DNA from: Bacteroidia bacterium
GTDB lineage: Bacteria; Bacteroidota; Bacteroidia; UKL13-3
DNA length: 64,000 nucleotides
Direction: 5' to 3'
Assembly (NCBI GenBank): GCA_023151275.1
Contig: JAKLJI010000005.1
Span: forward strand, 62,001 to 126,000
Position numbers and translations under genes: made by a program. Shown here piece by piece: positions 1 through 64,000 of this stretch (positions are counted from its first letter, which is position 1; the number at the start of each line of letters is the position of its first letter). The notes under the pieces are model-generated. The model saw only the letters and a program-made list of their open reading frames with translations, did not search any database and had not been told where the DNA came from.

Positions 1-55
1 AATCAAGGATTATGCCAGATGCTTGGAATTGCTTTATAAAAGGATGAAAGCGGGA

Positions 56-859
56 TTAATAGGGTTGCAAGGATGGAATGAAAAACGGGTCTGCATCGGC
101 CCAGGCAGGAAAATTTTTGCGGTATTCAAGCAAATTATTCTTGCTTATGGTAACAGTTTCTGCCACCTCCTTAAAATCATCCGCTCTGAAAATTGGCATT
201 CCAAGCGGATCTACCACCTGCGAATCGCCTTGGTAACTCACACCATATCCATCCACTCCTACCCGGTTAACAGCAACCACATACGATTGATTTTCGATGG
301 CTCTTGCCAAGGCTAATGTGCGCCAGTGATAGGTTCGACGCTCAGGCCAGTTGGCTACAAAAAGCAGCATATCATAATCAAACTCAGGCGTTCGGCGTAA
401 CCAAACCGGAAAGCGCAAATCGTAGCAAACAAAGGGAGCGATGTTCCAACCCCGGAACCGAATCAACAAGCGCTTGTTACCAGCCGTGTAATGTTGATTC
501 TCTTCTCCCATCCTAAACAAATGGGCTTTATCGTAGAATTGAACTTCCGCATTGGGTTCAACCCAAACAAAGCGATTGACAAAAGTATTGTCATGCTTCA
601 TCATGAGGCTGCCACAAATTGCTGCGTTTTTCAATCTGCTCCACTCCTTCATGGCGTCTAACATGGGCTGATTCATATCAGATGCATGTTGAGCCGGATT
701 CATGGAGAAGCCTGTACTAAACATTTCGGGCATCACAATGATATCGGGATTGCCTTCCAGCCCACGTATGAGGCTATCAAACTTATCTCGGTTGGCCTCG
801 GGATTTTCCCAAATCAGGTCTTGCTGAAGCAAGGCAACACTGAGCTGTTCTTTTTCCAT
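56..859 (-). CDS. Omega-amidase / nitrilase-family amidohydrolase (YafV/Nit2-like)
   Basis: A 267-residue carbon-nitrogen hydrolase. The catalytic triad of the nitrilase superfamily is visible: Glu45 in VMPEMFSTGF, Lys111 in YDKAHLFRMGEE and Cys145 in PFVCYDLRFP. The FSTGF and CYDLRFP contexts fit the omega-amidase branch (YafV, mammalian Nit2), which hydrolyses alpha-ketoglutaramate or the 2-oxo acid amide of asparagine. Its start codon overlaps the stop of the upstream aminotransferase by one base (TAATG), so the two are very likely co-translated. That pairing is the glutamine transaminase/omega-amidase pathway: the transaminase uses glutamine as amino donor and the amidase pulls the reaction forward by destroying the product. 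No signal peptide is seen, so it is cytoplasmic. Family assignment is secure; the substrate is inferred from family and neighbour. Confidence 0.92.
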   Translation of the reverse strand: MEKEQLSVALLQQDLIWENPEANRDKFDSLIRGLEGNPDIIVMPEMFSTGFSMNPAQHASDMNQPMLDAMKEWSRLKNAAICGSLMMKHDNTFVNRFVWVEPNAEVQFYDKAHLFRMGEENQHYTAGNKRLLIRFRGWNIAPFVCYDLRFPVWLRRTPEFDYDMLLFVANWPERRTYHWRTLALARAIENQSYVVAVNRVGVDGYGVSYQGDSQVVDPLGMPIFRADDFKEVAETVTISKNNLLEYRKNFPAWADADPFFIPSLQPY

Positions 860-2013
860 TAGACTTTCATCAAGCGTTCTGCAGCTTTTTCAAGCGTTTC
901 ATTGCTTTTGGCAAAGCAAAAACGGAGCACGTTGTGGTCGGTTTTCATCTTGTAAAACACGGAAGTAGGAATGCTGGCCACCTTGTGTTCTCGGGTTAAG
1001 CGAACGGCAAAATCAATATCGCGCTCTTGAGTGATTTTGGCGTAATTCAACAACTGAAAATAGGAGCCATTGCATGGTAGCACTTTAAAGTTTGAGCCCG
1101 AAACCAGCTTGCGGAAATAATCCCGCTTTTCTTGGTAGAAGGCGCTGAGTTCGAGGTACAGTTCTTTCCGGTCGATAAACTCAGAAAGAGCTACTTGAAT
1201 TGGTGTATTTGCAGAAAAGGCAATAAACTGATGCACTTTTCTGAATTCCTTCATCAAATCTGCGGGAGCCAAAACATAACCCATTTTCCAACCGGTGGTA
1301 TGGTAGGTTTTGCCGAAAGAAGAAACAATAATTGAACGTTCCGCCAATTTGGGGAAACGCGCAACGCTTTGGTGTTCTTGTTTATCAAAAATGATATGCT
1401 CATACACTTCATCCGACAAAACCACAACATCCGTATTATCGAGTATTTTCTGGAGTTGAAGCATATCATCAGCCGCCAATACACCTCCGGTTGGGTTATG
1501 CGGCGTATTGATGATAATCATGCGGGTTTTGAAATTGATGAGTTTCTTCACCTCATTCCAATCTACCTTGTAATCGGGGTATTTTAACTCATAGAACACC
1601 GGCCTTCCACCATTGAGTTCAATAGCAGGAACATAACTATCGTAGCAAGGTTCAAGAACAATTACTTCATCGCCTTCACCTACGGTAGCCGAAATTGCCG
1701 CATACAAAGCATGCGTGCCCCCGGGAACTATGGTAATTTCTTTTTCAGGGTCGTAAATGGCCTGATACAATTCCTGGGTTTTGATGGCAATTTTCTCGCG
1801 AAGCGACATCAATCCCGGCATTGGAGCATACTGGTTATGGCCATCGTCCATGGCTTTTGAAACCAGTTTTTTCAAATCGGGATGGCAGTTAAAATCGGGA
1901 AATCCCTGTGCCAAATTGATGGCATTGTTTTCAACAGCATGCGCTGTCATTACAGAGAAAATGGTAGTTCCTACAGCGGGTAGCTTGCTTTTTATTGTTC
2001 CTGAAAAATTCAT
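859..2013 (-). CDS. Methionine aminotransferase (PLP fold type I, YbdL/KAT-like)
   Basis: A 384-residue class I/II aminotransferase. Visible PLP-binding residues are Asn173 in PHNPTGG, Asp201 in LSDEVYEH and the Schiff-base Lys235 in SSFGKTYHTTGWKMGY. The HTTGWKMGY context is characteristic of the methionine/kynurenine/glutamine transaminase K group (E. coli YbdL, KAT I). It probably transaminates the 2-oxo acid 4-methylthio-2-oxobutanoate to methionine, the last step of methionine salvage, and other aromatic or sulfur 2-oxo acids. It is the first gene of a two-gene unit with the omega-amidase, which it overlaps by one base. No other methionine-salvage genes are in the window, so general 2-oxo acid repair is an equally good reading. 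Substrate preference cannot be read from sequence. Confidence 0.9.
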   Translation of the reverse strand: MNFSGTIKSKLPAVGTTIFSVMTAHAVENNAINLAQGFPDFNCHPDLKKLVSKAMDDGHNQYAPMPGLMSLREKIAIKTQELYQAIYDPEKEITIVPGGTHALYAAISATVGEGDEVIVLEPCYDSYVPAIELNGGRPVFYELKYPDYKVDWNEVKKLINFKTRMIIINTPHNPTGGVLAADDMLQLQKILDNTDVVVLSDEVYEHIIFDKQEHQSVARFPKLAERSIIVSSFGKTYHTTGWKMGYVLAPADLMKEFRKVHQFIAFSANTPIQVALSEFIDRKELYLELSAFYQEKRDYFRKLVSGSNFKVLPCNGSYFQLLNYAKITQERDIDFAVRLTREHKVASIPTSVFYKMKTDHNVLRFCFAKSNETLEKAAERLMKV

Positions 2014-2207
2014 CGCTCGGCGTTGCGTTCGACTTCAAGAATAGCAAAAGACCGTCAAAAGTTTTCCCAAGAATATGAATAGCCTTGATAGCTAGGAAAA
2101 TAAAAACTTTGACAATTTAGTTGCATACGATGCTTAATCGAGTGCTTTTTGATTTATCAGCGGATTTTGGTAAACTCGAATCTTCATTCAACTAAGACCG
2201 CGCAAAT

Positions 2208-3059
2208 ATGTACCTTATTGCAGATAGTGGCTCCACCAAAACCGATTGGTGTTTGACCGACAAAAATCAGAGCAACCAAAAAATTTACCATACCATTGGC
2301 TACAATCCTTATTTCATTGATACAGAAGCCATATACTACTCACTTTCAGAAAACTTACTGAAAGACATGGACCCATCTGTAGTTACCGAAGTGTACTTTT
2401 ATGGTGCAGGTTGTTCAACTCCGGAAAAGAAAGATATCGTTAGAAAAGCCTTGGTTAGATGCTTCCCTCAAGCAGCTACAATTTTTGTGGGACACGATTT
2501 GCTTGCAACTGCAAGAGCCTTGCTGGGCAAGCAGAAAGGTTTCGCTGCAATTTTAGGTACCGGTTGCAATACCTGTCTGTACGATGGGGTTGATGTTTCA
2601 ATGAATATCGATTCATTGGGTTATTTATTGGGTGACGAAGGTAGTGGCTCTTACATAGGTAAAAAGATTGTGCGTGACTTTATGCGCGGAAGACTTGAAC
2701 CCGAACTAGCAGCTCGTTTCAAAGAACGTTTTCAGATTGCCGATAACGAACAAATTTTCCATACGCTGTATTCAACCCAGTTTCCAAACCGCTATTTGGC
2801 CAGCTTTTGCAAATTCGCCGATGAGTATGTAAATCACCCCTATATCCGCAATAAAGTGCGTGATAGTTTTAGAGACTTCTTCAAAAACTTGGTGAGCAAA
2901 TATCCCGATTACAAAGACTACAATTTCAATTGCGTTGGTTCAGTAGGATTTGTATTCAAAGACATTCTCGAAGAAGTTGCCTTGAGCTTTGATATGCACA
3001 TAGGTAAAGTCATTAAATCACCGCTTGAAGATTTGGTGAAATTTCACCTGGAAGATTAA
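2208..3059 (+). CDS. N-acetylglucosamine kinase-like ATPase (BadF/BadG family)
   Basis: A 283-residue protein of the BadF/BadG/BcrA/BcrD ATPase family within the actin/hexokinase/Hsp70 fold. The phosphate-1 loop is at residues 6-14 (ADSGSTKTDW) and the adenosine-side glycine motifs are GTGCNTC and GDEGSGSYIGK. Full-length Bacteroidota members are annotated as N-acetylglucosamine kinases that phosphorylate cell-wall-derived amino sugars in the cytoplasm. It stands alone, transcribed divergently from the aminotransferase pair, with a strong hairpin terminator 14 bases after its stop. No clear Shine-Dalgarno sequence precedes the ATG, as is usual in this phylum. The fold is certain; the sugar substrate is inferred from family annotation only. 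Confidence 0.85.
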   Translation: MYLIADSGSTKTDWCLTDKNQSNQKIYHTIGYNPYFIDTEAIYYSLSENLLKDMDPSVVTEVYFYGAGCSTPEKKDIVRKALVRCFPQAATIFVGHDLLATARALLGKQKGFAAILGTGCNTCLYDGVDVSMNIDSLGYLLGDEGSGSYIGKKIVRDFMRGRLEPELAARFKERFQIADNEQIFHTLYSTQFPNRYLASFCKFADEYVNHPYIRNKVRDSFRDFFKNLVSKYPDYKDYNFNCVGSVGFVFKDILEEVALSFDMHIGKVIKSPLEDLVKFHLED

Positions 3060-3072
3060 TCCGGGTTTACTC

Positions 3073-3105
3073 AAAAAGCCATCTCATAAACGGGATGGCT
3101 TTTTT
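3073..3105. terminator. Bidirectional rho-independent terminator
   Basis: An 11-bp stem, AAAAAGCCATC pairing with GATGGCTTTTT, around a 10-base loop. It lies between two convergent genes (kinase on plus, DUF2079 protein on minus). The A-run on one side and T-run on the other let it work in both directions. Confidence 0.85.
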
Positions 3106-3142
3106 AGTGAATAATAAATGAAACTGGGAAGTAGAACCCATC

Positions 3143-4603
3143 CTACTCACGTTTGAACAAACTCAAGTGTTCTGAACGCCAAACCTGTTTGAAGCCCTGG
3201 TATTTGCCAATGCCTTTGCGCAAGTCATCTAACTCATTTTGATATTCCTCTTCCGACAAGGGGTAGGCATCTTTGCCATCATTCCGAAGCAAGACATACC
3301 CATTTTCCGGAATTACCGGAAACAGGAGCAGCTTATCAACCAAAACCAGATGCGGAAGCAATCCCGAATTGGTACTCAGGCTGTGGTATGTTTGAATGTA
3401 TGGAAGCGCAGGAGATAAATCACCAAAAGAGATTTCGGATTGGTAATGTGCTTTGCTTAATAAGTTTTCCTTAGTTGATTCATACCAAACACTCTTGCGC
3501 TGATGCCAATGATAAACTGTTGAAGATAAACTAGACACCAAAGCCAGAATTAGCAGTATATTTTTTCCTTGGCGGGACGAATGCCTTGCCACAAACACCA
3601 GCAAACCCAAACTCAAGAGCGGCACAAACTCAATTTGATAGTGGTAATTGATTCCCCAAAACACCACTTCCTTGTTCCATTCTTTTTGAAAAACAAGTGG
3701 TAAGAATGCTAAAAAGAATATCGGATAGCGTAGCGAAAAGAGTGCTCCCGACACTAAAAAAACCAACCAAAACTCCCATTTGATATTCTCCATTTCATCG
3801 GGCTGAACATGACTAAAAAACATCATTTTCAGCATTTCAAGAGGATGAAGGAGGATATAGGTAACAATCTCGGTCAAGCCTTTCCCCAAATGGCTAAATC
3901 TGTCCAATTGCTCAAAACGACCGGCAGGACTTAATTGAGGCATTACCAATTGGGTGATAACAACAAAGTAAATCAGAGCAAACGAAATTGCAGTTACCCA
4001 CCATTTCCAAGTTCTGATTTTGTTGGCAAGGGCAAACAAACCAGGTATTAAAAACAGCAACCAAATGGCCATGTTTTCCTTACTGATTAAGATTGCCAAA
4101 AAGGAAAGCCAGAATACGAATCTTTTCTCCTTCAGAATGGACCAAAACAACCAGGGCACAAAACATGCAGCAATCAAATTGTCGTGAAATCCATCTGCGA
4201 TAGCACTGTAAATAAATCCGATGGAATAGGTATGCAACAAAATCAAAACCTGCTGAACCTTAGTAAAACCAAAGTATTCAGCAACACGTCGGATTCCTTC
4301 ACCGGCAAACACCAAAGCAAATGCCTGAAAAAGCAACAGCGTCCATTTCCCAAAAAGCCATTTCAGAGGAGACACTAAAAGTACCCACAAACTAAAATGG
4401 AGCGACAAATAAGGCATGGAATCCCGTTGCAGAATGAAGGTGCAATTGGCATCGCGCCCATCGGCATAAGCGAACAAGGCCTGATTGGCAATGCCAAAAT
4501 CAAGAGCAGGAAGCCTGCAAAACCAAAAGTTTAGCGCAGGAACAGAAAGAAACAACAGGAAGAAGAAAACCTGAATACCATGTATGGGCCAGGGTTGCCT
4601 CAT
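3143..4603 (-). CDS. DUF2079-family polytopic membrane protein
   Basis: A 486-residue integral membrane protein with about ten hydrophobic segments. The N-terminal pattern (LDFGIANQALFAY, then SLHFSLWVLLVSPLKWLFG) matches predicted membrane proteins with the DUF2079 domain, which resemble GT-C glycosyltransferases in topology. A short soluble C-terminal tail of about 80 residues follows the last membrane segment. Its ATG overlaps the stop codon of the upstream oxygenase by one base (TAATG), so both are in one transcript. A lipid-linked sugar transferase role is a guess from topology; no catalytic residue can be assigned. Function is unknown. Confidence 0.75.
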   Translation of the reverse strand: MRQPWPIHGIQVFFFLLFLSVPALNFWFCRLPALDFGIANQALFAYADGRDANCTFILQRDSMPYLSLHFSLWVLLVSPLKWLFGKWTLLLFQAFALVFAGEGIRRVAEYFGFTKVQQVLILLHTYSIGFIYSAIADGFHDNLIAACFVPWLFWSILKEKRFVFWLSFLAILISKENMAIWLLFLIPGLFALANKIRTWKWWVTAISFALIYFVVITQLVMPQLSPAGRFEQLDRFSHLGKGLTEIVTYILLHPLEMLKMMFFSHVQPDEMENIKWEFWLVFLVSGALFSLRYPIFFLAFLPLVFQKEWNKEVVFWGINYHYQIEFVPLLSLGLLVFVARHSSRQGKNILLILALVSSLSSTVYHWHQRKSVWYESTKENLLSKAHYQSEISFGDLSPALPYIQTYHSLSTNSGLLPHLVLVDKLLLFPVIPENGYVLLRNDGKDAYPLSEEEYQNELDDLRKGIGKYQGFKQVWRSEHLSLFKRE

Positions 4604-5544
4604 TACTTTTTCAATCCAATTTCCCTTAAACGCTCATTGAGGTATTCGCCTGCCGAAATCGGTTCATACTGAATCGGATTTGAATCGCTAATGCAAGCAG
4701 GTAAACAATCTAAACGCATTTCGCTACGAGGGTGCAGGAAGAACGGAATTGAAAAGCGCGATGTACCCCATTTTTCTTTGGGAGGATTGATAACTCGGTG
4801 GGTTGTACTCTTTAACACGTTGTTGGTGAGGCGTTGCAGCATATCACCCACATTCACCACCAACTGCTCAGGCAAGGCTGTAATATCAACCCATTCTCCT
4901 TGTTTGTTGAGTACTTGCAAACCTTCAGCACTTGCACCCATAAGCAAGGTTATTAAATTGATGTCTTCATGCTCTGCAGCACGCACAGCAGATTTAGGCT
5001 CTGCGGTGATTGGCGGATAATGGATGGGGCGAAGAATGCTATTGCCGTGGTGAATTTTATCATCAAAATAAAACTCATCCAAACCTAAAAAGAGGGCAAT
5101 GGCACGAAGCATGTATTTCCCCGTTTCTTCCAAGGCTTTGTAAGTCTCAATACCGTATTTACCAAACTCGGGCAATTCGGCTACATATACATTCTCAGGA
5201 TATTCTTCCTTGATAGGGTCATTGCCTTCTACAATCTGACCAAAATGCCAAAACTCTTTCAAGTCGCCTTCGTTGCGGCCCTTGGCATGTTCTTTTCCAA
5301 AAGACGTATATCCGCGTTGACCAGCCAAACCAGCTATTTCATACTTTTTCTTTTGTTCTTCCGGCAAGGAGAAAAAGGCTTTGCAAGCGGCATACAAAGC
5401 TTCGCTGCTTTCATCCTTAAGCAGATGACCACGCACTGCAACAAACCCGATATCTGTATAAGCCTCACCCAGGGCTTTCACAAAACTAGCCTTACGCACA
5501 GGATCTCCACTCAGAAAATCCGCCAAATCAATTGAAGGTATCAT
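4603..5544 (-). CDS. Isopenicillin N synthase-like 2-oxoglutarate/Fe(II) oxygenase
   Basis: A 313-residue non-haem iron dioxygenase when started at the ATG at 5544 (MIPSIDLADFLSG), which matches the usual beginning of the family. An in-frame ATG at 5604 would add 20 residues unlike the family and is less likely. The iron ligands are His192 and Asp194 (AEHEDINL) and His249 (STTHRVINPP). Arg263 with Ser265 in RFSIPFF binds the carboxylate of 2-oxoglutarate. The N-terminal DIOX_N region precedes the 2OG-FeII domain in normal order. It is translationally coupled to the DUF2079 gene. The substrate is unknown; plant homologs act on hormones and fungal ones on beta-lactam precursors, but neither is implied here. 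Confidence 0.88.
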   Translation of the reverse strand: MIPSIDLADFLSGDPVRKASFVKALGEAYTDIGFVAVRGHLLKDESSEALYAACKAFFSLPEEQKKKYEIAGLAGQRGYTSFGKEHAKGRNEGDLKEFWHFGQIVEGNDPIKEEYPENVYVAELPEFGKYGIETYKALEETGKYMLRAIALFLGLDEFYFDDKIHHGNSILRPIHYPPITAEPKSAVRAAEHEDINLITLLMGASAEGLQVLNKQGEWVDITALPEQLVVNVGDMLQRLTNNVLKSTTHRVINPPKEKWGTSRFSIPFFLHPRSEMRLDCLPACISDSNPIQYEPISAGEYLNERLREIGLKK

Positions 5545-5712
5545 GCCGGCGAAGATAGGAAAAACTCCAAAAGCATGATTTTGCAGAATTGTTGTCGATT
5601 TCAAAAGATTATCATAATTTTAATAAACTGATTTCCTGAAACTTAAAAAATAAAAAATAAATTACACCAACAGATAATGCTGAATCTTCGTACCAACTAA
5701 AAACCATAACTT

Positions 5713-8700
5713 ATGAAAAGAGCAATACTCCTTCTTTTCTTACTTACGGGAATTTTCACTGCACAGGTTTACAGCCAGTGCAATCCAAATTTCACACATT
5801 CACGCCAAGGCAATACGCTTACGTATTCCTTTGTGAATGCCAACAATGCCGGAAACTACCGCTACACCTTCAACATGGGGAATGGCAGTGTTTTCAGTAG
5901 TTTTTCAAACTCTTTAACCTACACTTTTCCCTCCCCTGGAACCTATTGGATTTGCCATACGGTAATGGCCGCCGACAGCAGTTGTATGGCAACCACTTGC
6001 GATTCATTGGTTATTCCACCGGTAATCACGTGCAGCGCGGCCTTCTCCTACAGTATCAACCAAAACAACACCTTAAGTTATTCCTTTGTTGCGAACTTAA
6101 ACGATACCAATTACAGGTATAAATGGTCGTTTGGCGATGGAACCTTTAGTGACAACAGGACTCCTCAAAAAACCTATGCTCAAGGTGGTTCAAAATTGGT
6201 TTGCCTCACTGTAACCCGTAAAGATTCCGCCTGCATTTCAACCCATTGCGATACCATTCAGGTAACCAATACCATTCCCTGCGATGCTGGATTTTCAATT
6301 GCAACCAGTACATCCAATGCATTCAAACGCATATTCACCCCGCATGGTGCTGCCAATACCTACAGCTTCCAATGGACGGTTGATTCCGTTAATGTTTTCA
6401 ATACACGTGTTTTGGAATATGTATTTCCAAGTGCAGGCATGCACAAAGTATGCTTGAAAGTAACTAAGCTTGATTCATCCTGCACCAATACCATTTGCGT
6501 GGATTATCTTGTTACAGGTTCCAATTGCAATGCGAATTGGAGCATGACTCAAAACTCAAACAACAGCCTTACACGCACATTTACCGCCACCCTTGCAGAT
6601 ACCAACTTTTTGTACAGATGGTCGTTTGGCGATGGAACCACATCAACCCTACGCACAGTTACCAAAACCTATACAAGTGCAGGTAAAAAGCAGGTTTGTT
6701 TAACTGTTACCCGAAAAGACTCTTTGTGTTCAATAACCAAGTGTGACAGCATAAACCTTATAGCGCCGGACACCTCATGCAATGCAAGTTGCACCATTTC
6801 AGCAACCAATAATCCTCTCATCAAGAAATTTACAGCATACTTCAATTCAAGTAACTTCATCTATACCTGGGTATTCTCAGATAGCACAGTAAAAACAGGT
6901 GCCATTGTTGAAAAAGTATTCCCTTCTTTTGGCACCTATTCATTCTGCCTAACTGTAAGACGAATAGATTCAGGATGTGTAAGCACCTACTGCAACACCA
7001 TTACCGTTGTAAATCCCAATTGCAATTCACTTTGGTCGTACAATGCCACCAATGCTGCAAAAACACTCAGCTTTTATCCTTATCAGTTCGATACCCTGAA
7101 TTACAATTATGCCTGGTCGTTTGGCGATGGTACGAGTTCCAATCAAGCCAAACCAACCAAAACATTTACCAATGCAGGTAAATACAGAATTTGTTTGACC
7201 ATTTCAGGAAGGAACAATTCATGCAGTAGCACAAGCTGTGATTCGGTACAAGTAAATGGCAATACCTGTACGGCAAATTTTGAATGGACACGCTGGCAAA
7301 CCAATGACAAGAAGGTGAATTTTTATGCGCTTGCCATTGATTCGTTGCACCGTTACCAATGGAACTTTTTTGATGGAACCGGCTCAGATGCAAAGAATCC
7401 GGTTAAAACCTACACCACTTACGGTTGGAAAAAAGTATGTTTAACCGTTACGCGCAAAGACAGTTCGTGTACCGCCACACGTTGCGACAGCATCAACCTG
7501 AGCACCAATTGTGTTGCCAATTTTGGATTCGTTAGAAACTTAAACCTGGCCCGCACCTATAGCTTTGAAGGACAAAACGTAGCAGGAGTTACCTATACTT
7601 GGAACTTTGGAGATAGCACTACTGCAACAGGCCGATTAACACAGCATACGTTTGCTACACCCGGAACCTATTTTGTTACATTAACCATCAACTCAAACAG
7701 TTGCCAGGCAAGCATAACCAAACAGGTAATTGTAATCGACTCCAGTTTTTACACCTGCCAGGCCAGATTTGAAAGCCAACGAATCGACTCATTTGGAAAC
7801 GTTTACGGTAAGTTTACCAATACCTCTTATGGCAATTACAACGCCATTCGCTGGTCGTTTGGAAATGGACAAAGCTCAACCGGAAGTCCTGAAACCGTAT
7901 TGTACACCCAAGCAGGCGTTTACCCGGTTTGTTTAAGTGTATATTCAATTCAAGGAAATGATACGGTATGTCAGAATACCACTTGCAGAAACTTTAGTAC
8001 ACAAACCAGCAGTGCCAGTTGCAGAGCCTCTTTTAGCTTTTCAACCAGCGGACAGAACAATTACCAATTCACCAATTTATCAACCGGAACAGGTTTGGTT
8101 TACTCTTGGAAAGTGAATGGAATTCAATTGGGCCAAGCGAGAAACTTCAGCTATACCTTCCCGGGCTCGGGCATGTACACCGTATGCATGCGCATTATGA
8201 AGCAAGACAGCACTTGTGTGGACGAACTTTGCAGAAACATATTGATTAACCAATACGGCACACTTTCCAACCAATACCAGGCAAGTTTTGAATACCAGGC
8301 TGACCCATCAGTTTCCGGTTTGATTCAGTTTACAAATACCACCGCAATTTTTCACAGTTCAAGCTGGGATTTCGGCGATGGTTCATCTTCACCGGATAAC
8401 AATCCCGGACACGTGTATTTGAATTCAGGAACCTACACCGTTTGCTTGTTGAGTATTAATGCCAAAGACTCTGTAAGTACCATGGAGTGCAAAGACATTG
8501 TGGTTGATCGTGCAACTGGCATTAGCGAAAACTCACTCGTGATTGGTTCGATTTATCCGAACCCATTTGAACATACCCTGAATATCAACCTGCTCAGCAA
8601 AACTTCAGACGCTATTTCCATCCGCATGCTGGATGTATCAGGTAGAGTTATGGGTGAATGGGAGGAAAAATCGGTATCCGGACACCAGGAAATAAGCATT

Positions 8701-8787
8701 AAAACGCCTGAACTACCCGCTGGAATGTACATCCTTCAGGTAGAGAATGGCAACGAACGAATATTCAAGAAACTAATGAAAAATTAA
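5713..8787 (+). CDS. Secreted PKD-repeat surface protein, T9SS cargo
   Basis: A 1024-residue secreted protein. Residues 1-21 form a signal peptide ending near VYSQC. Eleven PKD-like repeats of about 80 residues follow, each beginning with a Cys-x-x-x-[FW]-like pattern. Typical members carry WSFGDGT in the middle and VCLTVTRKDSxC...CD near the end. The last 80 residues form a type IX secretion sorting domain (IYPNPFEHTLNINL, then LPAGMYILQV...KKLMKN). The regular pair of cysteines in most repeats suggests a disulfide per repeat. PKD arrays act as stalks or adhesion modules outside the cell. The sigma factor, barrel protein and PKD-like lipoprotein follow directly on the same strand, so they may form one functional locus. 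Ligand unknown. Confidence 0.93.
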   Translation: MKRAILLLFLLTGIFTAQVYSQCNPNFTHSRQGNTLTYSFVNANNAGNYRYTFNMGNGSVFSSFSNSLTYTFPSPGTYWICHTVMAADSSCMATTCDSLVIPPVITCSAAFSYSINQNNTLSYSFVANLNDTNYRYKWSFGDGTFSDNRTPQKTYAQGGSKLVCLTVTRKDSACISTHCDTIQVTNTIPCDAGFSIATSTSNAFKRIFTPHGAANTYSFQWTVDSVNVFNTRVLEYVFPSAGMHKVCLKVTKLDSSCTNTICVDYLVTGSNCNANWSMTQNSNNSLTRTFTATLADTNFLYRWSFGDGTTSTLRTVTKTYTSAGKKQVCLTVTRKDSLCSITKCDSINLIAPDTSCNASCTISATNNPLIKKFTAYFNSSNFIYTWVFSDSTVKTGAIVEKVFPSFGTYSFCLTVRRIDSGCVSTYCNTITVVNPNCNSLWSYNATNAAKTLSFYPYQFDTLNYNYAWSFGDGTSSNQAKPTKTFTNAGKYRICLTISGRNNSCSSTSCDSVQVNGNTCTANFEWTRWQTNDKKVNFYALAIDSLHRYQWNFFDGTGSDAKNPVKTYTTYGWKKVCLTVTRKDSSCTATRCDSINLSTNCVANFGFVRNLNLARTYSFEGQNVAGVTYTWNFGDSTTATGRLTQHTFATPGTYFVTLTINSNSCQASITKQVIVIDSSFYTCQARFESQRIDSFGNVYGKFTNTSYGNYNAIRWSFGNGQSSTGSPETVLYTQAGVYPVCLSVYSIQGNDTVCQNTTCRNFSTQTSSASCRASFSFSTSGQNNYQFTNLSTGTGLVYSWKVNGIQLGQARNFSYTFPGSGMYTVCMRIMKQDSTCVDELCRNILINQYGTLSNQYQASFEYQADPSVSGLIQFTNTTAIFHSSSWDFGDGSSSPDNNPGHVYLNSGTYTVCLLSINAKDSVSTMECKDIVVDRATGISENSLVIGSIYPNPFEHTLNINLLSKTSDAISIRMLDVSGRVMGEWEEKSVSGHQEISIKTPELPAGMYILQVENGNERIFKKLMKN

Positions 8788-8837
8788 CGATATTTCAGCT
8801 TCAACCAACAAGGGGACAGACCCATATTGCTGTTCCC

Positions 8838-9428
8838 TTGTTTCCAGTAAATAGGGCATTGGCAAACATACACGAACTCATTAATGGATGTATTAACCGC
8901 GAAAGCAGGTATGAACATGCCATGTATAAGTATTGTTATGATTTGCTGATGCCCATTTGCTACCGCTACACAAAAAACAGGGAAGAAGCAGCAGAATTGC
9001 TTCAAATCGGATTTATCCGAATTATGCAGCGATTGGAGGATGTTGATATCAGCCAATTCGAGCCTTGGGCAAAATCAGTCCAGGTAAACTGCATCATTGA
9101 TAATTGGCGAAAGCACAAAAAAGAAAAAGAATTGCTAAGTGATATTCCGGCAGATGAAGTGAGAGAAGACTTTCATGGCATTAACTGGAATGAAGCAGAG
9201 GCAAAACTTAGTATGGATGAACTAAAAATTCAAATCGACAAATTGCCCGAATCTCAAAAACTCGTACTCAATCTCCATGTATTTGAAGGCTTATCCCACA
9301 AAGAAATAGCCGAGCAATTAGGGATTGCAGAGTCAAGCTCGCGCTGGCATATTATGCAAGCACGGAATACCCTCAAGAACTATTTGTCAGGCATTTCAAC
9401 ACGTAAACAAGTGAACTATGAAAGGTGA
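8838..9428 (+). CDS. ECF RNA polymerase sigma-70 factor
   Basis: An extracytoplasmic-function sigma factor of about 190 residues. Region 2 is seen in YKYCYDLLMPICYRYTKNREEAAELLQ and the following segment ending near VQVNCIIDNWRKHKKEKE; region 4 is LPESQKLVLNLHVFEGLSHKEIAEQLGIAESS, a clear helix-turn-helix. The start is uncertain: the first in-frame initiator is TTG at 8838, a second TTG at 8859 gives a more typical N-terminus, and the first ATG (residue 28) would remove part of region 2. The 3' end overlaps the next gene by 11 bases, so sigma factor and membrane partner are translationally coupled, the standard layout for a sigma/anti-sigma pair. Confidence 0.93.
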   Translation: MFPVNRALANIHELINGCINRESRYEHAMYKYCYDLLMPICYRYTKNREEAAELLQIGFIRIMQRLEDVDISQFEPWAKSVQVNCIIDNWRKHKKEKELLSDIPADEVREDFHGINWNEAEAKLSMDELKIQIDKLPESQKLVLNLHVFEGLSHKEIAEQLGIAESSSRWHIMQARNTLKNYLSGISTRKQVNYER

Positions 9429-10653
9429 AGAATCAGACAAACTGGATAATTTTCTGAAAAGGAAGGTCAAAGGCAACCCCTATCCCCTGCATGAGGCGGA
9501 TGCGGAAAAGGCATTGGCGGCGCTCGCAGCAAGCCGAAAAGCCACGAAAGCATCATGGCTTATTCCTGCAATTGCATTGATTCTACTTAGTGGGATCGGA
9601 TTAGTTAGCTCTGCTCTATTGCAAAGCAATCAAACTCAACTTCTTGAGAATGGCACAAGTGCAACTCATCAAACACTAGCAAAAGTTGAAACCCCTTCAG
9701 AACAAAACTCACAACAGGAATTGATATCAGGTAATCCGGAACAAGCAAGGACCAGCGAAGTATTCGCTAAACCCCAAGCACAACCCGAAGTACGATTAAG
9801 CATTAAATCGAATCAGCTTCAAACAAAACCGAAAGCCGCTACTTACACCAAAGAACCTAATCAAAGCTTTAATGCGAATGATTTAGCCTTAGCCATCCAA
9901 GAAGCAGAAGCATCGAGCTTAAGCGAAGCCATTGAAGGTGAAGATAAAATTGAAACAGCACCACAATACCTATTGCTTCCGGACATGATACTTTTGAATT
10001 CGCGAAGTCTGGCACTTCCTTCTGCCAAGGCAATAGCAATACCCGGACAAAAATCGATTCCCCCAATTCGCAAACACAACAACTGGACACCTCATCTTGC
10101 TTTAGGGCTAGCTGCTTCAACCAATGCATACAACGAATTTGCCTTTCAAGGTCAAGCCTTGGTACAGTTTCATCCACGGGGCAAAGTTCATTTTTACACG
10201 GGTGCCAGTTATAGCCAAACTTTTGGTCAGCTACCCAGCAGAACCTATGTGCAGAACCGCTATGGATTTGAAAAAGAAGAAACTCAGATTAAGCTTGAAA
10301 CCCGAAAACTGGATTATATTGGAATTCCGCTAGGGATAGGTTTTGATGCCGGAAGTCGACATCAATTATCGGGGGGCTTTAGGTATTTGGTGCTGGTGAA
10401 CAGCAGGGAACGCGAAACCATTCGCGTAAATGGACATGTGGTATCGGTTGAACAAAAAACAGGCTTCAATCAACCCTTTAACCAGAAAGATTTTTTGCTT
10501 GAATTAGGCTATTCCTACAGAATTTATCCGGGAATACACTTGCAAGCAATGGCTTTCCGAGGTACTATTCCTCAAAGCCGGACAAACAATTTAGAAACGA
10601 AAAATGTATTTAACCAGGGCTGGAGGCTGGGACTTTTATGGCAGGTAAGGTAA
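9418..10653 (+). CDS. Membrane-anchored putative anti-sigma protein with C-terminal outer-membrane beta-barrel
   Basis: A 411-residue protein with an unusual build. Residues 1-45 are charged and probably cytoplasmic. Residues 46-68 (SWLIPAIALILLSGIGLVSS) form one transmembrane helix. Residues about 69-220 are a Gln/Ser/Glu-rich low-complexity linker. Residues about 225-411 show alternating hydrophobic strands (WTPHLALGLAASTNAY, VHFYTGASYSQTF, LDYIGIPLGIGFDAG, WRLGLLWQVR) of an outer-membrane beta-barrel ending in an aromatic strand. Coupling to the sigma gene by overlap suggests the N-terminal part restrains the sigma factor. If so, one chain links the outer membrane to the cytoplasm. No classical anti-sigma (FecR or ZAS) motif is visible, so the anti-sigma role is inference from position. 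Confidence 0.72.
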   Translation: MKGEESDKLDNFLKRKVKGNPYPLHEADAEKALAALAASRKATKASWLIPAIALILLSGIGLVSSALLQSNQTQLLENGTSATHQTLAKVETPSEQNSQQELISGNPEQARTSEVFAKPQAQPEVRLSIKSNQLQTKPKAATYTKEPNQSFNANDLALAIQEAEASSLSEAIEGEDKIETAPQYLLLPDMILLNSRSLALPSAKAIAIPGQKSIPPIRKHNNWTPHLALGLAASTNAYNEFAFQGQALVQFHPRGKVHFYTGASYSQTFGQLPSRTYVQNRYGFEKEETQIKLETRKLDYIGIPLGIGFDAGSRHQLSGGFRYLVLVNSRERETIRVNGHVVSVEQKTGFNQPFNQKDFLLELGYSYRIYPGIHLQAMAFRGTIPQSRTNNLETKNVFNQGWRLGLLWQVR

Positions 10654-10661
10654 TAAGCAGA

Positions 10662-11750
10662 ATGTATGTTGTTTTTGGGCTAATTTCCATTCTGATTTCA
10701 TGTAAGCAAAATCCTGAACCTGAAAACCTGGAACAGCAAATTCCGATTGAATTGAAAGGTATGGTGAACGGAAAAGAATTCCTGCTTTCCCTCGGGCAGG
10801 AAGGAACAACGGTTCGTCCACAAGCCTATCGTGAATCGGACCAGACCCTGGTTTTAACTACTGAGCTTGGCCTGGAAGAAGAATTGCGCTTTAAAATCAG
10901 AGCCAACAGGGAACCTGTGATTCATCCCGATGAAGTCTTGAGGAATGGGCTTTACCGCTTTTACATTGACCCTTCCCTTTCGGATAGTTCTGCTGTTAAT
11001 CGGGCTAAAATTGTATTCAAACCCGAGGATAACAAACCCATCAAACAGGTATTTTGGCGTTTTGAAGATGGAAGTGTATCAACCAAAATCCAACCTGAAA
11101 AATTATTTACGGCTTCAGGTTTACAAAACGTTTATTTAAGTGTGGTCTATCAAGATGGCTGCGAAGCCTCTGCTCAGTTACCGGTGCGAATTCATCATTT
11201 GCAAAACACAGGTGAGCTTAAAATGGCATGGTCGTTTCCAGACAATAACCGTGAGCTTATTCTTCAAACCAGTTTTCCGGATAGTAGCAGGTTGAATACT
11301 GTAAATTGGGAGGTAAATGGAACACCCGTTGGACAACCCGGAAGAGCTTTGAAATTTGAATGTCCGGATTCAGGGATATATCAGGTTTGTGCTTGGATGA
11401 TAAACGCAGGCGATACCCAGCAAATTTGTCAATTGATTCAAACTCCGGATACCCGCTCATGCCGCGCCAACTTTACTGCCAGCGGGACAACAGAGCAAGA
11501 CCAGCCCACATTTTATTCGGTTGAAGTTAGCTACAAAGATGCTCAAGGTAACCTTTACAGCAGTTCCGAAATCATTCAAAATGCAGCCAGCTATTTTGAG
11601 ATCCAGCAATTGAATCCATTCATCAACACTCGCGAAGGCAAACAAAGTAAAATTGCCAAGCTAAAATTCAGTTGCTTACTGAAAGGAAAACGTGAAATAA
11701 TAACCTTAAAAGACTTTGCAGGTAAAATTGCTTTTCAAGTGGAGGAATAA
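10662..11750 (+). CDS. PKD-like outer-membrane lipoprotein
   Basis: A 362-residue predicted lipoprotein from the ATG at 10662; an alternative ATG at 10638 adds eight residues and would overlap the preceding gene. The signal peptide ends in the lipobox LISC (MYVVFGLISILISCKQNPEP). Two regions resemble the PKD repeats of the large secreted protein upstream: VFWRFEDGSVSTKIQPEKLF and VNWEVNGTPVGQPG followed by the YQVCAWMI strand. It starts eight bases after the barrel gene's stop, so it is the last gene of the sigma-factor unit. The shared repeat type suggests it interacts with, or derives from, the T9SS PKD protein. Specific role unknown. Confidence 0.72.
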   Translation: MYVVFGLISILISCKQNPEPENLEQQIPIELKGMVNGKEFLLSLGQEGTTVRPQAYRESDQTLVLTTELGLEEELRFKIRANREPVIHPDEVLRNGLYRFYIDPSLSDSSAVNRAKIVFKPEDNKPIKQVFWRFEDGSVSTKIQPEKLFTASGLQNVYLSVVYQDGCEASAQLPVRIHHLQNTGELKMAWSFPDNNRELILQTSFPDSSRLNTVNWEVNGTPVGQPGRALKFECPDSGIYQVCAWMINAGDTQQICQLIQTPDTRSCRANFTASGTTEQDQPTFYSVEVSYKDAQGNLYSSSEIIQNAASYFEIQQLNPFINTREGKQSKIAKLKFSCLLKGKREIITLKDFAGKIAFQVEE

Positions 11751-11773
11751 TCCACTTGACTAAGATTTGTCAT

Positions 11774-11805
11774 TTTGCAAACACTACCGAAATACGCTAA
11801 TATTG
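11774..11805 (+). promoter_or_regulatory. Predicted promoter of icd
   Basis: TTTG at 11774-11777, a 20-base spacer and TAATATTG at 11798-11805, one mismatch from the Bacteroidota -7 element TAnnTTTG. The start codon of icd follows 27 bases later. Confidence 0.5.
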
Positions 11806-11832
11806 GGCCTTATTTTCTAACCCTAGTATCGT

Positions 11833-13059
11833 ATGACTAAAATTAAAGTTGCCAATCCGGTTGTAGAGCTCGATGGAGACGAGATGACCCGGATTATCTG
11901 GAAATTTATCAAAGATAAACTCATCCTTCCTTACCTGGATATTGACATTAAGTATTACGACCTGGGCATGGAAAACCGCGATGCCACCAACGACCAGGTT
12001 ACTGTTGATGCAGCAGAAGCCATTAAGAAATACCAGGTAGGTATCAAATGTGCTACCATTACTCCTGATGAAGCACGTGTAAAAGAATTCAACCTCAAAC
12101 AAATGTGGAAGAGTCCGAATGGAACCATTCGGAATATCTTGGACGGTACCGTTTTCCGTGAGCCGATTGTTTGCAACAATGTGCCTCGTTTGGTTCCAAA
12201 CTGGACAGCGCCTATTTGCATTGGCCGTCACGCATTTGGCGACCAATACCGCGCTACCGACTTTGTAACTCGTGGCAAAGGAAAATTAACCATTCGTTTT
12301 GAAGGCGAAGATGGACAAGTGATTGAGCATGAAGTGTACAATTTCAAAGGCGATGGCGTTGCTCTTGCCATGTACAATACCGAAGAAAGTATCCGTGGAT
12401 TTGCACGCGCTTGCTTCAATCAGGCTATCATGAAAAAATGGCCTTTGTACCTTTCAACCAAAAATACCATCCTGAAAAAATACGATGGTCGCTTCAAAGA
12501 CATTTTCCAAGAGATTTACGAAAATGAATTCAAAGCTGAAATGGATAAAATTGGCATCACTTACGAGCATCGTTTGATTGATGACATGGTTGCTTCTGCT
12601 TTGAAATGGAATGGAAACTTTGTTTGGGCATGTAAAAACTACGACGGAGACGTTCAATCTGATACCGTTGCCCAAGGTTTTGGTTCACTTGGTTTGATGA
12701 CTTCTACCTTGGTAACTCCGGATGGTCAAGTGATGGAAGCTGAAGCTGCTCACGGCACCGTAACCCGCCACTACCGCGATCATCAGGCAGGAAAACCAAC
12801 CTCAACCAACCCAATTGCCAGCATTTTCGCATGGACAAGAGGCCTTGAGTTCCGCGGAAAGCTTGACAATAACCAAGAGTTGATTCGCTTCTGCCAAGCC
12901 TTAGAACAGGTTTGTGTTGAAGTTGTTGAAAGTGGCAAAATGACCAAAGACCTTGCCGTTTGCATTCATGGGAATAAGGTAAGTCATGGCGAACACTACT
13001 TATATACTGAAGAATTCCTTGATGCGCTGGATACCGCGCTGAAAGCCAAATTAGCATAA
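11833..13059 (+). CDS. icd: NADP-dependent isocitrate dehydrogenase, eukaryote-like type
   Basis: A 408-residue dehydrogenase converting isocitrate to 2-oxoglutarate and CO2 in the TCA cycle. The sequence is of the homodimeric type shared with mitochondrial and cytosolic eukaryotic enzymes: [19 protein letters not shown] at the N-terminus, the substrate-binding stretch [31 protein letters not shown], and the NADP region [11 protein letters not shown] with [12 protein letters not shown]. The length equals the family norm. It is a single-gene unit with a predicted promoter upstream and a hairpin terminator directly downstream. Cytoplasmic. Function is about as certain as sequence allows. Confidence 0.97.
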
Positions 13060-13061
13060 GC

Positions 13062-13093
13062 AAAAAGGCAGCCACTCGGGCTGCCTTTTTTTT
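13062..13093 (+). terminator. Rho-independent terminator after icd
   Basis: A 12-bp stem, AAAAAGGCAGCC with GGCTGCCTTTTT, a five-base loop and a run of eight T. It begins two bases past the icd stop codon. Confidence 0.92.
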
Positions 13094-13140
13094 ATGTCTT
13101 TATTTTGGGTTGATAATAATCCGAATTGGCATCAAGTTCA

Positions 13141-13902
13141 TTAGCTATCCAGCCAAGCTTTAAATTCTGAAGCACGTTCGCGCGAAACCAGAATTTCATC
13201 GTCCATGCTGCCTTGAACAGTCACTTTCAACTTGCCATTGAAATAAGAATGAATATCCTTGATGGATTGCATGGAGGCCAGGTATTGCCGGTTCAATTGA
13301 AAAAACTGACGCGTTTCGAGCATACCCGATAACTCCTCTAAGGAATAATCAATGACATACCTTGCACCCTCTTTGGTGGTGAGATAAACCATTTTATCTG
13401 CAGCTTGAAAGAACAGAATATCCTGAACCGGGACCGTAATTAAACGCTGTCCTTGCTTCACCAAAAAGCGTTCTTTGGGAGTTGTTGAATTCCCCTTTAT
13501 CAATCGCAACAAATCATCATAACCCTGCACCCTGTTTTGCGAATTACCCCGTAAACTTTCATACTTGGTGAATGCAGCAGCTAAATCGTGCTGGGTAACC
13601 GGCTTCAACAAATAATCGATGCTGTTTACCTTGAAGGCTTTGAGCGCAAATTCATCATAAGCCGTTGTAAAAATCACAGGAAACTGAATTTGTGCCACCG
13701 AGAACAACTCAAAACTTTGGCCATCTGCAAGTTCAATATCAAACAATGCCAAATCAATTTCAGGATGCATTTCTATTAAATTGGCTGCCGATTCAATACT
13801 ATCTGCTGTGCCCAAAATGCGGTATTCAGGCCTCACTTCTTTAACCAATTTTATGATTCGGTTCAAGGCCGGTGTTTCGTCTTCAACAATTACAATGTTC
13901 AT
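13141..13902 (-). CDS. LytTR-family response regulator
   Basis: A 253-residue regulator. An N-terminal receiver domain carries the acidic pair Glu7/Asp8 (VIVEDET), phosphoacceptor Asp55 (ALFDIEL) and conserved lysine in LLKPVTQHD. The LytTR DNA-binding domain spans about residues 150-253 (RFLVKQGQRLITVPVQDILFF region, ending RASEFKAWL). It follows a LytS-type histidine kinase, 107 bases downstream of it, and with the TonB-receptor-like gene makes a three-gene same-strand cluster. Such regulators bind direct repeats at target promoters. Its targets are unknown; the upstream receptor gene is an obvious candidate by proximity. Confidence 0.93.
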   Translation of the reverse strand: MNIVIVEDETPALNRIIKLVKEVRPEYRILGTADSIESAANLIEMHPEIDLALFDIELADGQSFELFSVAQIQFPVIFTTAYDEFALKAFKVNSIDYLLKPVTQHDLAAAFTKYESLRGNSQNRVQGYDDLLRLIKGNSTTPKERFLVKQGQRLITVPVQDILFFQAADKMVYLTTKEGARYVIDYSLEELSGMLETRQFFQLNRQYLASMQSIKDIHSYFNGKLKVTVQGSMDDEILVSRERASEFKAWLDS

Positions 13903-14009
13903 GGTTATGGTCTATTTTTTTGATTGCAACACCAAGCGGCAATCCTATTAGAATCAAGTTTTACTCATCTATTCAAATCGGGCGAACTCCAATCTTTAGG
14001 CTAAAGAAC

Positions 14010-15050
14010 TTAGTTTTTTAACAAGGGAACACGGACTTCAAAAAAGCCATTCCCCGATTGAATCAGTACCTCGTCTTTGGTAAAAAAACGGTATCGGTTT
14101 ACAATATTGCCCAGTCCTACCCCATTGCTTTCTCTAAGAATACGCTTGGGTTGAAGCGAATTCCGAATAAACAAACGCTCGTCCTTTACACCAATTTCAA
14201 TCAACAAGGGTTTGTCTTTACTGATTACATTGTGCTTGATAGCATTCTCCATAAGCAATTGCAAAGTAAGGGTTACCAATTGCTTATTCTGCTCCATTTC
14301 AGGAACCTGAATTTGAACCTTCAAATTTTCACCAAATCGAATTTGATTCAGGTAAACATAGGCACTTAAAAATTCCAATTCCTCTTTCAAGCTTACCGTT
14401 TCTTTTTCGCGCTGCGACAACAAATAGCGGTAAACGCTGGCCAAATTTTCAACAAAGCGGGTGGCAGTTTTGGGTTGCTCTTCAATTAAACTAGTTAAGG
14501 TATTTAGTGAATTGAATAAGAAATGTGGGTTGATTTGATTTTTTAAACTTTCAAATTCAGCCGCGATATTGTTCCGTTTTAACTCTTCTTTCTCGGTTAA
14601 GGTTTTCTTCCAATGTTGAAAAAATTCAAGGCTAACAATAATGGCATTTATCATCAAGGTGATGACAATGGAAATGATTAAGGAATACCATTTTTCTTTT
14701 TCCAAAAGCCGGCAATCCAAGCCATGGATTAAGGGGAACAAAAGCTGGTTGTAAAGAACCTGAATTAGAATGGGAAGCAGTATCGCAATTCCAACCGACA
14801 AACCCAAACGCAATGCTGGTTGTGTTTCCCATTTTACACGCTTATCAATCAACCCCAATACCAACAAATTGCCATTCCAGATTAATGAAATAAACAAGAA
14901 ATTGCTAAAGATGGTCAAACCAAGGTTGCGATTAGCATCAAGCAACTCGTCTCCTTTGCCATAGGCAAAACCCAGGACAAAGAATACCGACATGGCTAAA
15001 ATAATCAGCTGCCGGATAAGCAAAGCGCGCAATGAAAATTCTGTCTTCAT
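14010..15050 (-). CDS. LytS/YehU-type sensor histidine kinase
   Basis: A 346-residue inner-membrane kinase. Four hydrophobic segments lie at about residues 11-30, 45-66, 82-107 and 121-140. A short coiled region (HWKKTLTEKEELKRN) leads to the His_kinase domain with phosphoacceptor His176 in NQINPHFLFNSLNTL, and then an HATPase domain (LLMENAIKHNV is the N box, GVGLGNIVNRYRFF the G box). There is no separate periplasmic sensor domain, so sensing probably occurs through the membrane segments. Its ATG overlaps the stop of the TonB-receptor-like gene by one base, so kinase and receptor are co-translated. It presumably phosphorylates the adjacent LytTR regulator. Confidence 0.93.
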   Translation of the reverse strand: MKTEFSLRALLIRQLIILAMSVFFVLGFAYGKGDELLDANRNLGLTIFSNFLFISLIWNGNLLVLGLIDKRVKWETQPALRLGLSVGIAILLPILIQVLYNQLLFPLIHGLDCRLLEKEKWYSLIISIVITLMINAIIVSLEFFQHWKKTLTEKEELKRNNIAAEFESLKNQINPHFLFNSLNTLTSLIEEQPKTATRFVENLASVYRYLLSQREKETVSLKEELEFLSAYVYLNQIRFGENLKVQIQVPEMEQNKQLVTLTLQLLMENAIKHNVISKDKPLLIEIGVKDERLFIRNSLQPKRILRESNGVGLGNIVNRYRFFTKDEVLIQSGNGFFEVRVPLLKN

Positions 15051-17419
15051 TAAAAATAAATGCGGTAGAAAGGTACCGGAAATAAGCCAATTTGGTACAG
15101 GTCTTGGATGTTACCGGTTTGGGGATTGAATTGTTGGGTAAAGATGTTTTTGCGGTTGGTCAGGTTTTGGATTTCAAGGCCCCATTCCTGGGTCATGCGT
15201 TTGCTATTTGATTTATACGCTACCCTTAAATCGGTGCGGAAATAATCTTTAAGCCTGTTTTCGTAGGAACGTTCCTCCACCGCAACTTCATAACCCAGTT
15301 GGGCTGATTTGGCCTCATCAATGGGGATATAACGTCTACTTCCGGCCCAGGTAAGTTTACCACTAATGGAAAGCACATTGGCCGCACCCAATTTCCATTC
15401 CTTGCCATACAGCACATTGAAAACAAAGTTTCCATTGAATGCGGTATTGCGCCAAACCAAATCGCTTCCTCGGTATTTGCTTTCGTACAAGGATAAAGTT
15501 GCTAAATAATAATAACCCTTGCTGAAGTATTTTTCCAAGGTGAATTCAATCCCGTAATTTCTTCCCTTACCTGAATTTACAAGGCTATCAAAATTGGGTG
15601 CACCGAATTGCGCACCGTAATTCAATACCGAAATGGTGGAGGAATTTTGCGTAACTGGAATATTGTACAAATCCTGGAAATACACCTCTGTTTTAAACCG
15701 CACATCCTGCCCCAAATTGGTTTCATAGGCCAATACAAAGTGGTGCGCTTTCGACATTTCAAGGGCTTTATTGCTCAGCAGGTAGCCATTGTTCAAGGTA
15801 TCAACCAATGTTTTTTCAAAATAGGTAATCATGGGTTGAACCTGACTATGGTGACCATATCCCAAGCTTAACGAGCCCCAATTTTTCATGCTATACCTGA
15901 ATCCGGCACGCGGATCGAGTGAGTGTGTATTGTTTAAAAAATAGTGGTTGTAATGCAATCCGGCATTGAAACTTAATTGGGTTGAATACCTGTAATTCCA
16001 ATTGAGGTAAGCCTGACCCAAATAAGTATGTTCATCAAAATCAATCATGCTCCGGTAGCGGTTTAAAGCAGTTGCCCAAACACTGTCTTTTGTAAATCCT
16101 CCAATGCGTGAACCAATAAGCCCAATTTTGAAGGTATTTCGTGCATTCCATTTTTGATTGAAATAGGTATGCAACATGGTTTTTGTGAACGAGGTGGTAG
16201 AATTAAACAGGTAAAAAGACTGGTTGGAAGGATTTAGCGAATCAACCCGAACCCGATTGCTTTCACCCGAAACAGAAAGCACGGATTTAATGAAAGCATG
16301 TTTGTTAAGCATGGCCACATGACTTAATCCAAGCACACCCATTTTACTGCTAAAATCAACATCCTGAGGCACTGCCTCTTTCTTTCTATCCTCCTCCGAC
16401 AATTTAGAATCTTGCAATTTGGTAGAGCTGGTGCCACCAATTCCCCAAAGCGAGAAATTGCCTAGCTTGGTATTGGGAAGATTTACTTTAAATGTAGCAT
16501 CCTGATAAAAAGGAATGCCACTATCCCCAAATTTGATACCCAAGGCATCAAAAAAAGAAAGAGTAGAATAGCGGTAAGAAGCCAGGTAACTGCTTTGTCC
16601 CTTTTTGATTGGACCTTCGGCGAGTAACTCCAAGCCATTGAAACCAATTTGACCAATGAACTCGCGTTTTTCATTGTTTCCATTGCGCAATTTCAAATCG
16701 AATACACCTGCATTGGCATTGCCGTATTCTGCAGGAAAAGCACCGGTAAGAAAATCGGAATTGGCCAGGGTATTGTTGTTGAGAATAGAAACGGGACCGC
16801 CATTTGCCCCTTGGTTTGAAAAGTGATTGGGATTGGGAATATCTGCACCTTCCAAACGCCAAAGCAAACCTAAAGGTGAGTTTCCACGGATTACAATATC
16901 GTTGCGTTGGTCGTTTCCACCTCCGGCAACCCCTGCAAAATTTGCCGCCATACGCGAAGGGTCCATCAATGAACCCGCATAGCGATTGGCCTGATCGATG
17001 GTAAAGCTACGACCTGAAACCAGCACCAATTCATTATTGGGAGCGCTTTTGTTTGATTTAGCGGTAATAAGCACCTCGCGGGTGCTCATAATTTTCTCGG
17101 TAAGTTCAATGGTAAGCACCACCTCTTTGGCCGAATTCACAATGATATCGTTGAGGTAGCGGTCTTCATAACCCATATAGCTTACCTTAATGGATTTTCT
17201 GCCCAGAGCAACTTTGTTGATTCTGAATTCACCTTTTTCATTTGTGCTGGCCCCGTAGTTTTTCACCTCATTCAACAGAACGATGGTAGCACCCGGAAGC
17301 GGTTGTCTGGAATCCTTATCAAGCACCAGTCCCCTGACAGTTTGGGTTAGTTCGGGCGATTGCGCGCGGGCCAATGGGCTGAGCAGAACGAGTAAGGAAA
17401 CCAGGAGATGTTTGGTCAT
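15050..17419 (-). CDS. TonB-dependent receptor-like outer-membrane protein
   Basis: A 789-residue outer-membrane protein. The start at 17419 gives a clean signal peptide (MTKHLLVSLLVLLSPLARAQ); an ATG at 17458 would place 13 extra residues before it. A CarboxypepD_reg-like domain follows (VRGLVLDKDSRQPLPGATIV to about residue 110), then a plug domain (NRYAGSLMDPSRMAANFAGV...GNDQRNDIVIRGNSP) and a beta-barrel ending in an aromatic strand (FPVPFYRIYF). No obvious TonB box was identified. It is the first gene of an operon with a LytS/LytTR two-component system, overlapping the kinase by one base. Import of an organic ligand or use as a surface sensor are both possible. Substrate unknown. Confidence 0.88.
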   Translation of the reverse strand: MTKHLLVSLLVLLSPLARAQSPELTQTVRGLVLDKDSRQPLPGATIVLLNEVKNYGASTNEKGEFRINKVALGRKSIKVSYMGYEDRYLNDIIVNSAKEVVLTIELTEKIMSTREVLITAKSNKSAPNNELVLVSGRSFTIDQANRYAGSLMDPSRMAANFAGVAGGGNDQRNDIVIRGNSPLGLLWRLEGADIPNPNHFSNQGANGGPVSILNNNTLANSDFLTGAFPAEYGNANAGVFDLKLRNGNNEKREFIGQIGFNGLELLAEGPIKKGQSSYLASYRYSTLSFFDALGIKFGDSGIPFYQDATFKVNLPNTKLGNFSLWGIGGTSSTKLQDSKLSEEDRKKEAVPQDVDFSSKMGVLGLSHVAMLNKHAFIKSVLSVSGESNRVRVDSLNPSNQSFYLFNSTTSFTKTMLHTYFNQKWNARNTFKIGLIGSRIGGFTKDSVWATALNRYRSMIDFDEHTYLGQAYLNWNYRYSTQLSFNAGLHYNHYFLNNTHSLDPRAGFRYSMKNWGSLSLGYGHHSQVQPMITYFEKTLVDTLNNGYLLSNKALEMSKAHHFVLAYETNLGQDVRFKTEVYFQDLYNIPVTQNSSTISVLNYGAQFGAPNFDSLVNSGKGRNYGIEFTLEKYFSKGYYYLATLSLYESKYRGSDLVWRNTAFNGNFVFNVLYGKEWKLGAANVLSISGKLTWAGSRRYIPIDEAKSAQLGYEVAVEERSYENRLKDYFRTDLRVAYKSNSKRMTQEWGLEIQNLTNRKNIFTQQFNPQTGNIQDLYQIGLFPVPFYRIYF

Positions 17420-17568
17420 GGCTGAATGGATTATGCAACAAAAATGAAAGGAAGCCAAAAAACAAAAAACACCAGCACGACCAGCCGTAAAAAATGGCGC
17501 ATGAAACGGGAAAGAGGGGGAATGAACAATTGGCTTGTCGTCAAATTTAGAAAGGGATGAACTGTTGG

Positions 17569-17760
17569 GTTAGGGGTGGAAGCGGATACCACCTGCAGGG
17601 CAGCTGATTGCGGCTGTTTTGGCAGGGCGGCGACCCAAGAAGCCCGGCCTGCCAAATTACAGGCGCATTAGCTGACCAAGGGTGTAGCAGCGGACGACCC
17701 GACCCTTGCCGGAACGCATTTTGAATTCCTGAGGGAATTTGTTTGGCAAGGGGAACCCCC
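17569..17760. repeat. Structured intergenic repeat, copy 1
   Basis: The 373-base gap between the receptor and nifU-like genes holds no gene but one copy of an element also found at about 39.64-39.82 kb. Shared landmarks are AGCGGATACC, GCAGCTGATTG, the core GGCGACCCAAGAAGCCC, a second AGCGGACG, and GCATTTTGAATTCCTGA. Hairpin 1 pairs TTTGGCAGG (17618-17626) with CCTGCCAAA (17648-17656). Hairpin 2 pairs CCCTTGCC (17703-17710) with GGCAAGGG (17745-17752). In the other copy both stems have different sequences but still pair. The rest of the gap (17420-17568) shows nothing recognisable. Confidence 0.7.
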
Positions 17761-17792
17761 CAAAAAGAATTTGAATGGTGCCGGATTTGAAA

Positions 17793-18026
17793 TTAAACCA
17801 CTGCTTCCACGGAACGGATTTGCGGTATGGCTGCTTTAAGTCCGCTTTCGATACCGGCGCGCATGGTTATGTGGCTCATGCTGCAAGAACTGCAATTACC
17901 CAGCAAACGCAGGCGCACATCGAGTTCGGCGGTTACTTCTACCAACTGTACATCGCCACCATCGGCCTGAAGAAAAGGGCGCATGCCGTTGAGGGCGATT
18001 TCGATTTTTTCTTCAATATTCTCCAT
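17793..18026 (-). CDS. NifU C-terminal-domain protein (Fe-S cluster scaffold/carrier)
   Basis: A 77-residue protein consisting only of the NifU C-terminal (Nfu) domain. The cluster-binding pair is Cys45 and Cys48 in GNCSSCSMSH, and the family signature FLQADGGDVQLVEV lies at residues 18-31. The ATG at 18026 is chosen because it sits one base after the stop of the Mrp gene and fits homologs; an upstream in-frame start at 18050 would lie inside that gene. It carries or transfers iron-sulfur clusters in the cytoplasm. Coupling with the Mrp-type ATPase, another cluster carrier, supports a joint role in Fe-S delivery. Confidence 0.93.
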   Translation of the reverse strand: MENIEEKIEIALNGMRPFLQADGGDVQLVEVTAELDVRLRLLGNCSSCSMSHITMRAGIESGLKAAIPQIRSVEAVV

Positions 18027-18027
18027 A

Positions 18028-19107
18028 CTATGCGTTTTGAGCCGGAACAAGATTTGCGTTTAGAACAGCAATTTGGCGAGCTACTTTCTCAGCAATTTGG
18101 AAGAATGCCTTTTGCACGGGAGTTCCCTGGCTGAGCACAGCAGGCTCGCCGGAATCTCCACCTTCGCGAATTTCCATGTAAATAGGCACTTCCCCGAGGA
18201 AAGGAACATCCAACTCGTTCGACATGGTTTTTCCGCCACCGTAACCGAAGATATGGTATTTGTTTTGAGGAAGTTCAGCTGGCGTGAAATAGGCCATATT
18301 TTCAACAATTCCGAGAATTGGAACTTTTACAGGAGTCATGGCGAACATGGTAGCGGCTTTGTAAGCATCTGCCAAAGCCACTGCCTGAGGAGTTGTAACC
18401 ATTACAATACCTGTTAAGGGAACCACCTGGAGCATGGTTAAATGAATATCACCGGTTCCGGGAGGCAAATCCAGGATAAGGTAATCGAGTTCGCCCCAAT
18501 CGGTATCGTTCACAAACTGCCTTAAGGCTGATGAAACCATGGGTCCGCGCCAAACAACTGCTTGCTCCGGCTTGATTAAAAATCCAATTGACAGCAATTT
18601 GATTCCAAATTTTTCAACGGGAACCATGAGTGATTTTCCGTCCACATCGCGCATCATGGGTTGGCTATTCATTTCGCCAAACATCATTGGAATTGAAGGA
18701 CCATGGATATCGGCATCGAGTAAACCCACGCGGGCACCCATTTGCGAGAGGGCGAGTGCCAAACCGGAAGACACCGTTGATTTACCTACCCCACCCTTTC
18801 CGGAAGCCACTGCAATAATGTTTTTGACATTGGGCAGCACCAATTTATCGAGGCGGTTTGAAGTAACGTTTGCCGTCATTTCTACTTTAACCAGGATATG
18901 GGGGCCGAAAGCTTTCTGGATGGCGAGAACACAATCCTTTTCGATTTTTTCTTTGAGGGGACAAGCAGGCGTAGTTAGGACTACGGTGAATGACACTTCA
19001 TCGCCGGAAATCCGGATATCGCGAATCATATTCAGGGAAACCAGGTCTTTGTGCAGGTCGGGTTCCTGAACGGTTGAAAGTGCTTTGAGTATCTCTTTTT
19101 CGGTCAT
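18028..19107 (-). CDS. Mrp/ApbC-family Fe-S carrier ATPase with N-terminal MIP18 domain
   Basis: A 359-residue P-loop ATPase. Residues 1-80 are a MIP18/DUF59 domain (LSTVQEPDLHKDLVSLNMIRDI). The deviant Walker A is at 103-111 (GKGGVGKST), followed by DADIHGPSIPMMFG and DLPPGTGDIHLTM, all diagnostic of the Mrp/NBP35 family that loads Fe-S clusters onto apoproteins. The CxxC usually found after ENMSYF is absent here: the segment reads ENMAYFTPAELPQNKYHIFGYGGG. The downstream Nfu gene follows after one base. Cytoplasmic. Loss of the CxxC leaves open how it holds a cluster, perhaps with the small Nfu partner. Confidence 0.93.
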   Translation of the reverse strand: MTEKEILKALSTVQEPDLHKDLVSLNMIRDIRISGDEVSFTVVLTTPACPLKEKIEKDCVLAIQKAFGPHILVKVEMTANVTSNRLDKLVLPNVKNIIAVASGKGGVGKSTVSSGLALALSQMGARVGLLDADIHGPSIPMMFGEMNSQPMMRDVDGKSLMVPVEKFGIKLLSIGFLIKPEQAVVWRGPMVSSALRQFVNDTDWGELDYLILDLPPGTGDIHLTMLQVVPLTGIVMVTTPQAVALADAYKAATMFAMTPVKVPILGIVENMAYFTPAELPQNKYHIFGYGGGKTMSNELDVPFLGEVPIYMEIREGGDSGEPAVLSQGTPVQKAFFQIAEKVARQIAVLNANLVPAQNA

Positions 19108-19190
19108 GGCAAAACGGAATCAGGGGGCAAATATGCGAAGAGGATAGGAAATGGCCTAAGGAGGGGATGAAATTTATATCAGTTAAATGT

Positions 19191-19228
19191 AAAAAAGCGG
19201 CGGCGGGGCTTTGCCCCGCCGCCGCTTT
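19191..19228 (-). terminator. Very GC-rich hairpin terminator
   Basis: A perfect 16-bp stem (arms 19194-19209 and 19213-19228) with a three-base loop, almost entirely G and C. On the minus strand it is followed by six T. It lies 21 bases past the stop of the 2604-residue gene and stands out from the AT-rich surroundings. Confidence 0.88.
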
Positions 19229-19249
19229 CACACGACTTGCAATCAAATC

Positions 19250-22200
19250 TTATTGACGAACCAGTTTCTTAACCAGAACCTGATCGCCCAGATTCACGCG
19301 TAGGAAGTAGATTCCTGCAGGTGCCTGATTCAATGCGGATACATCAATTAAATTGTCTGCATCTTTTACTTGAACCACGCCACTAGACCAGCTTCTTCCT
19401 GAAAGATCAATTAACTCATACGATGCAGCAGCATCTGTTGTTGACGAAATCTTCATGGTAAATCCTTCGTTGAATGGATTAGGATACACTTCAAGTTCCA
19501 TTCCTTCACGGTCTTTTCCGAAATCAACTGCTTTCACTTTTGAATATTCGTATGAACCATCAAGGTCAACAATTTTCAAACGGTAGTAAGCCATTCCAAA
19601 ATTGCTGATTTGTGCAGCATTGATATCGGTAAACTTATAGCTGTTGCGAACCTGACTATTTCCGGCAGCTTTAACTGAGCCTACATATTCAAAGTTCTCA
19701 CCATCCAATGAGCGCTCAATCTCGAAGCTTCTTGAGTTAATCTCACTGCTGGTTGTCCAGCTTAAGTCGGCATCTTCTGCTCTGCGAGCAGCATCAAAGC
19801 GAGAAAGCACAACAGGCAGTGGTGCAAAATCTGTAGTACCTGTAAAGTCAGAGAAATCTGTCAAGAAGGTAGTGCCAAAGGTATTCAACACAGTATCTAC
19901 AGTAGTGAATGTGCTTCCAAAATGCACCCAGGTTCCATTTACACCGGTTTGCTTTTTAGCCAATTTCACATCCGATTTGTTTACCACTTTTCCCATCATG
20001 TTTGGATCGTAGCGCAAGGTGAGATCGTAGGTGTAGAAACTTCCACCATTTGCTTCAATTCTCCAGTACACATCCATGTAATCGGCACCGGTATTGTTGC
20101 CATTGTTGGTTGGGTCTGAAATCAAACCACCAGGGAAAAAACGTGGAGTAATGCTGCTTGGCAAGGTTCCAGAAGTTCCCCAGGTAATAACAGCAACTGT
20201 ATCTCCATTGTCAACAATTCGCTGAGTTGCACCGGCAGCAATAGAATCGGTGATTGTGCAAAGTACAGGAAGTGAAGTAGGAGTTATCTCGTATGCGCCG
20301 ATATCAGGAGCACCGGTAATAACTTGAGAAGAACGATTCAAACCAACTATATCTTTGGTTACATCAAAGATTTGTTGTGCACGTCCATTCACATTCCATG
20401 CATTCACCGAAGACTCCAATGGCTTACAATTGGTGACTGAGGTAAATGTTACAGGAGCAAACAACGAGCGTGAATCAGATTGATTCGGAATTGAAATCGC
20501 CTGTCTTCTGAAGTTGGTGTAGAACGCAGCACCGGTGTAATTGATACCTGAAACAAAACCAAAATTAGCCGTACCACTGAAGTACAGGTTATTGTCAACT
20601 TGACTCATGCCCTGCTGAGCCTGAACATTTGCCAGATACAAGGCATACGAATTGGCAGAGAACAAGATGTTGTTTACCAAGCGGATGTTGTTTGAGGCAA
20701 CCACTTGTGGTGTAGTAGTGCTGGTGGTATTTCCCGAGAAATAGAACGCATAAGTGGTTGTAGTAGCCTGGCAACGCACAGTGTTTCCGATGAAGCTTGC
20801 ACGGGAAGCGTTTACCAAGTAAATACCATACTGCGTGTTCACCGACATCATGTTAACCACGTTGTTTTGAATTCTGGCAAAGCCCAATTCACCGTAGTAG
20901 TTATTGGTTGCAATGTAGATTCCATAATATCCATTGTAGCTTTGGATGTTATTTGAAATCACCTCGGTTTCATTGGAAACAGAACTTAAGAAAATTCCAT
21001 AATAACCATAGTTTGGATGACCGTCAATGAAGTTATTTCTGATTTTGGAATTGTTTCTGTTGGTTAAATAAATCGATGCCCAATAGTTTTGGAAGAAGGT
21101 ATTTGAATCCAATACCAACGCATTTGAAAACTGAGCAATGATGTTTTGACCACCTACGAAAATTCCATAAGAACCATAGCGGAATTGGTTGTTTACAAAC
21201 TTCAAGTTCGTTGCGTTATCGCCTGTTGGACCAAACACAATACTGAACAAGTCGCTAGTTGATTGGTTATTCAATCCTTCAAGTACACAGTTCCTGAATT
21301 CAACATCACTTGTATTGATATTTTGTGCACTTAACTTATTGATTGACACAACGCGTCCATAAGTAGTATTGGTATTGCGGAAGGTAATTCCAGTGAATTT
21401 CAAGCCTTGGGCACCAAGTAAACGAAGTGTGTAGTTGTTGTTAGCACCTGAGTTCGATGATGTAATGATTACTGAACTTGCAACACCTGTAGCAGAGCGG
21501 AATTCAATCATATTTGCTACACTAGCTCCCGCAATATTGGTGATATCCATTTGCGTAGTATAAGTACCCGGAGCAATATTGAATGTGACAGGTCCTACTA
21601 CACCACCGCAATTGAGTTTATCAAGAGCAGCTTGAATTGAAACAAAGTTGCTTGTTCCTGTTCCTGTTGGGTTGATGGTATAAACACCACTTAAAGCACC
21701 ACAGAAAGAGAAAGTTGCTGTATCGTTCAATTTCTGCAAATCAGGAACGCTGTTTGGCGAAGTGGTATAAGCCTTGATCGTAGTGAAATTACCGTTAAAG
21801 AAGTAACGCTGTGAGGTTCCGCCCAAGCCGCTGCTTGTATCAAACACTACGGTATCTATCTCACCCGGCAACAAGGTACCAGAATAGCTTAGCGTCCTTA
21901 TCAAAGTATCAACCTGATACGAAACATTGCATGAAGTAAGTGTATTTGTACCGAAGTTACGGATAACTACTGCAACGTCTGTCATACCGGCAAGAGCTGG
22001 TTTAGCTGGAGCAAGAATGGCTACAACACCTGCATCTTCTGCTGGTTTAGCAAATTCATACACGCCTGGATCAGGACCTAACAAGCTACGGGTGTTTCCA
22101 TCAATATCGTCTGGAACAGAAGCAAATGGAACACCAATACTATCAACAACCGGATTGATTGTACGCAAGTTGGTTGCACTAAAGAAGTTCGGATCAGCGA

Positions 22201-25200
22201 AAATACTTAGTGAATCCGGGTTGGTAAGCATGGTTAAATTCAAGGTAGTGCGGTAAGCTAATAAAGAGTTGAAAATATTGTTTACCAGCCTGTACTGATA
22301 AGAAGCAGTTGAATAGTAAACGTTATTGTCAACCTGCACATTTAAGGTACCAATAATGGTGTTATTGGCGCACCAGATTGCAGTTGCACCTGCAGAAGAA
22401 GAGAAGATATTGTTCTTAATAACCAGGTAGCCATAAGATGCACTGCTGTAAGAGTAGTACATAGCTGTACTTGCATAAGAACCATCACCTGAGGTATTGT
22501 GAACTGCGTTGAACAGGTAATCGGTATACAGATTTCCCGGATCATAGATACCATACGAGGTGTACGTTGCAGCACCTAACTGAATCATGTTGTTTGCAAT
22601 CAGGTTGTGGTTTTGTGCAGTACCTAAATTAGCACTTAGGTAAATTCCATATCCACCCAACTGACCCAAAATCTGGTTCTTGGTAATGCGGATACCATTG
22701 TCAGAGCTAAGTACATAAATACCTGCTGAGAAGGTATTCACACCATTACCTGTATTCAGAATCTGGTTTTTATCGATAATGATTCCGTTTTGGAAGTAAG
22801 CATATACCGGATAGTAATAGGCATTCAGGATTCTTGAATTGGTAATTGAGTTGCCAACTGCTTTGGTTGCTGTGGCATTGTATAGGTCGATACCATAGTA
22901 ACCACCTAAAACGGTACAAGAATCAATGCGGATATAGTTAGCATTGTTACCTGCATTGTTCAGGTTAATATTGGATGCAGAAGAAACAATACCTGCAACC
23001 GTTGAAACAGCAGTTGAGAGTACAGCAACTTTAACATTTACTTTGACAAAGCTATTGCTATCTGCGGCATTCATCATCAATACCCCATAACCAGCCGATG
23101 GGTTGGTAGATTCGATACCAATATTCCTAAACTCAAGATTTCGTGTTCCATTAATAAGAACTGTTGCTCTAGAAATTGAACCATCGTGAACAATACGTGT
23201 TGTTGCAGAGTCTGCCCCAACTATGTAGATTTTATTTCCTGCATTTAATCCCGGGATAAGACCTAGGAAAGTAAGCTGTTCGTTGTAAACGCCAGGTGAA
23301 ACCAAAACTGTTAATGAACCAGTTACTCCACAGGTATTGATGCTGCTTATTGCAGAACGAAGGGTGGTGAAGTTTCCATTTCCAGCGGGCAATGCCGGGT
23401 TCACACGAATAGTATCACTTAACGGAGTACAAACTGTAGTTACGATGGTATCATTTAAGTTGAAGCTATCGGTTTGAATGTTCGGATTTGATGTCCATGC
23501 TTTGATGTTGTAAAAACCTGGGTTGATGAAGTTAAATGTACCCGCAGTTGCAACAGCGGTATCTTCAGCCGCAAGGTTACCTGTCCATCCGGTTGGAGTT
23601 TGAGTTACTCCGTTCACCGACCAGTTCAGATCGGCAGAGTACAAAGCAGATGTACCAAAGTTTTTCACCACCACATTGATATCATTCAACCCCAATGAGA
23701 TTGGGTTCAATGGCCCTGTGAAGCGAGTCAAACCGGCATCAACCGGAGGCACTGTAAATTCATAAGAGCCAATATCCGGAGTCGTTGAACGTGGCTGACC
23801 CAAGAAATCAAATTGTACATCCGGAGTAGCAAATCCTACATTGTTCAGCGAATCTGCACCAGGCTGATAGAAATCAGGATTGATGTAAGATCTGAAACGT
23901 GGATTGGCTTGAACACTATTTTGGTCGTAAGCTGCCGAGTTAACCAATTTCCATGCTGTCAAATCAAGCTGATTCGTTGAATAATAACCCAGGAATGTAT
24001 TGGTTCCTGCATTGCCCATAAAGAAGGCATTGTTGTTACATACATAACCAGCACCGGTAGTGGCGAAGTAAAGGGCATATTTGTTACCGGAGCCTCCACG
24101 ATTCAGGTAGAATATGTTGTTGCGAATGGTTGTTGTGGTTGGTGTTCCGGAATTGTAGTACAAGTAAGTAACAGCTGTAGATGTACTTGTAGGATGATCA
24201 ACAACAAAGGTATTGTTCCACAAACGGAAGTTCTGAGCTGATAGTTGATAGAACCCGTATAATGTACCATTGAAGCGAATATTGTACATCATGTTATTGC
24301 TGAATATTACCGGCCTTGCGGCAGGAATATTGGTTGCAATTGCATAGTAAGCGTAGAATGTACCTGTTGAGGTTTGTAACATTTCAAATGGCTGTCTAAC
24401 TACGTTTCTGTCGAAAGTATCTTGAGCCATTCCACTCGACATGTAGATACCGTAGTGAGTAGTTGGACTCGCTTTGGTTGGGCGAGACATTACATTACCA
24501 CGGTAAACACCTCCGGCGCTGTACATGATATACATGCCATACACTGTGAAATCCCGGATGGTATTGTTGATTACACGTGTGGTATTGTTTGCACTTCCAT
24601 TAATGTTTGTTGGTATAACTATTAATCCATAATAAGGACCTCCATTTGAACCTCCAGTAATCATATTATTGGAGAAAGTATTAAATGAACCATTGATACC
24701 GGTGGTTGTCAATGAAGTGGAAGTAGTTCCAGTCAATGCAATACCAGCCGAACCGCTACCTGTTGTAACAGAAATATCAATAAAACAGCTGTCAATGGTA
24801 TTGAAATCAGAACCTGCTGTAAGAATAAAACCTACACCATAGCTCACGTTCAACGACCGAACTCTTAAATTCTTGAAGGTTATATAGTCCGTTCCAATTA
24901 GGTTAATGATACCAATTGAACCAGGGTTGGTATTGTTAAACTGAACCTCTTCGTTGTTTCCATTGATAAAGATTGAACTAATTGCGCTGATACCCGGTAT
25001 ATTGCCAAAGAATACCTGCTCATTGTATGGGCCGGACCCTTGAACTACACTACATGAAATTGGTCCTGCAATACCACCAAAGGTTACTGCATTTGAAAAC
25101 GAAGTGAAGGAAGGGAAGTTTGTTGCACTACCCGGAGCATTCTTGTTAATGGTGTATGAACCACCAGGAACAACCGCATAGATATTTTCTGCATATGCAG

Positions 25201-27064
25201 AATCGTTATCAATTCGAGCATCGGCACCTGAATTTGGAGAGGATGTCCAGGCTGCAATATTGAATCCGGTTAATGAAGTTAAAGTAAAGTTACCAATGTT
25301 AACGTTGGCCGATTGACTACCACCTGCTAATGAACCTGTCCAAGCGAATGGAGTTTGAGCAACGCCGTTTACTGTCCAGTTGATTTGCACAGAGGTAAGG
25401 GTTGTGGTTCCGGAATTACGAATCTTTACGTTAACTGGAACAGCACCCGGCAATAAAGGTGCAGGAGGAACTACCACTTCTGCAACACCCGCATCGGTGC
25501 TGGTTGGAGGTGTAAATTCCAAAATACCCGGATCGGGAGTGGTGGAACGAGGAACTCCGTTTATATCGGTTGGAACAGTGGCTGTTAAGTTTGCACCCTT
25601 GTTGTTAATGAATCCATCGGTTGGAGTAAAGTTACCAGTGGATGGACTTACAAATCCTGGATCCGTGTAAACACTATTGGAATCGAATGCACCGGCATTT
25701 GCTGTTCTCCAACTAGCAAAGGTTGGGTAATTTAAACCATTGTAATAGCCCACATTAGAACCCGGGCCCTGCTTATAATAAACGTTGTTGTTGAAATTGA
25801 AAAGCGTACCCGCGTTGGCGAGGTAAACATTGTAAACAACGCTGCTTCCACCTCTTTTTATAGAAACGATATTGTTTCTGAAGTCGATTCCTAAACCGGA
25901 AGGTGAACCTGAATGGTAAAAACCATAGGTTTGATAAGAACTTGAAACGGTAGAATTGGCTTGATCAAATGAAATGGTATTGTGGTAAAAACGCCAGTTG
26001 TTACCAACGGAGGAGTAAATCCCATAAAGTGTTCCATTTCCTCTAAAATCAAAGATTTGATTATTGGCGCATATACCAGGGCCAGTAGTTTGAGTATTTG
26101 GTGTGAATAATGCTATACCATAAGCAGTATTTGTAGTTGTCGAACTGGCACCAAAAGGTAATGATATTTTGTTACCTATGATTGAATCCGACCTATTGCC
26201 ATTCCAAAGCGAGATTGCATAAATTGTGGTTGTACTTGTCCGAGTTGGATTGGAAATGATATTATCCTTTAACAAGGTTCCATTGGTATTGGAAAGGTAA
26301 AATCCATTGTAAAAAAAGTTCTGAATTACATTGCGAATAAACTTGTTGTTTGAGGCTGTAGCTGAAGACGACTGAGGCAATAGGGTAACCGCATAGTAAG
26401 GTCCACCTGTTGTTGGGTGCCCCAAAATGGTATTATCTGTAAATAAGTTATTCGCTCCATTTGCACCTGCTGTGGTAACTGAAGTTGTACTATTGGTAAA
26501 GCAGATACCCACCGAATTGGCGGAGCTGGTAGAGGTAACTGCGCTAATATCTATTGTACAATTCCGTACTTGATTATTGTTTGCATTTGTCCAAAAATGA
26601 ATACCCCAACCATATGTTGCATTGGTTGTTTTGATTGTCAAACTATCAAGAGTAACCCAATTGGCTCCTGTAAATCTTATTACATGCCTTAAAGTGACAT
26701 TGCAATTGTATTGAATGGTATGCCCTTTACCTGCCACGCGTACAGTATTGGTTGAGGAAACACCGGGAATAACAGGAATTTCAACCTGATCATCATGAAT
26801 TAAAATACTTCCGGCAAATTCAAATACAACTGGTCCTGAAACGCCAAACGGCGCACTGTTTGATGGCCCACCATCAGTTCTGGCACCGGCACTTGTCATG
26901 TAAATGAAAGCCGAATTCAGGTTTCGGAAATTGGTTGCTGTTGCGGCTTGCGTAGAGTCAATGGTGTAAGTTCCCGAGAGCTGCGTCGCCCTCGATTCTT
27001 TCCCCCAAAAACTTAACAAAACGGCCAAACAGAAGATGAAAATTTGTGTAGTTTTCATGTTCAT
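19250..27064 (-). CDS. Giant secreted parallel beta-helix protein, T9SS cargo
   Basis: A 2604-residue secreted protein, encoded by the longest gene in the window. A signal peptide covers about residues 1-27; starts at 27064 and 27058 are both possible. Four large modules follow, at about residues 30, 633, 1216 and 1791. Each opens with a YTIN...NF-type strand and continues into right-handed parallel beta-helix repeats rich in NNxI..N and YGI/YGF motifs. Modules 1-3 are each followed by a CARDB-like Ig domain (for example DAGVAEVVVPPAPLLPGAVP near 521, and similar at about 1106 and 1676). Residues about 2416-2510 look fibronectin-like, and residues about 2525-2604 are a T9SS sorting domain (VYPNPFNEGFTMKI). 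Beta-helices often bind or cleave polysaccharides, but no catalytic residues are evident. Adhesin or glycan-binding are equally likely. Confidence 0.9.
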   Translation of the reverse strand: MNMKTTQIFIFCLAVLLSFWGKESRATQLSGTYTIDSTQAATATNFRNLNSAFIYMTSAGARTDGGPSNSAPFGVSGPVVFEFAGSILIHDDQVEIPVIPGVSSTNTVRVAGKGHTIQYNCNVTLRHVIRFTGANWVTLDSLTIKTTNATYGWGIHFWTNANNNQVRNCTIDISAVTSTSSANSVGICFTNSTTSVTTAGANGANNLFTDNTILGHPTTGGPYYAVTLLPQSSSATASNNKFIRNVIQNFFYNGFYLSNTNGTLLKDNIISNPTRTSTTTIYAISLWNGNRSDSIIGNKISLPFGASSTTTNTAYGIALFTPNTQTTGPGICANNQIFDFRGNGTLYGIYSSVGNNWRFYHNTISFDQANSTVSSSYQTYGFYHSGSPSGLGIDFRNNIVSIKRGGSSVVYNVYLANAGTLFNFNNNVYYKQGPGSNVGYYNGLNYPTFASWRTANAGAFDSNSVYTDPGFVSPSTGNFTPTDGFINNKGANLTATVPTDINGVPRSTTPDPGILEFTPPTSTDAGVAEVVVPPAPLLPGAVPVNVKIRNSGTTTLTSVQINWTVNGVAQTPFAWTGSLAGGSQSANVNIGNFTLTSLTGFNIAAWTSSPNSGADARIDNDSAYAENIYAVVPGGSYTINKNAPGSATNFPSFTSFSNAVTFGGIAGPISCSVVQGSGPYNEQVFFGNIPGISAISSIFINGNNEEVQFNNTNPGSIGIINLIGTDYITFKNLRVRSLNVSYGVGFILTAGSDFNTIDSCFIDISVTTGSGSAGIALTGTTSTSLTTTGINGSFNTFSNNMITGGSNGGPYYGLIVIPTNINGSANNTTRVINNTIRDFTVYGMYIMYSAGGVYRGNVMSRPTKASPTTHYGIYMSSGMAQDTFDRNVVRQPFEMLQTSTGTFYAYYAIATNIPAARPVIFSNNMMYNIRFNGTLYGFYQLSAQNFRLWNNTFVVDHPTSTSTAVTYLYYNSGTPTTTTIRNNIFYLNRGGSGNKYALYFATTGAGYVCNNNAFFMGNAGTNTFLGYYSTNQLDLTAWKLVNSAAYDQNSVQANPRFRSYINPDFYQPGADSLNNVGFATPDVQFDFLGQPRSTTPDIGSYEFTVPPVDAGLTRFTGPLNPISLGLNDINVVVKNFGTSALYSADLNWSVNGVTQTPTGWTGNLAAEDTAVATAGTFNFINPGFYNIKAWTSNPNIQTDSFNLNDTIVTTVCTPLSDTIRVNPALPAGNGNFTTLRSAISSINTCGVTGSLTVLVSPGVYNEQLTFLGLIPGLNAGNKIYIVGADSATTRIVHDGSISRATVLINGTRNLEFRNIGIESTNPSAGYGVLMMNAADSNSFVKVNVKVAVLSTAVSTVAGIVSSASNINLNNAGNNANYIRIDSCTVLGGYYGIDLYNATATKAVGNSITNSRILNAYYYPVYAYFQNGIIIDKNQILNTGNGVNTFSAGIYVLSSDNGIRITKNQILGQLGGYGIYLSANLGTAQNHNLIANNMIQLGAATYTSYGIYDPGNLYTDYLFNAVHNTSGDGSYASTAMYYSYSSASYGYLVIKNNIFSSSAGATAIWCANNTIIGTLNVQVDNNVYYSTASYQYRLVNNIFNSLLAYRTTLNLTMLTNPDSLSIFADPNFFSATNLRTINPVVDSIGVPFASVPDDIDGNTRSLLGPDPGVYEFAKPAEDAGVVAILAPAKPALAGMTDVAVVIRNFGTNTLTSCNVSYQVDTLIRTLSYSGTLLPGEIDTVVFDTSSGLGGTSQRYFFNGNFTTIKAYTTSPNSVPDLQKLNDTATFSFCGALSGVYTINPTGTGTSNFVSIQAALDKLNCGGVVGPVTFNIAPGTYTTQMDITNIAGASVANMIEFRSATGVASSVIITSSNSGANNNYTLRLLGAQGLKFTGITFRNTNTTYGRVVSINKLSAQNINTSDVEFRNCVLEGLNNQSTSDLFSIVFGPTGDNATNLKFVNNQFRYGSYGIFVGGQNIIAQFSNALVLDSNTFFQNYWASIYLTNRNNSKIRNNFIDGHPNYGYYGIFLSSVSNETEVISNNIQSYNGYYGIYIATNNYYGELGFARIQNNVVNMMSVNTQYGIYLVNASRASFIGNTVRCQATTTTYAFYFSGNTTSTTTPQVVASNNIRLVNNILFSANSYALYLANVQAQQGMSQVDNNLYFSGTANFGFVSGINYTGAAFYTNFRRQAISIPNQSDSRSLFAPVTFTSVTNCKPLESSVNAWNVNGRAQQIFDVTKDIVGLNRSSQVITGAPDIGAYEITPTSLPVLCTITDSIAAGATQRIVDNGDTVAVITWGTSGTLPSSITPRFFPGGLISDPTNNGNNTGADYMDVYWRIEANGGSFYTYDLTLRYDPNMMGKVVNKSDVKLAKKQTGVNGTWVHFGSTFTTVDTVLNTFGTTFLTDFSDFTGTTDFAPLPVVLSRFDAARRAEDADLSWTTSSEINSRSFEIERSLDGENFEYVGSVKAAGNSQVRNSYKFTDINAAQISNFGMAYYRLKIVDLDGSYEYSKVKAVDFGKDREGMELEVYPNPFNEGFTMKISSTTDAAASYELIDLSGRSWSSGVVQVKDADNLIDVSALNQAPAGIYFLRVNLGDQVLVKKLVRQ

Positions 27065-27318
27065 ATTGTACTGATAATTTTACCCCCTGGCGACATTGCC
27101 ACGGTAGAATAAAATTAGAGATTAAAAAAACAATAAAGCAAGTGCCCTTTCGTAAAAACTACGTTCCTCAGCATTGAGGCTCTCTTGGAAAAATTGAAAA
27201 AAATCCTCTAAACGCCTGTTTTTAAAGGGAAAATATTGACTAAAATCATATTCGACAGTTGGAAGTCCTAGAAATCCTAAGCCCATTATTTAGAATATTT
27301 TAATATAATTTTCTAACT

Positions 27319-27356
27319 AAAAAATGGCAAAAACTTCTCAGTTATTGCCATTTTTT
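27319..27356 (-). terminator. Terminator in a 339-base intergenic gap
   Basis: A 12-bp stem AAAAAATGGCAA with TTGCCATTTTTT and a 14-base loop, downstream of the deacetylase-like gene on the minus strand. The rest of the gap (27065-27318) should hold the promoter of the giant beta-helix gene; I see no exact TAnnTTTG there and no other feature. Confidence 0.85.
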
Positions 27357-27403
27357 TTAATCCAAAGCCTCTTTTCAAGGTTGGGATGCCGAAATGCAAA
27401 GGA

Positions 27404-30400
27404 TTAATTTCCGAGTTTTACCCAACGCTTATTTCCTGTAGCCCCTGAAGCGAGCTTATATCGAATAATATATATTCCTTCCTGCAACTCATTTACCAAA
27501 TACAGGTTTTCCGAATTCGGTAACAAGGTCTTTACCAAGGTTCCTCTACCATTATAAACTTGAGCAAATTCCAGCTCATCCCATTCAGGCTTTAATACCA
27601 GGTAATCAGTTCCGGGATTTGGGTAAATCAGCAAACGTCCTTCCTCTTTGTTTTGGTGCAACTCTTCTTTGGTGTTTATTGCTTGTCCCTGTTTTAAAAG
27701 TGCTTGCTGTGCATACATCTGTATCCCAGAAATCTTTATCGGCCCGGGAACACTTCTTTTTGCCGCATTGAATGCCAAATTTATTCTTGAAACAGAAACC
27801 GGAATGGTAATAACCAATTCATATTCTTGCCAATTGCTTGTATTAGCAGGAATCATAAGCGTTTGAGATGCAAATCCACCGTCGGGATAACTGATTACCA
27901 AGCGGACAGAATCGCCGGCAAATCCTTTGGTTGAAATTTTGAAGGTATTGGCACCTTTTTCCAATCCGCCCAAACCATTCACATTTGTAATTATCCCGTT
28001 GGAAGTCCTTTGCCAATTGCGATTGCCGCTAAAGGCCACACCATCTGTGGTATCAAAAACAGCCCATGGAGTGGAATATCCATCGGGAAAACCATTCCTA
28101 TTTTTATCAACTTGAAGCATTGGGAAAATATTCACCAAAGGATTTGCTATTGAATCATACAAAACCGCAGCCCATTGTTGGTTGGTAAGCACCGGAATTC
28201 CGTTTTGCTTGCACCAAGTTAATAAGGTATCCAGGCGACTTATATAGCCCGTGATTCCACCTGTAAGGTTCGAAAAATGGCTTTGACTAAAGCTACATTG
28301 ATGCTTAGCTGCGTTGTCCGCAATAATTCCTGCAATGCTCGCAGCTGAATTTTGTTCATCCTTGAAATCACCACCATGCAAACCAAATTTGCGAGAGCCA
28401 GTTGGATTGAATTCGTTGTACACCTTTGCCGAATTACCTGCATAAGCTGCACCTGATGCCAAGGGTCCAACCAATCCGGGACCTGAGGAAAACAAATCAG
28501 GGCGAAGCATTGGGTAATTTCCGGTTGGCATAAAAAAGGACAGAGGTGCATCAATACCAAAGCTTTGGCAGATTTGCACGGTTCGTTGGCGTAACAGCTG
28601 CCAAGCATCTTCCGTTAAAAATACATCATACTGGGTAACTCGTTCATGAGTCAAGCCTGTAAGTGAAGGATAGTTAACAGTTTCGCCCCAAACGGTTTGA
28701 ATGGTCATCGTATCGGGGTCTGATACGTTCAAATTTCTTAGGTTTGAATAGGTGAAAACCCTATCCAAAGCCGGCACATAAATGTTGGAGTAATACACAG
28801 ATCCATTCATTTGCCTAAACTCACCCGGAGCCTGAGAAATGAGTGTGGAACCAATTATGTTAACCAAGCCCTCTCCTACCCAGGTTGAAGTTGCAACGGA
28901 GTCTATTTTGAGGCATACCTTTTTTCCGTTGAAATGGTCAACTCCCGGATGTCCAACAAATTGAAGGGTATCGGCATTTGCATTTAGATTGAAGAAAATG
29001 GTAGAATGATCTGGGGTGTGGTCTGAAAGTTCGTGGCCAGCCAACCAAATTTCCCTAACCGCATTCCTGTATGCGGTATCCGACAACAAGCGTGAAGCAT
29101 TTAGTCCATAATTAAACCGCAGTTGATGGCTATTGAATAGATTATTAATTGCTCTCAGGTTTGCAGGCGATTGGTAATCATCGAAACGGAAATTCACGCC
29201 GGCCAGTTTCTGGCTAAAATCGAAATTACCCGTGCTTGGCGAAGGTGGTGTAACGGTGCTATCTGAATCCACAGGGTTTGATACACTACCCCAAACTTTT
29301 ACAAAAAAACTGTCCAGATAAGCAACTCCATTTTTGGAACCATTAAACTTTACCCAAGTATCAGATTGGGTGCTAATTTTCAAAGTATCTGAGGCATAGC
29401 TGAACCAAGTTGGGCTTGGCGAAAAACTCCATGAATTTAAGGCGTACTCCGCTCCAAGGGCAACAGCAATATCCAAGGTATCGCCTGCCTGCATTTCCCA
29501 GTTCCGGGAACTGAAATTTAAGTAGGCGGTATCTGCCAGGTTATCCGGATTGCTAACCACAACTTTAATTTTAGCTTCCCCCACCCAAAATGGTTTGCTT
29601 TTCTGAACGCTTAGCAAACCAGTTTCCGTATCAAAACCAGCCACCAATTCACTGTCGGATGCAATGGAAATGGTCCAATCCTGCGGACCAAAATATCCAT
29701 CAGCGATTAAATTGTAAAGCGGTACAGGGTTGAATTGCCCTGTAGAACGAATCGTATCCGAGTAATTTTTCTGAATGGTTGGCACTGCACTTTTACGCAT
29801 TTCAGGAAAGGTAAATGCTGCTGTGCCGGGAATATTCCGCTTAATCAATACCCAACTCACATTAACACGTGTGATGTTTTGAGGAATGTCTATGGTTCTG
29901 GTTTGAAGAGTCCAATCGGGAGTACCCGCACCAAACATAACCAAACGAGAAGGAATGCTGATTTCAGGGAAACTGAATATCATGCGAATGGAATCCCCTG
30001 GCTGCCCTTTGGTGTACATGCGCAACAAATTGGTTCCTTTTTCCAAGCCACCCAAATTGCTGATTGAAGCCAAGTTTTGATTGTTAGCCGAACCAAAAAC
30101 GGCACCTTTGGGCTTACCCGGAAAGCCATCCAATGCCGAGAAAGCGGTGGAATTGATTGTGTAACCATCTGGCAGGCCGTTATTATTCAAATCTTTTTCC
30201 AGGCTGGGGATGGTATTTACTCCTTGCAAGGGTATCGAATCAAATAAAATTGAGGCCCATTGATTATAGGTTCTAACCGGAATTGAATGTTGATTCAACC
30301 AAGTTAGTACACTATCAACCCGACCAAGAAAAACAGTCCAACCTCCTTGAACATTGTTCATGTGCGACAACCCAAAGCTTTGGTAATGACGCGCCGAACG

Positions 30401-31366
30401 GTCGGAAATGATATTGGTTAAGGTTTGAAAATTGGCCGACTCCTCATAGAAATCAGGACCTTGCAAGGCAAAACGTCTATTGGCAAAAGAGTCAACCTCG
30501 TTGTAGCATTTTTGAGAAGATTGAATATTAACTGCTCCGGCTGTATAGCCAGAAGCGATAGCAAAATCTTGCACATCAAAACGATTCAACAACGCATAGT
30601 TGCCGCCGGGTTGAATCCAGGTTTTGGGTGCCGGAAGTCCGTAAAGAGCAAACAAATCGCGACTCCGTTTTGCAAGAAGAATATTGGATTGAACATTGCT
30701 ATTTACATCTTCGGTGCGCACACGCTCATAGGGAATGCCATAAGCGGTATCGTTTCTCCAGGTTTCCTGCCAATAGGTTTGAAGCACCAAGGTATCCGGG
30801 TCTGAAGAAACACGATTTGAAACCGAAGTATAAACTGCGTATTGATTTCGTGTTGGCAGGTAAACCAAGGCATAATACGGATTTCCATTAATGCCGGCAA
30901 ACTCACCATTTCCAACGGAGATTAGTCGGTTACCAATTAGGTTTACCAAACCCTCTCCGTTGAAGAAAGTAGTATGTGGCGGATCTACCCGCAAGCAAAC
31001 CTTGGTTCCATTGATATGGTCAACTTCTGGGCGACCCGAGAAGGCCATTGTATCTGAAAGTGATCGAACTGTAAAAAATCCCATGTGGTGATCGGGGGTA
31101 TGATCCATGAGTTCATGTCCGGAGGCGACAATTTCGCGAAGTGCATTTACCGCTGCTGAATCGTTAAACAAGCGGGATGCATTGATGGCCAAGCTAAATT
31201 TTAGGCCATGCTTGTTGAATAATTTGTTCCAATCGCGCCATTTTGAGGCACCTTGGTGGTCATCAACCCGAAAGCAAACTCCACCTGTTTTGTGTTGTGG
31301 ACTTTGCGCGATTCCCTGAAAAACAAGGAACAACGATAATAAAAAAGTAAGTAATGCAGTTTTCAT
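27404..31366 (-). CDS. Secreted protein with two polysaccharide-deacetylase-like modules, T9SS cargo
   Basis: A 1320-residue secreted protein with signal peptide at residues 1-20. Two related modules of about 370 residues lie near 25-390 and 705-1100. Each contains a NodB-like signature: VCFRVDDHQG plus HELMDHTPDHH in the first, VNFRFDDYQS plus HELSDHTPDHS in the second. These supply the Asp and two His of the metal site, and each module is followed by a second conserved block (GLVNLIG, PDTLVLQT). Each deacetylase-like module is followed by a region reading as a carbohydrate-binding-like beta-sandwich (FPEISIPSRLVMFG; YPDGGFASQTLMIP). A cadherin-like stretch with QKNYSDTIRS and a proline-rich linker separate the halves. 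A T9SS sorting domain ends the protein (IYPNPGTDYLVLKP). Enzymatic activity is plausible, but the family position is remote. Confidence 0.85.
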   Translation of the reverse strand: MKTALLTFLLSLFLVFQGIAQSPQHKTGGVCFRVDDHQGASKWRDWNKLFNKHGLKFSLAINASRLFNDSAAVNALREIVASGHELMDHTPDHHMGFFTVRSLSDTMAFSGRPEVDHINGTKVCLRVDPPHTTFFNGEGLVNLIGNRLISVGNGEFAGINGNPYYALVYLPTRNQYAVYTSVSNRVSSDPDTLVLQTYWQETWRNDTAYGIPYERVRTEDVNSNVQSNILLAKRSRDLFALYGLPAPKTWIQPGGNYALLNRFDVQDFAIASGYTAGAVNIQSSQKCYNEVDSFANRRFALQGPDFYEESANFQTLTNIISDRSARHYQSFGLSHMNNVQGGWTVFLGRVDSVLTWLNQHSIPVRTYNQWASILFDSIPLQGVNTIPSLEKDLNNNGLPDGYTINSTAFSALDGFPGKPKGAVFGSANNQNLASISNLGGLEKGTNLLRMYTKGQPGDSIRMIFSFPEISIPSRLVMFGAGTPDWTLQTRTIDIPQNITRVNVSWVLIKRNIPGTAAFTFPEMRKSAVPTIQKNYSDTIRSTGQFNPVPLYNLIADGYFGPQDWTISIASDSELVAGFDTETGLLSVQKSKPFWVGEAKIKVVVSNPDNLADTAYLNFSSRNWEMQAGDTLDIAVALGAEYALNSWSFSPSPTWFSYASDTLKISTQSDTWVKFNGSKNGVAYLDSFFVKVWGSVSNPVDSDSTVTPPSPSTGNFDFSQKLAGVNFRFDDYQSPANLRAINNLFNSHQLRFNYGLNASRLLSDTAYRNAVREIWLAGHELSDHTPDHSTIFFNLNANADTLQFVGHPGVDHFNGKKVCLKIDSVATSTWVGEGLVNIIGSTLISQAPGEFRQMNGSVYYSNIYVPALDRVFTYSNLRNLNVSDPDTMTIQTVWGETVNYPSLTGLTHERVTQYDVFLTEDAWQLLRQRTVQICQSFGIDAPLSFFMPTGNYPMLRPDLFSSGPGLVGPLASGAAYAGNSAKVYNEFNPTGSRKFGLHGGDFKDEQNSAASIAGIIADNAAKHQCSFSQSHFSNLTGGITGYISRLDTLLTWCKQNGIPVLTNQQWAAVLYDSIANPLVNIFPMLQVDKNRNGFPDGYSTPWAVFDTTDGVAFSGNRNWQRTSNGIITNVNGLGGLEKGANTFKISTKGFAGDSVRLVISYPDGGFASQTLMIPANTSNWQEYELVITIPVSVSRINLAFNAAKRSVPGPIKISGIQMYAQQALLKQGQAINTKEELHQNKEEGRLLIYPNPGTDYLVLKPEWDELEFAQVYNGRGTLVKTLLPNSENLYLVNELQEGIYIIRYKLASGATGNKRWVKLGN

Positions 31367-31467
31367 GCGAAATAAAGGTTAAAGCAAATAAAACGCATAC
31401 CTACCTAATTATCAACAACTAGTGTTAATATTTCATCAAACAATAAAAAATGAAATGAATGACAAAA

Positions 31468-31489
31468 AAAAAGACCGCATTGCGGTCTT
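31468..31489 (-). terminator. Terminator after tRNA-Pro
   Basis: Stem AAGACCG / CGGTCTT with a five-base loop and a run of T on the minus strand, three bases past the tRNA 3' end. Confidence 0.88.
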
Positions 31490-31492
31490 AAG

Positions 31493-31566
31493 TCGGGGTG
31501 GCAGGATTCGAACCTACGACCTCCACATCCCAAATGTGGCGCGATACCAGGCTACGCTACACCCCG
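31493..31566 (-). tRNA. tRNA-Pro (anticodon TGG)
   Basis: A 74-base cloverleaf: acceptor arms CGGGGTG and CACCCCG, anticodon arm CCACA-TTTGGGA-TGTGG with anticodon TGG, and T arm containing GGTTCGAATCC. The 3' CCA is not encoded. It is transcribed from its own promoter. Confidence 0.96.
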
Positions 31567-31588
31567 ATTCCCTTAATAATTGGGAGTG

Positions 31589-31619
31589 CAAAAATAAGGT
31601 ATTGGTTAATATTTCCAAA
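31589..31619 (-). promoter_or_regulatory. Promoter of tRNA-Pro
   Basis: On the minus strand TTTG, a 19-base spacer and TATTTTTG, an exact fit to the Bacteroidota consensus, 22 bases before the mature tRNA. The -7 element and next six bases (TTTGCACTCC) are identical to those at the tRNA-Ser promoter. Confidence 0.75.
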
Positions 31620-31718
31620 TGTTTTTCAAAAAACTATACCCAAATCGTCTGCAAAACCAAGCTTACCAAGTCTAATAGCCAGACTAGCAGGCTCTTCTTT
31701 TCGCTAAAAAAAAGGCAA

Positions 31719-31757
31719 GGGCGAATTGCAATTCGCCCCCACCAATTGCAATTCGCC
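31719..31757. repeat. Palindromic element between the tRNA genes
   Basis: A perfect 20-base palindrome GGGCGAATTGCAATTCGCCC (31719-31738), followed at 31743-31757 by a second partial copy, AATTGCAATTCGCCC. It lies outside any gene and resembles a short interspersed palindromic unit. Confidence 0.6.
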
Positions 31758-31764
31758 CCGACAA

Positions 31765-31800
31765 TAAAAAACCCCTTCAAGCTGAGCTTGAAGGGGTTTT
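31765..31800 (-). terminator. Terminator after tRNA-Ser
   Basis: Arms AAAACCCCTTCAAGCT and a matching TTGAAGGGGTTTT around GAGC, with a T-rich run on the minus strand, five bases beyond the tRNA-Ser 3' end. Confidence 0.9.
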
Positions 31801-31805
31801 AGTGG

Positions 31806-31895
31806 CGGAGAGAGCGGGATTCGAACCCGCGATACACCTTAACAGCGTATGACGGTTTAGCAAACCGTTGGTTTCAGCCTCTCACCCATCTCTCC
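31806..31895 (-). tRNA. tRNA-Ser (anticodon GCT)
   Basis: A 90-base tRNA with acceptor arms GGAGAGA and TCTCTCC, anticodon arm ACGGT-TTGCTAA-ACCGT (anticodon GCT), the long variable arm typical of serine tRNAs, T arm with GGTTCGAATCC and discriminator G. CCA is not encoded. Confidence 0.96.
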
Positions 31896-31918
31896 TTAGG
31901 CTGAATTTTTAAGGAGTG

Positions 31919-31949
31919 CAAATCTATGCATGGAGTTGAACATTGCCAA
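31919..31949 (-). promoter_or_regulatory. Promoter of tRNA-Ser
   Basis: On the minus strand TTG, a 20-base spacer and TAGATTTG (31919-31926), 23 bases before the mature tRNA. It is an exact match to the Bacteroidota promoter consensus, with the same downstream bases CACTCC as the tRNA-Pro promoter. Confidence 0.75.
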
Positions 31950-32127
31950 CCCTTTTTCAAGTTTTTTCTCAAGAATTCTTAAAATGTTCTGGCAACGCAA
32001 TTTGTGCACATCCTAAAAGCCAGATTTATAATCTATTGTAAAGATTTGGAGAATTTTTTGGCGAAGTAAAACGTTTGGCTTGCAGTTTCGGTAATCAAAG
32101 CACTTACTTAGTACTAATTTTTCAGCT

Positions 32128-34749
32128 ATGTCAAAAGATACACCCCTTCATTATAAATTCAGAGACCTGAAAGTTTTTGGTTCAACCGAATGGCTAGCCA
32201 ACAACGAAAAGAAATACCGCCAGGTTTACGATGAATCAGAATGCACGTTTATCTATTGCGAGCTTTCCTTCTTCAACAAGTTATTTGACGAGAATGAATG
32301 GAACCTCCAGGTACAACTTAAGTGTATCAACCTGGCTGATGAAAGTATCATCTGCAACCTTTCCGCAGATCGTCCGGTTAAGAAGGAAGAAAACATTGTT
32401 TTTATCCGCGAAGGCTGGGGCGTAAAAAGTCCGGGTAGTTTCTGGAGAAAAGGAAGCTACCGCTGGGAAGCTTGGATTGATGGGATTCTTGTCGCTGAAA
32501 AGGCTTTCTATATTGTAGATATTGGTCGGGTTACGGAAACCGTTAACCCCTATTTTCAAATAACCGGTTTGCGCTTGTACGAAGGTCCTGATGGAAATAT
32601 TCCTAAACCCGACAGGCATTACTTATCCATGTTTGATGCATTGGATACCCGGTATGTTTGGCTTGAAATGCGGATAAAAAACCTGGTGCACGACCCTGAA
32701 ACCTGGCCTTGTGAATTGCAATTCTTCTTTAATACCAATACCGGCCAGCTAAAGGGAACCATTGAAAAACTGATTGTGGTTGATAAAACCGAACCCGAAT
32801 TGGATGTTACCGTTGGCTGGGGCAGCGATCAACGCGGAACTTGGAGTATTGACGATTATAGCATTAGCGTGGTTTTTATGGACCAAATCATTGCAAATGT
32901 TCCTTTTGAAGTTGGCGAACATTATTTGGATGAAGTTGTAATTGTACCCAAACTTGACCTTTTCTCAGAGCCGGAAATTCCAGTGGAACCTGCGCCTGTT
33001 GCGGTCCCAGAACAAAAAATGGAGGATGTGCTTCAGGAATTGGACGCGCTTATTGGTCTGGATTCAATAAAAAAGAAAGTTAAAGAATACACCACCTACC
33101 TGAATTTTATCAAAATCAGGAAGGAAATGGGCTTTGACGACAAGGAAAAAATCAACTTGCATGCTGTATTTACCGGTAATCCAGGAACCGGGAAAACCAC
33201 TGTAGCCAAAATGCTGGGTAGAATTTACCACGACTTGGGATTACTATCAAAAGGGCATGTTATGGAAGTTGACCGTGGCGATTTGGTAGCTGAGTACATT
33301 GGACAAACCGCACCTAAAACCAAAGAGGTAATTAAGAAAGCCCGCGGTGGAATTCTTTTTATTGATGAAGCCTATGCTTTGGCTAGAAAGAATGATGATT
33401 CCAAAGACTTCGGGAAAGAAGCCATTGAAATTCTACTCAAGGAAATGAGCGATGGAGATGGAGATATTGCCATTATTGCAGCTGGATATCCCGAAGAAAT
33501 TACGAGCTTCTTGGAATCAAATCCGGGTATGAAATCCAGGTTCAACATGTACTATGATTTTCCGGATTATACCCCGCAGGAATTGATGCAGATTGCAGAA
33601 TTTACCGCCCAAAAACGGGGCGTGGTATTCTCAAAAATTGCCCGGGAAGTTTTGTACAAAAAATTGGTTGATGCCTACCGCGACCGCGACCGGATGTTTG
33701 GGAATGCCCGCTATGTGAATACGCTTATCGACGAAAGTAAAATGAACATGGGTTTGCGCATCATGCAAACCAAAGATGTAAAATCCTTAACCAAAGAAGA
33801 TATCTCAACCATTTTAGAATACGATATCGACAAGATTTTTGCCGGAAAGCAACGCAATCCCGCCGATATTCCTGTGGACGAGGATTTGTTGAAACAGGCC
33901 TTAAATGCCTTGCACAATTTAATAGGGCTTGAATCTGTAAAACATGAAATTGATGAATTGGTAAAATTGGTTCGCTTCTACCGAGAAATCGGCAAAGATG
34001 TTCGTCAAACCTTTTCGCTCCATGCCGTTTTTACCGGAAACCCGGGAACAGGAAAAACTACTGTTGCGCGCATACTTGCACAGATTTACAAAGCACTCGG
34101 TATTTTAGAGCGTGGCAATTTGGTGGAATGCGATAGACAAGCACTTGTAGGTGGATTTGTTGGACAGACCGCACTTAAAACCGGAGAGATTCTGAACAAA
34201 GCCATGGGTGGAGTTTTGTTCATTGATGAAGCCTATTCCCTGAGCGAAGGAGGTGAAAATGACTTTGGCAAAGAGGCCATTGAAACAATTCTCAAACGCA
34301 TGGAAGATTTCCGTGGCGACTTCATTGTGATTGTTGCGGGTTATACCGAAAACATGAAGAATTTTCTGGAGTCAAATCCAGGCCTGCGTTCTCGCTTTGA
34401 TCGGGAAATGCATTTTGAAGATTACAATGCTGCTCAATTGTTTGAGATTGGAAACAAAATGCTGGCTGGAAATGCAATTCATGCTGATGAGGCTGCATCA
34501 AACCACTTAAAACAGTATTTTGAAATTCTACATAGCAACCGTAATACCTATTTTGGAAATGCCAGAACGGTTAGAAAAGTGATTGAAGAGGCCATCAAAA
34601 ACCAGCATCTTCGCTTGGCACAAATTGACTCAGCGGCCCGCGATAAGGATATGATTAACCAACTCTTGCTGGAAGACGTTACTGAATTCAAACTGGACGC
34701 CCCTCAAAATCCTGAAAAACGTGGAATTGGATTTAAACAAGGTAGCTAA
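32128..34749 (+). CDS. Double AAA+ ATPase of the CbxX/CfqX (SpoVK) type
   Basis: An 873-residue protein with two complete AAA+ modules. The N-terminal region, about residues 1-290, is beta-rich and unlike any domain I can name. AAA module 1 has Walker A at residue 350 (GNPGTGKTT), Walker B ILFIDEAYAL and sensor-like IIAAGYPEEI. Module 2 has Walker A at residue 637 (GNPGTGKTT), Walker B VLFIDEAYSL and IVAGYTENM. Both modules carry the SNPGLRSRF-type arginine region of CbxX/CfqX proteins. Relatives remodel Rubisco in autotrophs or act in sporulation and type VII secretion; none of those contexts is present. It stands alone between tRNA genes and a two-component system. Likely a hexameric remodeler of unknown client. 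Confidence 0.9.
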   Translation: MSKDTPLHYKFRDLKVFGSTEWLANNEKKYRQVYDESECTFIYCELSFFNKLFDENEWNLQVQLKCINLADESIICNLSADRPVKKEENIVFIREGWGVKSPGSFWRKGSYRWEAWIDGILVAEKAFYIVDIGRVTETVNPYFQITGLRLYEGPDGNIPKPDRHYLSMFDALDTRYVWLEMRIKNLVHDPETWPCELQFFFNTNTGQLKGTIEKLIVVDKTEPELDVTVGWGSDQRGTWSIDDYSISVVFMDQIIANVPFEVGEHYLDEVVIVPKLDLFSEPEIPVEPAPVAVPEQKMEDVLQELDALIGLDSIKKKVKEYTTYLNFIKIRKEMGFDDKEKINLHAVFTGNPGTGKTTVAKMLGRIYHDLGLLSKGHVMEVDRGDLVAEYIGQTAPKTKEVIKKARGGILFIDEAYALARKNDDSKDFGKEAIEILLKEMSDGDGDIAIIAAGYPEEITSFLESNPGMKSRFNMYYDFPDYTPQELMQIAEFTAQKRGVVFSKIAREVLYKKLVDAYRDRDRMFGNARYVNTLIDESKMNMGLRIMQTKDVKSLTKEDISTILEYDIDKIFAGKQRNPADIPVDEDLLKQALNALHNLIGLESVKHEIDELVKLVRFYREIGKDVRQTFSLHAVFTGNPGTGKTTVARILAQIYKALGILERGNLVECDRQALVGGFVGQTALKTGEILNKAMGGVLFIDEAYSLSEGGENDFGKEAIETILKRMEDFRGDFIVIVAGYTENMKNFLESNPGLRSRFDREMHFEDYNAAQLFEIGNKMLAGNAIHADEAASNHLKQYFEILHSNRNTYFGNARTVRKVIEEAIKNQHLRLAQIDSAARDKDMINQLLLEDVTEFKLDAPQNPEKRGIGFKQGS

Positions 34750-34752
34750 CAC

Positions 34753-34956
34753 TCAAATTTGTTCATCAACATTCAGCAGATAAAATCTGTAAATCACTTT
34801 AAGCATTTTCCTAGTTAAAGGATAAATAAGAAACAGGAAAAGGAAACTGGCAAGCAAACGCTGGTCAGTTTCCTGGACCGGTAAAAGCAAAAACGCAATA
34901 CCGATGAGTGCACAAAGCAAAATAACCGGCCATTCGGAAAACTGAAAATTCTTCAT
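34753..34956 (-). CDS. Small two-helix membrane protein, unknown
   Basis: A 67-residue protein from the ATG at 34956; an in-frame ATG at 35013 would add 19 residues. Two hydrophobic helices (WPVILLCALIGIAFLLLPV and a second with ASFLFLFLIYPL) leave short charged ends. It is convergent with the AAA+ gene, three bases away. There are no motifs and no close operon partner. It may be a real small membrane protein, but the evidence is only the reading frame and its composition. Confidence 0.5.
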   Translation of the reverse strand: MKNFQFSEWPVILLCALIGIAFLLLPVQETDQRLLASFLFLFLIYPLTRKMLKVIYRFYLLNVDEQI

Positions 34957-35251
34957 GCTCCAAAGCTGAGGCTTGGAGATTATTTTAAGATTAAGAATCC
35001 AGGATTCCACCAAAAACCAAAAAAATCTTGCAAAAAAGAAGGCAAAGCCGGCTTAATAATTGCCTTATTCTTTCTAAACCAATTCTTAAAAATACCGGTC
35101 CAAATCTTAAAAAATCTTCGTAAACCGCTGATTTATTTAGAAAAGTAGATTTTTTCCTTATCGAGTCAGACAACCCAAACAGGGGCTTTGTTTGTCTAAT
35201 GGATTTATAAAACCCCATTATCCGCTAATTTCGTCTTAAACCCTTACAGCT

Positions 35252-35968
35252 ATGGCAAAAGAAGTACTTCCACATATTCTGCTTGTTGAAGATGAACAAA
35301 CACTGGCCACTTTATTGAAGGAGACACTAAAACTGAATGGTTACACATCCAAGTATTGCAAAGACGGTGAAGAAGGATGGCAAGTGTTTCAGAAAGAGCG
35401 CTTCGACTTGTGCATTTTCGACGTGAATATGCCCAAAAAGAACGGGTTTGAATTGGCTCGTTTAGTTCGAGAAATAAACCTGAGCACTCCTATTTTATTT
35501 CTCACGGCAAACTCTTCAGAAGAAGACAAGTTAAAAGGTTTTGAAATTGGTGCTGACGAATACATCACGAAACCCTTCAGTACGCAAGAGCTCATGGCTC
35601 GGATAAAGGCGATTTTAAGACGTGTTCAGGCTGCCCAACACGACCAATTGGCACGAGAGGAAAGCTATGAAATTGGTGGTATGGTGGTTGATATCCCTAA
35701 CCATTTTGTGGAATTCAAGGGCAGCCAGAAAAAAATCAGCAACACTGAAGCTGAACTCATTAAGCTATTCGTAAAAAATAAAAATCAACTCATTACCCGC
35801 AATACCTTGTTGTTAAATGTTTGGGGAAGGGATGATTTTTATACCGCAAGAAACCTGGATGTTTATATCAATAAGCTGCGGAAATTAATCAAAGAAAACC
35901 CCTCGCTTGAAATTGTAAATATTCACGGATCAGGGTTTAAACTGGTTGAAAAGGCTGAAACTTTATAA
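35252..35968 (+). CDS. OmpR-family response regulator
   Basis: A 238-residue regulator. The receiver domain (about residues 8-120) has Glu13/Asp14, phosphoacceptor Asp57 in CIFDVNMP and the conserved lysine in ITKPFSTQEL. The winged-helix output domain spans about 145-235 (TEAELIKLFVKNKNQLITR, ARNLDVYINKLRKLI, IHGSGFKLV). The closest known Bacteroidota type is RprY. The histidine kinase gene follows after 34 bases, so the two form a system. A TAATTTCG element, one base from the TAnnTTTG consensus, lies 18 bases before the start codon. Confidence 0.95.
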   Translation: MAKEVLPHILLVEDEQTLATLLKETLKLNGYTSKYCKDGEEGWQVFQKERFDLCIFDVNMPKKNGFELARLVREINLSTPILFLTANSSEEDKLKGFEIGADEYITKPFSTQELMARIKAILRRVQAAQHDQLAREESYEIGGMVVDIPNHFVEFKGSQKKISNTEAELIKLFVKNKNQLITRNTLLLNVWGRDDFYTARNLDVYINKLRKLIKENPSLEIVNIHGSGFKLVEKAETL

Positions 35969-36002
35969 AAAAATTAAACCAGGGATTGGATAATTTCGTA
36001 CC

Positions 36003-38039
36003 ATGTCCCTGCTTAGGCTAATATTAACCACAGTCTTACTGATTGTTCTGCCAATTGCGGGATTTTCTGCTGATTTTCAGCAAGACAGTCTTCCTGCCAA
36101 GCAAAAAGTAGAGGGATTACTTAGGGAAGCATCTACGCTTTCGGTAAATCAACCCAATAAAGGTATTCTAGTGCTTGAAGAGGCGCTTGGATTAGCAAGA
36201 AAGAACAACCTGGAATATTTGGAAGGAGAAATCCTTCTACAACTGGGGCAGAATCAAATACTTCTAGGAAACTATCAGGAAGGACGTGATAACCTGCAAT
36301 TGGCGCTTGGCTCTACTTCCATTTTAGCACAGGCAGAAAAAAAAGCCAGTTGCTTCTACTTGATTGGCGTTTGCAACCATAGGCAAGGCTACCATCCCGG
36401 GGCAATTAAGAACTACCTCGAGGCCATTCGAATTTATGAAACTTTACACGACGCCTCCGGAATGCTTAGCTCCTACTCTGCTTTGGCTGATGTGTATTCC
36501 CGCATGAATTTGTTCAGCTTATCGGTGGAGTATAACCTCAAAGGTTTACAACTCCTCGAAAATCAAAAAGACCAATTCAGACAAGTTGTTGTTACGGAGA
36601 ACCTAAGCACCATTTTTCAAAACCAGAAAAATCCGGAAAAAAGCAGGGAATATTTATTAAAAACGCTGAGCCTTTACAGGCAATTAGGCAATAAAGCCGG
36701 GGAAGCAAACACCTTACAAAAACTTGGAAAAATAGCACTCGAGCTGAACCAACCTGAGGCAAGCAAGGCGTATTTTGAGCAATCGCTGGTAATTGCACGA
36801 AAGTTTCAAGCCAAGGCCATGGTTGCTGAAAATTTGTGTGGTTTAGGGAAAGTCAATTATCAACTTAAAGACTATGAAAAAGCCAATGCCCATTACCGTG
36901 AAGCTATTGCCATTGGAAAAAGTCTTGGCTTGAAAACGCTTTTAGACGAGGCTTATTCCGGACTTTCAGAACTTTACAAATCGTTGAACGACAAGGGAAA
37001 ATCGAAAGCCTTTGAAGCATTAAGTACCGAAATCAGGGATTCTGTCTTCAATGATTCTATCTTGAAACGTGCCGCAGATTTGCAGCTGCTTTATGAAGCT
37101 GAAAAAAAACAGGCACAGATTGACAATTACCGGAAAAGCGAAGAAATACGCGACCTTCAACTGATAAAAGAACGGGAGCTTCGCAATTTCTTCATCATCC
37201 TTTCTGTGGTTTTGGTGGGTTTTAGTTTGGTGGTGCTGTATTTCTTTAGGCAAAACCGAAAGATCAATCAGGAACTGAAAACCAGGTATTCTGAACTCCA
37301 GCAAAAAAACAATGCCATCGAAGAACAAAAGGAACAATTAACTCAACTTAACCAGGTAAAGGACCGTTTCTTTTCAATCATCAGCCACGACCTCCGCAAC
37401 AGCCTTACAACTACCAAACTCTATTTCGATCTGGTATCGAATCCCAATTTTAAAGAAGAAGACAATCCCAATCTAACACGCGATATTTCCTATTCTGTCC
37501 AAAACACCATTGATTTGCTGGAGAACCTGTTGGTTTGGGCATCGGGACAAATAAAGGGTATCGAAATAAAGCCAACAGCTATTGATTTGTTTGAATTGTG
37601 CGAGGAGAATATACAGCTGGTTGGAGGGCAGGCTAGCCAGAAAAAAATAAGGCTTTTGAATGATGTGGATGCCGACTGTCAGGTATTGGGCGACAAAGAA
37701 ATGGTGAATTTGGTAATCCGCAATTTGGTTTCAAATGCCTTAAAATTTACCCCTGAACATGGTGAGGTTATTTTACTGAGTGAAGAAGATGGGGAAGAAA
37801 TAAAAATCATGGTGATTGACAATGGCGTTGGCATTTCTCCCGAAAAGCAGGCAGAGCTCTTCACGCAATATAAAAACACAAGTACCAAAGGAACCGGAAA
37901 TGAAAAAGGCACAGGCCTTGGCTTGATGCTCTGCAAGGAATTTATTGAACGCAACGGCGGAAGGATTTGGGTAGAAAGTGAAGAAGGCCGTGGAACCTGT
38001 TTTACATTTACATTGCCCAAGCATGAAATTGCTGCTTAA
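36003..38039 (+). CDS. TPR-containing sensor histidine kinase
   Basis: A 678-residue membrane kinase. A signal peptide or first helix at residues 1-22 is followed by about seven tetratricopeptide repeats (residues about 30-360) that should lie in the periplasm. One transmembrane helix follows (NFFIILSVVLVGFSLVVLYFF, about 398-418), then a coiled coil (NQELKTRYSELQQKNNAIEE). The HisKA domain has phosphoacceptor His462 in SIISHDLRNSL, and the HATPase domain has N box VIRNLVSNALKF and G boxes DNGVGIS and GTGLGLMLC. The OmpR-type regulator lies directly upstream. A periplasmic TPR sensor suggests detection of a protein or peptide ligand. The 3' end overlaps the next TPR gene. Confidence 0.94.
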   Translation: MSLLRLILTTVLLIVLPIAGFSADFQQDSLPAKQKVEGLLREASTLSVNQPNKGILVLEEALGLARKNNLEYLEGEILLQLGQNQILLGNYQEGRDNLQLALGSTSILAQAEKKASCFYLIGVCNHRQGYHPGAIKNYLEAIRIYETLHDASGMLSSYSALADVYSRMNLFSLSVEYNLKGLQLLENQKDQFRQVVVTENLSTIFQNQKNPEKSREYLLKTLSLYRQLGNKAGEANTLQKLGKIALELNQPEASKAYFEQSLVIARKFQAKAMVAENLCGLGKVNYQLKDYEKANAHYREAIAIGKSLGLKTLLDEAYSGLSELYKSLNDKGKSKAFEALSTEIRDSVFNDSILKRAADLQLLYEAEKKQAQIDNYRKSEEIRDLQLIKERELRNFFIILSVVLVGFSLVVLYFFRQNRKINQELKTRYSELQQKNNAIEEQKEQLTQLNQVKDRFFSIISHDLRNSLTTTKLYFDLVSNPNFKEEDNPNLTRDISYSVQNTIDLLENLLVWASGQIKGIEIKPTAIDLFELCEENIQLVGGQASQKKIRLLNDVDADCQVLGDKEMVNLVIRNLVSNALKFTPEHGEVILLSEEDGEEIKIMVIDNGVGISPEKQAELFTQYKNTSTKGTGNEKGTGLGLMLCKEFIERNGGRIWVESEEGRGTCFTFTLPKHEIAA

Positions 38040-38955
38040 AATTGGTGTAAGTGTTTGGTTCCATTTGCTTGTTGTGAATGCATGGTCGCAGCAAGTTTCT
38101 CGGGGATTTCAAGAAGCCGATTCCTTGTATGCGGCAGGTGCGTTTAAAGAAAGTCTGGTGAAATGCCGGGAGCTCTTAAAAACAGAAAAGCCCGAGGAGG
38201 AAATCAGGTTATTGATGGCCAAATGTTGGTTTTCCTTGAATTATCCTTTAGAACTTTTTGCCGAGCTAGAACAACTGAACCGGATCAATCCCTGCTATCC
38301 GGAAGCGCATGCATTGGCCGGACTTTACTTGTTTAAACAGAAAGAATACAAGCAAGCCCGCAAAAAGTATTACCTGGCCATTAACTGCTCGCCACAAACG
38401 GCAGAATACCATTTTGATGCGGGCATTGTTGAATCAAAGCTTTACCGTTGGAAAACTGCCATTGAGAATTTTGACCGAGCTATTCAACTGAAAAAGAATT
38501 ATGCCGAAGCATTTGAAGCCCGAGCTTATGCCCATAGCATGAGTAAGTCGTTTAAGCTCGCCATTCGCGATTACGACTCGGCTCTTTTTCATTCGCCTGG
38601 CAATCCGGATTTGTATGTGAAACGAGGCCTAAATATGATTAGTTTGGGGCAAAGTCGTGAAGCGGAACAGCTCTTTTCAAGAGCCATTCGTTTGGATTCA
38701 ACCCGAAAATCGGCTTGGTATTCCAGAGGAAGGGTAAGATTGGAACTGCGGCAATTCAACAATGCGATAGCGGATTTTAATCGGGTATTGGAACTGGATG
38801 CGGAAGATGAATTGGCCCTATTCTCGAAAGGCGTTTGTTTGCTTGAAATAAACAAGCGGGAAAATCTGGAGCAGGCATGTGATTGCTTTAAAAAAGCGGC
38901 AGAAAAAAATCTGGGGCAAGCCTGGGATTTTTTCAGGCAACATTGCACGAGGTAA
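38023..38955 (+). CDS. Secreted/periplasmic TPR protein
   Basis: A 310-residue protein from the ATG at 38023; an in-frame GTG at 37978 lies deep in the kinase gene and would mask the signal peptide. The signal peptide is MKLLLKIGVSVWFHLLVVNA, cut near WSQ. Six to seven tetratricopeptide repeats follow (for example AEYHFDAGIVESKLYRWKTA, then YAEAFEARAYAHSMSKSFK). It overlaps the TPR kinase by 17 bases, so it belongs to the same operon. It could be a periplasmic partner that binds the kinase's own TPR sensor. Specific role unknown. Confidence 0.82.
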   Translation: MKLLLKIGVSVWFHLLVVNAWSQQVSRGFQEADSLYAAGAFKESLVKCRELLKTEKPEEEIRLLMAKCWFSLNYPLELFAELEQLNRINPCYPEAHALAGLYLFKQKEYKQARKKYYLAINCSPQTAEYHFDAGIVESKLYRWKTAIENFDRAIQLKKNYAEAFEARAYAHSMSKSFKLAIRDYDSALFHSPGNPDLYVKRGLNMISLGQSREAEQLFSRAIRLDSTRKSAWYSRGRVRLELRQFNNAIADFNRVLELDAEDELALFSKGVCLLEINKRENLEQACDCFKKAAEKNLGQAWDFFRQHCTR

Positions 38956-39510
38956 GTTTTGCAATTAAAACGGTATGAAATTCTGAAGAATCCGGATTTG
39001 GAAAAGGAATTTCCAGCTTGTGCAAAACCACAAAACCAGTTTTGTTCAAAGCCTCCAGGATTTTTTGAATGGGATGGGGTAATTGAAGTAAACCCGCAAG
39101 CCATTTGTTCCGGTTTAAAAGCACTCAGGTTTGAATAGCCCTTATCAAAACTGAAATTGAGTATTCCTCCCTAACCAGACTTTTTGCCGAATCCAAAAAG
39201 AACATTTCGCATTCTTCCGAATTGAGGTAGGGAATGTAAAATCCCGCAAGTATTCCATAAAATGTGGATTTTAGCTCTCCCATTTTTTTGGGTCAAGAAT
39301 TCTGCATTCCGCCGTCGGATTATTTTTAGCCGCCAATTCTAAAGGGACAGGCGCATAATCTGTTGCCAGCAAATTAAAATAAGGGCGCCGGCGAAATAGA
39401 AATTGAGTAATATTTCCCGGGCCACAAGCTAGTTCAAGTATATGCGGTTTGGTTTGAGGAAAGGCCTCATAAAAAAGCGTGTAGGTGGACTTGTAAAAAT
39501 CCGGTTTCAT
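38933..39510 (-). pseudogene. Decayed SAM-dependent methyltransferase
   Basis: A class I methyltransferase broken by several frameshifts. The first frame (39510 to about 39274) holds the SAM-binding motif ILELACGPGNITQFL and LLATDYAP, then stops shortly after an A7 tract. A second frame continues with LKSTFYGILAGFYIPYLNSE and FFLDSAKSL. A third frame briefly gives FSFDKGYSNLSAFKPEQ. Another gives HPIQKILEALNKTGFVVLHK and ends in EFHTVLIAKL. Read together they describe one ordinary methyltransferase of about 190 residues. At least three frameshifts make a working protein unlikely. It is convergent with the TPR gene and its tail overlaps that gene's end. Confidence 0.82.
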
Positions 39511-39638
39511 GAATGTTTCCGGGAATAAATCTGCCTGGGAATTCCGGGTTTCAAAAGTTTCTTCGGAAGGAATCAGGCATGCAAGGAAAAGATTTGAAGT
39601 GCAAAATGAATTTCAGATTGGCGCCCCAGGCTTAGGGG

Positions 39639-39820
39639 GAGCAGCGGATACCCTGCAAGCTTGAGGCGGCTGATTGTTGGCTTGTAAAGGCGACCACAGG
39701 AAGCCCTTTACAAGCCTTACAAGCAGCCAGGTGAAAGCTTGGAGAGTAGGAGCGGATGCCCCGGCCTGTTGCCCAGATGCATTTTGGATTTCTGATTGCA
39801 TTCAATTGGCAACAGGCAAG
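39639..39820. repeat. Structured intergenic repeat, copy 2
   Basis: The same element as at 17.57-17.76 kb, in the same orientation. AGCGGATACC is at 39643-39652, GCGGCTGATTG follows, then the core GGCGACCACAGGAAGCCC, a second AGCGGATG and GCATTTTGGATTTCTGA. Hairpin 1 pairs GGCTTGTAAAGG (39679-39690) with CCTTTACAAGCC (39705-39716), a perfect 12-bp stem. Hairpin 2 pairs GCCTGTTGCC (39764-39773) with GGCAACAGGC (39808-39817). Both stems differ from copy 1 while pairing is kept. Bases 39511-39638, between the pseudogene and this element, show nothing recognisable. Confidence 0.7.
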
Positions 39821-39828
39821 CTCCAAAA

Positions 39829-39862
39829 ACAAGAAAGGCTATCGAAACCGACAGCCTTTCTT
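39829..39862 (-). terminator. Terminator of the small Cys/Lys-rich protein gene
   Basis: Arms AAGAAAGGCT and AGCCTTTCTT with a 12-base loop, seven bases past the stop of the gene at 39869-40156, followed on the minus strand by a T-rich stretch. Confidence 0.75.
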
Positions 39863-39868
39863 GATGAA

Positions 39869-40156
39869 CTATTGTTTGTTTTCTTCTTTTTTAGCGGGCT
39901 CTGCTTTAGCCTCAGATTTGTGGGCGCAGCAGGATTTTTTGCCGGACGAAGGAGCGCAAGATTTTGACTCTTTCTTATCGGCGCAATGTTTGTCGTCTTT
40001 CTTTTTTGACTTCTCTTCTTTAGCTGGTTTTTCTTCAGCAACTGCTTCGGTTTGAGCTGCCGGAGTAGTTGTGGCAGCAGCAGAAGCAGGAGCCTGAGCT
40101 TTAGCTCCAATTACCATAAAGGCGCAAAAAGCGGCTGATAATAGTACTTTTTTCAT
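39869..40156 (-). CDS. Small secreted Ala/Lys/Glu-rich protein with cysteine cluster
   Basis: A 95-residue protein. Residues 1-21 are a signal peptide (MKKVLLSAAFCAFMVIGAKA). An alanine/threonine-rich stretch and Glu/Lys-rich repeats (EEKPAKEEKSKKKDD) follow. A cluster of four cysteines and two histidines (HCADKKESKSCAPSSGKKSC, then CAH) lies near the end, suggesting metal binding, though no family is recognised. It has its own terminator and a TAATTTCG promoter-like element at 40182-40189. Reading in other frames also gives long open frames because of the repetitive lysine codons, but only this frame has a signal peptide. Function unknown; a periplasmic metal buffer is speculation. Confidence 0.65.
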   Translation of the reverse strand: MKKVLLSAAFCAFMVIGAKAQAPASAAATTTPAAQTEAVAEEKPAKEEKSKKKDDKHCADKKESKSCAPSSGKKSCCAHKSEAKAEPAKKEENKQ

Positions 40157-40232
40157 AGTGAGTTGGTTTAGGATTTACTAACGAAATTACCAAAAAAGGC
40201 TGGAAATAAAAGTCTGATTGGTGTAAAAAGAC

Positions 40233-40889
40233 TTAAACTTCTGCTAAAACGGTACGTCCGCCTTTTACTACCTGATTCAGTTCTACCTTGATTTTGGCAT
40301 CAAGTGGAAGAAAAATATCTACACGTGAACCAAACTTAATGAAACCCATTTCGCCGGCTTGGGAAACGGGCTGACCTTCTTTAAGATACCAAACGATGCG
40401 CTTGGCTAGTGCACCTGCAATTTGGCGGAAGAGCACCTGAACACCATCTTTACGCTCGATAACTGTTGTGGTGCGCTCGTTTTCGGTTGAACTTTTTGGA
40501 TGCCAAGCTACCAGGTATTTTCCAGGGTGGTAGCGGAAATATTTAACAATTCCTGCAACGGGATTACGGTTTACGTGCACATTGAAGGGACTCATAAACA
40601 CCGAAACCTGAAGGCGTTTTTGACCGTTGAAAAATTCGGGCTCTTCTACCTCTTCAATAACAACCACCTTTCCATCGGCAGGTGAAATAACCAAATTATC
40701 GCCCAAGGTTGGGGTGATGGATGGATTTCTAAAGAATTGCAAAACGATAACCAGCAGTATCACAGAAATTCCCAATAGGATATTTTGCAACCAGGTTAAT
40801 TCCGGTAAAAAGTAGAAAACGAGACCGTTAAGTGCTCCAAGCACCAACAGAGAAAGAAAAATAGTAGCCTTACCTTCGCGATGTATCAT
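40233..40889 (-). CDS. psd: Phosphatidylserine decarboxylase
   Basis: A 218-residue short-form decarboxylase that makes phosphatidylethanolamine. Two N-terminal hydrophobic segments (about residues 9-50) anchor it in the inner membrane. The catalytic domain includes VISPADGKVVVI, SVFMSPFNVHVNRNPV and the self-cleavage site GFIKFGSRVDI, where cleavage at Gly-Ser creates the pyruvoyl group. The FGSR form replaces the LGST of E. coli and is usual in short bacterial members. The cdsA gene, two steps earlier in the same pathway, lies 1.4 kb upstream on the same strand; phosphatidylserine synthase is not in the window. Confidence 0.93.
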   Translation of the reverse strand: MIHREGKATIFLSLLVLGALNGLVFYFLPELTWLQNILLGISVILLVIVLQFFRNPSITPTLGDNLVISPADGKVVVIEEVEEPEFFNGQKRLQVSVFMSPFNVHVNRNPVAGIVKYFRYHPGKYLVAWHPKSSTENERTTTVIERKDGVQVLFRQIAGALAKRIVWYLKEGQPVSQAGEMGFIKFGSRVDIFLPLDAKIKVELNQVVKGGRTVLAEV

Positions 40890-40900
40890 GTAATAAAATT

Positions 40901-40934
40901 AAAAAAAACGCAGTGCACAAAAGTACACTGCGTT
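40901..40934 (-). terminator. Terminator after glutamate dehydrogenase gene
   Basis: Stem AACGCAGTG / CACTGCGTT with a ten-base loop, followed on the minus strand by eight T. It separates the dehydrogenase gene from psd. Confidence 0.9.
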
Positions 40935-40956
40935 ACAAAGAAATTAAAACTGAGGA

Positions 40957-42234
40957 TTATAAGCCAAATTTGCCGCGAAGTTTTTCAACATCTGCAACTT
41001 TTTGGATGGCTACCACATAGGCAGCAATACGCATGCTGATATTGTATTTCTGAGCAGCTGCATAAACTCCTTCAAAAGCGGTTTTCATCACACGGTCGGC
41101 ACGACGATAAACGCGCTCTTCTGTCCAGAAGTAACCCAAACGGTTTTGAACCCACTCGAAATAACTTACGGTAACACCGCCGGCATTGGCAAGAATATCA
41201 GGAACTACTAAAATTCCCTTTTTGTTCAGGATTTCGTCGGCACTGGCAGAAGTTGGACCATTAGCACCTTCAACAATCAGTTTGGCACGGATACGGTCTG
41301 CATTTTCTTCGTTGATTTGGTCTTCCATAGCGGCAGGTACCAACACATCAACATCCAGTTCAAGAAGTTCGGCATTGGTAATTTTAGAACCGCCGGTGAA
41401 ACCATCAAGTGTGCCTTTGTTACCGTCTCTGTAGGCAATTGCACCTTCGATATCGATACCATTTGCATTGTAATAAGCGCCACTCACGTCGGAAATAGCA
41501 ACTACCTTCATGCCCTGAGAAGCCAACAATTTAGCCGAAATGCTTCCTACGTTTCCGAAGCCTTGAACGGCAGTAGTAGCGCCAACCGGGTTAATTCCCA
41601 ATTTAGAAAGTGCAGAGCGGGTTGATACCATAACGCCACGGCCTGTAGCTTCAACACGACCTAATGAACCACCAAGAACGATTGGTTTACCGGTAACTAC
41701 AGCAGGAGTTGAGCGCCCTACCAATTTGGAGTATTCGTCCATAAGCCAGGCCATTTCCTGTGGGCCTGTGCCCATATCAGGAGCCGGGATATCTTTATCA
41801 GGACCGAAAACATCCACCATCATATCGGTATAAGCGCGAGTTAAGCGTTCGAGTTCGCCTTTGCTCATGCTGCGAGGATCGCATTTGATTCCGCCTTTTC
41901 CACCGCCGTAAGGAATACCTACAACAGCGCATTTCCAGGTCATCCAAGCTGCAAGTGCTTTTACTTCATCCAGGTGAACATCCATAGAATAACGGATACC
42001 TCCTTTGGAAGGACCGAGGTTTGCATTGTGCACCACGCGGAAGCCTTCGAAAACACGCACCTTACCATCATCCATGGTAACGGGGATGTTAACGATTACC
42101 GTTTTTTGAGGAGCAATTAATACGTTGTAATCACTTTCGTCGAGACCGAGGATTCTTGCGGCTACGTCGAAGCGTTTTTTCATTGACTCGAATGGGTTTT
42201 CCGAGCTGTGCTTGATCACATTGTCACCTGCCAT
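40957..42234 (-). CDS. Glu/Leu/Phe/Val dehydrogenase, glutamate dehydrogenase type
   Basis: A 425-residue hexameric-type glutamate dehydrogenase interconverting glutamate and 2-oxoglutarate plus ammonia. The catalytic segment is PYGGGKGGIKCDPRSMS with the active lysine in GGGKGG, and the substrate region is LGPSKGGIRY. The C-terminal Rossmann domain has GFGNVGSISAKLLAS and then IVEGANGPTSASAD. Length matches the NAD-linked RocG/GudB group, but cofactor preference cannot be fixed from sequence. It has its own promoter and terminator, so it is a single-gene unit inserted between two phospholipid genes. Cytoplasmic. Confidence 0.95.
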   Translation of the reverse strand: MAGDNVIKHSSENPFESMKKRFDVAARILGLDESDYNVLIAPQKTVIVNIPVTMDDGKVRVFEGFRVVHNANLGPSKGGIRYSMDVHLDEVKALAAWMTWKCAVVGIPYGGGKGGIKCDPRSMSKGELERLTRAYTDMMVDVFGPDKDIPAPDMGTGPQEMAWLMDEYSKLVGRSTPAVVTGKPIVLGGSLGRVEATGRGVMVSTRSALSKLGINPVGATTAVQGFGNVGSISAKLLASQGMKVVAISDVSGAYYNANGIDIEGAIAYRDGNKGTLDGFTGGSKITNAELLELDVDVLVPAAMEDQINEENADRIRAKLIVEGANGPTSASADEILNKKGILVVPDILANAGGVTVSYFEWVQNRLGYFWTEERVYRRADRVMKTAFEGVYAAAQKYNISMRIAAYVVAIQKVADVEKLRGKFGL

Positions 42235-42262
42235 TGTATTAGTGTTTGGTTAAAAAAGTTGA

Positions 42263-42270
42263 CAAACTTA
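42263..42270 (-). promoter_or_regulatory. Predicted -7 element of the glutamate dehydrogenase gene
   Basis: TAAGTTTG on the minus strand, an exact TAnnTTTG match 28 bases before the ATG. No convincing -33 TTTG is seen. Confidence 0.5.
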
Positions 42271-42302
42271 ACTGAAAATCTGAAAATGTCTAATGCCTGT
42301 TA

Positions 42303-43115
42303 TCAGGTTGTTAAGAGAAGATAAAAATAAACTGCCGGGGCTGAAATAAATACCCCATCAAATCGGTCGAGTACGCCCCCGTGTCCGGGTAGGATTGAGC
42401 CACTGTCTTTGATACCCAAATTGCGTTTGAGCAAGGACTCAACCAAATCGCCAAAGGTTCCAAAAATAACTACCAAAGCGGCAACTATCATCCAATCTTT
42501 GGCACTCAAATCATCCCAAAATAAAGAAAGTACGAACCCTGTTCCTACGGTTAAAATTACTGCGCCAATCAAGCCTTCCCAGGATTTCTTTGGACTTACC
42601 CGTTCAAACAGACGATGCTTTCCGAACTGTCTTCCTACCAGGTAAGCAAATGTATCGCTGGCCCATTGCAGGATGAAAAAACCAAGTGGCAAGGTATAAC
42701 TGTAGCTGATGGAATTGAAATAGCCAAAGTCGGCTAACATGCTCAAGGGAGCACAGATGTAGAGAATGCCAAGCACTTGAAAGGCAAGCGTTTCAAATTC
42801 ACGACCTGTATTTTCAAAAAGTTTGATAAGCACCAAAGCCAAAAAAACCGGAATCAAATGGTAGAACCAAGCCAAGGATAAGTTTCCACGGATGATAAAA
42901 ATAAACATGAGGTTGATTACTGAGCCGGCAATTACCGCCAAGTATTTTTCAATCCAGTTTTTATCCGGCAACAGGAGTTCAAAAAACTCCATGAGGCAAA
43001 GGAGATTTATGACAAAAATGAGACCGAAGAACGTCCATTCGCTGAATAAAGTTCCTCCAACCAAAGCCGTAACAAAGAGGCTACCGGTAAGGGTTCGTTG
43101 CCAAAAATTATTCAT
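42303..43115 (-). CDS. cdsA: Phosphatidate cytidylyltransferase
   Basis: A 270-residue inner-membrane enzyme making CDP-diacylglycerol from phosphatidate and CTP. About eight hydrophobic segments are visible. The family signature near the C-terminus is clear: RVSPKKSWEGLIGA, then GDLVESLLKRNLGIKDSGSI followed by LPGHGGVLDRFDG. It overlaps the DUF2007 gene by eight bases and is the last of a three-gene overlapping chain (CPBP protease, DUF2007, cdsA). Membrane function and operon are secure. Confidence 0.95.
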   Translation of the reverse strand: MNNFWQRTLTGSLFVTALVGGTLFSEWTFFGLIFVINLLCLMEFFELLLPDKNWIEKYLAVIAGSVINLMFIFIIRGNLSLAWFYHLIPVFLALVLIKLFENTGREFETLAFQVLGILYICAPLSMLADFGYFNSISYSYTLPLGFFILQWASDTFAYLVGRQFGKHRLFERVSPKKSWEGLIGAVILTVGTGFVLSLFWDDLSAKDWMIVAALVVIFGTFGDLVESLLKRNLGIKDSGSILPGHGGVLDRFDGVFISAPAVYFYLLLTT

Positions 43116-43314
43116 GGTATTTATTTTCTAGAAGGTTGATGGCCAAAACTACCTGATCCCTTCGGCAATGCACTTCAGCCATGCCGAATATGGGATAAGC
43201 AGAATCAATTTTATTTACAATGATGGCGTTAATTCCTTCATCAATCAAGAAGGTTTTCACCAACTCCGCCTTCAGATTGTCGCCTGTTCTGAACACAGGA
43301 ACCCAATCACTCAT
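43108..43314 (-). CDS. DUF2007 small protein
   Basis: A 68-residue protein of the DUF2007 (putative signal-transducing) family: WVPVFRTGDNLKAELVKTFL at the N-terminus, GINAIIVNKIDSAYP in the middle and a conserved CRRDQVVLAINLL tail. No membrane segment. It overlaps both neighbours by eight bases each, so it is translated with the CPBP protease and CdsA. Such proteins are often near membrane or phospholipid genes in this phylum, but no activity is known to me. Confidence 0.85.
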   Translation of the reverse strand: MSDWVPVFRTGDNLKAELVKTFLIDEGINAIIVNKIDSAYPIFGMAEVHCRRDQVVLAINLLENKYHE

Positions 43315-44251
43315 GTGCTTCTAATCTTCTGAATTGTTGTTTGTGAAACCAAATCAGCATCAAAACACTCAGCACTGCGCTGAGTAAGGAAACCCAAAGT
43401 GGGAAATGATAATCTTCTTTAAAAATGGCCACATTGGGGTATTTTTCAAGCAAAACAAAACCGGTTAAAGCCAATGCATTATTTACAAAATGTGCCAAAA
43501 CCGGCACCCAAATACTACCTGAATAATGGTACAAATACCCCAAAAATGCACCCAATACCAAACGGGGCACAAATCCATAAAACTGACCATGAATTGCACT
43601 AAAAACAAAGGCCGCAAACCAAACGGCTAAATGGGGATTGTAAAATACCGAACGGGTAAAGTTTTGAAGGATGCCCCGGAAAAAGAACTCTTCGGCAATG
43701 GCCGGTAGTAAAGCCATAACTATCAAACTGATAAAAAAGGCTTTTGCATTGGGCGAAATCACCATTATCTCGGTTAATTCTCTCGCTTGCTGTTCCATTT
43801 GCTGAAACATTTGCTCGTAATCTGCAAATGCTGCCGGCAGTTTTACGGCTTGATTCCATTCTTGCAGCAAGCCAATAATGGGCATAGATATTAAGATAAA
43901 TGCAGGTGCCAATGCCAAAAAATAGAGGCGAAAAGGATGCAAGGTGCGGATGAAACCATGGGCATTGCGCTCGATTGCCTTTGGAAATAGAAGAGAAGGA
44001 ATAAGAAATGTTCCAACTGAACCTGCTAATGCCTGAAAAAGCAGAACGGCGTTTCGCGCAGCCTGGTCGGTTTTGGCCTGAGAAATAATTTCCTGAAGGT
44101 TCATGAGGTCGTATCCGGTTAAAAACTTAACCAAATACACGCCCCCCAATGAAAAAACGGAGAGAAAAAACAGAACCATCCCCAGGAGAATCAAGGCTCT
44201 GGAAAAGAAAAACAAAAAGCGATTGTTACTTAAAAAGGAGGAGTCTGCCAT
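43307..44251 (-). CDS. CPBP-family intramembrane glutamic protease
   Basis: A 314-residue polytopic membrane protein from the ATG at 44251 (MADSSFLSNN). An upstream in-frame start at 44410 would run through the divergent dusB gene and promoter and is rejected. The abortive infection/CAAX protease motif EEFFFRG with following SAIHGQF and FVNNALAL supplies the Glu-Glu-Arg, His and Asn/His active-site residues. About eight membrane helices. In bacteria these enzymes act in prenyl-protein-like processing, bacteriocin immunity or signalling; here the context is a cdsA operon, giving no clear hint of substrate. Confidence 0.92.
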   Translation of the reverse strand: MADSSFLSNNRFLFFFSRALILLGMVLFFLSVFSLGGVYLVKFLTGYDLMNLQEIISQAKTDQAARNAVLLFQALAGSVGTFLIPSLLFPKAIERNAHGFIRTLHPFRLYFLALAPAFILISMPIIGLLQEWNQAVKLPAAFADYEQMFQQMEQQARELTEIMVISPNAKAFFISLIVMALLPAIAEEFFFRGILQNFTRSVFYNPHLAVWFAAFVFSAIHGQFYGFVPRLVLGAFLGYLYHYSGSIWVPVLAHFVNNALALTGFVLLEKYPNVAIFKEDYHFPLWVSLLSAVLSVLMLIWFHKQQFRRLEAHE

Positions 44252-44256
44252 CTTTC

Positions 44257-44264
44257 TATATTTG
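44257..44264 (+). promoter_or_regulatory. Predicted -7 element of dusB
   Basis: TATATTTG, an exact TAnnTTTG match, 24 bases before the GTG of dusB in the 37-base divergent region. It runs into the perfect palindrome TTGCAGCTGCAA (44262-44273), a possible operator for both genes. Confidence 0.55.
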
Positions 44265-44288
44265 CAGCTGCAATATACGAGGCGAAAC

Positions 44289-45284
44289 GTGGTAAAAATT
44301 GGAAAAATAGAATTGGGAGAATTCCCACTCTTGTTAGCTCCTATGGAGGATGTGAGCGATCCACCCTTCAGAGCGGTATGCAAACAAGAAGGTGCCGACC
44401 TGATGTACACTGAATTTATTTCGAGTGAAGGATTGATTCGGGATGCGATTAAGAGCCGGCAAAAGCTGGATATTTTTGATTACGAGCGCCCAATTGGCAT
44501 TCAAATTTTTGGTGGTGACGAGGAAGCAATGACCATGGCCACCCAAATTGTGGATGCAACTGGTCCGGATTTGGTGGATATTAATTTTGGATGTCCGGTA
44601 AAAAAAGTGGTTTGCAAAGGTGCCGGTGCAGGAATTTTGAAGGATGTACCCAAAATGGTGAAACTTACTGAGGCAGTTGTAAAATCAACCAGCCTTCCGG
44701 TTACCGTAAAAACCAGGTTGGGTTGGGATGAAAACAGCATCAATATTCTTGAAGTAGCCGAACGCCTTCAGGATGTCGGCATTCAAGCCTTAACCATTCA
44801 TGGCCGAACCCGCGCCCAAATGTACAAAGGCAGCGCTGATTGGTCGTTGATTGCACGAGTAAAAGAAAATCCTCGTGTGCATATCCCCATTTTTGGAAAC
44901 GGTGATATTGATAGTCCGGAAAAGGCTTTGCTTTACAAAAACAGCTATGGCGTAGATGGCATTATGATTGGTAGAGCGGCAATTGGTTATCCTTGGATTT
45001 TCCGTGAAATCAAGCATTATTTCAAAACAGGAGAACATTTGGCAGCTCCTAGCATTGATGAACGAGTAAGAGTATGCAAACAGCACTTGGAGAAATCGGT
45101 TGAATGGAAAGGCGAAGTGCCCGGCATCCTTGAAATGAGACCGCATTATAGCCACTATTTCAAAGGATTAAACCATTTCAAAGAGTTCAGAACCCGATTG
45201 GTAACCACCAATGCTTATTCAGACTTGTTGGCCATTTTGGAAGAGATAGAATTGCACTACTCCGAAACTACGGAAGCGGTTTAA
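44289..45284 (+). CDS. dusB: tRNA-dihydrouridine synthase B
   Basis: A 331-residue flavoenzyme reducing uridine to dihydrouridine in tRNA D-loops. Signatures: LLLAPMEDVSDPPFRAVCKQ (FMN site), INFGCPVKKVVCKGAGAG with the catalytic cysteine, TVKTRLGW, LTIHGRTRAQMYKGSADW, and IFGNGDI...IMIGRAAIGYPW. The GTG at 44289 is the start because homologs begin with VKIG...LLLAPM and because the promoter element lies just upstream; the open frame reaching back to 44103 is antisense to the CPBP gene. The 3' end overlaps the convergent hydrolase gene by four bases. Confidence 0.93.
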   Translation: MVKIGKIELGEFPLLLAPMEDVSDPPFRAVCKQEGADLMYTEFISSEGLIRDAIKSRQKLDIFDYERPIGIQIFGGDEEAMTMATQIVDATGPDLVDINFGCPVKKVVCKGAGAGILKDVPKMVKLTEAVVKSTSLPVTVKTRLGWDENSINILEVAERLQDVGIQALTIHGRTRAQMYKGSADWSLIARVKENPRVHIPIFGNGDIDSPEKALLYKNSYGVDGIMIGRAAIGYPWIFREIKHYFKTGEHLAAPSIDERVRVCKQHLEKSVEWKGEVPGILEMRPHYSHYFKGLNHFKEFRTRLVTTNAYSDLLAILEEIELHYSETTEAV

Positions 45285-46618
45285 GGCCGACTTTTTAGCC
45301 AGTTCACCAAATCCAGAATCACTTCTTCCGAAACGTTTTCGGGACGGTTGTATTCATTGGGATCGGAAGGTCCTTCTCCCCTACCTGTTAAAAACAGGTG
45401 ATTGAGTTTAGGATACGTTTTTAAGGTGCAGTCGGACTTGCCATTTAGGGTTGATTTCCACAATTCAAAATCCTTCATGGTAACCTGGTAATCGCGTTCG
45501 CCCTGTAGAAAAAGCATTGGTTTCCTTATGGCCACTGCCATTTTCGGCATGTCTAATTTAGCCAGAAATTTCCAGTAGTTGTGGGTATAAGGCTCAAAAA
45601 TGGGTTCGTTTTTATCCAGGTTTTCAATCTTGCCAGGCATGGAATTATCGAATTTCCGATACAGCTGTTCAAGTTTGAGAGAATCTTCCTTCGAGAGTTT
45701 AGAAAATGAGCTGAGGTAAGCCACTTGCTCTTTCGCTAGTTCAGGTATTGGTCTAAGGGTTCCAGCCATGGAAATAAAACCCGCAATTCCTTTCAATTCT
45801 TCATTGAATAAAGGTATCAAAGCTCCGCCTTGGCTATGTCCAAGGATGTAGATTCTCTTGGCATTGAGTTCTGGTCTTTTGGCAAGTTTCTTTACAATTT
45901 CCTTCAAATCCTGGAGGTATTCGGTTCGAATATCAAAAGGCTCCTTCCCATCTTGGTCGTTTTTTACCAGCTGACCTAAATAATCATGGGTTCGTTTATC
46001 GTATCTGAAACTTGCAATTCCTTTGGAAGCCAAACCCCAAGCGATGTCTTTGTAAATTTTGTTGGGTCCAATGGAGCAATCCTTGTCAATTCCTCCAGAA
46101 CCGGGAACAATGATAACGCAGGCAAAAGGTTCTCCAGAAGCAGGCATACTTAATTTCCCTGAATTGGGAAATTGGGGTTCACCAAAATCAATTTTCACTT
46201 CCTTAATTTTCTCTGGATTAAGCCAAGCTGGAGGCGAGTACGGAATTTGACCGGGCACAATAAATAAGCCGGCAATCAAACCCGTTTTATCGAAAGTAAC
46301 TTTGAGTTGAGCTTTTCCCTTTTGAAGTTTTATTGGAAGCAGGGTCACAAAAAGGCTATCCATTTCCTCCACAACTGCTTCACCATGGTCGCTAGCCAAT
46401 CCTAAGCTCATGGTAACTTGGCCCCAAACACCTTCCAGCATATCGGGTTGAATTTGCCGCTTCATGGTTTTATCAAAGCGGGAATAAACGGCATCAAAAG
46501 AATCGGCTTTGAACCATTCAAAAACACGAACCGCCTCCGATTCGCACCAGGCTTTAGAAACCTGAGCCTGAATACTCGAAGCAAACAAACAAATCAAGAC
46601 AACACCAATGAATCGCAT
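45281..46618 (-). CDS. Secreted alpha/beta hydrolase with N-terminal DUF3887 domain
   Basis: A 445-residue exported hydrolase. Signal peptide at residues 1-18 (MRFIGVVLICLFASSIQAQ). A DUF3887-like domain covers about 22-110 (EAVRVFEWFKADSFDAVYSR). The alpha/beta-hydrolase domain has the oxyanion stretch VIIVPGSGGIDKD, nucleophile Ser in GHSQGGALIP, and the acid/histidine end near LKTYPKLNHLF with FLQGERDYQV. The dienelactone-hydrolase-like group acts on esters or cell-envelope lipids; the exact substrate is unknown. A single gene, convergent with dusB. Confidence 0.88.
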   Translation of the reverse strand: MRFIGVVLICLFASSIQAQVSKAWCESEAVRVFEWFKADSFDAVYSRFDKTMKRQIQPDMLEGVWGQVTMSLGLASDHGEAVVEEMDSLFVTLLPIKLQKGKAQLKVTFDKTGLIAGLFIVPGQIPYSPPAWLNPEKIKEVKIDFGEPQFPNSGKLSMPASGEPFACVIIVPGSGGIDKDCSIGPNKIYKDIAWGLASKGIASFRYDKRTHDYLGQLVKNDQDGKEPFDIRTEYLQDLKEIVKKLAKRPELNAKRIYILGHSQGGALIPLFNEELKGIAGFISMAGTLRPIPELAKEQVAYLSSFSKLSKEDSLKLEQLYRKFDNSMPGKIENLDKNEPIFEPYTHNYWKFLAKLDMPKMAVAIRKPMLFLQGERDYQVTMKDFELWKSTLNGKSDCTLKTYPKLNHLFLTGRGEGPSDPNEYNRPENVSEEVILDLVNWLKSRP

Positions 46619-46648
46619 TGGCTCAATATACGATGAAAAATGAACATG

Positions 46649-46676
46649 AAAAAACCCGTAGGAGAACCTACGGGCC
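46649..46676 (-). terminator. Terminator after tonB
   Basis: Eight-bp stem CCCGTAGG / CCTACGGG (46655-46674) with loop AGAA, followed on the minus strand by six T. Confidence 0.9.
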
Positions 46677-46722
46677 TTTCACACACTTTATCAAACAAAC
46701 AGGAAACCAGAAAACCTGTCAA

Positions 46723-47535
46723 TTACTGATAGGTATCAAAACGAATGGGCAAAAGCAATTTAACTGCCACCTTCTTTCCATTTTGAATACCAGGACTCCA
46801 TTTGGGCATTTCACCCACCACGCGAGCCGCTTCTTCATCGCAACCAAACCCAACACCTCTTTCTATGTCTACATAATCTATGGTGCCATCTTCCAAAACC
46901 ACAAAAGTTACAACCACTTTTCCTTTAACGCCGTTTTCCAATGCCCATTGTGGGTAGCGAAGATTTGAGCTGATGTATTTTTGCAAAGCTTCCATTCCAC
47001 CCGGATACTGTGGCATGATTTCACTTACAGTTACATAATTTGGGCCTTGTGGCTTTGGCACTTCAAAGGAGATTGGGCCGGGACCAGAACCTCCACTGCC
47101 AAGCAATTTGCCACCTAATCCGCCAGTTTCACCAGATGAAATTCCAAATGAAGTACCAGCGGTCCTTAGCAATGGCTTTTTCAGGTCTTTCCTGATTATT
47201 TTCTCCCTAACTTTTTTATTCGCCACAATAACAAACTCTTGGGTTTGCGGCAATTCAATTTCAAATTCACTGAATGTAACCTGCTCCTTTATTCCGCCAC
47301 TTTTCTTTTGTTGGCCACTACCTGTGCTTCCACCGGGTAATTGAGTTTCTACTTTTTTTGACTTCCACGAAACACCAATCAGCAACAACAAAAAAAGTGG
47401 TACAAGAGTAAAATAAATGGAGCGAGTTAAGGTGTCTGAATAAGACCTGCGAAGCGCGTAAGCTCCATACGCTTTGTTACGGTTTTCAAAAACAAGCTCG
47501 TCGAGGTTGTTTTTGTCGGTGAACAGGGTTTTCAT
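46723..47535 (-). CDS. TonB-family energy transducer
   Basis: A 270-residue TonB-like protein. A short cytoplasmic N-terminus carries the Bacteroidota pattern FENRNKAYGAYALRRSY (residues 17-33). One transmembrane helix lies at about 41-59 (TLVPLFLLLLIGVSW region). A Gly/Ser/Pro/Lys-rich periplasmic linker follows, and the C-terminal TonB domain is at about 180-268 (MPQYPGGMEALQKYI, YPQWALENGVKGKVVVTFVV, LLLPIRFDTYQ). It would pass proton-motive energy to outer-membrane receptors such as the one at 15 kb. No exbB/exbD lies nearby. Closed by a terminator. Confidence 0.93.
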   Translation of the reverse strand: MKTLFTDKNNLDELVFENRNKAYGAYALRRSYSDTLTRSIYFTLVPLFLLLLIGVSWKSKKVETQLPGGSTGSGQQKKSGGIKEQVTFSEFEIELPQTQEFVIVANKKVREKIIRKDLKKPLLRTAGTSFGISSGETGGLGGKLLGSGGSGPGPISFEVPKPQGPNYVTVSEIMPQYPGGMEALQKYISSNLRYPQWALENGVKGKVVVTFVVLEDGTIDYVDIERGVGFGCDEEAARVVGEMPKWSPGIQNGKKVAVKLLLPIRFDTYQ

Positions 47536-47627
47536 GGTCGTGGTTATTAATGACCATTAAACCCCAAAATGAAAACTCTGGTATCAGATTAAGATTTTCC
47601 TGACAGCCTTATGACTGAACAAGAAAT

Positions 47628-48911
47628 TTAGGAAACAAACTCAAATCCGATATCTCTTCGGAAGTATTTGTTCTTGAAATCAATTTTTAATGCATTGCTT
47701 TTTGAGGTTTCCAGTGCTTCTGAGAGTGTAGTTGCAAGTGAGGTAACTGCCAAAACACGGCCGCCATTGCTAACAATCTCACCCGTTTCAGGTTTGAATT
47801 TTGTTCCGGCATGAAACAAAACACTTCCGCTTGCTTCCTCCAATTCGGTAATTGGAAATCCTTTGGCGTAATCGCCAGGGTACCCTTCAGAAACCAGCAT
47901 AACCGTTGCGGCATGTCTTGGGTCGGTTTGAAGCTTGCAATTGGCCAAATTTCCAGTTCCGCAGGCCAACATCAATTCTACCAAATCGCTTTGAATTCTT
48001 GGAAGTACAACCTCGGTTTCCGGATCACCCATCCTGCAATTGTATTCAATCACAAATGGTTCGTCGCCAACCTTCATCAAACCAATAAAAATAAACCCTT
48101 TGTAGTTGATGCCTTCTGATTTTAAACCTTGAATGGTGGGTTCAACAATGCGGGTTTTCACTTTTTGCATGAAAGCTTCGTCTGCGAATGGAACCGGAGA
48201 TATGGCGCCCATTCCTCCTGTATTCAAGCCTGTATCACCTTCGCCAATGCGCTTGTAATCTTTGGCTTCGGGCAAAATAACATAAGAAGAACCATCAACC
48301 AGTACAAAAACTGAACATTCAATTCCTTCAAGAAACTCTTCAATCACAACGGTAGAACCGGCATTGCCAAATTTGGCTTCCTGAATCATCAATTTAAGTT
48401 CATGGGTGGCTTCTTCGCGGTTATTTAAAATAAGCACCCCTTTACCCGCTGCAAGTCCATCTGCTTTTAAAACCACGGGCATTGCATGTTGGTTCAGGTA
48501 ATCCAATCCATCCGAAAGGTTTTGGCTTGAAAAACTTTTATAGGCGGCAGTTGGAATTCCGTGGCGCATCATAAAGGCCTTGCTCCAATCTTTAGAGCCT
48601 TCCAGGATGGCTCCATTTTTTCCGGGACCAACCATTGGGATATGCTTCAACTCGGTCTGCGATTCAAAATAATCGCGGATTCCCTTCACAAGTGGTTCTT
48701 CTGGACCAACCAGGACCAAGCCAATTTGATTATCGAGGCAAAATTGGCCTACTTCATCAAACTTCAAGGGATTAAGCTCTACATTGATTCCCAACTGGGC
48801 TGTGCCGGCATTGCCCGGCATAATGTATAAGTTCTGACAGAGTTGACTTTGACGAAATTTATAAGCGAAGGCATGTTCACGCCCACCGGAACCAATTACT
48901 AAAATATTCAC
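47628..48911 (-). CDS. purD: Phosphoribosylamine-glycine ligase
   Basis: A 427-residue ATP-grasp enzyme joining glycine to phosphoribosylamine in purine synthesis. Signatures: [15 protein letters not shown] at the N-terminus, [38 protein letters not shown] and [17 protein letters not shown]. The start is the GTG at 48911: an upstream TTG at 48932 lies inside the TATATTTG promoter element and cannot be translated from that promoter. Family length is about 425. Cytoplasmic. Neighbouring folA is upstream on the same strand, linking two nucleotide-precursor pathways. Confidence 0.95.
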
Positions 48912-48929
48912 GCGAAAAGATTTGAGAGG

Positions 48930-48937
48930 CAAATATA
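48930..48937 (-). promoter_or_regulatory. Predicted -7 element of purD
   Basis: TATATTTG on the minus strand, an exact TAnnTTTG match 18 bases before the GTG start and one base past the end of folA. It suggests purD can be transcribed separately. Confidence 0.55.
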
Positions 48938-48938
48938 A

Positions 48939-49448
48939 TCAAAGCCCCGCGCCATGTGGAATTTTCCGCTCCCAAAGCTGAAAGGAATAGCTGTAAGGGT
49001 GTTTTTCATCAGCCTGAATGGTTTCTGAATTTACAAGTTCCCACTCATCAGAAGCCAATTCCGGAAAAAAGGCATCTGCCTCAAACTGATGGTGAATTCG
49101 GGTTAAATAAACCCGATTGCAAAGTGGCAATGCCTGTTTGTAAACGGTATCACCACCAATAACAAATGCTTCTGTTTCTCCGAGCTGGGCTGCCGCCGCG
49201 AGCGCCGTTCCCAACTGGTTGAAAACCTGCACCCCTTCCACCTGAAAACCCGATTTACTCAAGACCATATTGGTGCGATTAGGCAATGGCTTTCCAATGG
49301 ATTCGTAGGTTTTTCGACCCATAATGATGCAGTGGCCGCTGGTTAATTTTTTGAAGTACTTGAGGTCGTTGGGCAAATGGCAAAGCAATTGATTGTCTTT
49401 GCCAATGGCCTGATTTTCGGAAGCTGCAACGATGAGTGATGTAATCAT
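48939..49448 (-). CDS. folA: Dihydrofolate reductase
   Basis: A 169-residue reductase making tetrahydrofolate. Signatures: IVAASENQAIGKDNQLLCHLPNDLKYFK at the N-terminus (substrate Asp in HLPNDLKYF), GRKTYESIGKPLPNRTNMV for NADPH binding, and FVIGGDTVYKQALP. Normal length. It lies between dnaA (upstream, with a terminator between) and purD (27 bases downstream) on the minus strand. Cytoplasmic, and the likely target of antifolates in this organism. Confidence 0.96.
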   Translation of the reverse strand: MITSLIVAASENQAIGKDNQLLCHLPNDLKYFKKLTSGHCIIMGRKTYESIGKPLPNRTNMVLSKSGFQVEGVQVFNQLGTALAAAAQLGETEAFVIGGDTVYKQALPLCNRVYLTRIHHQFEADAFFPELASDEWELVNSETIQADEKHPYSYSFQLWERKIPHGAGL

Positions 49449-49453
49449 ACGAT

Positions 49454-49484
49454 AAAAAAAGGCAGCCTGTTTCCAAACTGCCTT
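49454..49484 (-). terminator. Terminator after dnaA
   Basis: Arms AAGGCAG and CTGCCTT with a 12-base loop containing further partial pairing, seven T on the minus strand. It lies between dnaA and folA. Confidence 0.82.
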
Positions 49485-49491
49485 CGGTTAT

Positions 49492-50928
49492 TTAAACAAG
49501 GTTCATTTTAATTCGTTTGCCAATTTCGTCAATGTCTGCCTTGAACTTCTTATCGGTTTCCATAAGGTCGTTTACGGTTTGGCAAGCATGGATAACCGTA
49601 GAGTGGTCACGTCCACCAAAGTGCATACCAATGGTTTTTAGTGATGACTTGGTAAGGTCTTTTGCGTAGAACATGGAAATCTGACGCGCTTGAACGATTT
49701 CACGCTTACGGGTTTTTGATTTTACCTGATCCACCGGAATAGAGAAGTAATCGCAAACTAGTTTTTGAATGTATTCGATAGAAATTTCGCGGGTATTGTT
49801 TTTCACAAAATTCTTCAGAATCTGCTTAGCCAATTCCAGGTTAACATCTTTTTTATTTAAGCTGGCCTGAGCCAATAAGCTTACCAGAGCACCTTGAAGT
49901 TCGCGAACGTTTGTATTGATATTGTGCGATACATATTCCACAACTTCTCTGTTAAGTGCAATACCATCGTTGTACATCATGTGCTCAAGAATGGCAAGGC
50001 GAGTTTCAAAATCAGGCACCTGCAAATCTGCCGACAAACCCCATTTGAACCTGCTCAACAAGCGCTCGTCCATGCCTTTCAAATCTTTTGGCGCACGGTC
50101 TGAGGTAAGAATGATTTGCTTTCCTTGCTGGTGAAGGTGGTTAAATATGGTAAAGAAGATTTCTTGAGTCTTCTGTTTGTTCTCCAAAAACTGCACATCA
50201 TCAACAATCAAAACATCAACCTGTTGGTAGTAATTGATAAAGTCTTGACTTGAGTTGTTGCGAATTGCATCTACAAATTGGTTGATGAATTTCTCAACCG
50301 GCACATACAAAACAATCTTGCTTTTGCTGTTTTGTTTGATGAGGTTACCGATGGCATGAACCAAGTGGGTTTTGCCAAGGCCAGTCTCCGAAAAAATCAT
50401 CAATGGATTGAACGAAGTCCCGCCTGGTTTGTTGGCAACAGCTAAACCTGCGCTGCGGGCAAGACGGTTACAATCACCTTCAATAAAATTATCAAAAGTT
50501 AAACTTTGATTTAAGTTACTTTCAATATGTATTTTTTTGATTCCGGGAATGATAAATGGATTCTTGATACCCGGATTTAAATTCAAACCTTGTCCCGCTT
50601 GTTGAGGTTCTACCTTTTGGGAATTGCTTCCTGGAAGGTTAACCATATAGGTAGAAGAATTGCTGCTTCCGTTTTCCACAATGATATTGTATTCCAAACG
50701 AGCGCCAACACCAAGTTCTTGCTTTAAGGTTTTCTTCAACAGGTTCACATAATGCTCTTCAAGCCACTCATAAAAAAACTGAGAAGGAACCTGAATAGTC
50801 AACACTTTGTTTTCCAGCTTAATGGGTTTAATGGGCTCGAACCAGGTTTTAAAACTTTGGGTTGGCACATTGTCCTGAATCAATTTTAAGATGCTGTTCC
50901 ACACGCTCTCACAAGTCTTTTCGGTCAT
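49492..50928 (-). CDS. dnaA: Chromosomal replication initiator DnaA
   Basis: A 478-residue initiator from the ATG at 50928 (MTEKTCESVWN), which fits relatives and is preceded by AAGGA at proper spacing; ATGs at 50943 and 50964 are alternatives. Domain I covers residues about 1-85 (SFKTWFEPIKPIKL), and domain II is a short linker. The AAA+ domain has Walker A SETGLGKTH and Walker B VLIVDDVQFLENK. The C-terminal DNA-binding domain carries RKREIVQARQISMFYAKD and the signature GGRDHSTVIHACQTV that reads DnaA boxes. The preceding intergenic region is a candidate origin. Confidence 0.97.
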   Translation of the reverse strand: MTEKTCESVWNSILKLIQDNVPTQSFKTWFEPIKPIKLENKVLTIQVPSQFFYEWLEEHYVNLLKKTLKQELGVGARLEYNIIVENGSSNSSTYMVNLPGSNSQKVEPQQAGQGLNLNPGIKNPFIIPGIKKIHIESNLNQSLTFDNFIEGDCNRLARSAGLAVANKPGGTSFNPLMIFSETGLGKTHLVHAIGNLIKQNSKSKIVLYVPVEKFINQFVDAIRNNSSQDFINYYQQVDVLIVDDVQFLENKQKTQEIFFTIFNHLHQQGKQIILTSDRAPKDLKGMDERLLSRFKWGLSADLQVPDFETRLAILEHMMYNDGIALNREVVEYVSHNINTNVRELQGALVSLLAQASLNKKDVNLELAKQILKNFVKNNTREISIEYIQKLVCDYFSIPVDQVKSKTRKREIVQARQISMFYAKDLTKSSLKTIGMHFGGRDHSTVIHACQTVNDLMETDKKFKADIDEIGKRIKMNLV

Positions 50929-51185
50929 ATCTTTTTCCTTCATATCGTTCGTGAAAATGGGCAAAAAAGTTCACATAGGAAAGTGTTATCAACATCAAAT
51001 TGTATAAATTTTCATTGCTAATTTTTTACCCACTGATTTTTAACACCATTGTAATTTCAATGAAAAAAAATTTTTTGGATTGCGACATTCTTTGTAAACC
51101 CTGAGGCGCATTTTTGTTGACAACAACTCAAGTTGCTAGACTCACAGCGGTTTACCTTGTTTACAACAGGTTAATACAATTTCAA
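50929..51185. other. AT-rich intergenic region upstream of dnaA (candidate origin region)
   Basis: This 257-base gap is AT-rich and holds TTATCAACA (50986-50994), one base from the DnaA box TTATCCACA. It also holds a palindrome TTGTTGACAACAA (51114-51126) and several weaker TT-rich 9-mers. Such a mix is suggestive of an origin, but the box count is low and no skew can be computed here. It must at least hold the dnaA promoter. Confidence 0.3.
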
Positions 51186-52118
51186 TTAACCAAGGTTTCC
51201 TAAGGATATCAACTGTGAGGATGCCAAATTCTTGCGCCGGCCCTGCGTTTCAAAGGTCAAATCAAGTCTGCCTAGGCGTAAACCGCCCCATCCAACCTGA
51301 TTCACTATGACTTTGTTCCCCATTTTATTGGTTTCTAGCACTGGTTGATCGAGAAAAGTATGCGTATGGCCACCGAGGATGATATCCACATCGGCTTCTG
51401 ATTTTGCCAAAACCAAATCGCTTACTTTATTCTCCTTATAACTATGTCCCAAATGCGAAAGGCAAATAATCAGCTCGCATTTTTTCTCAACCCGCAAAAA
51501 CTGCCCCATCTTTATTGCAGCTTTAATTGGATCGTTGTAGGAAACTCCGGCATAGAGATTATCCGGAACCAAACCCGTCAATTCAATTCCTAGCCCAAAA
51601 ACACCAATGCGAATGCCTTGCTTTGAAAATATTCGATACGGCTCAACCAAATTGGCCAAGGCTGTTTTTCCAAAATCGTAATTGCTGTTGATGATAGGAA
51701 ACTTTCTAAAAGGTGCCTGTTTGATTAGGCCTTCTATTCCATTGTCGAAATCATGATTTCCAAGGGTGCAGGCGTCATAGCCCATTTCGCTCATCAATTT
51801 GTATTCAAGCTCACCCCCGTAAAAATTGAAATAAGGTGTTCCCTGGAAAATATCACCTGAATCCAGAAGCAATACATTGGATTCACTTTCCCGAATTTTT
51901 CGAATGGCTTCTGCTCTTCTTACCGCACCACCCTGACCGCCAAATTTTTTATCTGTCGCTGGAAAAGGGTCAATTCGGCTATGCCAATCATTGGTATGAA
52001 GGACAGTTAATCTCAGCTCTTTTGATTCGGCAAAAACCCTTAGTGGTGAATTCGCAGCAGCACCAAAACCAACCAGGTAAATGGTTTTCTTTAGAAAATC
52101 TCTCCTATCAGTTTTCAA
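51186..52118 (-). CDS. Metallophosphatase (catalytic half of 5'-nucleotidase), Tat-type signal
   Basis: A 310-residue exported phosphoesterase. The N-terminus has a twin-arginine motif, DRRDFLKK, and a hydrophobic stretch to about residue 30. Metal-binding motifs follow in order: LHTNDWHSRIDPF, LDSGDIFQGTPYF, LGNHDFDNG, LSHLGHS and LGGHTHTFLD. This is the two-metal catalytic domain of UshA-type 5'-nucleotidases without their C-terminal specificity domain, which is encoded by the gene just upstream (11-base overlap). Together they equal one normal 5'-nucleotidase. It probably cleaves extracytoplasmic nucleotides. Confidence 0.92.
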   Translation of the reverse strand: MKTDRRDFLKKTIYLVGFGAAANSPLRVFAESKELRLTVLHTNDWHSRIDPFPATDKKFGGQGGAVRRAEAIRKIRESESNVLLLDSGDIFQGTPYFNFYGGELEYKLMSEMGYDACTLGNHDFDNGIEGLIKQAPFRKFPIINSNYDFGKTALANLVEPYRIFSKQGIRIGVFGLGIELTGLVPDNLYAGVSYNDPIKAAIKMGQFLRVEKKCELIICLSHLGHSYKENKVSDLVLAKSEADVDIILGGHTHTFLDQPVLETNKMGNKVIVNQVGWGGLRLGRLDLTFETQGRRKNLASSQLISLGNLG

Positions 52119-52872
52119 TGGTAATCCTCCCCTCCTTAATAGAATAAACAGGTACTCCCAATTGGCCCATGGTTCCTAATTCGGTCATAAGCGCATCTCT
52201 CAATTTTACTTCAAGGGAATAACGCTCTTGAGCCTTTTTGAAAACGCTCATATTATCGCCACCATTGGCCAGGTAATCGCTGGTTATTACCCAATAGCTG
52301 GCGTTGTCATCTAGTGGGGTATTTTTGATTTTTGCCTCAATTAACTTCTTAGCGTTCCCTTTCAATTTCAAACCTGATACCGGAGCTCCATTTTGAGCCA
52401 AGATAACCTGAAACAATTCCCTACAGTCGGAGCCTTTCATGCGCAATGCCACCAATTCATTCTCGAAGGGCATCAACTCAAAAACCATTCCTCGTGTAAT
52501 TTCACCGGGATAAATAACCGGCAAGCGGAGTCCGCCGTGGTTCAAGACACAAAAATTAGCTTCAAATCCCTTGGTTCGAACACAGTAGGCCATCAACACA
52601 TCAGCAACCATGTTACCAAGTGTGCCTTCCGGTTGTGCTTTTTGCAATTCCACTTCAACGCGCACGAGTGGAATGCTCATTTGGCTGTCTATTTTTTGTT
52701 TGTAAGGGGCAATCAGCGAAACTAAACTCGAGCTGGCATCTGAACTGGAATCAACCATGTTCAGGTAGCTCACCCTTGATTTCGTCAGGTGATAGTTTCC
52801 GGAACAAGCCGAAAGTAGCAGCGCCAAAATTAGCCCAGCAAATGCCGAACGGAAATGCCCCTGTTTAATCAT
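52108..52872 (-). CDS. 5'-nucleotidase C-terminal domain lipoprotein
   Basis: A 254-residue lipoprotein from the ATG at 52872. The signal peptide ends in lipobox LLSAC ([19 protein letters not shown]). The rest is the 5_nucleotid_C specificity domain: [20 protein letters not shown] near the start, [20 protein letters not shown], and [18 protein letters not shown]. It lacks the metal-binding catalytic domain, which is encoded by the next gene (11-base overlap). Its own ATG shares four bases (ATGA) with the stop of the mutase gene. The split and the lipid anchor suggest the two proteins assemble at the membrane surface. Confidence 0.9.
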
Positions 52873-54419
52873 GCTCTGTATTCTCCAAAAACGCCTCTCA
52901 GGCAATCGGCAATTTCTCCCAAGGTGGTGTAATCGCTTACTGCATCAATCAATAAAGGCATGAGGTTGGTATCTGCTTTTGCAGCTTGCTCAATGGCCAA
53001 TAGGTGTTTCGCAACCATTTCGTTGTTACGTTCAGATTTCAACTGCTTCAGTTTTTCCATCTGACTAATGCGAATGCTATCGTCAACCTTAAACACTGGA
53101 GGTTTTACTTCCTCGTTTACGGTAAACTTATTTACACCAACAATAACCTTTTCTTCACTTTCTATTTGAGTTTGATAGCGGTAACTGGCTTCTGCAATTT
53201 CACGTTGCATAAAGCCTTGCTCAATGGCCTCAACCGAGCCTCCCATCGCATCAATTCTATGAATATACTCCCAGGCTTTCTCCTCAATTTGATTGGTAAG
53301 CTCTTCAACAAAATAACTTCCCGCCATTGGATCAACCGTATCAATTACCCCACTTTCGTAAGCAATAATTTGTTGGGTACGAAGGGCTGTTCGCGCCGCA
53401 GCTTCGGTTGGGAGACTTAAGGCCTCATCAAAACCGTTGGTATGTAAGCTTTGTGTTCCGCCCATAACGGCAGCCAATGCCTGAAGTGTAACCCGTACTA
53501 TATTGTTTTCGGCCTGTTGAGCCTGAAGTGTAGAACCGCCGGTTTGCGTATGAAAACGCAGCATCATGGCTTTGGGATTTGTAGCCCCTAATTCTTTGGC
53601 AATCTTTGCCCACATCCTTCTTGCAGCGCGAAACTTGGCAATTTCCTCAAAGAAATGGTTGTGCGCATTGAAGAAGAAAGATAGCCTTTGTCCAAATTGA
53701 TTAATATCCATTCCTTTTTGAATGGCAGCCTGTGCATAGGCTTTTGCATTTGAAAGGGTGAAGGCAATCTCCTGAACAGCGGTTGATCCTGCTTCACGAA
53801 TGTGATAGCCCGAAATGGAAATGGTATTCCATTTGGGAACTTCCCTTCCGCAGTAATCAAAAATATCGGTGATGATGCGCATGCTGGGCTTTGGAGGATA
53901 GATATAGGTTCCTCTCGCAGCATACTCCTTTAAAATATCATTCTGAATGGTTCCTGAAATCTTGCGGATATCAGCACCTTGTTTTCTCGCCAAAGCAATG
54001 TAAAAAGAGAGCAAAGTTGAAGCCGTGGCATTGATGGTCATGCTGGTGGTGATGTCCTGAAGTTGAATCCCATCAAACAGCACTTCCATATCGCGTAAAC
54101 TATCAATAGCAACACCCACTTTACCAACTTCCCCTTCTGCCATGGCATGGTCGCTATCGTATCCAATTTGGGTTGGCAAATCAAAGGCCACGCTTAGGCC
54201 CATTGTACCATTTGCCAGCAAATATTTGTAACGCTTATTGCTTTCCTCTGCTGTTGAAAAACCAGCATACTGGCGCATAGTCCACAAGCGACCACGGTAC
54301 ATATCCGATTGAACACCACGTGTAAAAGGCCATTCTCCGGGATTCTCGGTATTGGCGATGGGTTGCTTGTAAAGGTCCCGAATTTCTATTCCGGAATCGG
54401 TGATAAATTTCTTTTCCAT
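52869..54419 (-). CDS. Methylmalonyl-CoA mutase-like large subunit
   Basis: A 516-residue acyl-CoA mutase catalytic subunit without the cobalamin-binding domain. Signatures: [19 protein letters not shown] at about residue 28, [53 protein letters not shown] and [15 protein letters not shown]. Length and lack of the C-terminal B12 domain match separately encoded large subunits; the small B12-binding subunit is not in the window. It rearranges methylmalonyl-CoA to succinyl-CoA or a similar acyl-CoA pair in the cytoplasm. It is the second gene of an operon with a membrane protein and the split nucleotidase. The exact substrate (methylmalonyl, isobutyryl or other) is open. Confidence 0.92.
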
Positions 54420-54435
54420 GTGTTAACTGGCTCTA

Positions 54436-54972
54436 CTAGCCAAATACCAAATCAAATTCTTTCTTAATGAAAATAAGTGCCTTTTGGGTAGGGATTTGAT
54501 CAAGCTTAATCAGCTCTTCAAAAATGCTTTTACTCAAATCAAGCCCAACTGCTGTTGGACCTAAATCCTGGTAGGCGGTGTTGATTAAATTAATCATTTC
54601 TTCTTTAACCACACGGATAACTTGCCATGCCTGGGCAGAAACATACAGTTGCTGCGATACATTGTGATTGAACTCGTTGTTGATTTCGTTGATTAAATCC
54701 ACCTTGAGTTGAGTAGCACTTACACCCGGTTTGTGAACGCGAATAACCAGGTTTTCCGGACTCATTCTTTCAAGCAGCAAAATACAGCGTTCGTAAGCTT
54801 GCAATTTGAGAGGCTGCATGGTTTTGCCGTTTTCTGTACGCAAATCCAACAAACGCTTTTGATATTCGGCATCAAAGAAAATCTTGAATTGGTAATAAGT
54901 AATCAAGAATACAATCAATGCAGGAATAACATACTTAGTAATCTCAAGAAACAAGGCTATAACTTCGTTCAT
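54436..54972 (-). CDS. Conserved Bacteroidota membrane-anchored protein, unknown function
   Basis: A 178-residue protein with one N-terminal transmembrane helix at about residues 10-28 (ITKYVIPALIVFLITYY) and a mostly helical cytoplasmic domain (LKLQAYERCILLLERMSPE, EINNEFNHNVSQQLYVSAQA, QVIRVVKEEMINLINTAYQD). The pattern is one I associate with a conserved protein that often sits beside methylmalonyl-CoA mutase subunits in this phylum, but I know of no activity. Sixteen bases separate it from the mutase gene downstream, so they are probably co-transcribed. Confidence 0.8.
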   Translation of the reverse strand: MNEVIALFLEITKYVIPALIVFLITYYQFKIFFDAEYQKRLLDLRTENGKTMQPLKLQAYERCILLLERMSPENLVIRVHKPGVSATQLKVDLINEINNEFNHNVSQQLYVSAQAWQVIRVVKEEMINLINTAYQDLGPTAVGLDLSKSIFEELIKLDQIPTQKALIFIKKEFDLVFG

Positions 54973-55185
54973 GCTTAAAATTTTCCCGAAAATAACAGAA
55001 TTCAGTTAAGAATGCAGGCACCAATGTAGGAAACAGGCACAATTCCTTGCCTTACAAGAAATTTTAAGTCATTTTTTTGATTCACTAACTGTCTAGAAAA
55101 TCCAACTATTCAAAAGCGAACTGTGAATTGTGCAGGAAAAATTGGGCATGCCGGAGCAATTATTGGTAGCTTCGTAAATCAGGGC

Positions 55186-57768
55186 ATGGCAAAAAAAGGC
55201 AAAGACAACAAGGTGATTTTCAACGAGGTTTCCGATTTTCCGGAAGCATCAGAGGAAAAGGTTAAGAATCCGAAGAAAGAGAAGAAAAGTGGAGGAAAAG
55301 GAATACGTCTGTTTTCTTTTTTAGCCGATGAGCGTTTTCAGAAATCACTCGGCTTGTTTTTACTTTTTGCTGCATTTTTTTTGTTGGTATCCGGAATTTC
55401 TTTTCTGGTTAGCTGGAGGGCAGATCAAAGTTTAGTTCGAGGAATCAGCTTTTCAGGATTTTTAAATGCCCAGCCCGGTGATGCTCAAAACACCTTGGGT
55501 GTTCTGGGTGCTTGGATCAGTTATATCTTTATTTACAAAGGGTTTGGACTAGCTTCTTTTGCATTTGTGCTTCTTTTTGTAGCAAGTGGAATTGTATTAC
55601 TCACCTCTACAGAACCCATTCCTTTAGCAGCAACAGTTAGGTACTCCTTTTTTGCTGGCATTTGGCTTTCCCTGAGTATGGGTTTCATTTTTGCAGAGCA
55701 ATTCCCTGTTTTGGGCGGTTCTTTCGGCTACTTTGGTAGTCAGTTTTTAATTGGACTCATGGGAAGTGCCGGCACTGGAATGGCATTGGTTTTATATGTA
55801 CTTATTTTCTTGGTGGTGGTGTTTAATATTCGCTTTTATGAGGAGCGCAAATCCGCAACTAAAGAAGAAGCCATTCCGACCGAATCCAAAAGTACAGGTA
55901 ATAGTCTACATATTCCGGCAGTTGAACCTGAAATGGAAAGTATTGACCCCAATTCCTTAGTTCTTATTCAGCAACCAAACAATTCTGAGCTTACCGATTC
56001 AGAAGAAATTATCGAAAACACAAAACCTGAATTGCAGGAAGAAGAACAGGAGCCAATTGAGGAGGAACCCGAAGAATTGATTGAGCAAGAAGCTGAACCA
56101 ATTCCAATTCAGGCCATAGCCCAACAACTAAGCGAACCAACACCAACCTTGACCACAGATAGTGGTTTAGTGGTTGAAGTACAGGAAATTCAGGATGAAG
56201 TTGCAGAAACGGAAGGTAGCGTAAGAAAAGACCATTACGGGATTGATGAGCCTTATGACCCAACGCTGGACTTTAGTTTTTACAAGTATCCTAACCTTGA
56301 ATTGCTCAATGAATATGGAGATAATAAGGCTAAGGTTGACACGAACGAGCTGAGCGAAAAAACCCGAATGATTGAGGATACACTCCGCAATTATGGGATT
56401 GGCATTAAGAAAATTTCGGCTACCATTGGTCCAACTGTTACGCTCTATGAAATTGTGCCTCAAGATGGAGTGCGAATTGCCAAAATCAAAAACCTGGAAG
56501 ACGATATTGCCTTGAGTTTGGCGGCCTTGGGAATTCGTATCATCGCTCCAATTCCTGGAAAAGGGACTATTGGTATTGAAGTTCCCAACCTTACTCCGGC
56601 AATGGTTTCGATTCGCTCGGTGCTTTCATCTCCCAAATTTGTAAATGCGGAAATGGATTTACCGGTGGCTTTTGGCAAAACCATATCAAACGAAGTTTTT
56701 GTAACCGATTTGGCAAAAATGCCTCACTTGCTCATGGCGGGAGCAACGGGTCAGGGTAAATCGGTTGGGCTGAATACCTTATTGGTTTCTTTGCTCTATA
56801 AAAAGCATCCATCCCAAATAAAATTTGTATTGGTCGATCCTAAAAAGGTGGAATTGAACATCTACAAAACTATTGAGCGGCATTTTCTGGCCAAAATCCC
56901 CGGCGATCAGGATGCAATTATCACCGACACCAAACTGGTAATCCATACCTTGAATAGCCTTTGCAAAGAAATGGACGACCGCTACGATTTGTTGAAGGAT
57001 GCGCAGGTGAGAAACCTCAAGGAATACAATGCAAAATTCATCAGCAGAAGATTGCCGCCCAATGAAAAATACCAGCATCGATTTCTTCCTTACATTGTAG
57101 TTGTTATTGATGAGTTGGCCGATTTGATGATGACGGCAGGAAAAGAAATTGAACTTCCGATTGCCCGTTTGGCTCAATTGGCTCGAGCAATTGGTATTCA
57201 CTTAATCTTGGCGACTCAGCGTCCATCGGTGAATATTATCACCGGAACCATCAAAGCCAATTTCCCGGCCCGCGTGGCTTTCCGGGTTTCACAAAAAATT
57301 GACTCGCGAACCATTTTAGATGCCAATGGAGCCGACCAACTCATAGGAAAAGGCGATATGCTATTCAGCAATGGCAACGATTTGATTCGTCTGCAATGTG
57401 CTTTTGTGGATACCCCTGAAGTTGAAAAAATCACCGAATACATCGGCAGTCAGGGCGGACGCGAACCCTATGCACTTCCTTTGGTTCAATCTGAAAATGA
57501 CGAAGGAGGAGGTTCCGAAGCCATGGACCAAGGTAGCCGCGATGAATTGTTTGAAGAAGCAGCAAGGATTATTGTCACCACTCAACAGGGCTCAACCTCC
57601 CTTTTGCAACGCAAGTTAAACCTGGGCTATAACCGGGCCGGACGATTAATTGATCAGCTGGAAAAAGCTAAAATTGTGGGACCATTCAAAGGGTCAAAAG
57701 CCCGTGAGGTTTTAGTGATGAGCGAGCTGGAACTGGAAGAAGTTTTAAGAAATCTGAACAACCGATAG
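55186..57768 (+). CDS. ftsK: DNA translocase FtsK
   Basis: An 860-residue septum-localised DNA pump that helps separate chromosome ends at division. The ATG at 55186 (MAKKGKDN) is chosen over a GTG at 55123 because it matches the family start. Four N-terminal membrane helices (residues about 55-205) precede an acidic Pro/Glu-rich linker. The motor has Walker A GATGQGKSVG, Walker B VVVIDELADLMM and LATQRPSVNIITGTIKANFP. The gamma winged-helix domain that reads polar sequences is at the C-terminus (STSLLQRKLNLGYNRAGRLI). The LolA-like gene follows after about 95 bases. Confidence 0.96.
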   Translation: MAKKGKDNKVIFNEVSDFPEASEEKVKNPKKEKKSGGKGIRLFSFLADERFQKSLGLFLLFAAFFLLVSGISFLVSWRADQSLVRGISFSGFLNAQPGDAQNTLGVLGAWISYIFIYKGFGLASFAFVLLFVASGIVLLTSTEPIPLAATVRYSFFAGIWLSLSMGFIFAEQFPVLGGSFGYFGSQFLIGLMGSAGTGMALVLYVLIFLVVVFNIRFYEERKSATKEEAIPTESKSTGNSLHIPAVEPEMESIDPNSLVLIQQPNNSELTDSEEIIENTKPELQEEEQEPIEEEPEELIEQEAEPIPIQAIAQQLSEPTPTLTTDSGLVVEVQEIQDEVAETEGSVRKDHYGIDEPYDPTLDFSFYKYPNLELLNEYGDNKAKVDTNELSEKTRMIEDTLRNYGIGIKKISATIGPTVTLYEIVPQDGVRIAKIKNLEDDIALSLAALGIRIIAPIPGKGTIGIEVPNLTPAMVSIRSVLSSPKFVNAEMDLPVAFGKTISNEVFVTDLAKMPHLLMAGATGQGKSVGLNTLLVSLLYKKHPSQIKFVLVDPKKVELNIYKTIERHFLAKIPGDQDAIITDTKLVIHTLNSLCKEMDDRYDLLKDAQVRNLKEYNAKFISRRLPPNEKYQHRFLPYIVVVIDELADLMMTAGKEIELPIARLAQLARAIGIHLILATQRPSVNIITGTIKANFPARVAFRVSQKIDSRTILDANGADQLIGKGDMLFSNGNDLIRLQCAFVDTPEVEKITEYIGSQGGREPYALPLVQSENDEGGGSEAMDQGSRDELFEEAARIIVTTQQGSTSLLQRKLNLGYNRAGRLIDQLEKAKIVGPFKGSKAREVLVMSELELEEVLRNLNNR

Positions 57769-57863
57769 CAATAAATCTAAACTTTGGCCTCAATTTTGAG
57801 TTAAATACTATTCATTGAGTTAACTCATTTTATTATTTGTTCTTCAATCCAAATATTTGCACC

Positions 57864-58508
57864 GTGAAAAACATACTCATCTTATCAATCGCTCTGATTT
57901 TCAGCTACCAGGGCATTTCCCAAGGGAAAGTTAATGATGCTGAAAAATTGCTTGAAAAGATTTCAAAGCGGTACAAAGCTTTCAAGAGTATAAAAGCAGA
58001 TTTTGTTTACACACTTGAAAACAAGCAAGAAAAAAGTCAGGAAAAGCAGAAAGGCAATATTTTGGTAAAGGGCAACAAATTCAGATTGGATGTTGCAAAC
58101 CAAATTATCATTTGCGACAATAAAACCATTTGGACGTATAGCCGCGAAATCAATGAGGTTCAAATTAGCAATTACGACCCCAAAAAAGCCGCCATTCGCC
58201 TTGATGATATTTTTACCATGTACGGCAAAGGATTTTTGTACAAGCAAATTGAGACGAAAAAAGAGGGGAACCGGGAATTGGTGCACATTGAATTAACACC
58301 AAAAGACAAGAAAAAGAACTACTACAAAATCAAGGTTTGGGTAGATAAAACCAATTCAACGATTATTAGCTCTCAGGTATTTGATAAAAACGGTTCAATT
58401 CATACGTATACTGTAACCAACCAGGTGCCAAATCTGGTATTTCAAGACAACCAGTTCAGCTTTGATGTGAAGAAGTTTCCGGGTTGCGAGGTTGTGGACC
58501 TCCGATAA
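57864..58508 (+). CDS. LolA-like outer-membrane lipoprotein carrier
   Basis: A 214-residue periplasmic protein from the GTG at 57864; a TTG at 57837 would put nine residues before the signal peptide. Signal peptide: VKNILILSIALIFSYQGISQ. The body has the LolA fold pattern FKSIKADFVYTLENKQ...KGNILVKGNKFRLDV and IICDNKTIWTYSREINEVQI. LolA ferries lipoproteins from inner to outer membrane. It follows ftsK, a common neighbour of lolA in bacteria, which supports the call. Bacteroidota LolA proteins are divergent, so orthology is likely rather than certain. Confidence 0.88.
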   Translation: MKNILILSIALIFSYQGISQGKVNDAEKLLEKISKRYKAFKSIKADFVYTLENKQEKSQEKQKGNILVKGNKFRLDVANQIIICDNKTIWTYSREINEVQISNYDPKKAAIRLDDIFTMYGKGFLYKQIETKKEGNRELVHIELTPKDKKKNYYKIKVWVDKTNSTIISSQVFDKNGSIHTYTVTNQVPNLVFQDNQFSFDVKKFPGCEVVDLR

Positions 58509-58511
58509 AAC

Positions 58512-58547
58512 AAAAAAGGTTCGATGCGCAAACATCGAACCTTTTTT
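58512..58547. terminator. Bidirectional terminator
   Basis: A perfect 15-bp stem, AAAAAAGGTTCGATG with CATCGAACCTTTTTT, and six-base loop, between the convergent lolA-like and DUF1573 genes. Confidence 0.93.
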
Positions 58548-58551
58548 GTTA

Positions 58552-58989
58552 TTAGAATCCTCCACCCGATTCTAGTTTGACCGGGCTTTGTGGTTCAACC
58601 GGAATTTCTTCTACTGTACCTTTAATGGTGAGTTGAACAGTTCCGGTAGTTGCATTTGAATACACGGTAATTCCTTTACTGAATTGTCCTTTATAAGAGC
58701 CCGGATTGTAAATGGCTTTTATTCGGGCTTTTTGTCCCGGCATGATGGGCTCTCGTGGCCATTCAGGAGTTGTGCAACCGCAACCGGGTTGAACATTACT
58801 CAACACCAATGGAGCCTTACCCTTATTGGTAAATACGAACTCATGAATAGCCTGTTTGCCTTGAAAAATCTTTCCAAAATCATGGGTTGTGGCCTCAAAT
58901 ACGATTTCAGCTTTTGCATCCTGTGCCACTGATGCGAAAGGAAGAGCGAACAAGGAACAAAATGCGAAAAACGCAATTAATTTTCTCAT
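58552..58989 (-). CDS. DUF1573 secreted protein (paralog 1)
   Basis: A 145-residue exported protein from the ATG at 58989 (MRKLIAFFAFCSLFALPFAS signal peptide); the upstream start at 59085 runs into the next gene's end and is rejected. The DUF1573 Ig-like domain shows the hallmark THDFGKIFQGKQAIHEFVF, KAPLVLSNVQPGCGCTTPEW and PGQKARIKAIYNP. The invariant GCGCTTPEW pair of cysteines suggests a metal or disulfide site. A close paralog is encoded just upstream. Function of the family is not established. Confidence 0.9.
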   Translation of the reverse strand: MRKLIAFFAFCSLFALPFASVAQDAKAEIVFEATTHDFGKIFQGKQAIHEFVFTNKGKAPLVLSNVQPGCGCTTPEWPREPIMPGQKARIKAIYNPGSYKGQFSKGITVYSNATTGTVQLTIKGTVEEIPVEPQSPVKLESGGGF

Positions 58990-59008
58990 AATACGGGATG
59001 GTTTAAGC

Positions 59009-59039
59009 AAAAAAAAACTGTACCCGAAGATACAGTTTT
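59009..59039 (-). terminator. Terminator between the DUF1573 genes
   Basis: Stem AAAACTGTA / TACAGTTTT with an eight-base loop and a nine-T run on the minus strand. It separates the two paralogs, which are therefore probably not one operon. Confidence 0.88.
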
Positions 59040-59056
59040 CTATGGATAAGAATGGA

Positions 59057-59473
59057 TTACTTCTGCTCTGCTGGCTTAACATCACCTTTTAGGTAAAGGA
59101 TGATAGTTGAATTTTTAGCATTGCTCATTACAGTAACACTTTTGGTGAAAGGACCAGGAGCTGCTGCATTGTAAGTAGCTTTTACAAATCCTTTTTTACC
59201 TGGTTTGATTGGTTCTTTGGTCCAATCTGGAGTAGTACAACCGCAGCTGGCGGAAGCATTGGTAATGATTAAAGGAGCTTTACCTGTGTTTTCAAACTCA
59301 AAGGTGTAAGTTGCAGGTGTACCTTGTGGAATGCTACCAAAATCATGTGTTTCTTTTACAAACTTGATTTCAGCCTGATTTGCAGGTTGAGCTTCAGGAG
59401 TTGTTGTTGTTTGGGCCTGAGAGGCCAGGAATCCGCCGAAGGCGAAAACGGCTGTAAAAAGGAGCTTTTTCAT
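59057..59473 (-). CDS. DUF1573 secreted protein (paralog 2)
   Basis: A 138-residue exported protein. Signal peptide MKKLLFTAVFAFGGFLASQA, a Thr/Pro/Gln-rich stretch, then the DUF1573 domain: THDFGSIPQGTPATYTFEF, KAPLIITNASASCGCTTPDW and PGKKGFVKATYNA. It is clearly related to the downstream gene at 58552-58989, sharing the CGCTTP motif and overall length, so the pair arose by tandem duplication. Each has its own signal peptide and terminator. No function is known for either. Confidence 0.9.
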   Translation of the reverse strand: MKKLLFTAVFAFGGFLASQAQTTTTPEAQPANQAEIKFVKETHDFGSIPQGTPATYTFEFENTGKAPLIITNASASCGCTTPDWTKEPIKPGKKGFVKATYNAAAPGPFTKSVTVMSNAKNSTIILYLKGDVKPAEQK

Positions 59474-59703
59474 ATAGTGTAATTGACTTTTTAGTTAGTA
59501 AATACTTTTGGCAAGTTAAGACCTATAAAGGAAAATGACCATAACCGCTAAAATTATTTAAGTTGATATTAGCAAATCCTGTTCCAAAAATAGAAACTGG
59601 CAGAAGTTTTCTGTAAAAACCATCTTTAAACACCAAAAAAGAACATCGCTTGGGCAAGGACTTGCTGGGAACCAGAAAGCTGACACTATTTTTCAGGCTG
59701 TTT

Positions 59704-59734
59704 TTTGATGAAGCCTAAAAATAGATTAGGTTTG
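59704..59734 (+). promoter_or_regulatory. Promoter of the E1 alpha/beta dehydrogenase gene
   Basis: TTTG at 59704-59707, a 19-base spacer and TAGGTTTG at 59727-59734, a full match to the Bacteroidota consensus; the ATG follows after 20 bases. An inverted repeat (arms near 59689-59699 and 59712-59721) surrounds the -33 element and may be an operator. The rest of the 281-base gap shows nothing else. Confidence 0.7.
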
Positions 59735-59754
59735 AGCAATTAAGAGTATTTCGC

Positions 59755-62154
59755 ATGACTACCGCTAAAGATACTGAAAAAAACTTCAAGGCATTAGCCT
59801 TGGAGGATTACAGAATAGCCTACCAAAGCCGCCTTGCCAGCTTGCTCGGACGTAAAGAAGTATTAACCGGGAAAGCCAAATTTGGCATTTTTGGCGACGG
59901 AAAAGAGCTTCCACAAATTGCTATGGCCAAGGCCTTTAAAAATGGTGATTTCAGAAGTGGATATTACCGCGACCAAACTTTTATGATGGCTAGCGGACTT
60001 TTGTCGGTACAAGAATTTTTTGCCCAATTGTATGCCCATACCGATGTTCAGGCAGAACCCGCCAGCGCAGGAAGGATGATGAACGGCCATTTCGGAACCC
60101 GATTGCTCGATGAATCCGGAAATTGGACAGATTTAAAAAATAGGAAAAACTCCTCATCAGATATTTCGCCAACTGCCGGACAAATGTTGCGTTTGCTGGG
60201 CTTGGCTCAAGCTTCAAAATACTATAGGGCCAACGCTGAACTCATTGGCGAAAATCAATTTTCAGACAATGGCAATGAAGTGGCCTGGGGAACCATAGGT
60301 AATGCCAGTTCAAGCGAAGGCCATTTTTTTGAGACCATCAATGCAGCCGGTGTATTGCAGGTTCCGATGGTAATTTCGGTTTGGGATGACCAATATGGAA
60401 TTTCCGTTCCAGCCAAATATCAAACCACTAAAGAAAGCATCTCAGAAATTTTAAAAGGATTTCAGCGTGAACCTGGGAAAAATGGTTATGAAATTTTTGT
60501 AGTAAAGGGTTGGGATTATGCGGCATTGGTTGAAACCTATGAAAAAGCCGGAAAAATTGCTCGCGAAGAGCATGTTCCTTGCCTTGTTCACGTTACCGAG
60601 CTTACACAACCACAAGGGCATTCCACTTCGGGCTCACATGAACGTTACAAAAGCAAAGAACGTTTAGCCTGGGAAGCTGAAAACGATTGCATCAAACGGT
60701 TTAGAGAGTGGTTGATTGAAAGCGGAATTGCCAAATCGGAGGAACTTGACCAACTTGAAAACGAAGCTAAAATCCATGTAAATGTTTCCCGTAAAAATGC
60801 TTGGGAAGCTTATTTGAATCCCATCAAACAAGAAATCGCCGATGCATCAAAATACATTACTGCGCTGGCTATGTCGAGTCGCAATGCAAACGCCATTTCG
60901 GCTTTGGCACAAGGCCTGAACTCCATTGCCGAACCCATTCGGAAAGATATTGGCAATGCGATTAACCAAGCATTGCGCTTGAGTTATGGCGAGAATTCCC
61001 AAGAAAGGGAACAGCTCATTCGTTTTCAATCCTCTTTCAGGGGCGAAAATTTCGAGCGATACAATTCTTATTTGCATTCTGAATCTTCTGCACGTGCATT
61101 AAATATTCAAGAAGTAAAGCCTGTATTTACTGAAGATAGTAAGGTGGTTGATGGTCGCGAAATTTTGGTAGCATTTTTTGACCACCTACTTAGCAACGAC
61201 CCAAGGGTTCTTGCCTTTGGCGAAGACTTGGGTAAAATTGGCGATGTAAACCAAGGCTTTGCCGGTTTGCAGGAAAAGCATGGGGAAAGTCGGGTTTCAG
61301 ATACCGGAATTCGTGAACTCACCATCATTGGACAAGGCATTGGAACTGCACTGCGGGGATTAAGACCTATTGCTGAAATCCAATACCTAGACTACTTATT
61401 ATATGGACTTCAACCCCTTAGCGATGATGTGGCAACACTTCAGTACCGCACCAAGGGTGGACAAAAAGCGCCTGTTATTGTTCGCACACGAGGACATCGC
61501 TTGGAAGGCATTTGGCATTCAGGCTCGCCAATTGGAATGATTATTAATAGCCTTAGAGGTATGCATGTTTGTGTTCCGAGAAACATGACACAGGCGGCAG
61601 GCATGTACAAAACCTTGATGTTAAGTGATGAACCAGCTTTGGTTATTGAATGTCTGAACGGATATAGGTTGAAAGAGCGCTTGCCTGAAAACATTGGCGA
61701 GTACACAGTTTCTTTAGGAATTCCGGAAGTAATTGAATCTGGAAATGACATAACCATTGTTTCTTATGGCTCAACCTTGCGTGTTGTTCAAGATGCGTGC
61801 AAACAGTTGGCAGAAATTGGAATAAGTGTTGACTTGATTGATGCACAAACCCTGCTTCCTTTTGATATTCACCATCAAATTGCCGAATCGGTAAAGAAAA
61901 CGCACAAGTTGTTGGTGGTTGATGAAGATGTACCAGGTGGAGCATCGGCATATATTTTGCAACAAATTTTGGAAGTACAGGATGCTTGGAAATACTTGGA
62001 TGCAAAGCCCCAAACCCTGAGTGCAAAGGCCCATAGACCTGCGTATGGCACCGATGGAGATTATTTTAGCAAACCCGCTGTTGAGGATGTGTTTGAAAAG
62101 GTAATTGCCATGATGAACGAATACGACCCGGAGAATTTCCCTGCCTTTATTTAG
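59755..62154 (+). CDS. Fused 2-oxo acid dehydrogenase E1 alpha/beta (branched-chain type)
   Basis: A 799-residue fusion of E1 alpha and beta, which are separate proteins in most bacteria. The alpha part (residues about 20-380) includes GYYRDQTFMMASGL, AGRMMNGHFGT and the TPP/Mg segment GTIGNASSSEGHFFETINAA with WDDQYGIS. The beta part (about 460-799) includes ILVAFFDHLLSNDPRVLAFG, RVSDTGIRELTIIGQGIGTA, PLSDDVATLQYRTKGG, LLVVDEDVPGGASAYI. The usual GDG and NN residues of the TPP motif are replaced by GNA and DD, so cofactor binding deserves checking. It would decarboxylate branched-chain 2-oxo acids with an E2 partner not in the window. Its own promoter lies just upstream. Confidence 0.92.
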   Translation: MTTAKDTEKNFKALALEDYRIAYQSRLASLLGRKEVLTGKAKFGIFGDGKELPQIAMAKAFKNGDFRSGYYRDQTFMMASGLLSVQEFFAQLYAHTDVQAEPASAGRMMNGHFGTRLLDESGNWTDLKNRKNSSSDISPTAGQMLRLLGLAQASKYYRANAELIGENQFSDNGNEVAWGTIGNASSSEGHFFETINAAGVLQVPMVISVWDDQYGISVPAKYQTTKESISEILKGFQREPGKNGYEIFVVKGWDYAALVETYEKAGKIAREEHVPCLVHVTELTQPQGHSTSGSHERYKSKERLAWEAENDCIKRFREWLIESGIAKSEELDQLENEAKIHVNVSRKNAWEAYLNPIKQEIADASKYITALAMSSRNANAISALAQGLNSIAEPIRKDIGNAINQALRLSYGENSQEREQLIRFQSSFRGENFERYNSYLHSESSARALNIQEVKPVFTEDSKVVDGREILVAFFDHLLSNDPRVLAFGEDLGKIGDVNQGFAGLQEKHGESRVSDTGIRELTIIGQGIGTALRGLRPIAEIQYLDYLLYGLQPLSDDVATLQYRTKGGQKAPVIVRTRGHRLEGIWHSGSPIGMIINSLRGMHVCVPRNMTQAAGMYKTLMLSDEPALVIECLNGYRLKERLPENIGEYTVSLGIPEVIESGNDITIVSYGSTLRVVQDACKQLAEIGISVDLIDAQTLLPFDIHHQIAESVKKTHKLLVVDEDVPGGASAYILQQILEVQDAWKYLDAKPQTLSAKAHRPAYGTDGDYFSKPAVEDVFEKVIAMMNEYDPENFPAFI

Positions 62155-62197
62155 AGAATAGCGATGGCTATTTATTAGGCTATGGCTATTGGCTATA

Positions 62198-62668
62198 GCT
62201 ATGGCCATTTGTTAGATGGAGCTAAAGGCTATGGCTTTTGGCTATAGCTATAGCCGATTTGAGAAAATTGATTCATTTTCTAGATTCAAAATGGGTCACC
62301 CGCCTCCGGCGGGTTAATATTGATATTTTCTTGGGGTGGTCAATTTCAACAATAATGCCACCCCTACAATAATGCCACCCCTAACGGGGTTGGAATCTTG
62401 TTGCAATAGTTTCTCAAATTTCAAAGGCTAATCCGCCGAAGGTGGAAAAGCAAAAGGCCCAGATTTGAAAATCGTTCCCAAAATTCAAAGCCAAAGGCAA
62501 ACGGCTAAAAGCCAATGGCCCCGAATTTAAAATCGTTCACAAATCCAAAGCCATCGCTCACCAATTGCAAATCGTTTACAAATTTCACAAAAAGCTAAGG
62601 GCAAAGGGCAAAAAGCCAATGGTCCAGAACTTCAAATCGTTCACGTCCCCAAAAGCCATCGCCATAGC
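62198..62668. repeat. Long direct repeat, left copy
   Basis: About 470 bases of non-coding sequence, repeated at 63263-63680. It starts with the degenerate GGCTAT-rich tract GGCTATAGCTATAGCC and continues through a hairpin CCCGCC-TCC-GGCGGG (absent from the right copy), two AATAATGCCACCCCTA units, the hairpin TCCGCC-GAA-GGTGGA, and a loose series of AAATCGTT(C/T)AC...CCAATGG units about 40-64 bases apart. The left copy carries 62 bases missing from the right. No gene is seen in 62155-62714 apart from the start of the antitoxin. Confidence 0.85.
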
Positions 62669-62669
62669 C

Positions 62670-62702
62670 GTACGTAATTTCGTACAAAATTACGTACATT
62701 TG
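62670..62702 (+). promoter_or_regulatory. Promoter and autoregulatory operator of yefM-yoeB
   Basis: Perfect 11-bp inverted repeat GTACGTAATTT / AAATTACGTAC (62670-62680, 62687-62697) overlapping the -7 element TACATTTG (62695-62702). Antitoxins of this family bind palindromes at their own promoter. The ATG lies 12 bases past the -7 element, so the leader is very short. Confidence 0.7.
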
Positions 62703-62714
62703 AAAAAAATCCTT

Positions 62715-62966
62715 ATGAAAGCCATTACCATCTCAAGCCTAAGAAAAGAAATGAAATCGTACTTTGATTATGTAAGCAAGTCGATGGAAGTATTGGTGAT
62801 CCCAAGAAACAAGGACAATGAGGCCATTGTAATCATGTCGATTCAAGAATACAATTCATTGAAAGAAACCGAGCATTTACTTTCAACCAAGAACAACAGG
62901 ACCAGGCTTATGGAGTCTCTGGACCAAGCCACAAAAGGAGAAACCGTATCTTTCAGTATCGACTAG
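62715..62966 (+). CDS. yefM: YefM/Phd-family antitoxin
   Basis: An 83-residue antitoxin: [20 protein letters not shown] at the DNA-binding N-terminus, [21 protein letters not shown] in the fold core, and a charged C-terminal tail ([20 protein letters not shown]) that would wrap the toxin. The ATG at 62715 is fixed by the promoter and operator just upstream; a reading frame open to 62565 would contain that promoter and repeat sequence and is rejected. The stop is immediately followed by the toxin start. It binds YoeB and represses its own operon. Confidence 0.93.
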
Positions 62967-63239
62967 ATGAATTTTGAGTTCACGGCACATGCCTGGGAAG
63001 ACTTTTCATACTGGATTGAAACCGACCCGGAAGTCGTAGAAAAGATTAAGGAGCTACTAAAAGCTATCAAGCAAGACCCATTCAAAGGAATCGGAAAACC
63101 AGAGCCCTTAAAATTTGGGCTGAAAGGCTATTGGTCGAGAAGGATTACCACAGATCACCGGCTGGTTTATACGGTGGTTGGCAAAAAGGGAACCGATCAA
63201 AAATGTATTATTATACAATGTCGCTTTCACTACGATTGA
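62967..63239 (+). CDS. yoeB: YoeB-family toxin (ribosome-dependent mRNA endonuclease)
   Basis: A 90-residue toxin, slightly longer than E. coli YoeB. It aligns end to end with the family: AWEDFSYWIETD, DPFKGIGKPEPLKFGL, YWSRRITTDHRLVYTV and a CRFHYD end. The catalytic residues known from YoeB are all present: Glu46 (KPEPL), Arg65 (DHRLV) and His88 (FHYD). The toxin cuts mRNA at the ribosomal A site. It starts on the base after the antitoxin stop, so translation is tightly coupled. No sign of inactivation. Confidence 0.95.
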   Translation: MNFEFTAHAWEDFSYWIETDPEVVEKIKELLKAIKQDPFKGIGKPEPLKFGLKGYWSRRITTDHRLVYTVVGKKGTDQKCIIIQCRFHYD

Positions 63240-63262
63240 CTTGTTTCTGGCAATTGTTTCTG

Positions 63263-63680
63263 GCTATGGCCATTTGTTAGAAGGAGCTAAAGGCTATGGC
63301 TTTTGGCTATAGCTATAGCTGATTTGAAAAAAATGATTCATTTCCCAAATTCAAAATGTGCAACCCCTACAATAATGCCACCCCTAACGGGGTTGGAATC
63401 TTGTTGCAATAGTTTCGCAAATTTCAAAGGCTAATCCGCCGAAGGCGGAAAAGCAAAAGGCCCAAAATTGAAAATCGTTCACAAAATTCAAAGCCAAAGG
63501 CAAACGGCTAAAAGCCAATGGCCCCGAATTTAAAATCGTTCACAAATCCAAAGCCATCGCTCACCAATTGCAAATCGTTTACGAATTTCACAAAAAGCTA
63601 AGGGCAAATGGCAAAAGCCAATAGCCCTGAATTTAATATCGTTCACGAAATCCAAGCCATCGCCAATAGCTATAGCCATC
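63263..63680. repeat. Long direct repeat, right copy
   Basis: The second copy of the repeat at 62198-62668, in the same orientation, differing by scattered substitutions and by a 62-base deletion that removes the CCCGCC hairpin and one AATAATGCCACCCCTA unit. From the ACGGGGTTGG segment onward the two copies align without gaps for over 200 bases. The hairpin TCCGCC-GAA-GGCGGA is perfect here. Bases 63681-63768 hold similar AT-rich, GCCAATGG-like sequence and no gene. Confidence 0.85.
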
Positions 63681-63768
63681 GTTCAACAATTTAAATCGTT
63701 CACAATGTCAGCCAAGGGCCAATTGCTAATGGCTAAAGGCCCAGAATTGAAAATCCTCTGCGAAAACC

Positions 63769-64000
63769 CTAATCGTCTCCGCCTTTTTTGGATTTCTTCT
63801 CGCGGTTTTGAACGTACTCTTCACGCATATCTTTTAGGGCCTGAAGATCTTTCAACTCGCAGTTGCACTTGGTTGGTGATGCACTGGTGTAATAGAGCAA
63901 TTCAGAATATTCGGCACTAACAAAAAGCTTGTGGCAGGTTGATTCGCTTTTGGAATAGAAAAAATAAATAACCGAATTGTCCTGTTTGAGGATGGCACGC
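63769..64000 (-). CDS. Hypothetical protein, 5' end beyond window (partial)
   Basis: The last 77 codons of a gene whose start lies outside the window. The readable end runs RAILKQDNSVIYFFYSKSES, includes three cysteines (CHKLF, KCNCEL) and ends in a charged tail (REEYVQNREKKSKKGGDD) before a TAG. The Lys/Glu-rich end and regular codon use make it a plausible real gene. No family is recognised and no function can be proposed. Confidence 0.6.
   Translation of the reverse strand, partial: RAILKQDNSVIYFFYSKSESTCHKLFVSAEYSELLYYTSASPTKCNCELKDLQALKDMREEYVQNREKKSKKGGDD

Follow-up and report, generated by a model that had tools for sequence, protein, structure and literature searches.

What is the structured intergenic sequence that lies at two places 22 kb apart in the 64,000-nucleotide stretch of Bacteroidia DNA analysed here (hereafter called the window), and does it act as RNA or as DNA? 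A first-pass annotation of the window had described two hairpin stems that change between the copies yet remain paired, and had proposed selection on an RNA or single-stranded DNA structure, or a dispersed element. We characterized the element, its homologues and its genomic surroundings.

Architecture and dispersal of the element

Both copies are full length, from the 5' strand of the closing helix P1 to a terminal CCCAAA. The GGCGACC...GAAGCCC signature has two exact occurrences in the window, compared with 0.00 expected, and the core pattern GGCGACC...GAAGCC(C) is found 42 times in the genome to which the window belongs (G000, 3.9 Mb), compared with 2 occurrences of a reversed control pattern. 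We built a covariance model of 197 positions and 47 pairs (R1) from 29 hand-trimmed copies. A search of G000 with this model, a check suggested together with the original description, yielded 109 copies of a ~197-nt element at E <= 4e-10, or one copy per 36 kb, which strongly supports a dispersed element. The features of the two window copies and of their surroundings are as follows.

17567-17764, plus strand: copy 1, complete from P1 to CCCAAA; R1 match of 142.4 bits, E 2.7e-35 (G000:C55:79567-79763)
17567-17571, plus strand: 5' strand of P1, GGGTT, pairing with AACCC at 17754-17758
17579-17586, plus strand: 5' side of the symmetric internal loop, GAAGCGGA; the central pairs (17-152 and 18-151 of alignment A3) covary, GC/AU and CG/UA
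17622-17656, plus strand: apical stem-loop P3 with GGCGACC-nnn-GAAGCC (17629-17644), missing from the short Flavo-1 forms (see below)
17687-17694, plus strand: 3' side of the symmetric internal loop, GCAGCGGA
17703-17752, plus strand: P4 hairpin, CCCTTGCC...GGCAAGGG, whose 3' arm directly adjoins P1'
17754-17764, plus strand: P1' strand AACCC and 3' tail CCCAAA
17793-18050, minus strand: NifU-like gene (Pfam NifU, 7.9e-23), its 3' end facing the 3' end of copy 1, the typical context
39629-39826, plus strand: copy 2, full length; R1 match of 153 bits, E 3.7e-38 (G000:C55:101629-101826)
39829-39863: terminator-like hairpin between copy 2 and the small open reading frame
39869-40156, minus strand: small open reading frame of 95 residues without Pfam family, its 3' end facing the 3' end of copy 2

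The two stems first described, TTTGGCAGG/CCTGCCAAA and CCCTTGCC/GGCAAGGG (17703-17710/17745-17752), are present in copy 1, and both differ in copy 2 and still pair. The two-stem layout was nevertheless incomplete, as it missed two further helices, P1 (GGGTT/AACCC) and P1b. P1, of 5 bp, closes the element and is followed inwards by P1b and by a symmetric 8x8 internal loop (5'-GNAGYGGA / 5'-GNARCGRA), whose two central Watson-Crick pairs covary from C-G to U-A. The two AGCGGAY motifs of each copy, initially taken as a sign of internal duplication, are the facing sides of this single loop; because they face each other around two covarying Watson-Crick pairs, they do not represent a tandem duplication. 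Further in, P2 is of variable length, and P3 is tipped by the hairpin GGC-GACCnnnGGAA-GCC. P4 lies 3' of the core; among the 73 copies whose P4 measures 6 bp or more, its 3' strand runs into P1' without a gap in 50. All five P1 pairs are Watson-Crick in 77 of the 94 long copies, and four of these pairs show two-sided changes.

The helices covary very strongly. When 85 copies (84 of G000 and one of G042, a genome of another family) are aligned to the model, 86.3% of the cells are paired, compared with 62.2% in shuffles and at most 44% when the partners are slid by 1-3 columns, an excess over the slid versions that is in part expected from an alignment fitted to the structure but whose size goes far beyond that. 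Changes on both sides of a pair affect 953 cells compared with 315 in shuffles, and no shuffle matched any observed value. Selection on a structure, as first proposed, is thus well founded.

The borders of the copies are abrupt. Pyrimidines occupy positions -1 and -2 (about 90%) and are followed by G, and the 3' side reads CCC and then ~9 A-rich nt, giving a logo of YY/G(C/G)...CCCAAA/A-rich, with slashes at the borders. No other sequence conservation was found in the 40 nt upstream of the copies taken together. In a subset of the G000 copies, the 22 nt upstream contain (A)ACGCCCC(T) or GAAACG, and CGCCC, which echoes the 3' end of the element itself, is present in the 5' flanks of 11 of 108 copies, compared with 0-1 elsewhere. 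Searches of phage and plasmid collections gave no match to the element, and IMG/VR gave one weak match. A genome-wide pattern scan remained near chance level, except for one true match in Bacteroidales (L307).

G000 also harbours a separate dispersed palindromic repeat of ~175 nt, AACCCGGAATACGCATTTG...CAAATGCGTAATCCGGGTT, often at most 250 nt from copies of the element, as in the flanks of C16:46326 (-250 to -72), C3:16745, C55:36525, C75:85181 and C33:159842.

Relationship to the Flavo-1 motif

That no named element has this layout, as first stated, holds for the window copies, which lie below Rfam detection: neither matched any family, RF01705 included, even at E 10. It does not hold for their short homologues, which correspond to the Flavo-1 motif of Rfam (RF01705). 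Flavo-1, of unknown function, was described in 2010 (Weinberg 2010, PMC2864571). It is listed in Rfam as "sRNA", with a gathering score of 42 bits and a model of 76 positions that ends before P4 and P1'.

R1 matches were found in 23 of 58 genomes (G000 and 57 relatives); outside G000 they are mostly shorter, at 80-130 nt. Three sampled congeners harbour no copies, one genome from another family has 17 matches, G042 has one full-length GC-rich copy, and a Bacteroidales metagenome-assembled genome has one copy devoid of P4. When 18 loci from the R1 search of relatives were scanned against Rfam, 6 reached the Flavo-1 gathering score and 9 more matched below it. Conversely, R1 recovers Flavo-1 loci at 54-66 bits, with alignments over P1, P1b and both strands of the loop. 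About ten short-type copies in G000 itself are matched by both models, and short copies in G000 and in relatives reach the RF01705 gathering score, unlike those of the window.

Flavo-1 and the window element share a core made of P1, P1b, the symmetric AGCGGA-type internal loop and P2. The window copies differ by their length of ~197 nt, by a P2/P3 apical domain that is both long and conserved (GGCGACC-GAAGCC), and by a variable P4. Since the short homologues match both models, the element is, judging from these sequence comparisons, an expanded and diverged relative of Flavo-1. Strict membership of that family is not claimed here, as the window copies miss the Rfam threshold. These analyses link Flavo-1 to an enlarged form with more than 100 copies per genome, and define its architecture in full, with P1, P4 and the true borders.

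Gene context and base-pair composition

The copies of G000 have a preferred position relative to genes. At 81 of 107 loci, the first gene met beyond the 3' end of the copy is encoded on the opposite strand (P = 9e-8, with codon-model gene calls). This gene ends at most 100 nt from the 3' end of the element at 68 of the 107 loci (median 32), compared with 9 for same-strand genes. The genes on the 5' side show no strand bias in the 107 loci. The element is not placed as a riboswitch or cis-regulatory leader would be, ahead of one recurring class of genes and in sense with them, and no common family was found downstream. At 38589-39570 of the window, a minus-strand gene resembling methyltransferases seems to be split, possibly by a frameshift; its SAM-binding motif ELACGPG, read by eye, falls outside the listed 38589-39104 open reading frame.

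G-U pairs are normally tolerated in structured RNAs. At the 30 well-aligned pairs of the element, they represent 38 of 2391 standard pairs (1.6%), with 19 A-C cells; over all 47 pairs, there are 97 G-U and 109 A-C cells. The tRNAs of G000 contain 50 G-U among 667 pairs (7.5%; Fisher P = 4e-13 against the element), although this control is a single RNA family read with a different program. Such strict Watson-Crick pairing, as far as one control family can indicate, argues for selection or copying at the DNA level. Taken with the antisense placement at gene ends and a mobile-like distribution, the scarcity of G-U pairs tips the original choice between RNA and single-stranded DNA towards DNA.

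The main alternative, in line with the Rfam classification of Flavo-1, is a family of structured, trans-acting small RNAs encoded at many paralogous loci. The strong conservation of the structure would agree with it, as would the conserved loop motifs, which are strand-specific, and the G-U count at the best-aligned pairs, slightly above that of A-C (38 versus 19). We consider it unlikely all the same, in view of the scarce G-U pairs, the three congeners without the element and the absence of any conserved signal beyond the YY dinucleotide in the 40 nt upstream. In the Flavobacterium psychrophilum transcriptome, moreover, Flavo-1 matches are indistinctly sense or antisense to transcribed regions, and many lie outside them (PMC9723704). 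The scarce G·U pairs, the antisense placement at gene ends and the border-linked variation described below are three grounds for doubting the sRNA label.

Recurrent cores, variable borders and candidate enzymes

Cores (nt 6-140) with 82-98% identity recur at unrelated loci; the P4 identity of such copies is 0.42-0.72, compared with 0.54 for random pairs. P1 also often differs between copies with near-identical cores, each P1 still pairing with its own P1', as in the pairs C17:22965 and C33:41235 (P1 GCAAA versus GCCTG) and C10:5612 and C11:547717. Insertion of the core into pre-existing empty hairpins was rejected, as no P4-type hairpin without a core was found in about 366 kb. The outer stems thus probably belong to the element itself, yet are made anew at each locus. 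More speculatively, renewal by an inverted copy of the target sequence would fit. The P1' strand of the C75 copy resembles part of the surrounding purine-rich DNA.

Comparisons of orthologous loci revealed variation at the 5' border. Between G011 and G022, the DNA is 97% identical throughout the element and a gene that by eye resembles dihydrolipoamide dehydrogenase; divergence begins exactly at nt 1 of the element and extends outwards, with ~7 kb in G011 that include a CusA/CzcA-like metal-efflux operon versus 136 bp in G022. G033 and G004 are 97.8% identical from an ftsK-like gene into the 3' part of the element. They differ in the 5' part of the element and in the next genes, a 382-residue gene in one genome versus a 242-residue gene and a RelE/HigB-like/XRE-like pair in the other (genes of this pair of genomes were named by eye, not by database search). 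The other two pairs are collinear through the element; in one, collinearity stops 217 bp to the 5' side of the element. No break was found on the 3' side in these four pairs, all from draft genomes. For the C15 copy of G011, an empty site was sought in G022, but the flanks are absent there. More generally, border exchange was seen, but neither a same-species genome nor the orthologous sites compared yielded a clean empty site, and we saw no target-site duplication at the copies.

The reading that we favour, with confidence evenly balanced against doubt, is that of a non-autonomous DNA element, mobile or serving in recombination, that works as a folded single strand. In this form it would be mobilised, or used as a recombination site, by a trans-acting enzyme. 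The enzyme would recognise the fold, i.e. the P1/P4 coaxial stem, the symmetric GNA loop and the apical GACC-GGAA hairpin. Insertion would prefer gene ends, on the side of the A-tract or terminator, and crossover would take place at the 5' border, where variable cargo would collect. The patchy distribution, with three congeners devoid of copies and members of other families harbouring them, supports mobility. The lack of an empty site, of a target-site duplication and of a partner enzyme that fits the distribution speaks against it, as does the collinearity of two of the four loci. Should border exchange be confirmed, the elements would mark the sites of gene gain and loss in Bacteroidota genomes. 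A bolder proposal, which we regard as rather a long shot, is that Flavo-1 and the expanded form, folded from a single strand, serve as the recombination sites of a gene-capture system of Bacteroidota that is as yet undescribed. The core would then be mobile, the P1/P4 arms would be rewritten to each target, and foreign cargo such as efflux operons and toxin-antitoxin pairs would be deposited at the 5' border behind resident genes.

When the neighbouring genes in G000 were clustered, the recurrent family with the most loci (6) consisted of tyrosine recombinases, most of them integron-integrase-like. Four of the five integron-integrase-like loci are within ~1 kb of a copy (L185:1886-3031, L159:2127-3170, L280 and L279), whose 5' side points towards the integrase start. 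With one copy per 36 kb, this adjacency is unlikely by chance. The sites may be a hot spot, since they have purine-rich tracts in common and two of their cores share 95% identity. The integrase by C75 is complete; the others are broken or at contig ends, and some adjoin purine-rich tandem repeats.

The copies might accordingly be integron-like recombination sites, analogous to attC or attI and served by this IntI-like recombinase. The best NCBIfam match of the latter is the integron integrase TIGR02249, at 217.9 bits, which is under the family cut-off of 265. The location of copies directly behind gene ends and the variable 5'-side cargo, with its RelE/HigB-like and XRE-like pair named by eye, would also suit such a system. 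However, only one of 23 integrase loci from relatives has an adjoining copy, and no integrase homologue was found at E <= 1e-25 in the Flavo-1-bearing genomes G017, G019 and G022. There are no arrays, P1 is freely variable, and no RYYYAAC or GTTRRRY boxes are present at the borders. We therefore rejected the IntI-like recombinase as partner despite its striking adjacency in G000, and hold integron-like sites to be quite improbable. In a relative (G005), ~144-nt repeats with CTAACG...GTTAGCTG ends, attC-like by eye, adjoin an integrase related to that of C75 (L283:89-3394) and may form a chromosomal integron array. A DUF805 RNA of Rfam (81 bits) is located near the G006 integrase homologue (L268:2666-2734 in G006:C79).

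Other enzymes fare no better. The RAYT-like (Y1) transposase suggested at the outset as a possible partner was rejected, as its presence tracks neither the element nor its copy number, and Y1 genes are absent from the copy-bearing G006, G017, G019, G022, G043 and G048. The one adjoining Y1 gene, RAYT-like and ~190 bp from a Flavo-1 copy (L097:860-1420 in G047), has its own short GC-rich inverted repeats of the AACCCCNNNGGGGTT type, REP-like by eye. Reverse transcriptases were discarded likewise, being absent from G006, G007, G013, G019, G048 and others.

Very unlikely, in our judgement, is a 3'-end element of the neighbouring gene, whose complement strand would be transcribed in the 3' untranslated region and act as mRNA stabiliser or terminator. 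The proximity of opposite-strand gene ends at 68 of 107 loci is what such an element would produce, but the wobble pairs show no strand polarity in favour of the complement. Terminator-like hairpins, furthermore, often intervene between gene and element (17-19 of 107 loci versus 10 at a control position), as they do at copy 2, and the congeners without the element have an ordinary terminator behind nifU, with nothing alignable to an empty site. Least probable is palindrome-driven mutation, in which template switching during replication would keep functionless arms paired: it would account for Watson-Crick-only arms and the fast turnover of P4, but leaves unexplained why the mismatched internal loop, the apical loop and the borders are conserved, as well as the orientation and the dispersal.

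The favoured single-stranded DNA element can be set beside three known systems. Group IIC introns insert at transcription terminators with a short pairing to the target, which resembles what we propose here; in contrast with them, the window copies match no group II family of Rfam, catalytic core and domain V included, and several carriers lack a reverse transcriptase. REP/REPIN sequences with their RAYT are likewise dispersed, non-coding, intergenic and folded as single strands. The element is several times longer (197 or 80-130 nt) and multi-helix, not a palindrome of 20-40 nt with a 5' GTAG/GGAG. As for the attC sites of integrons, they differ in that the copies of the element are single and dispersed, form no arrays, have no R''/R' boxes and do not require an integrase, but they share with it a variable sequence on a conserved fold, a position behind gene ends and variable neighbours.
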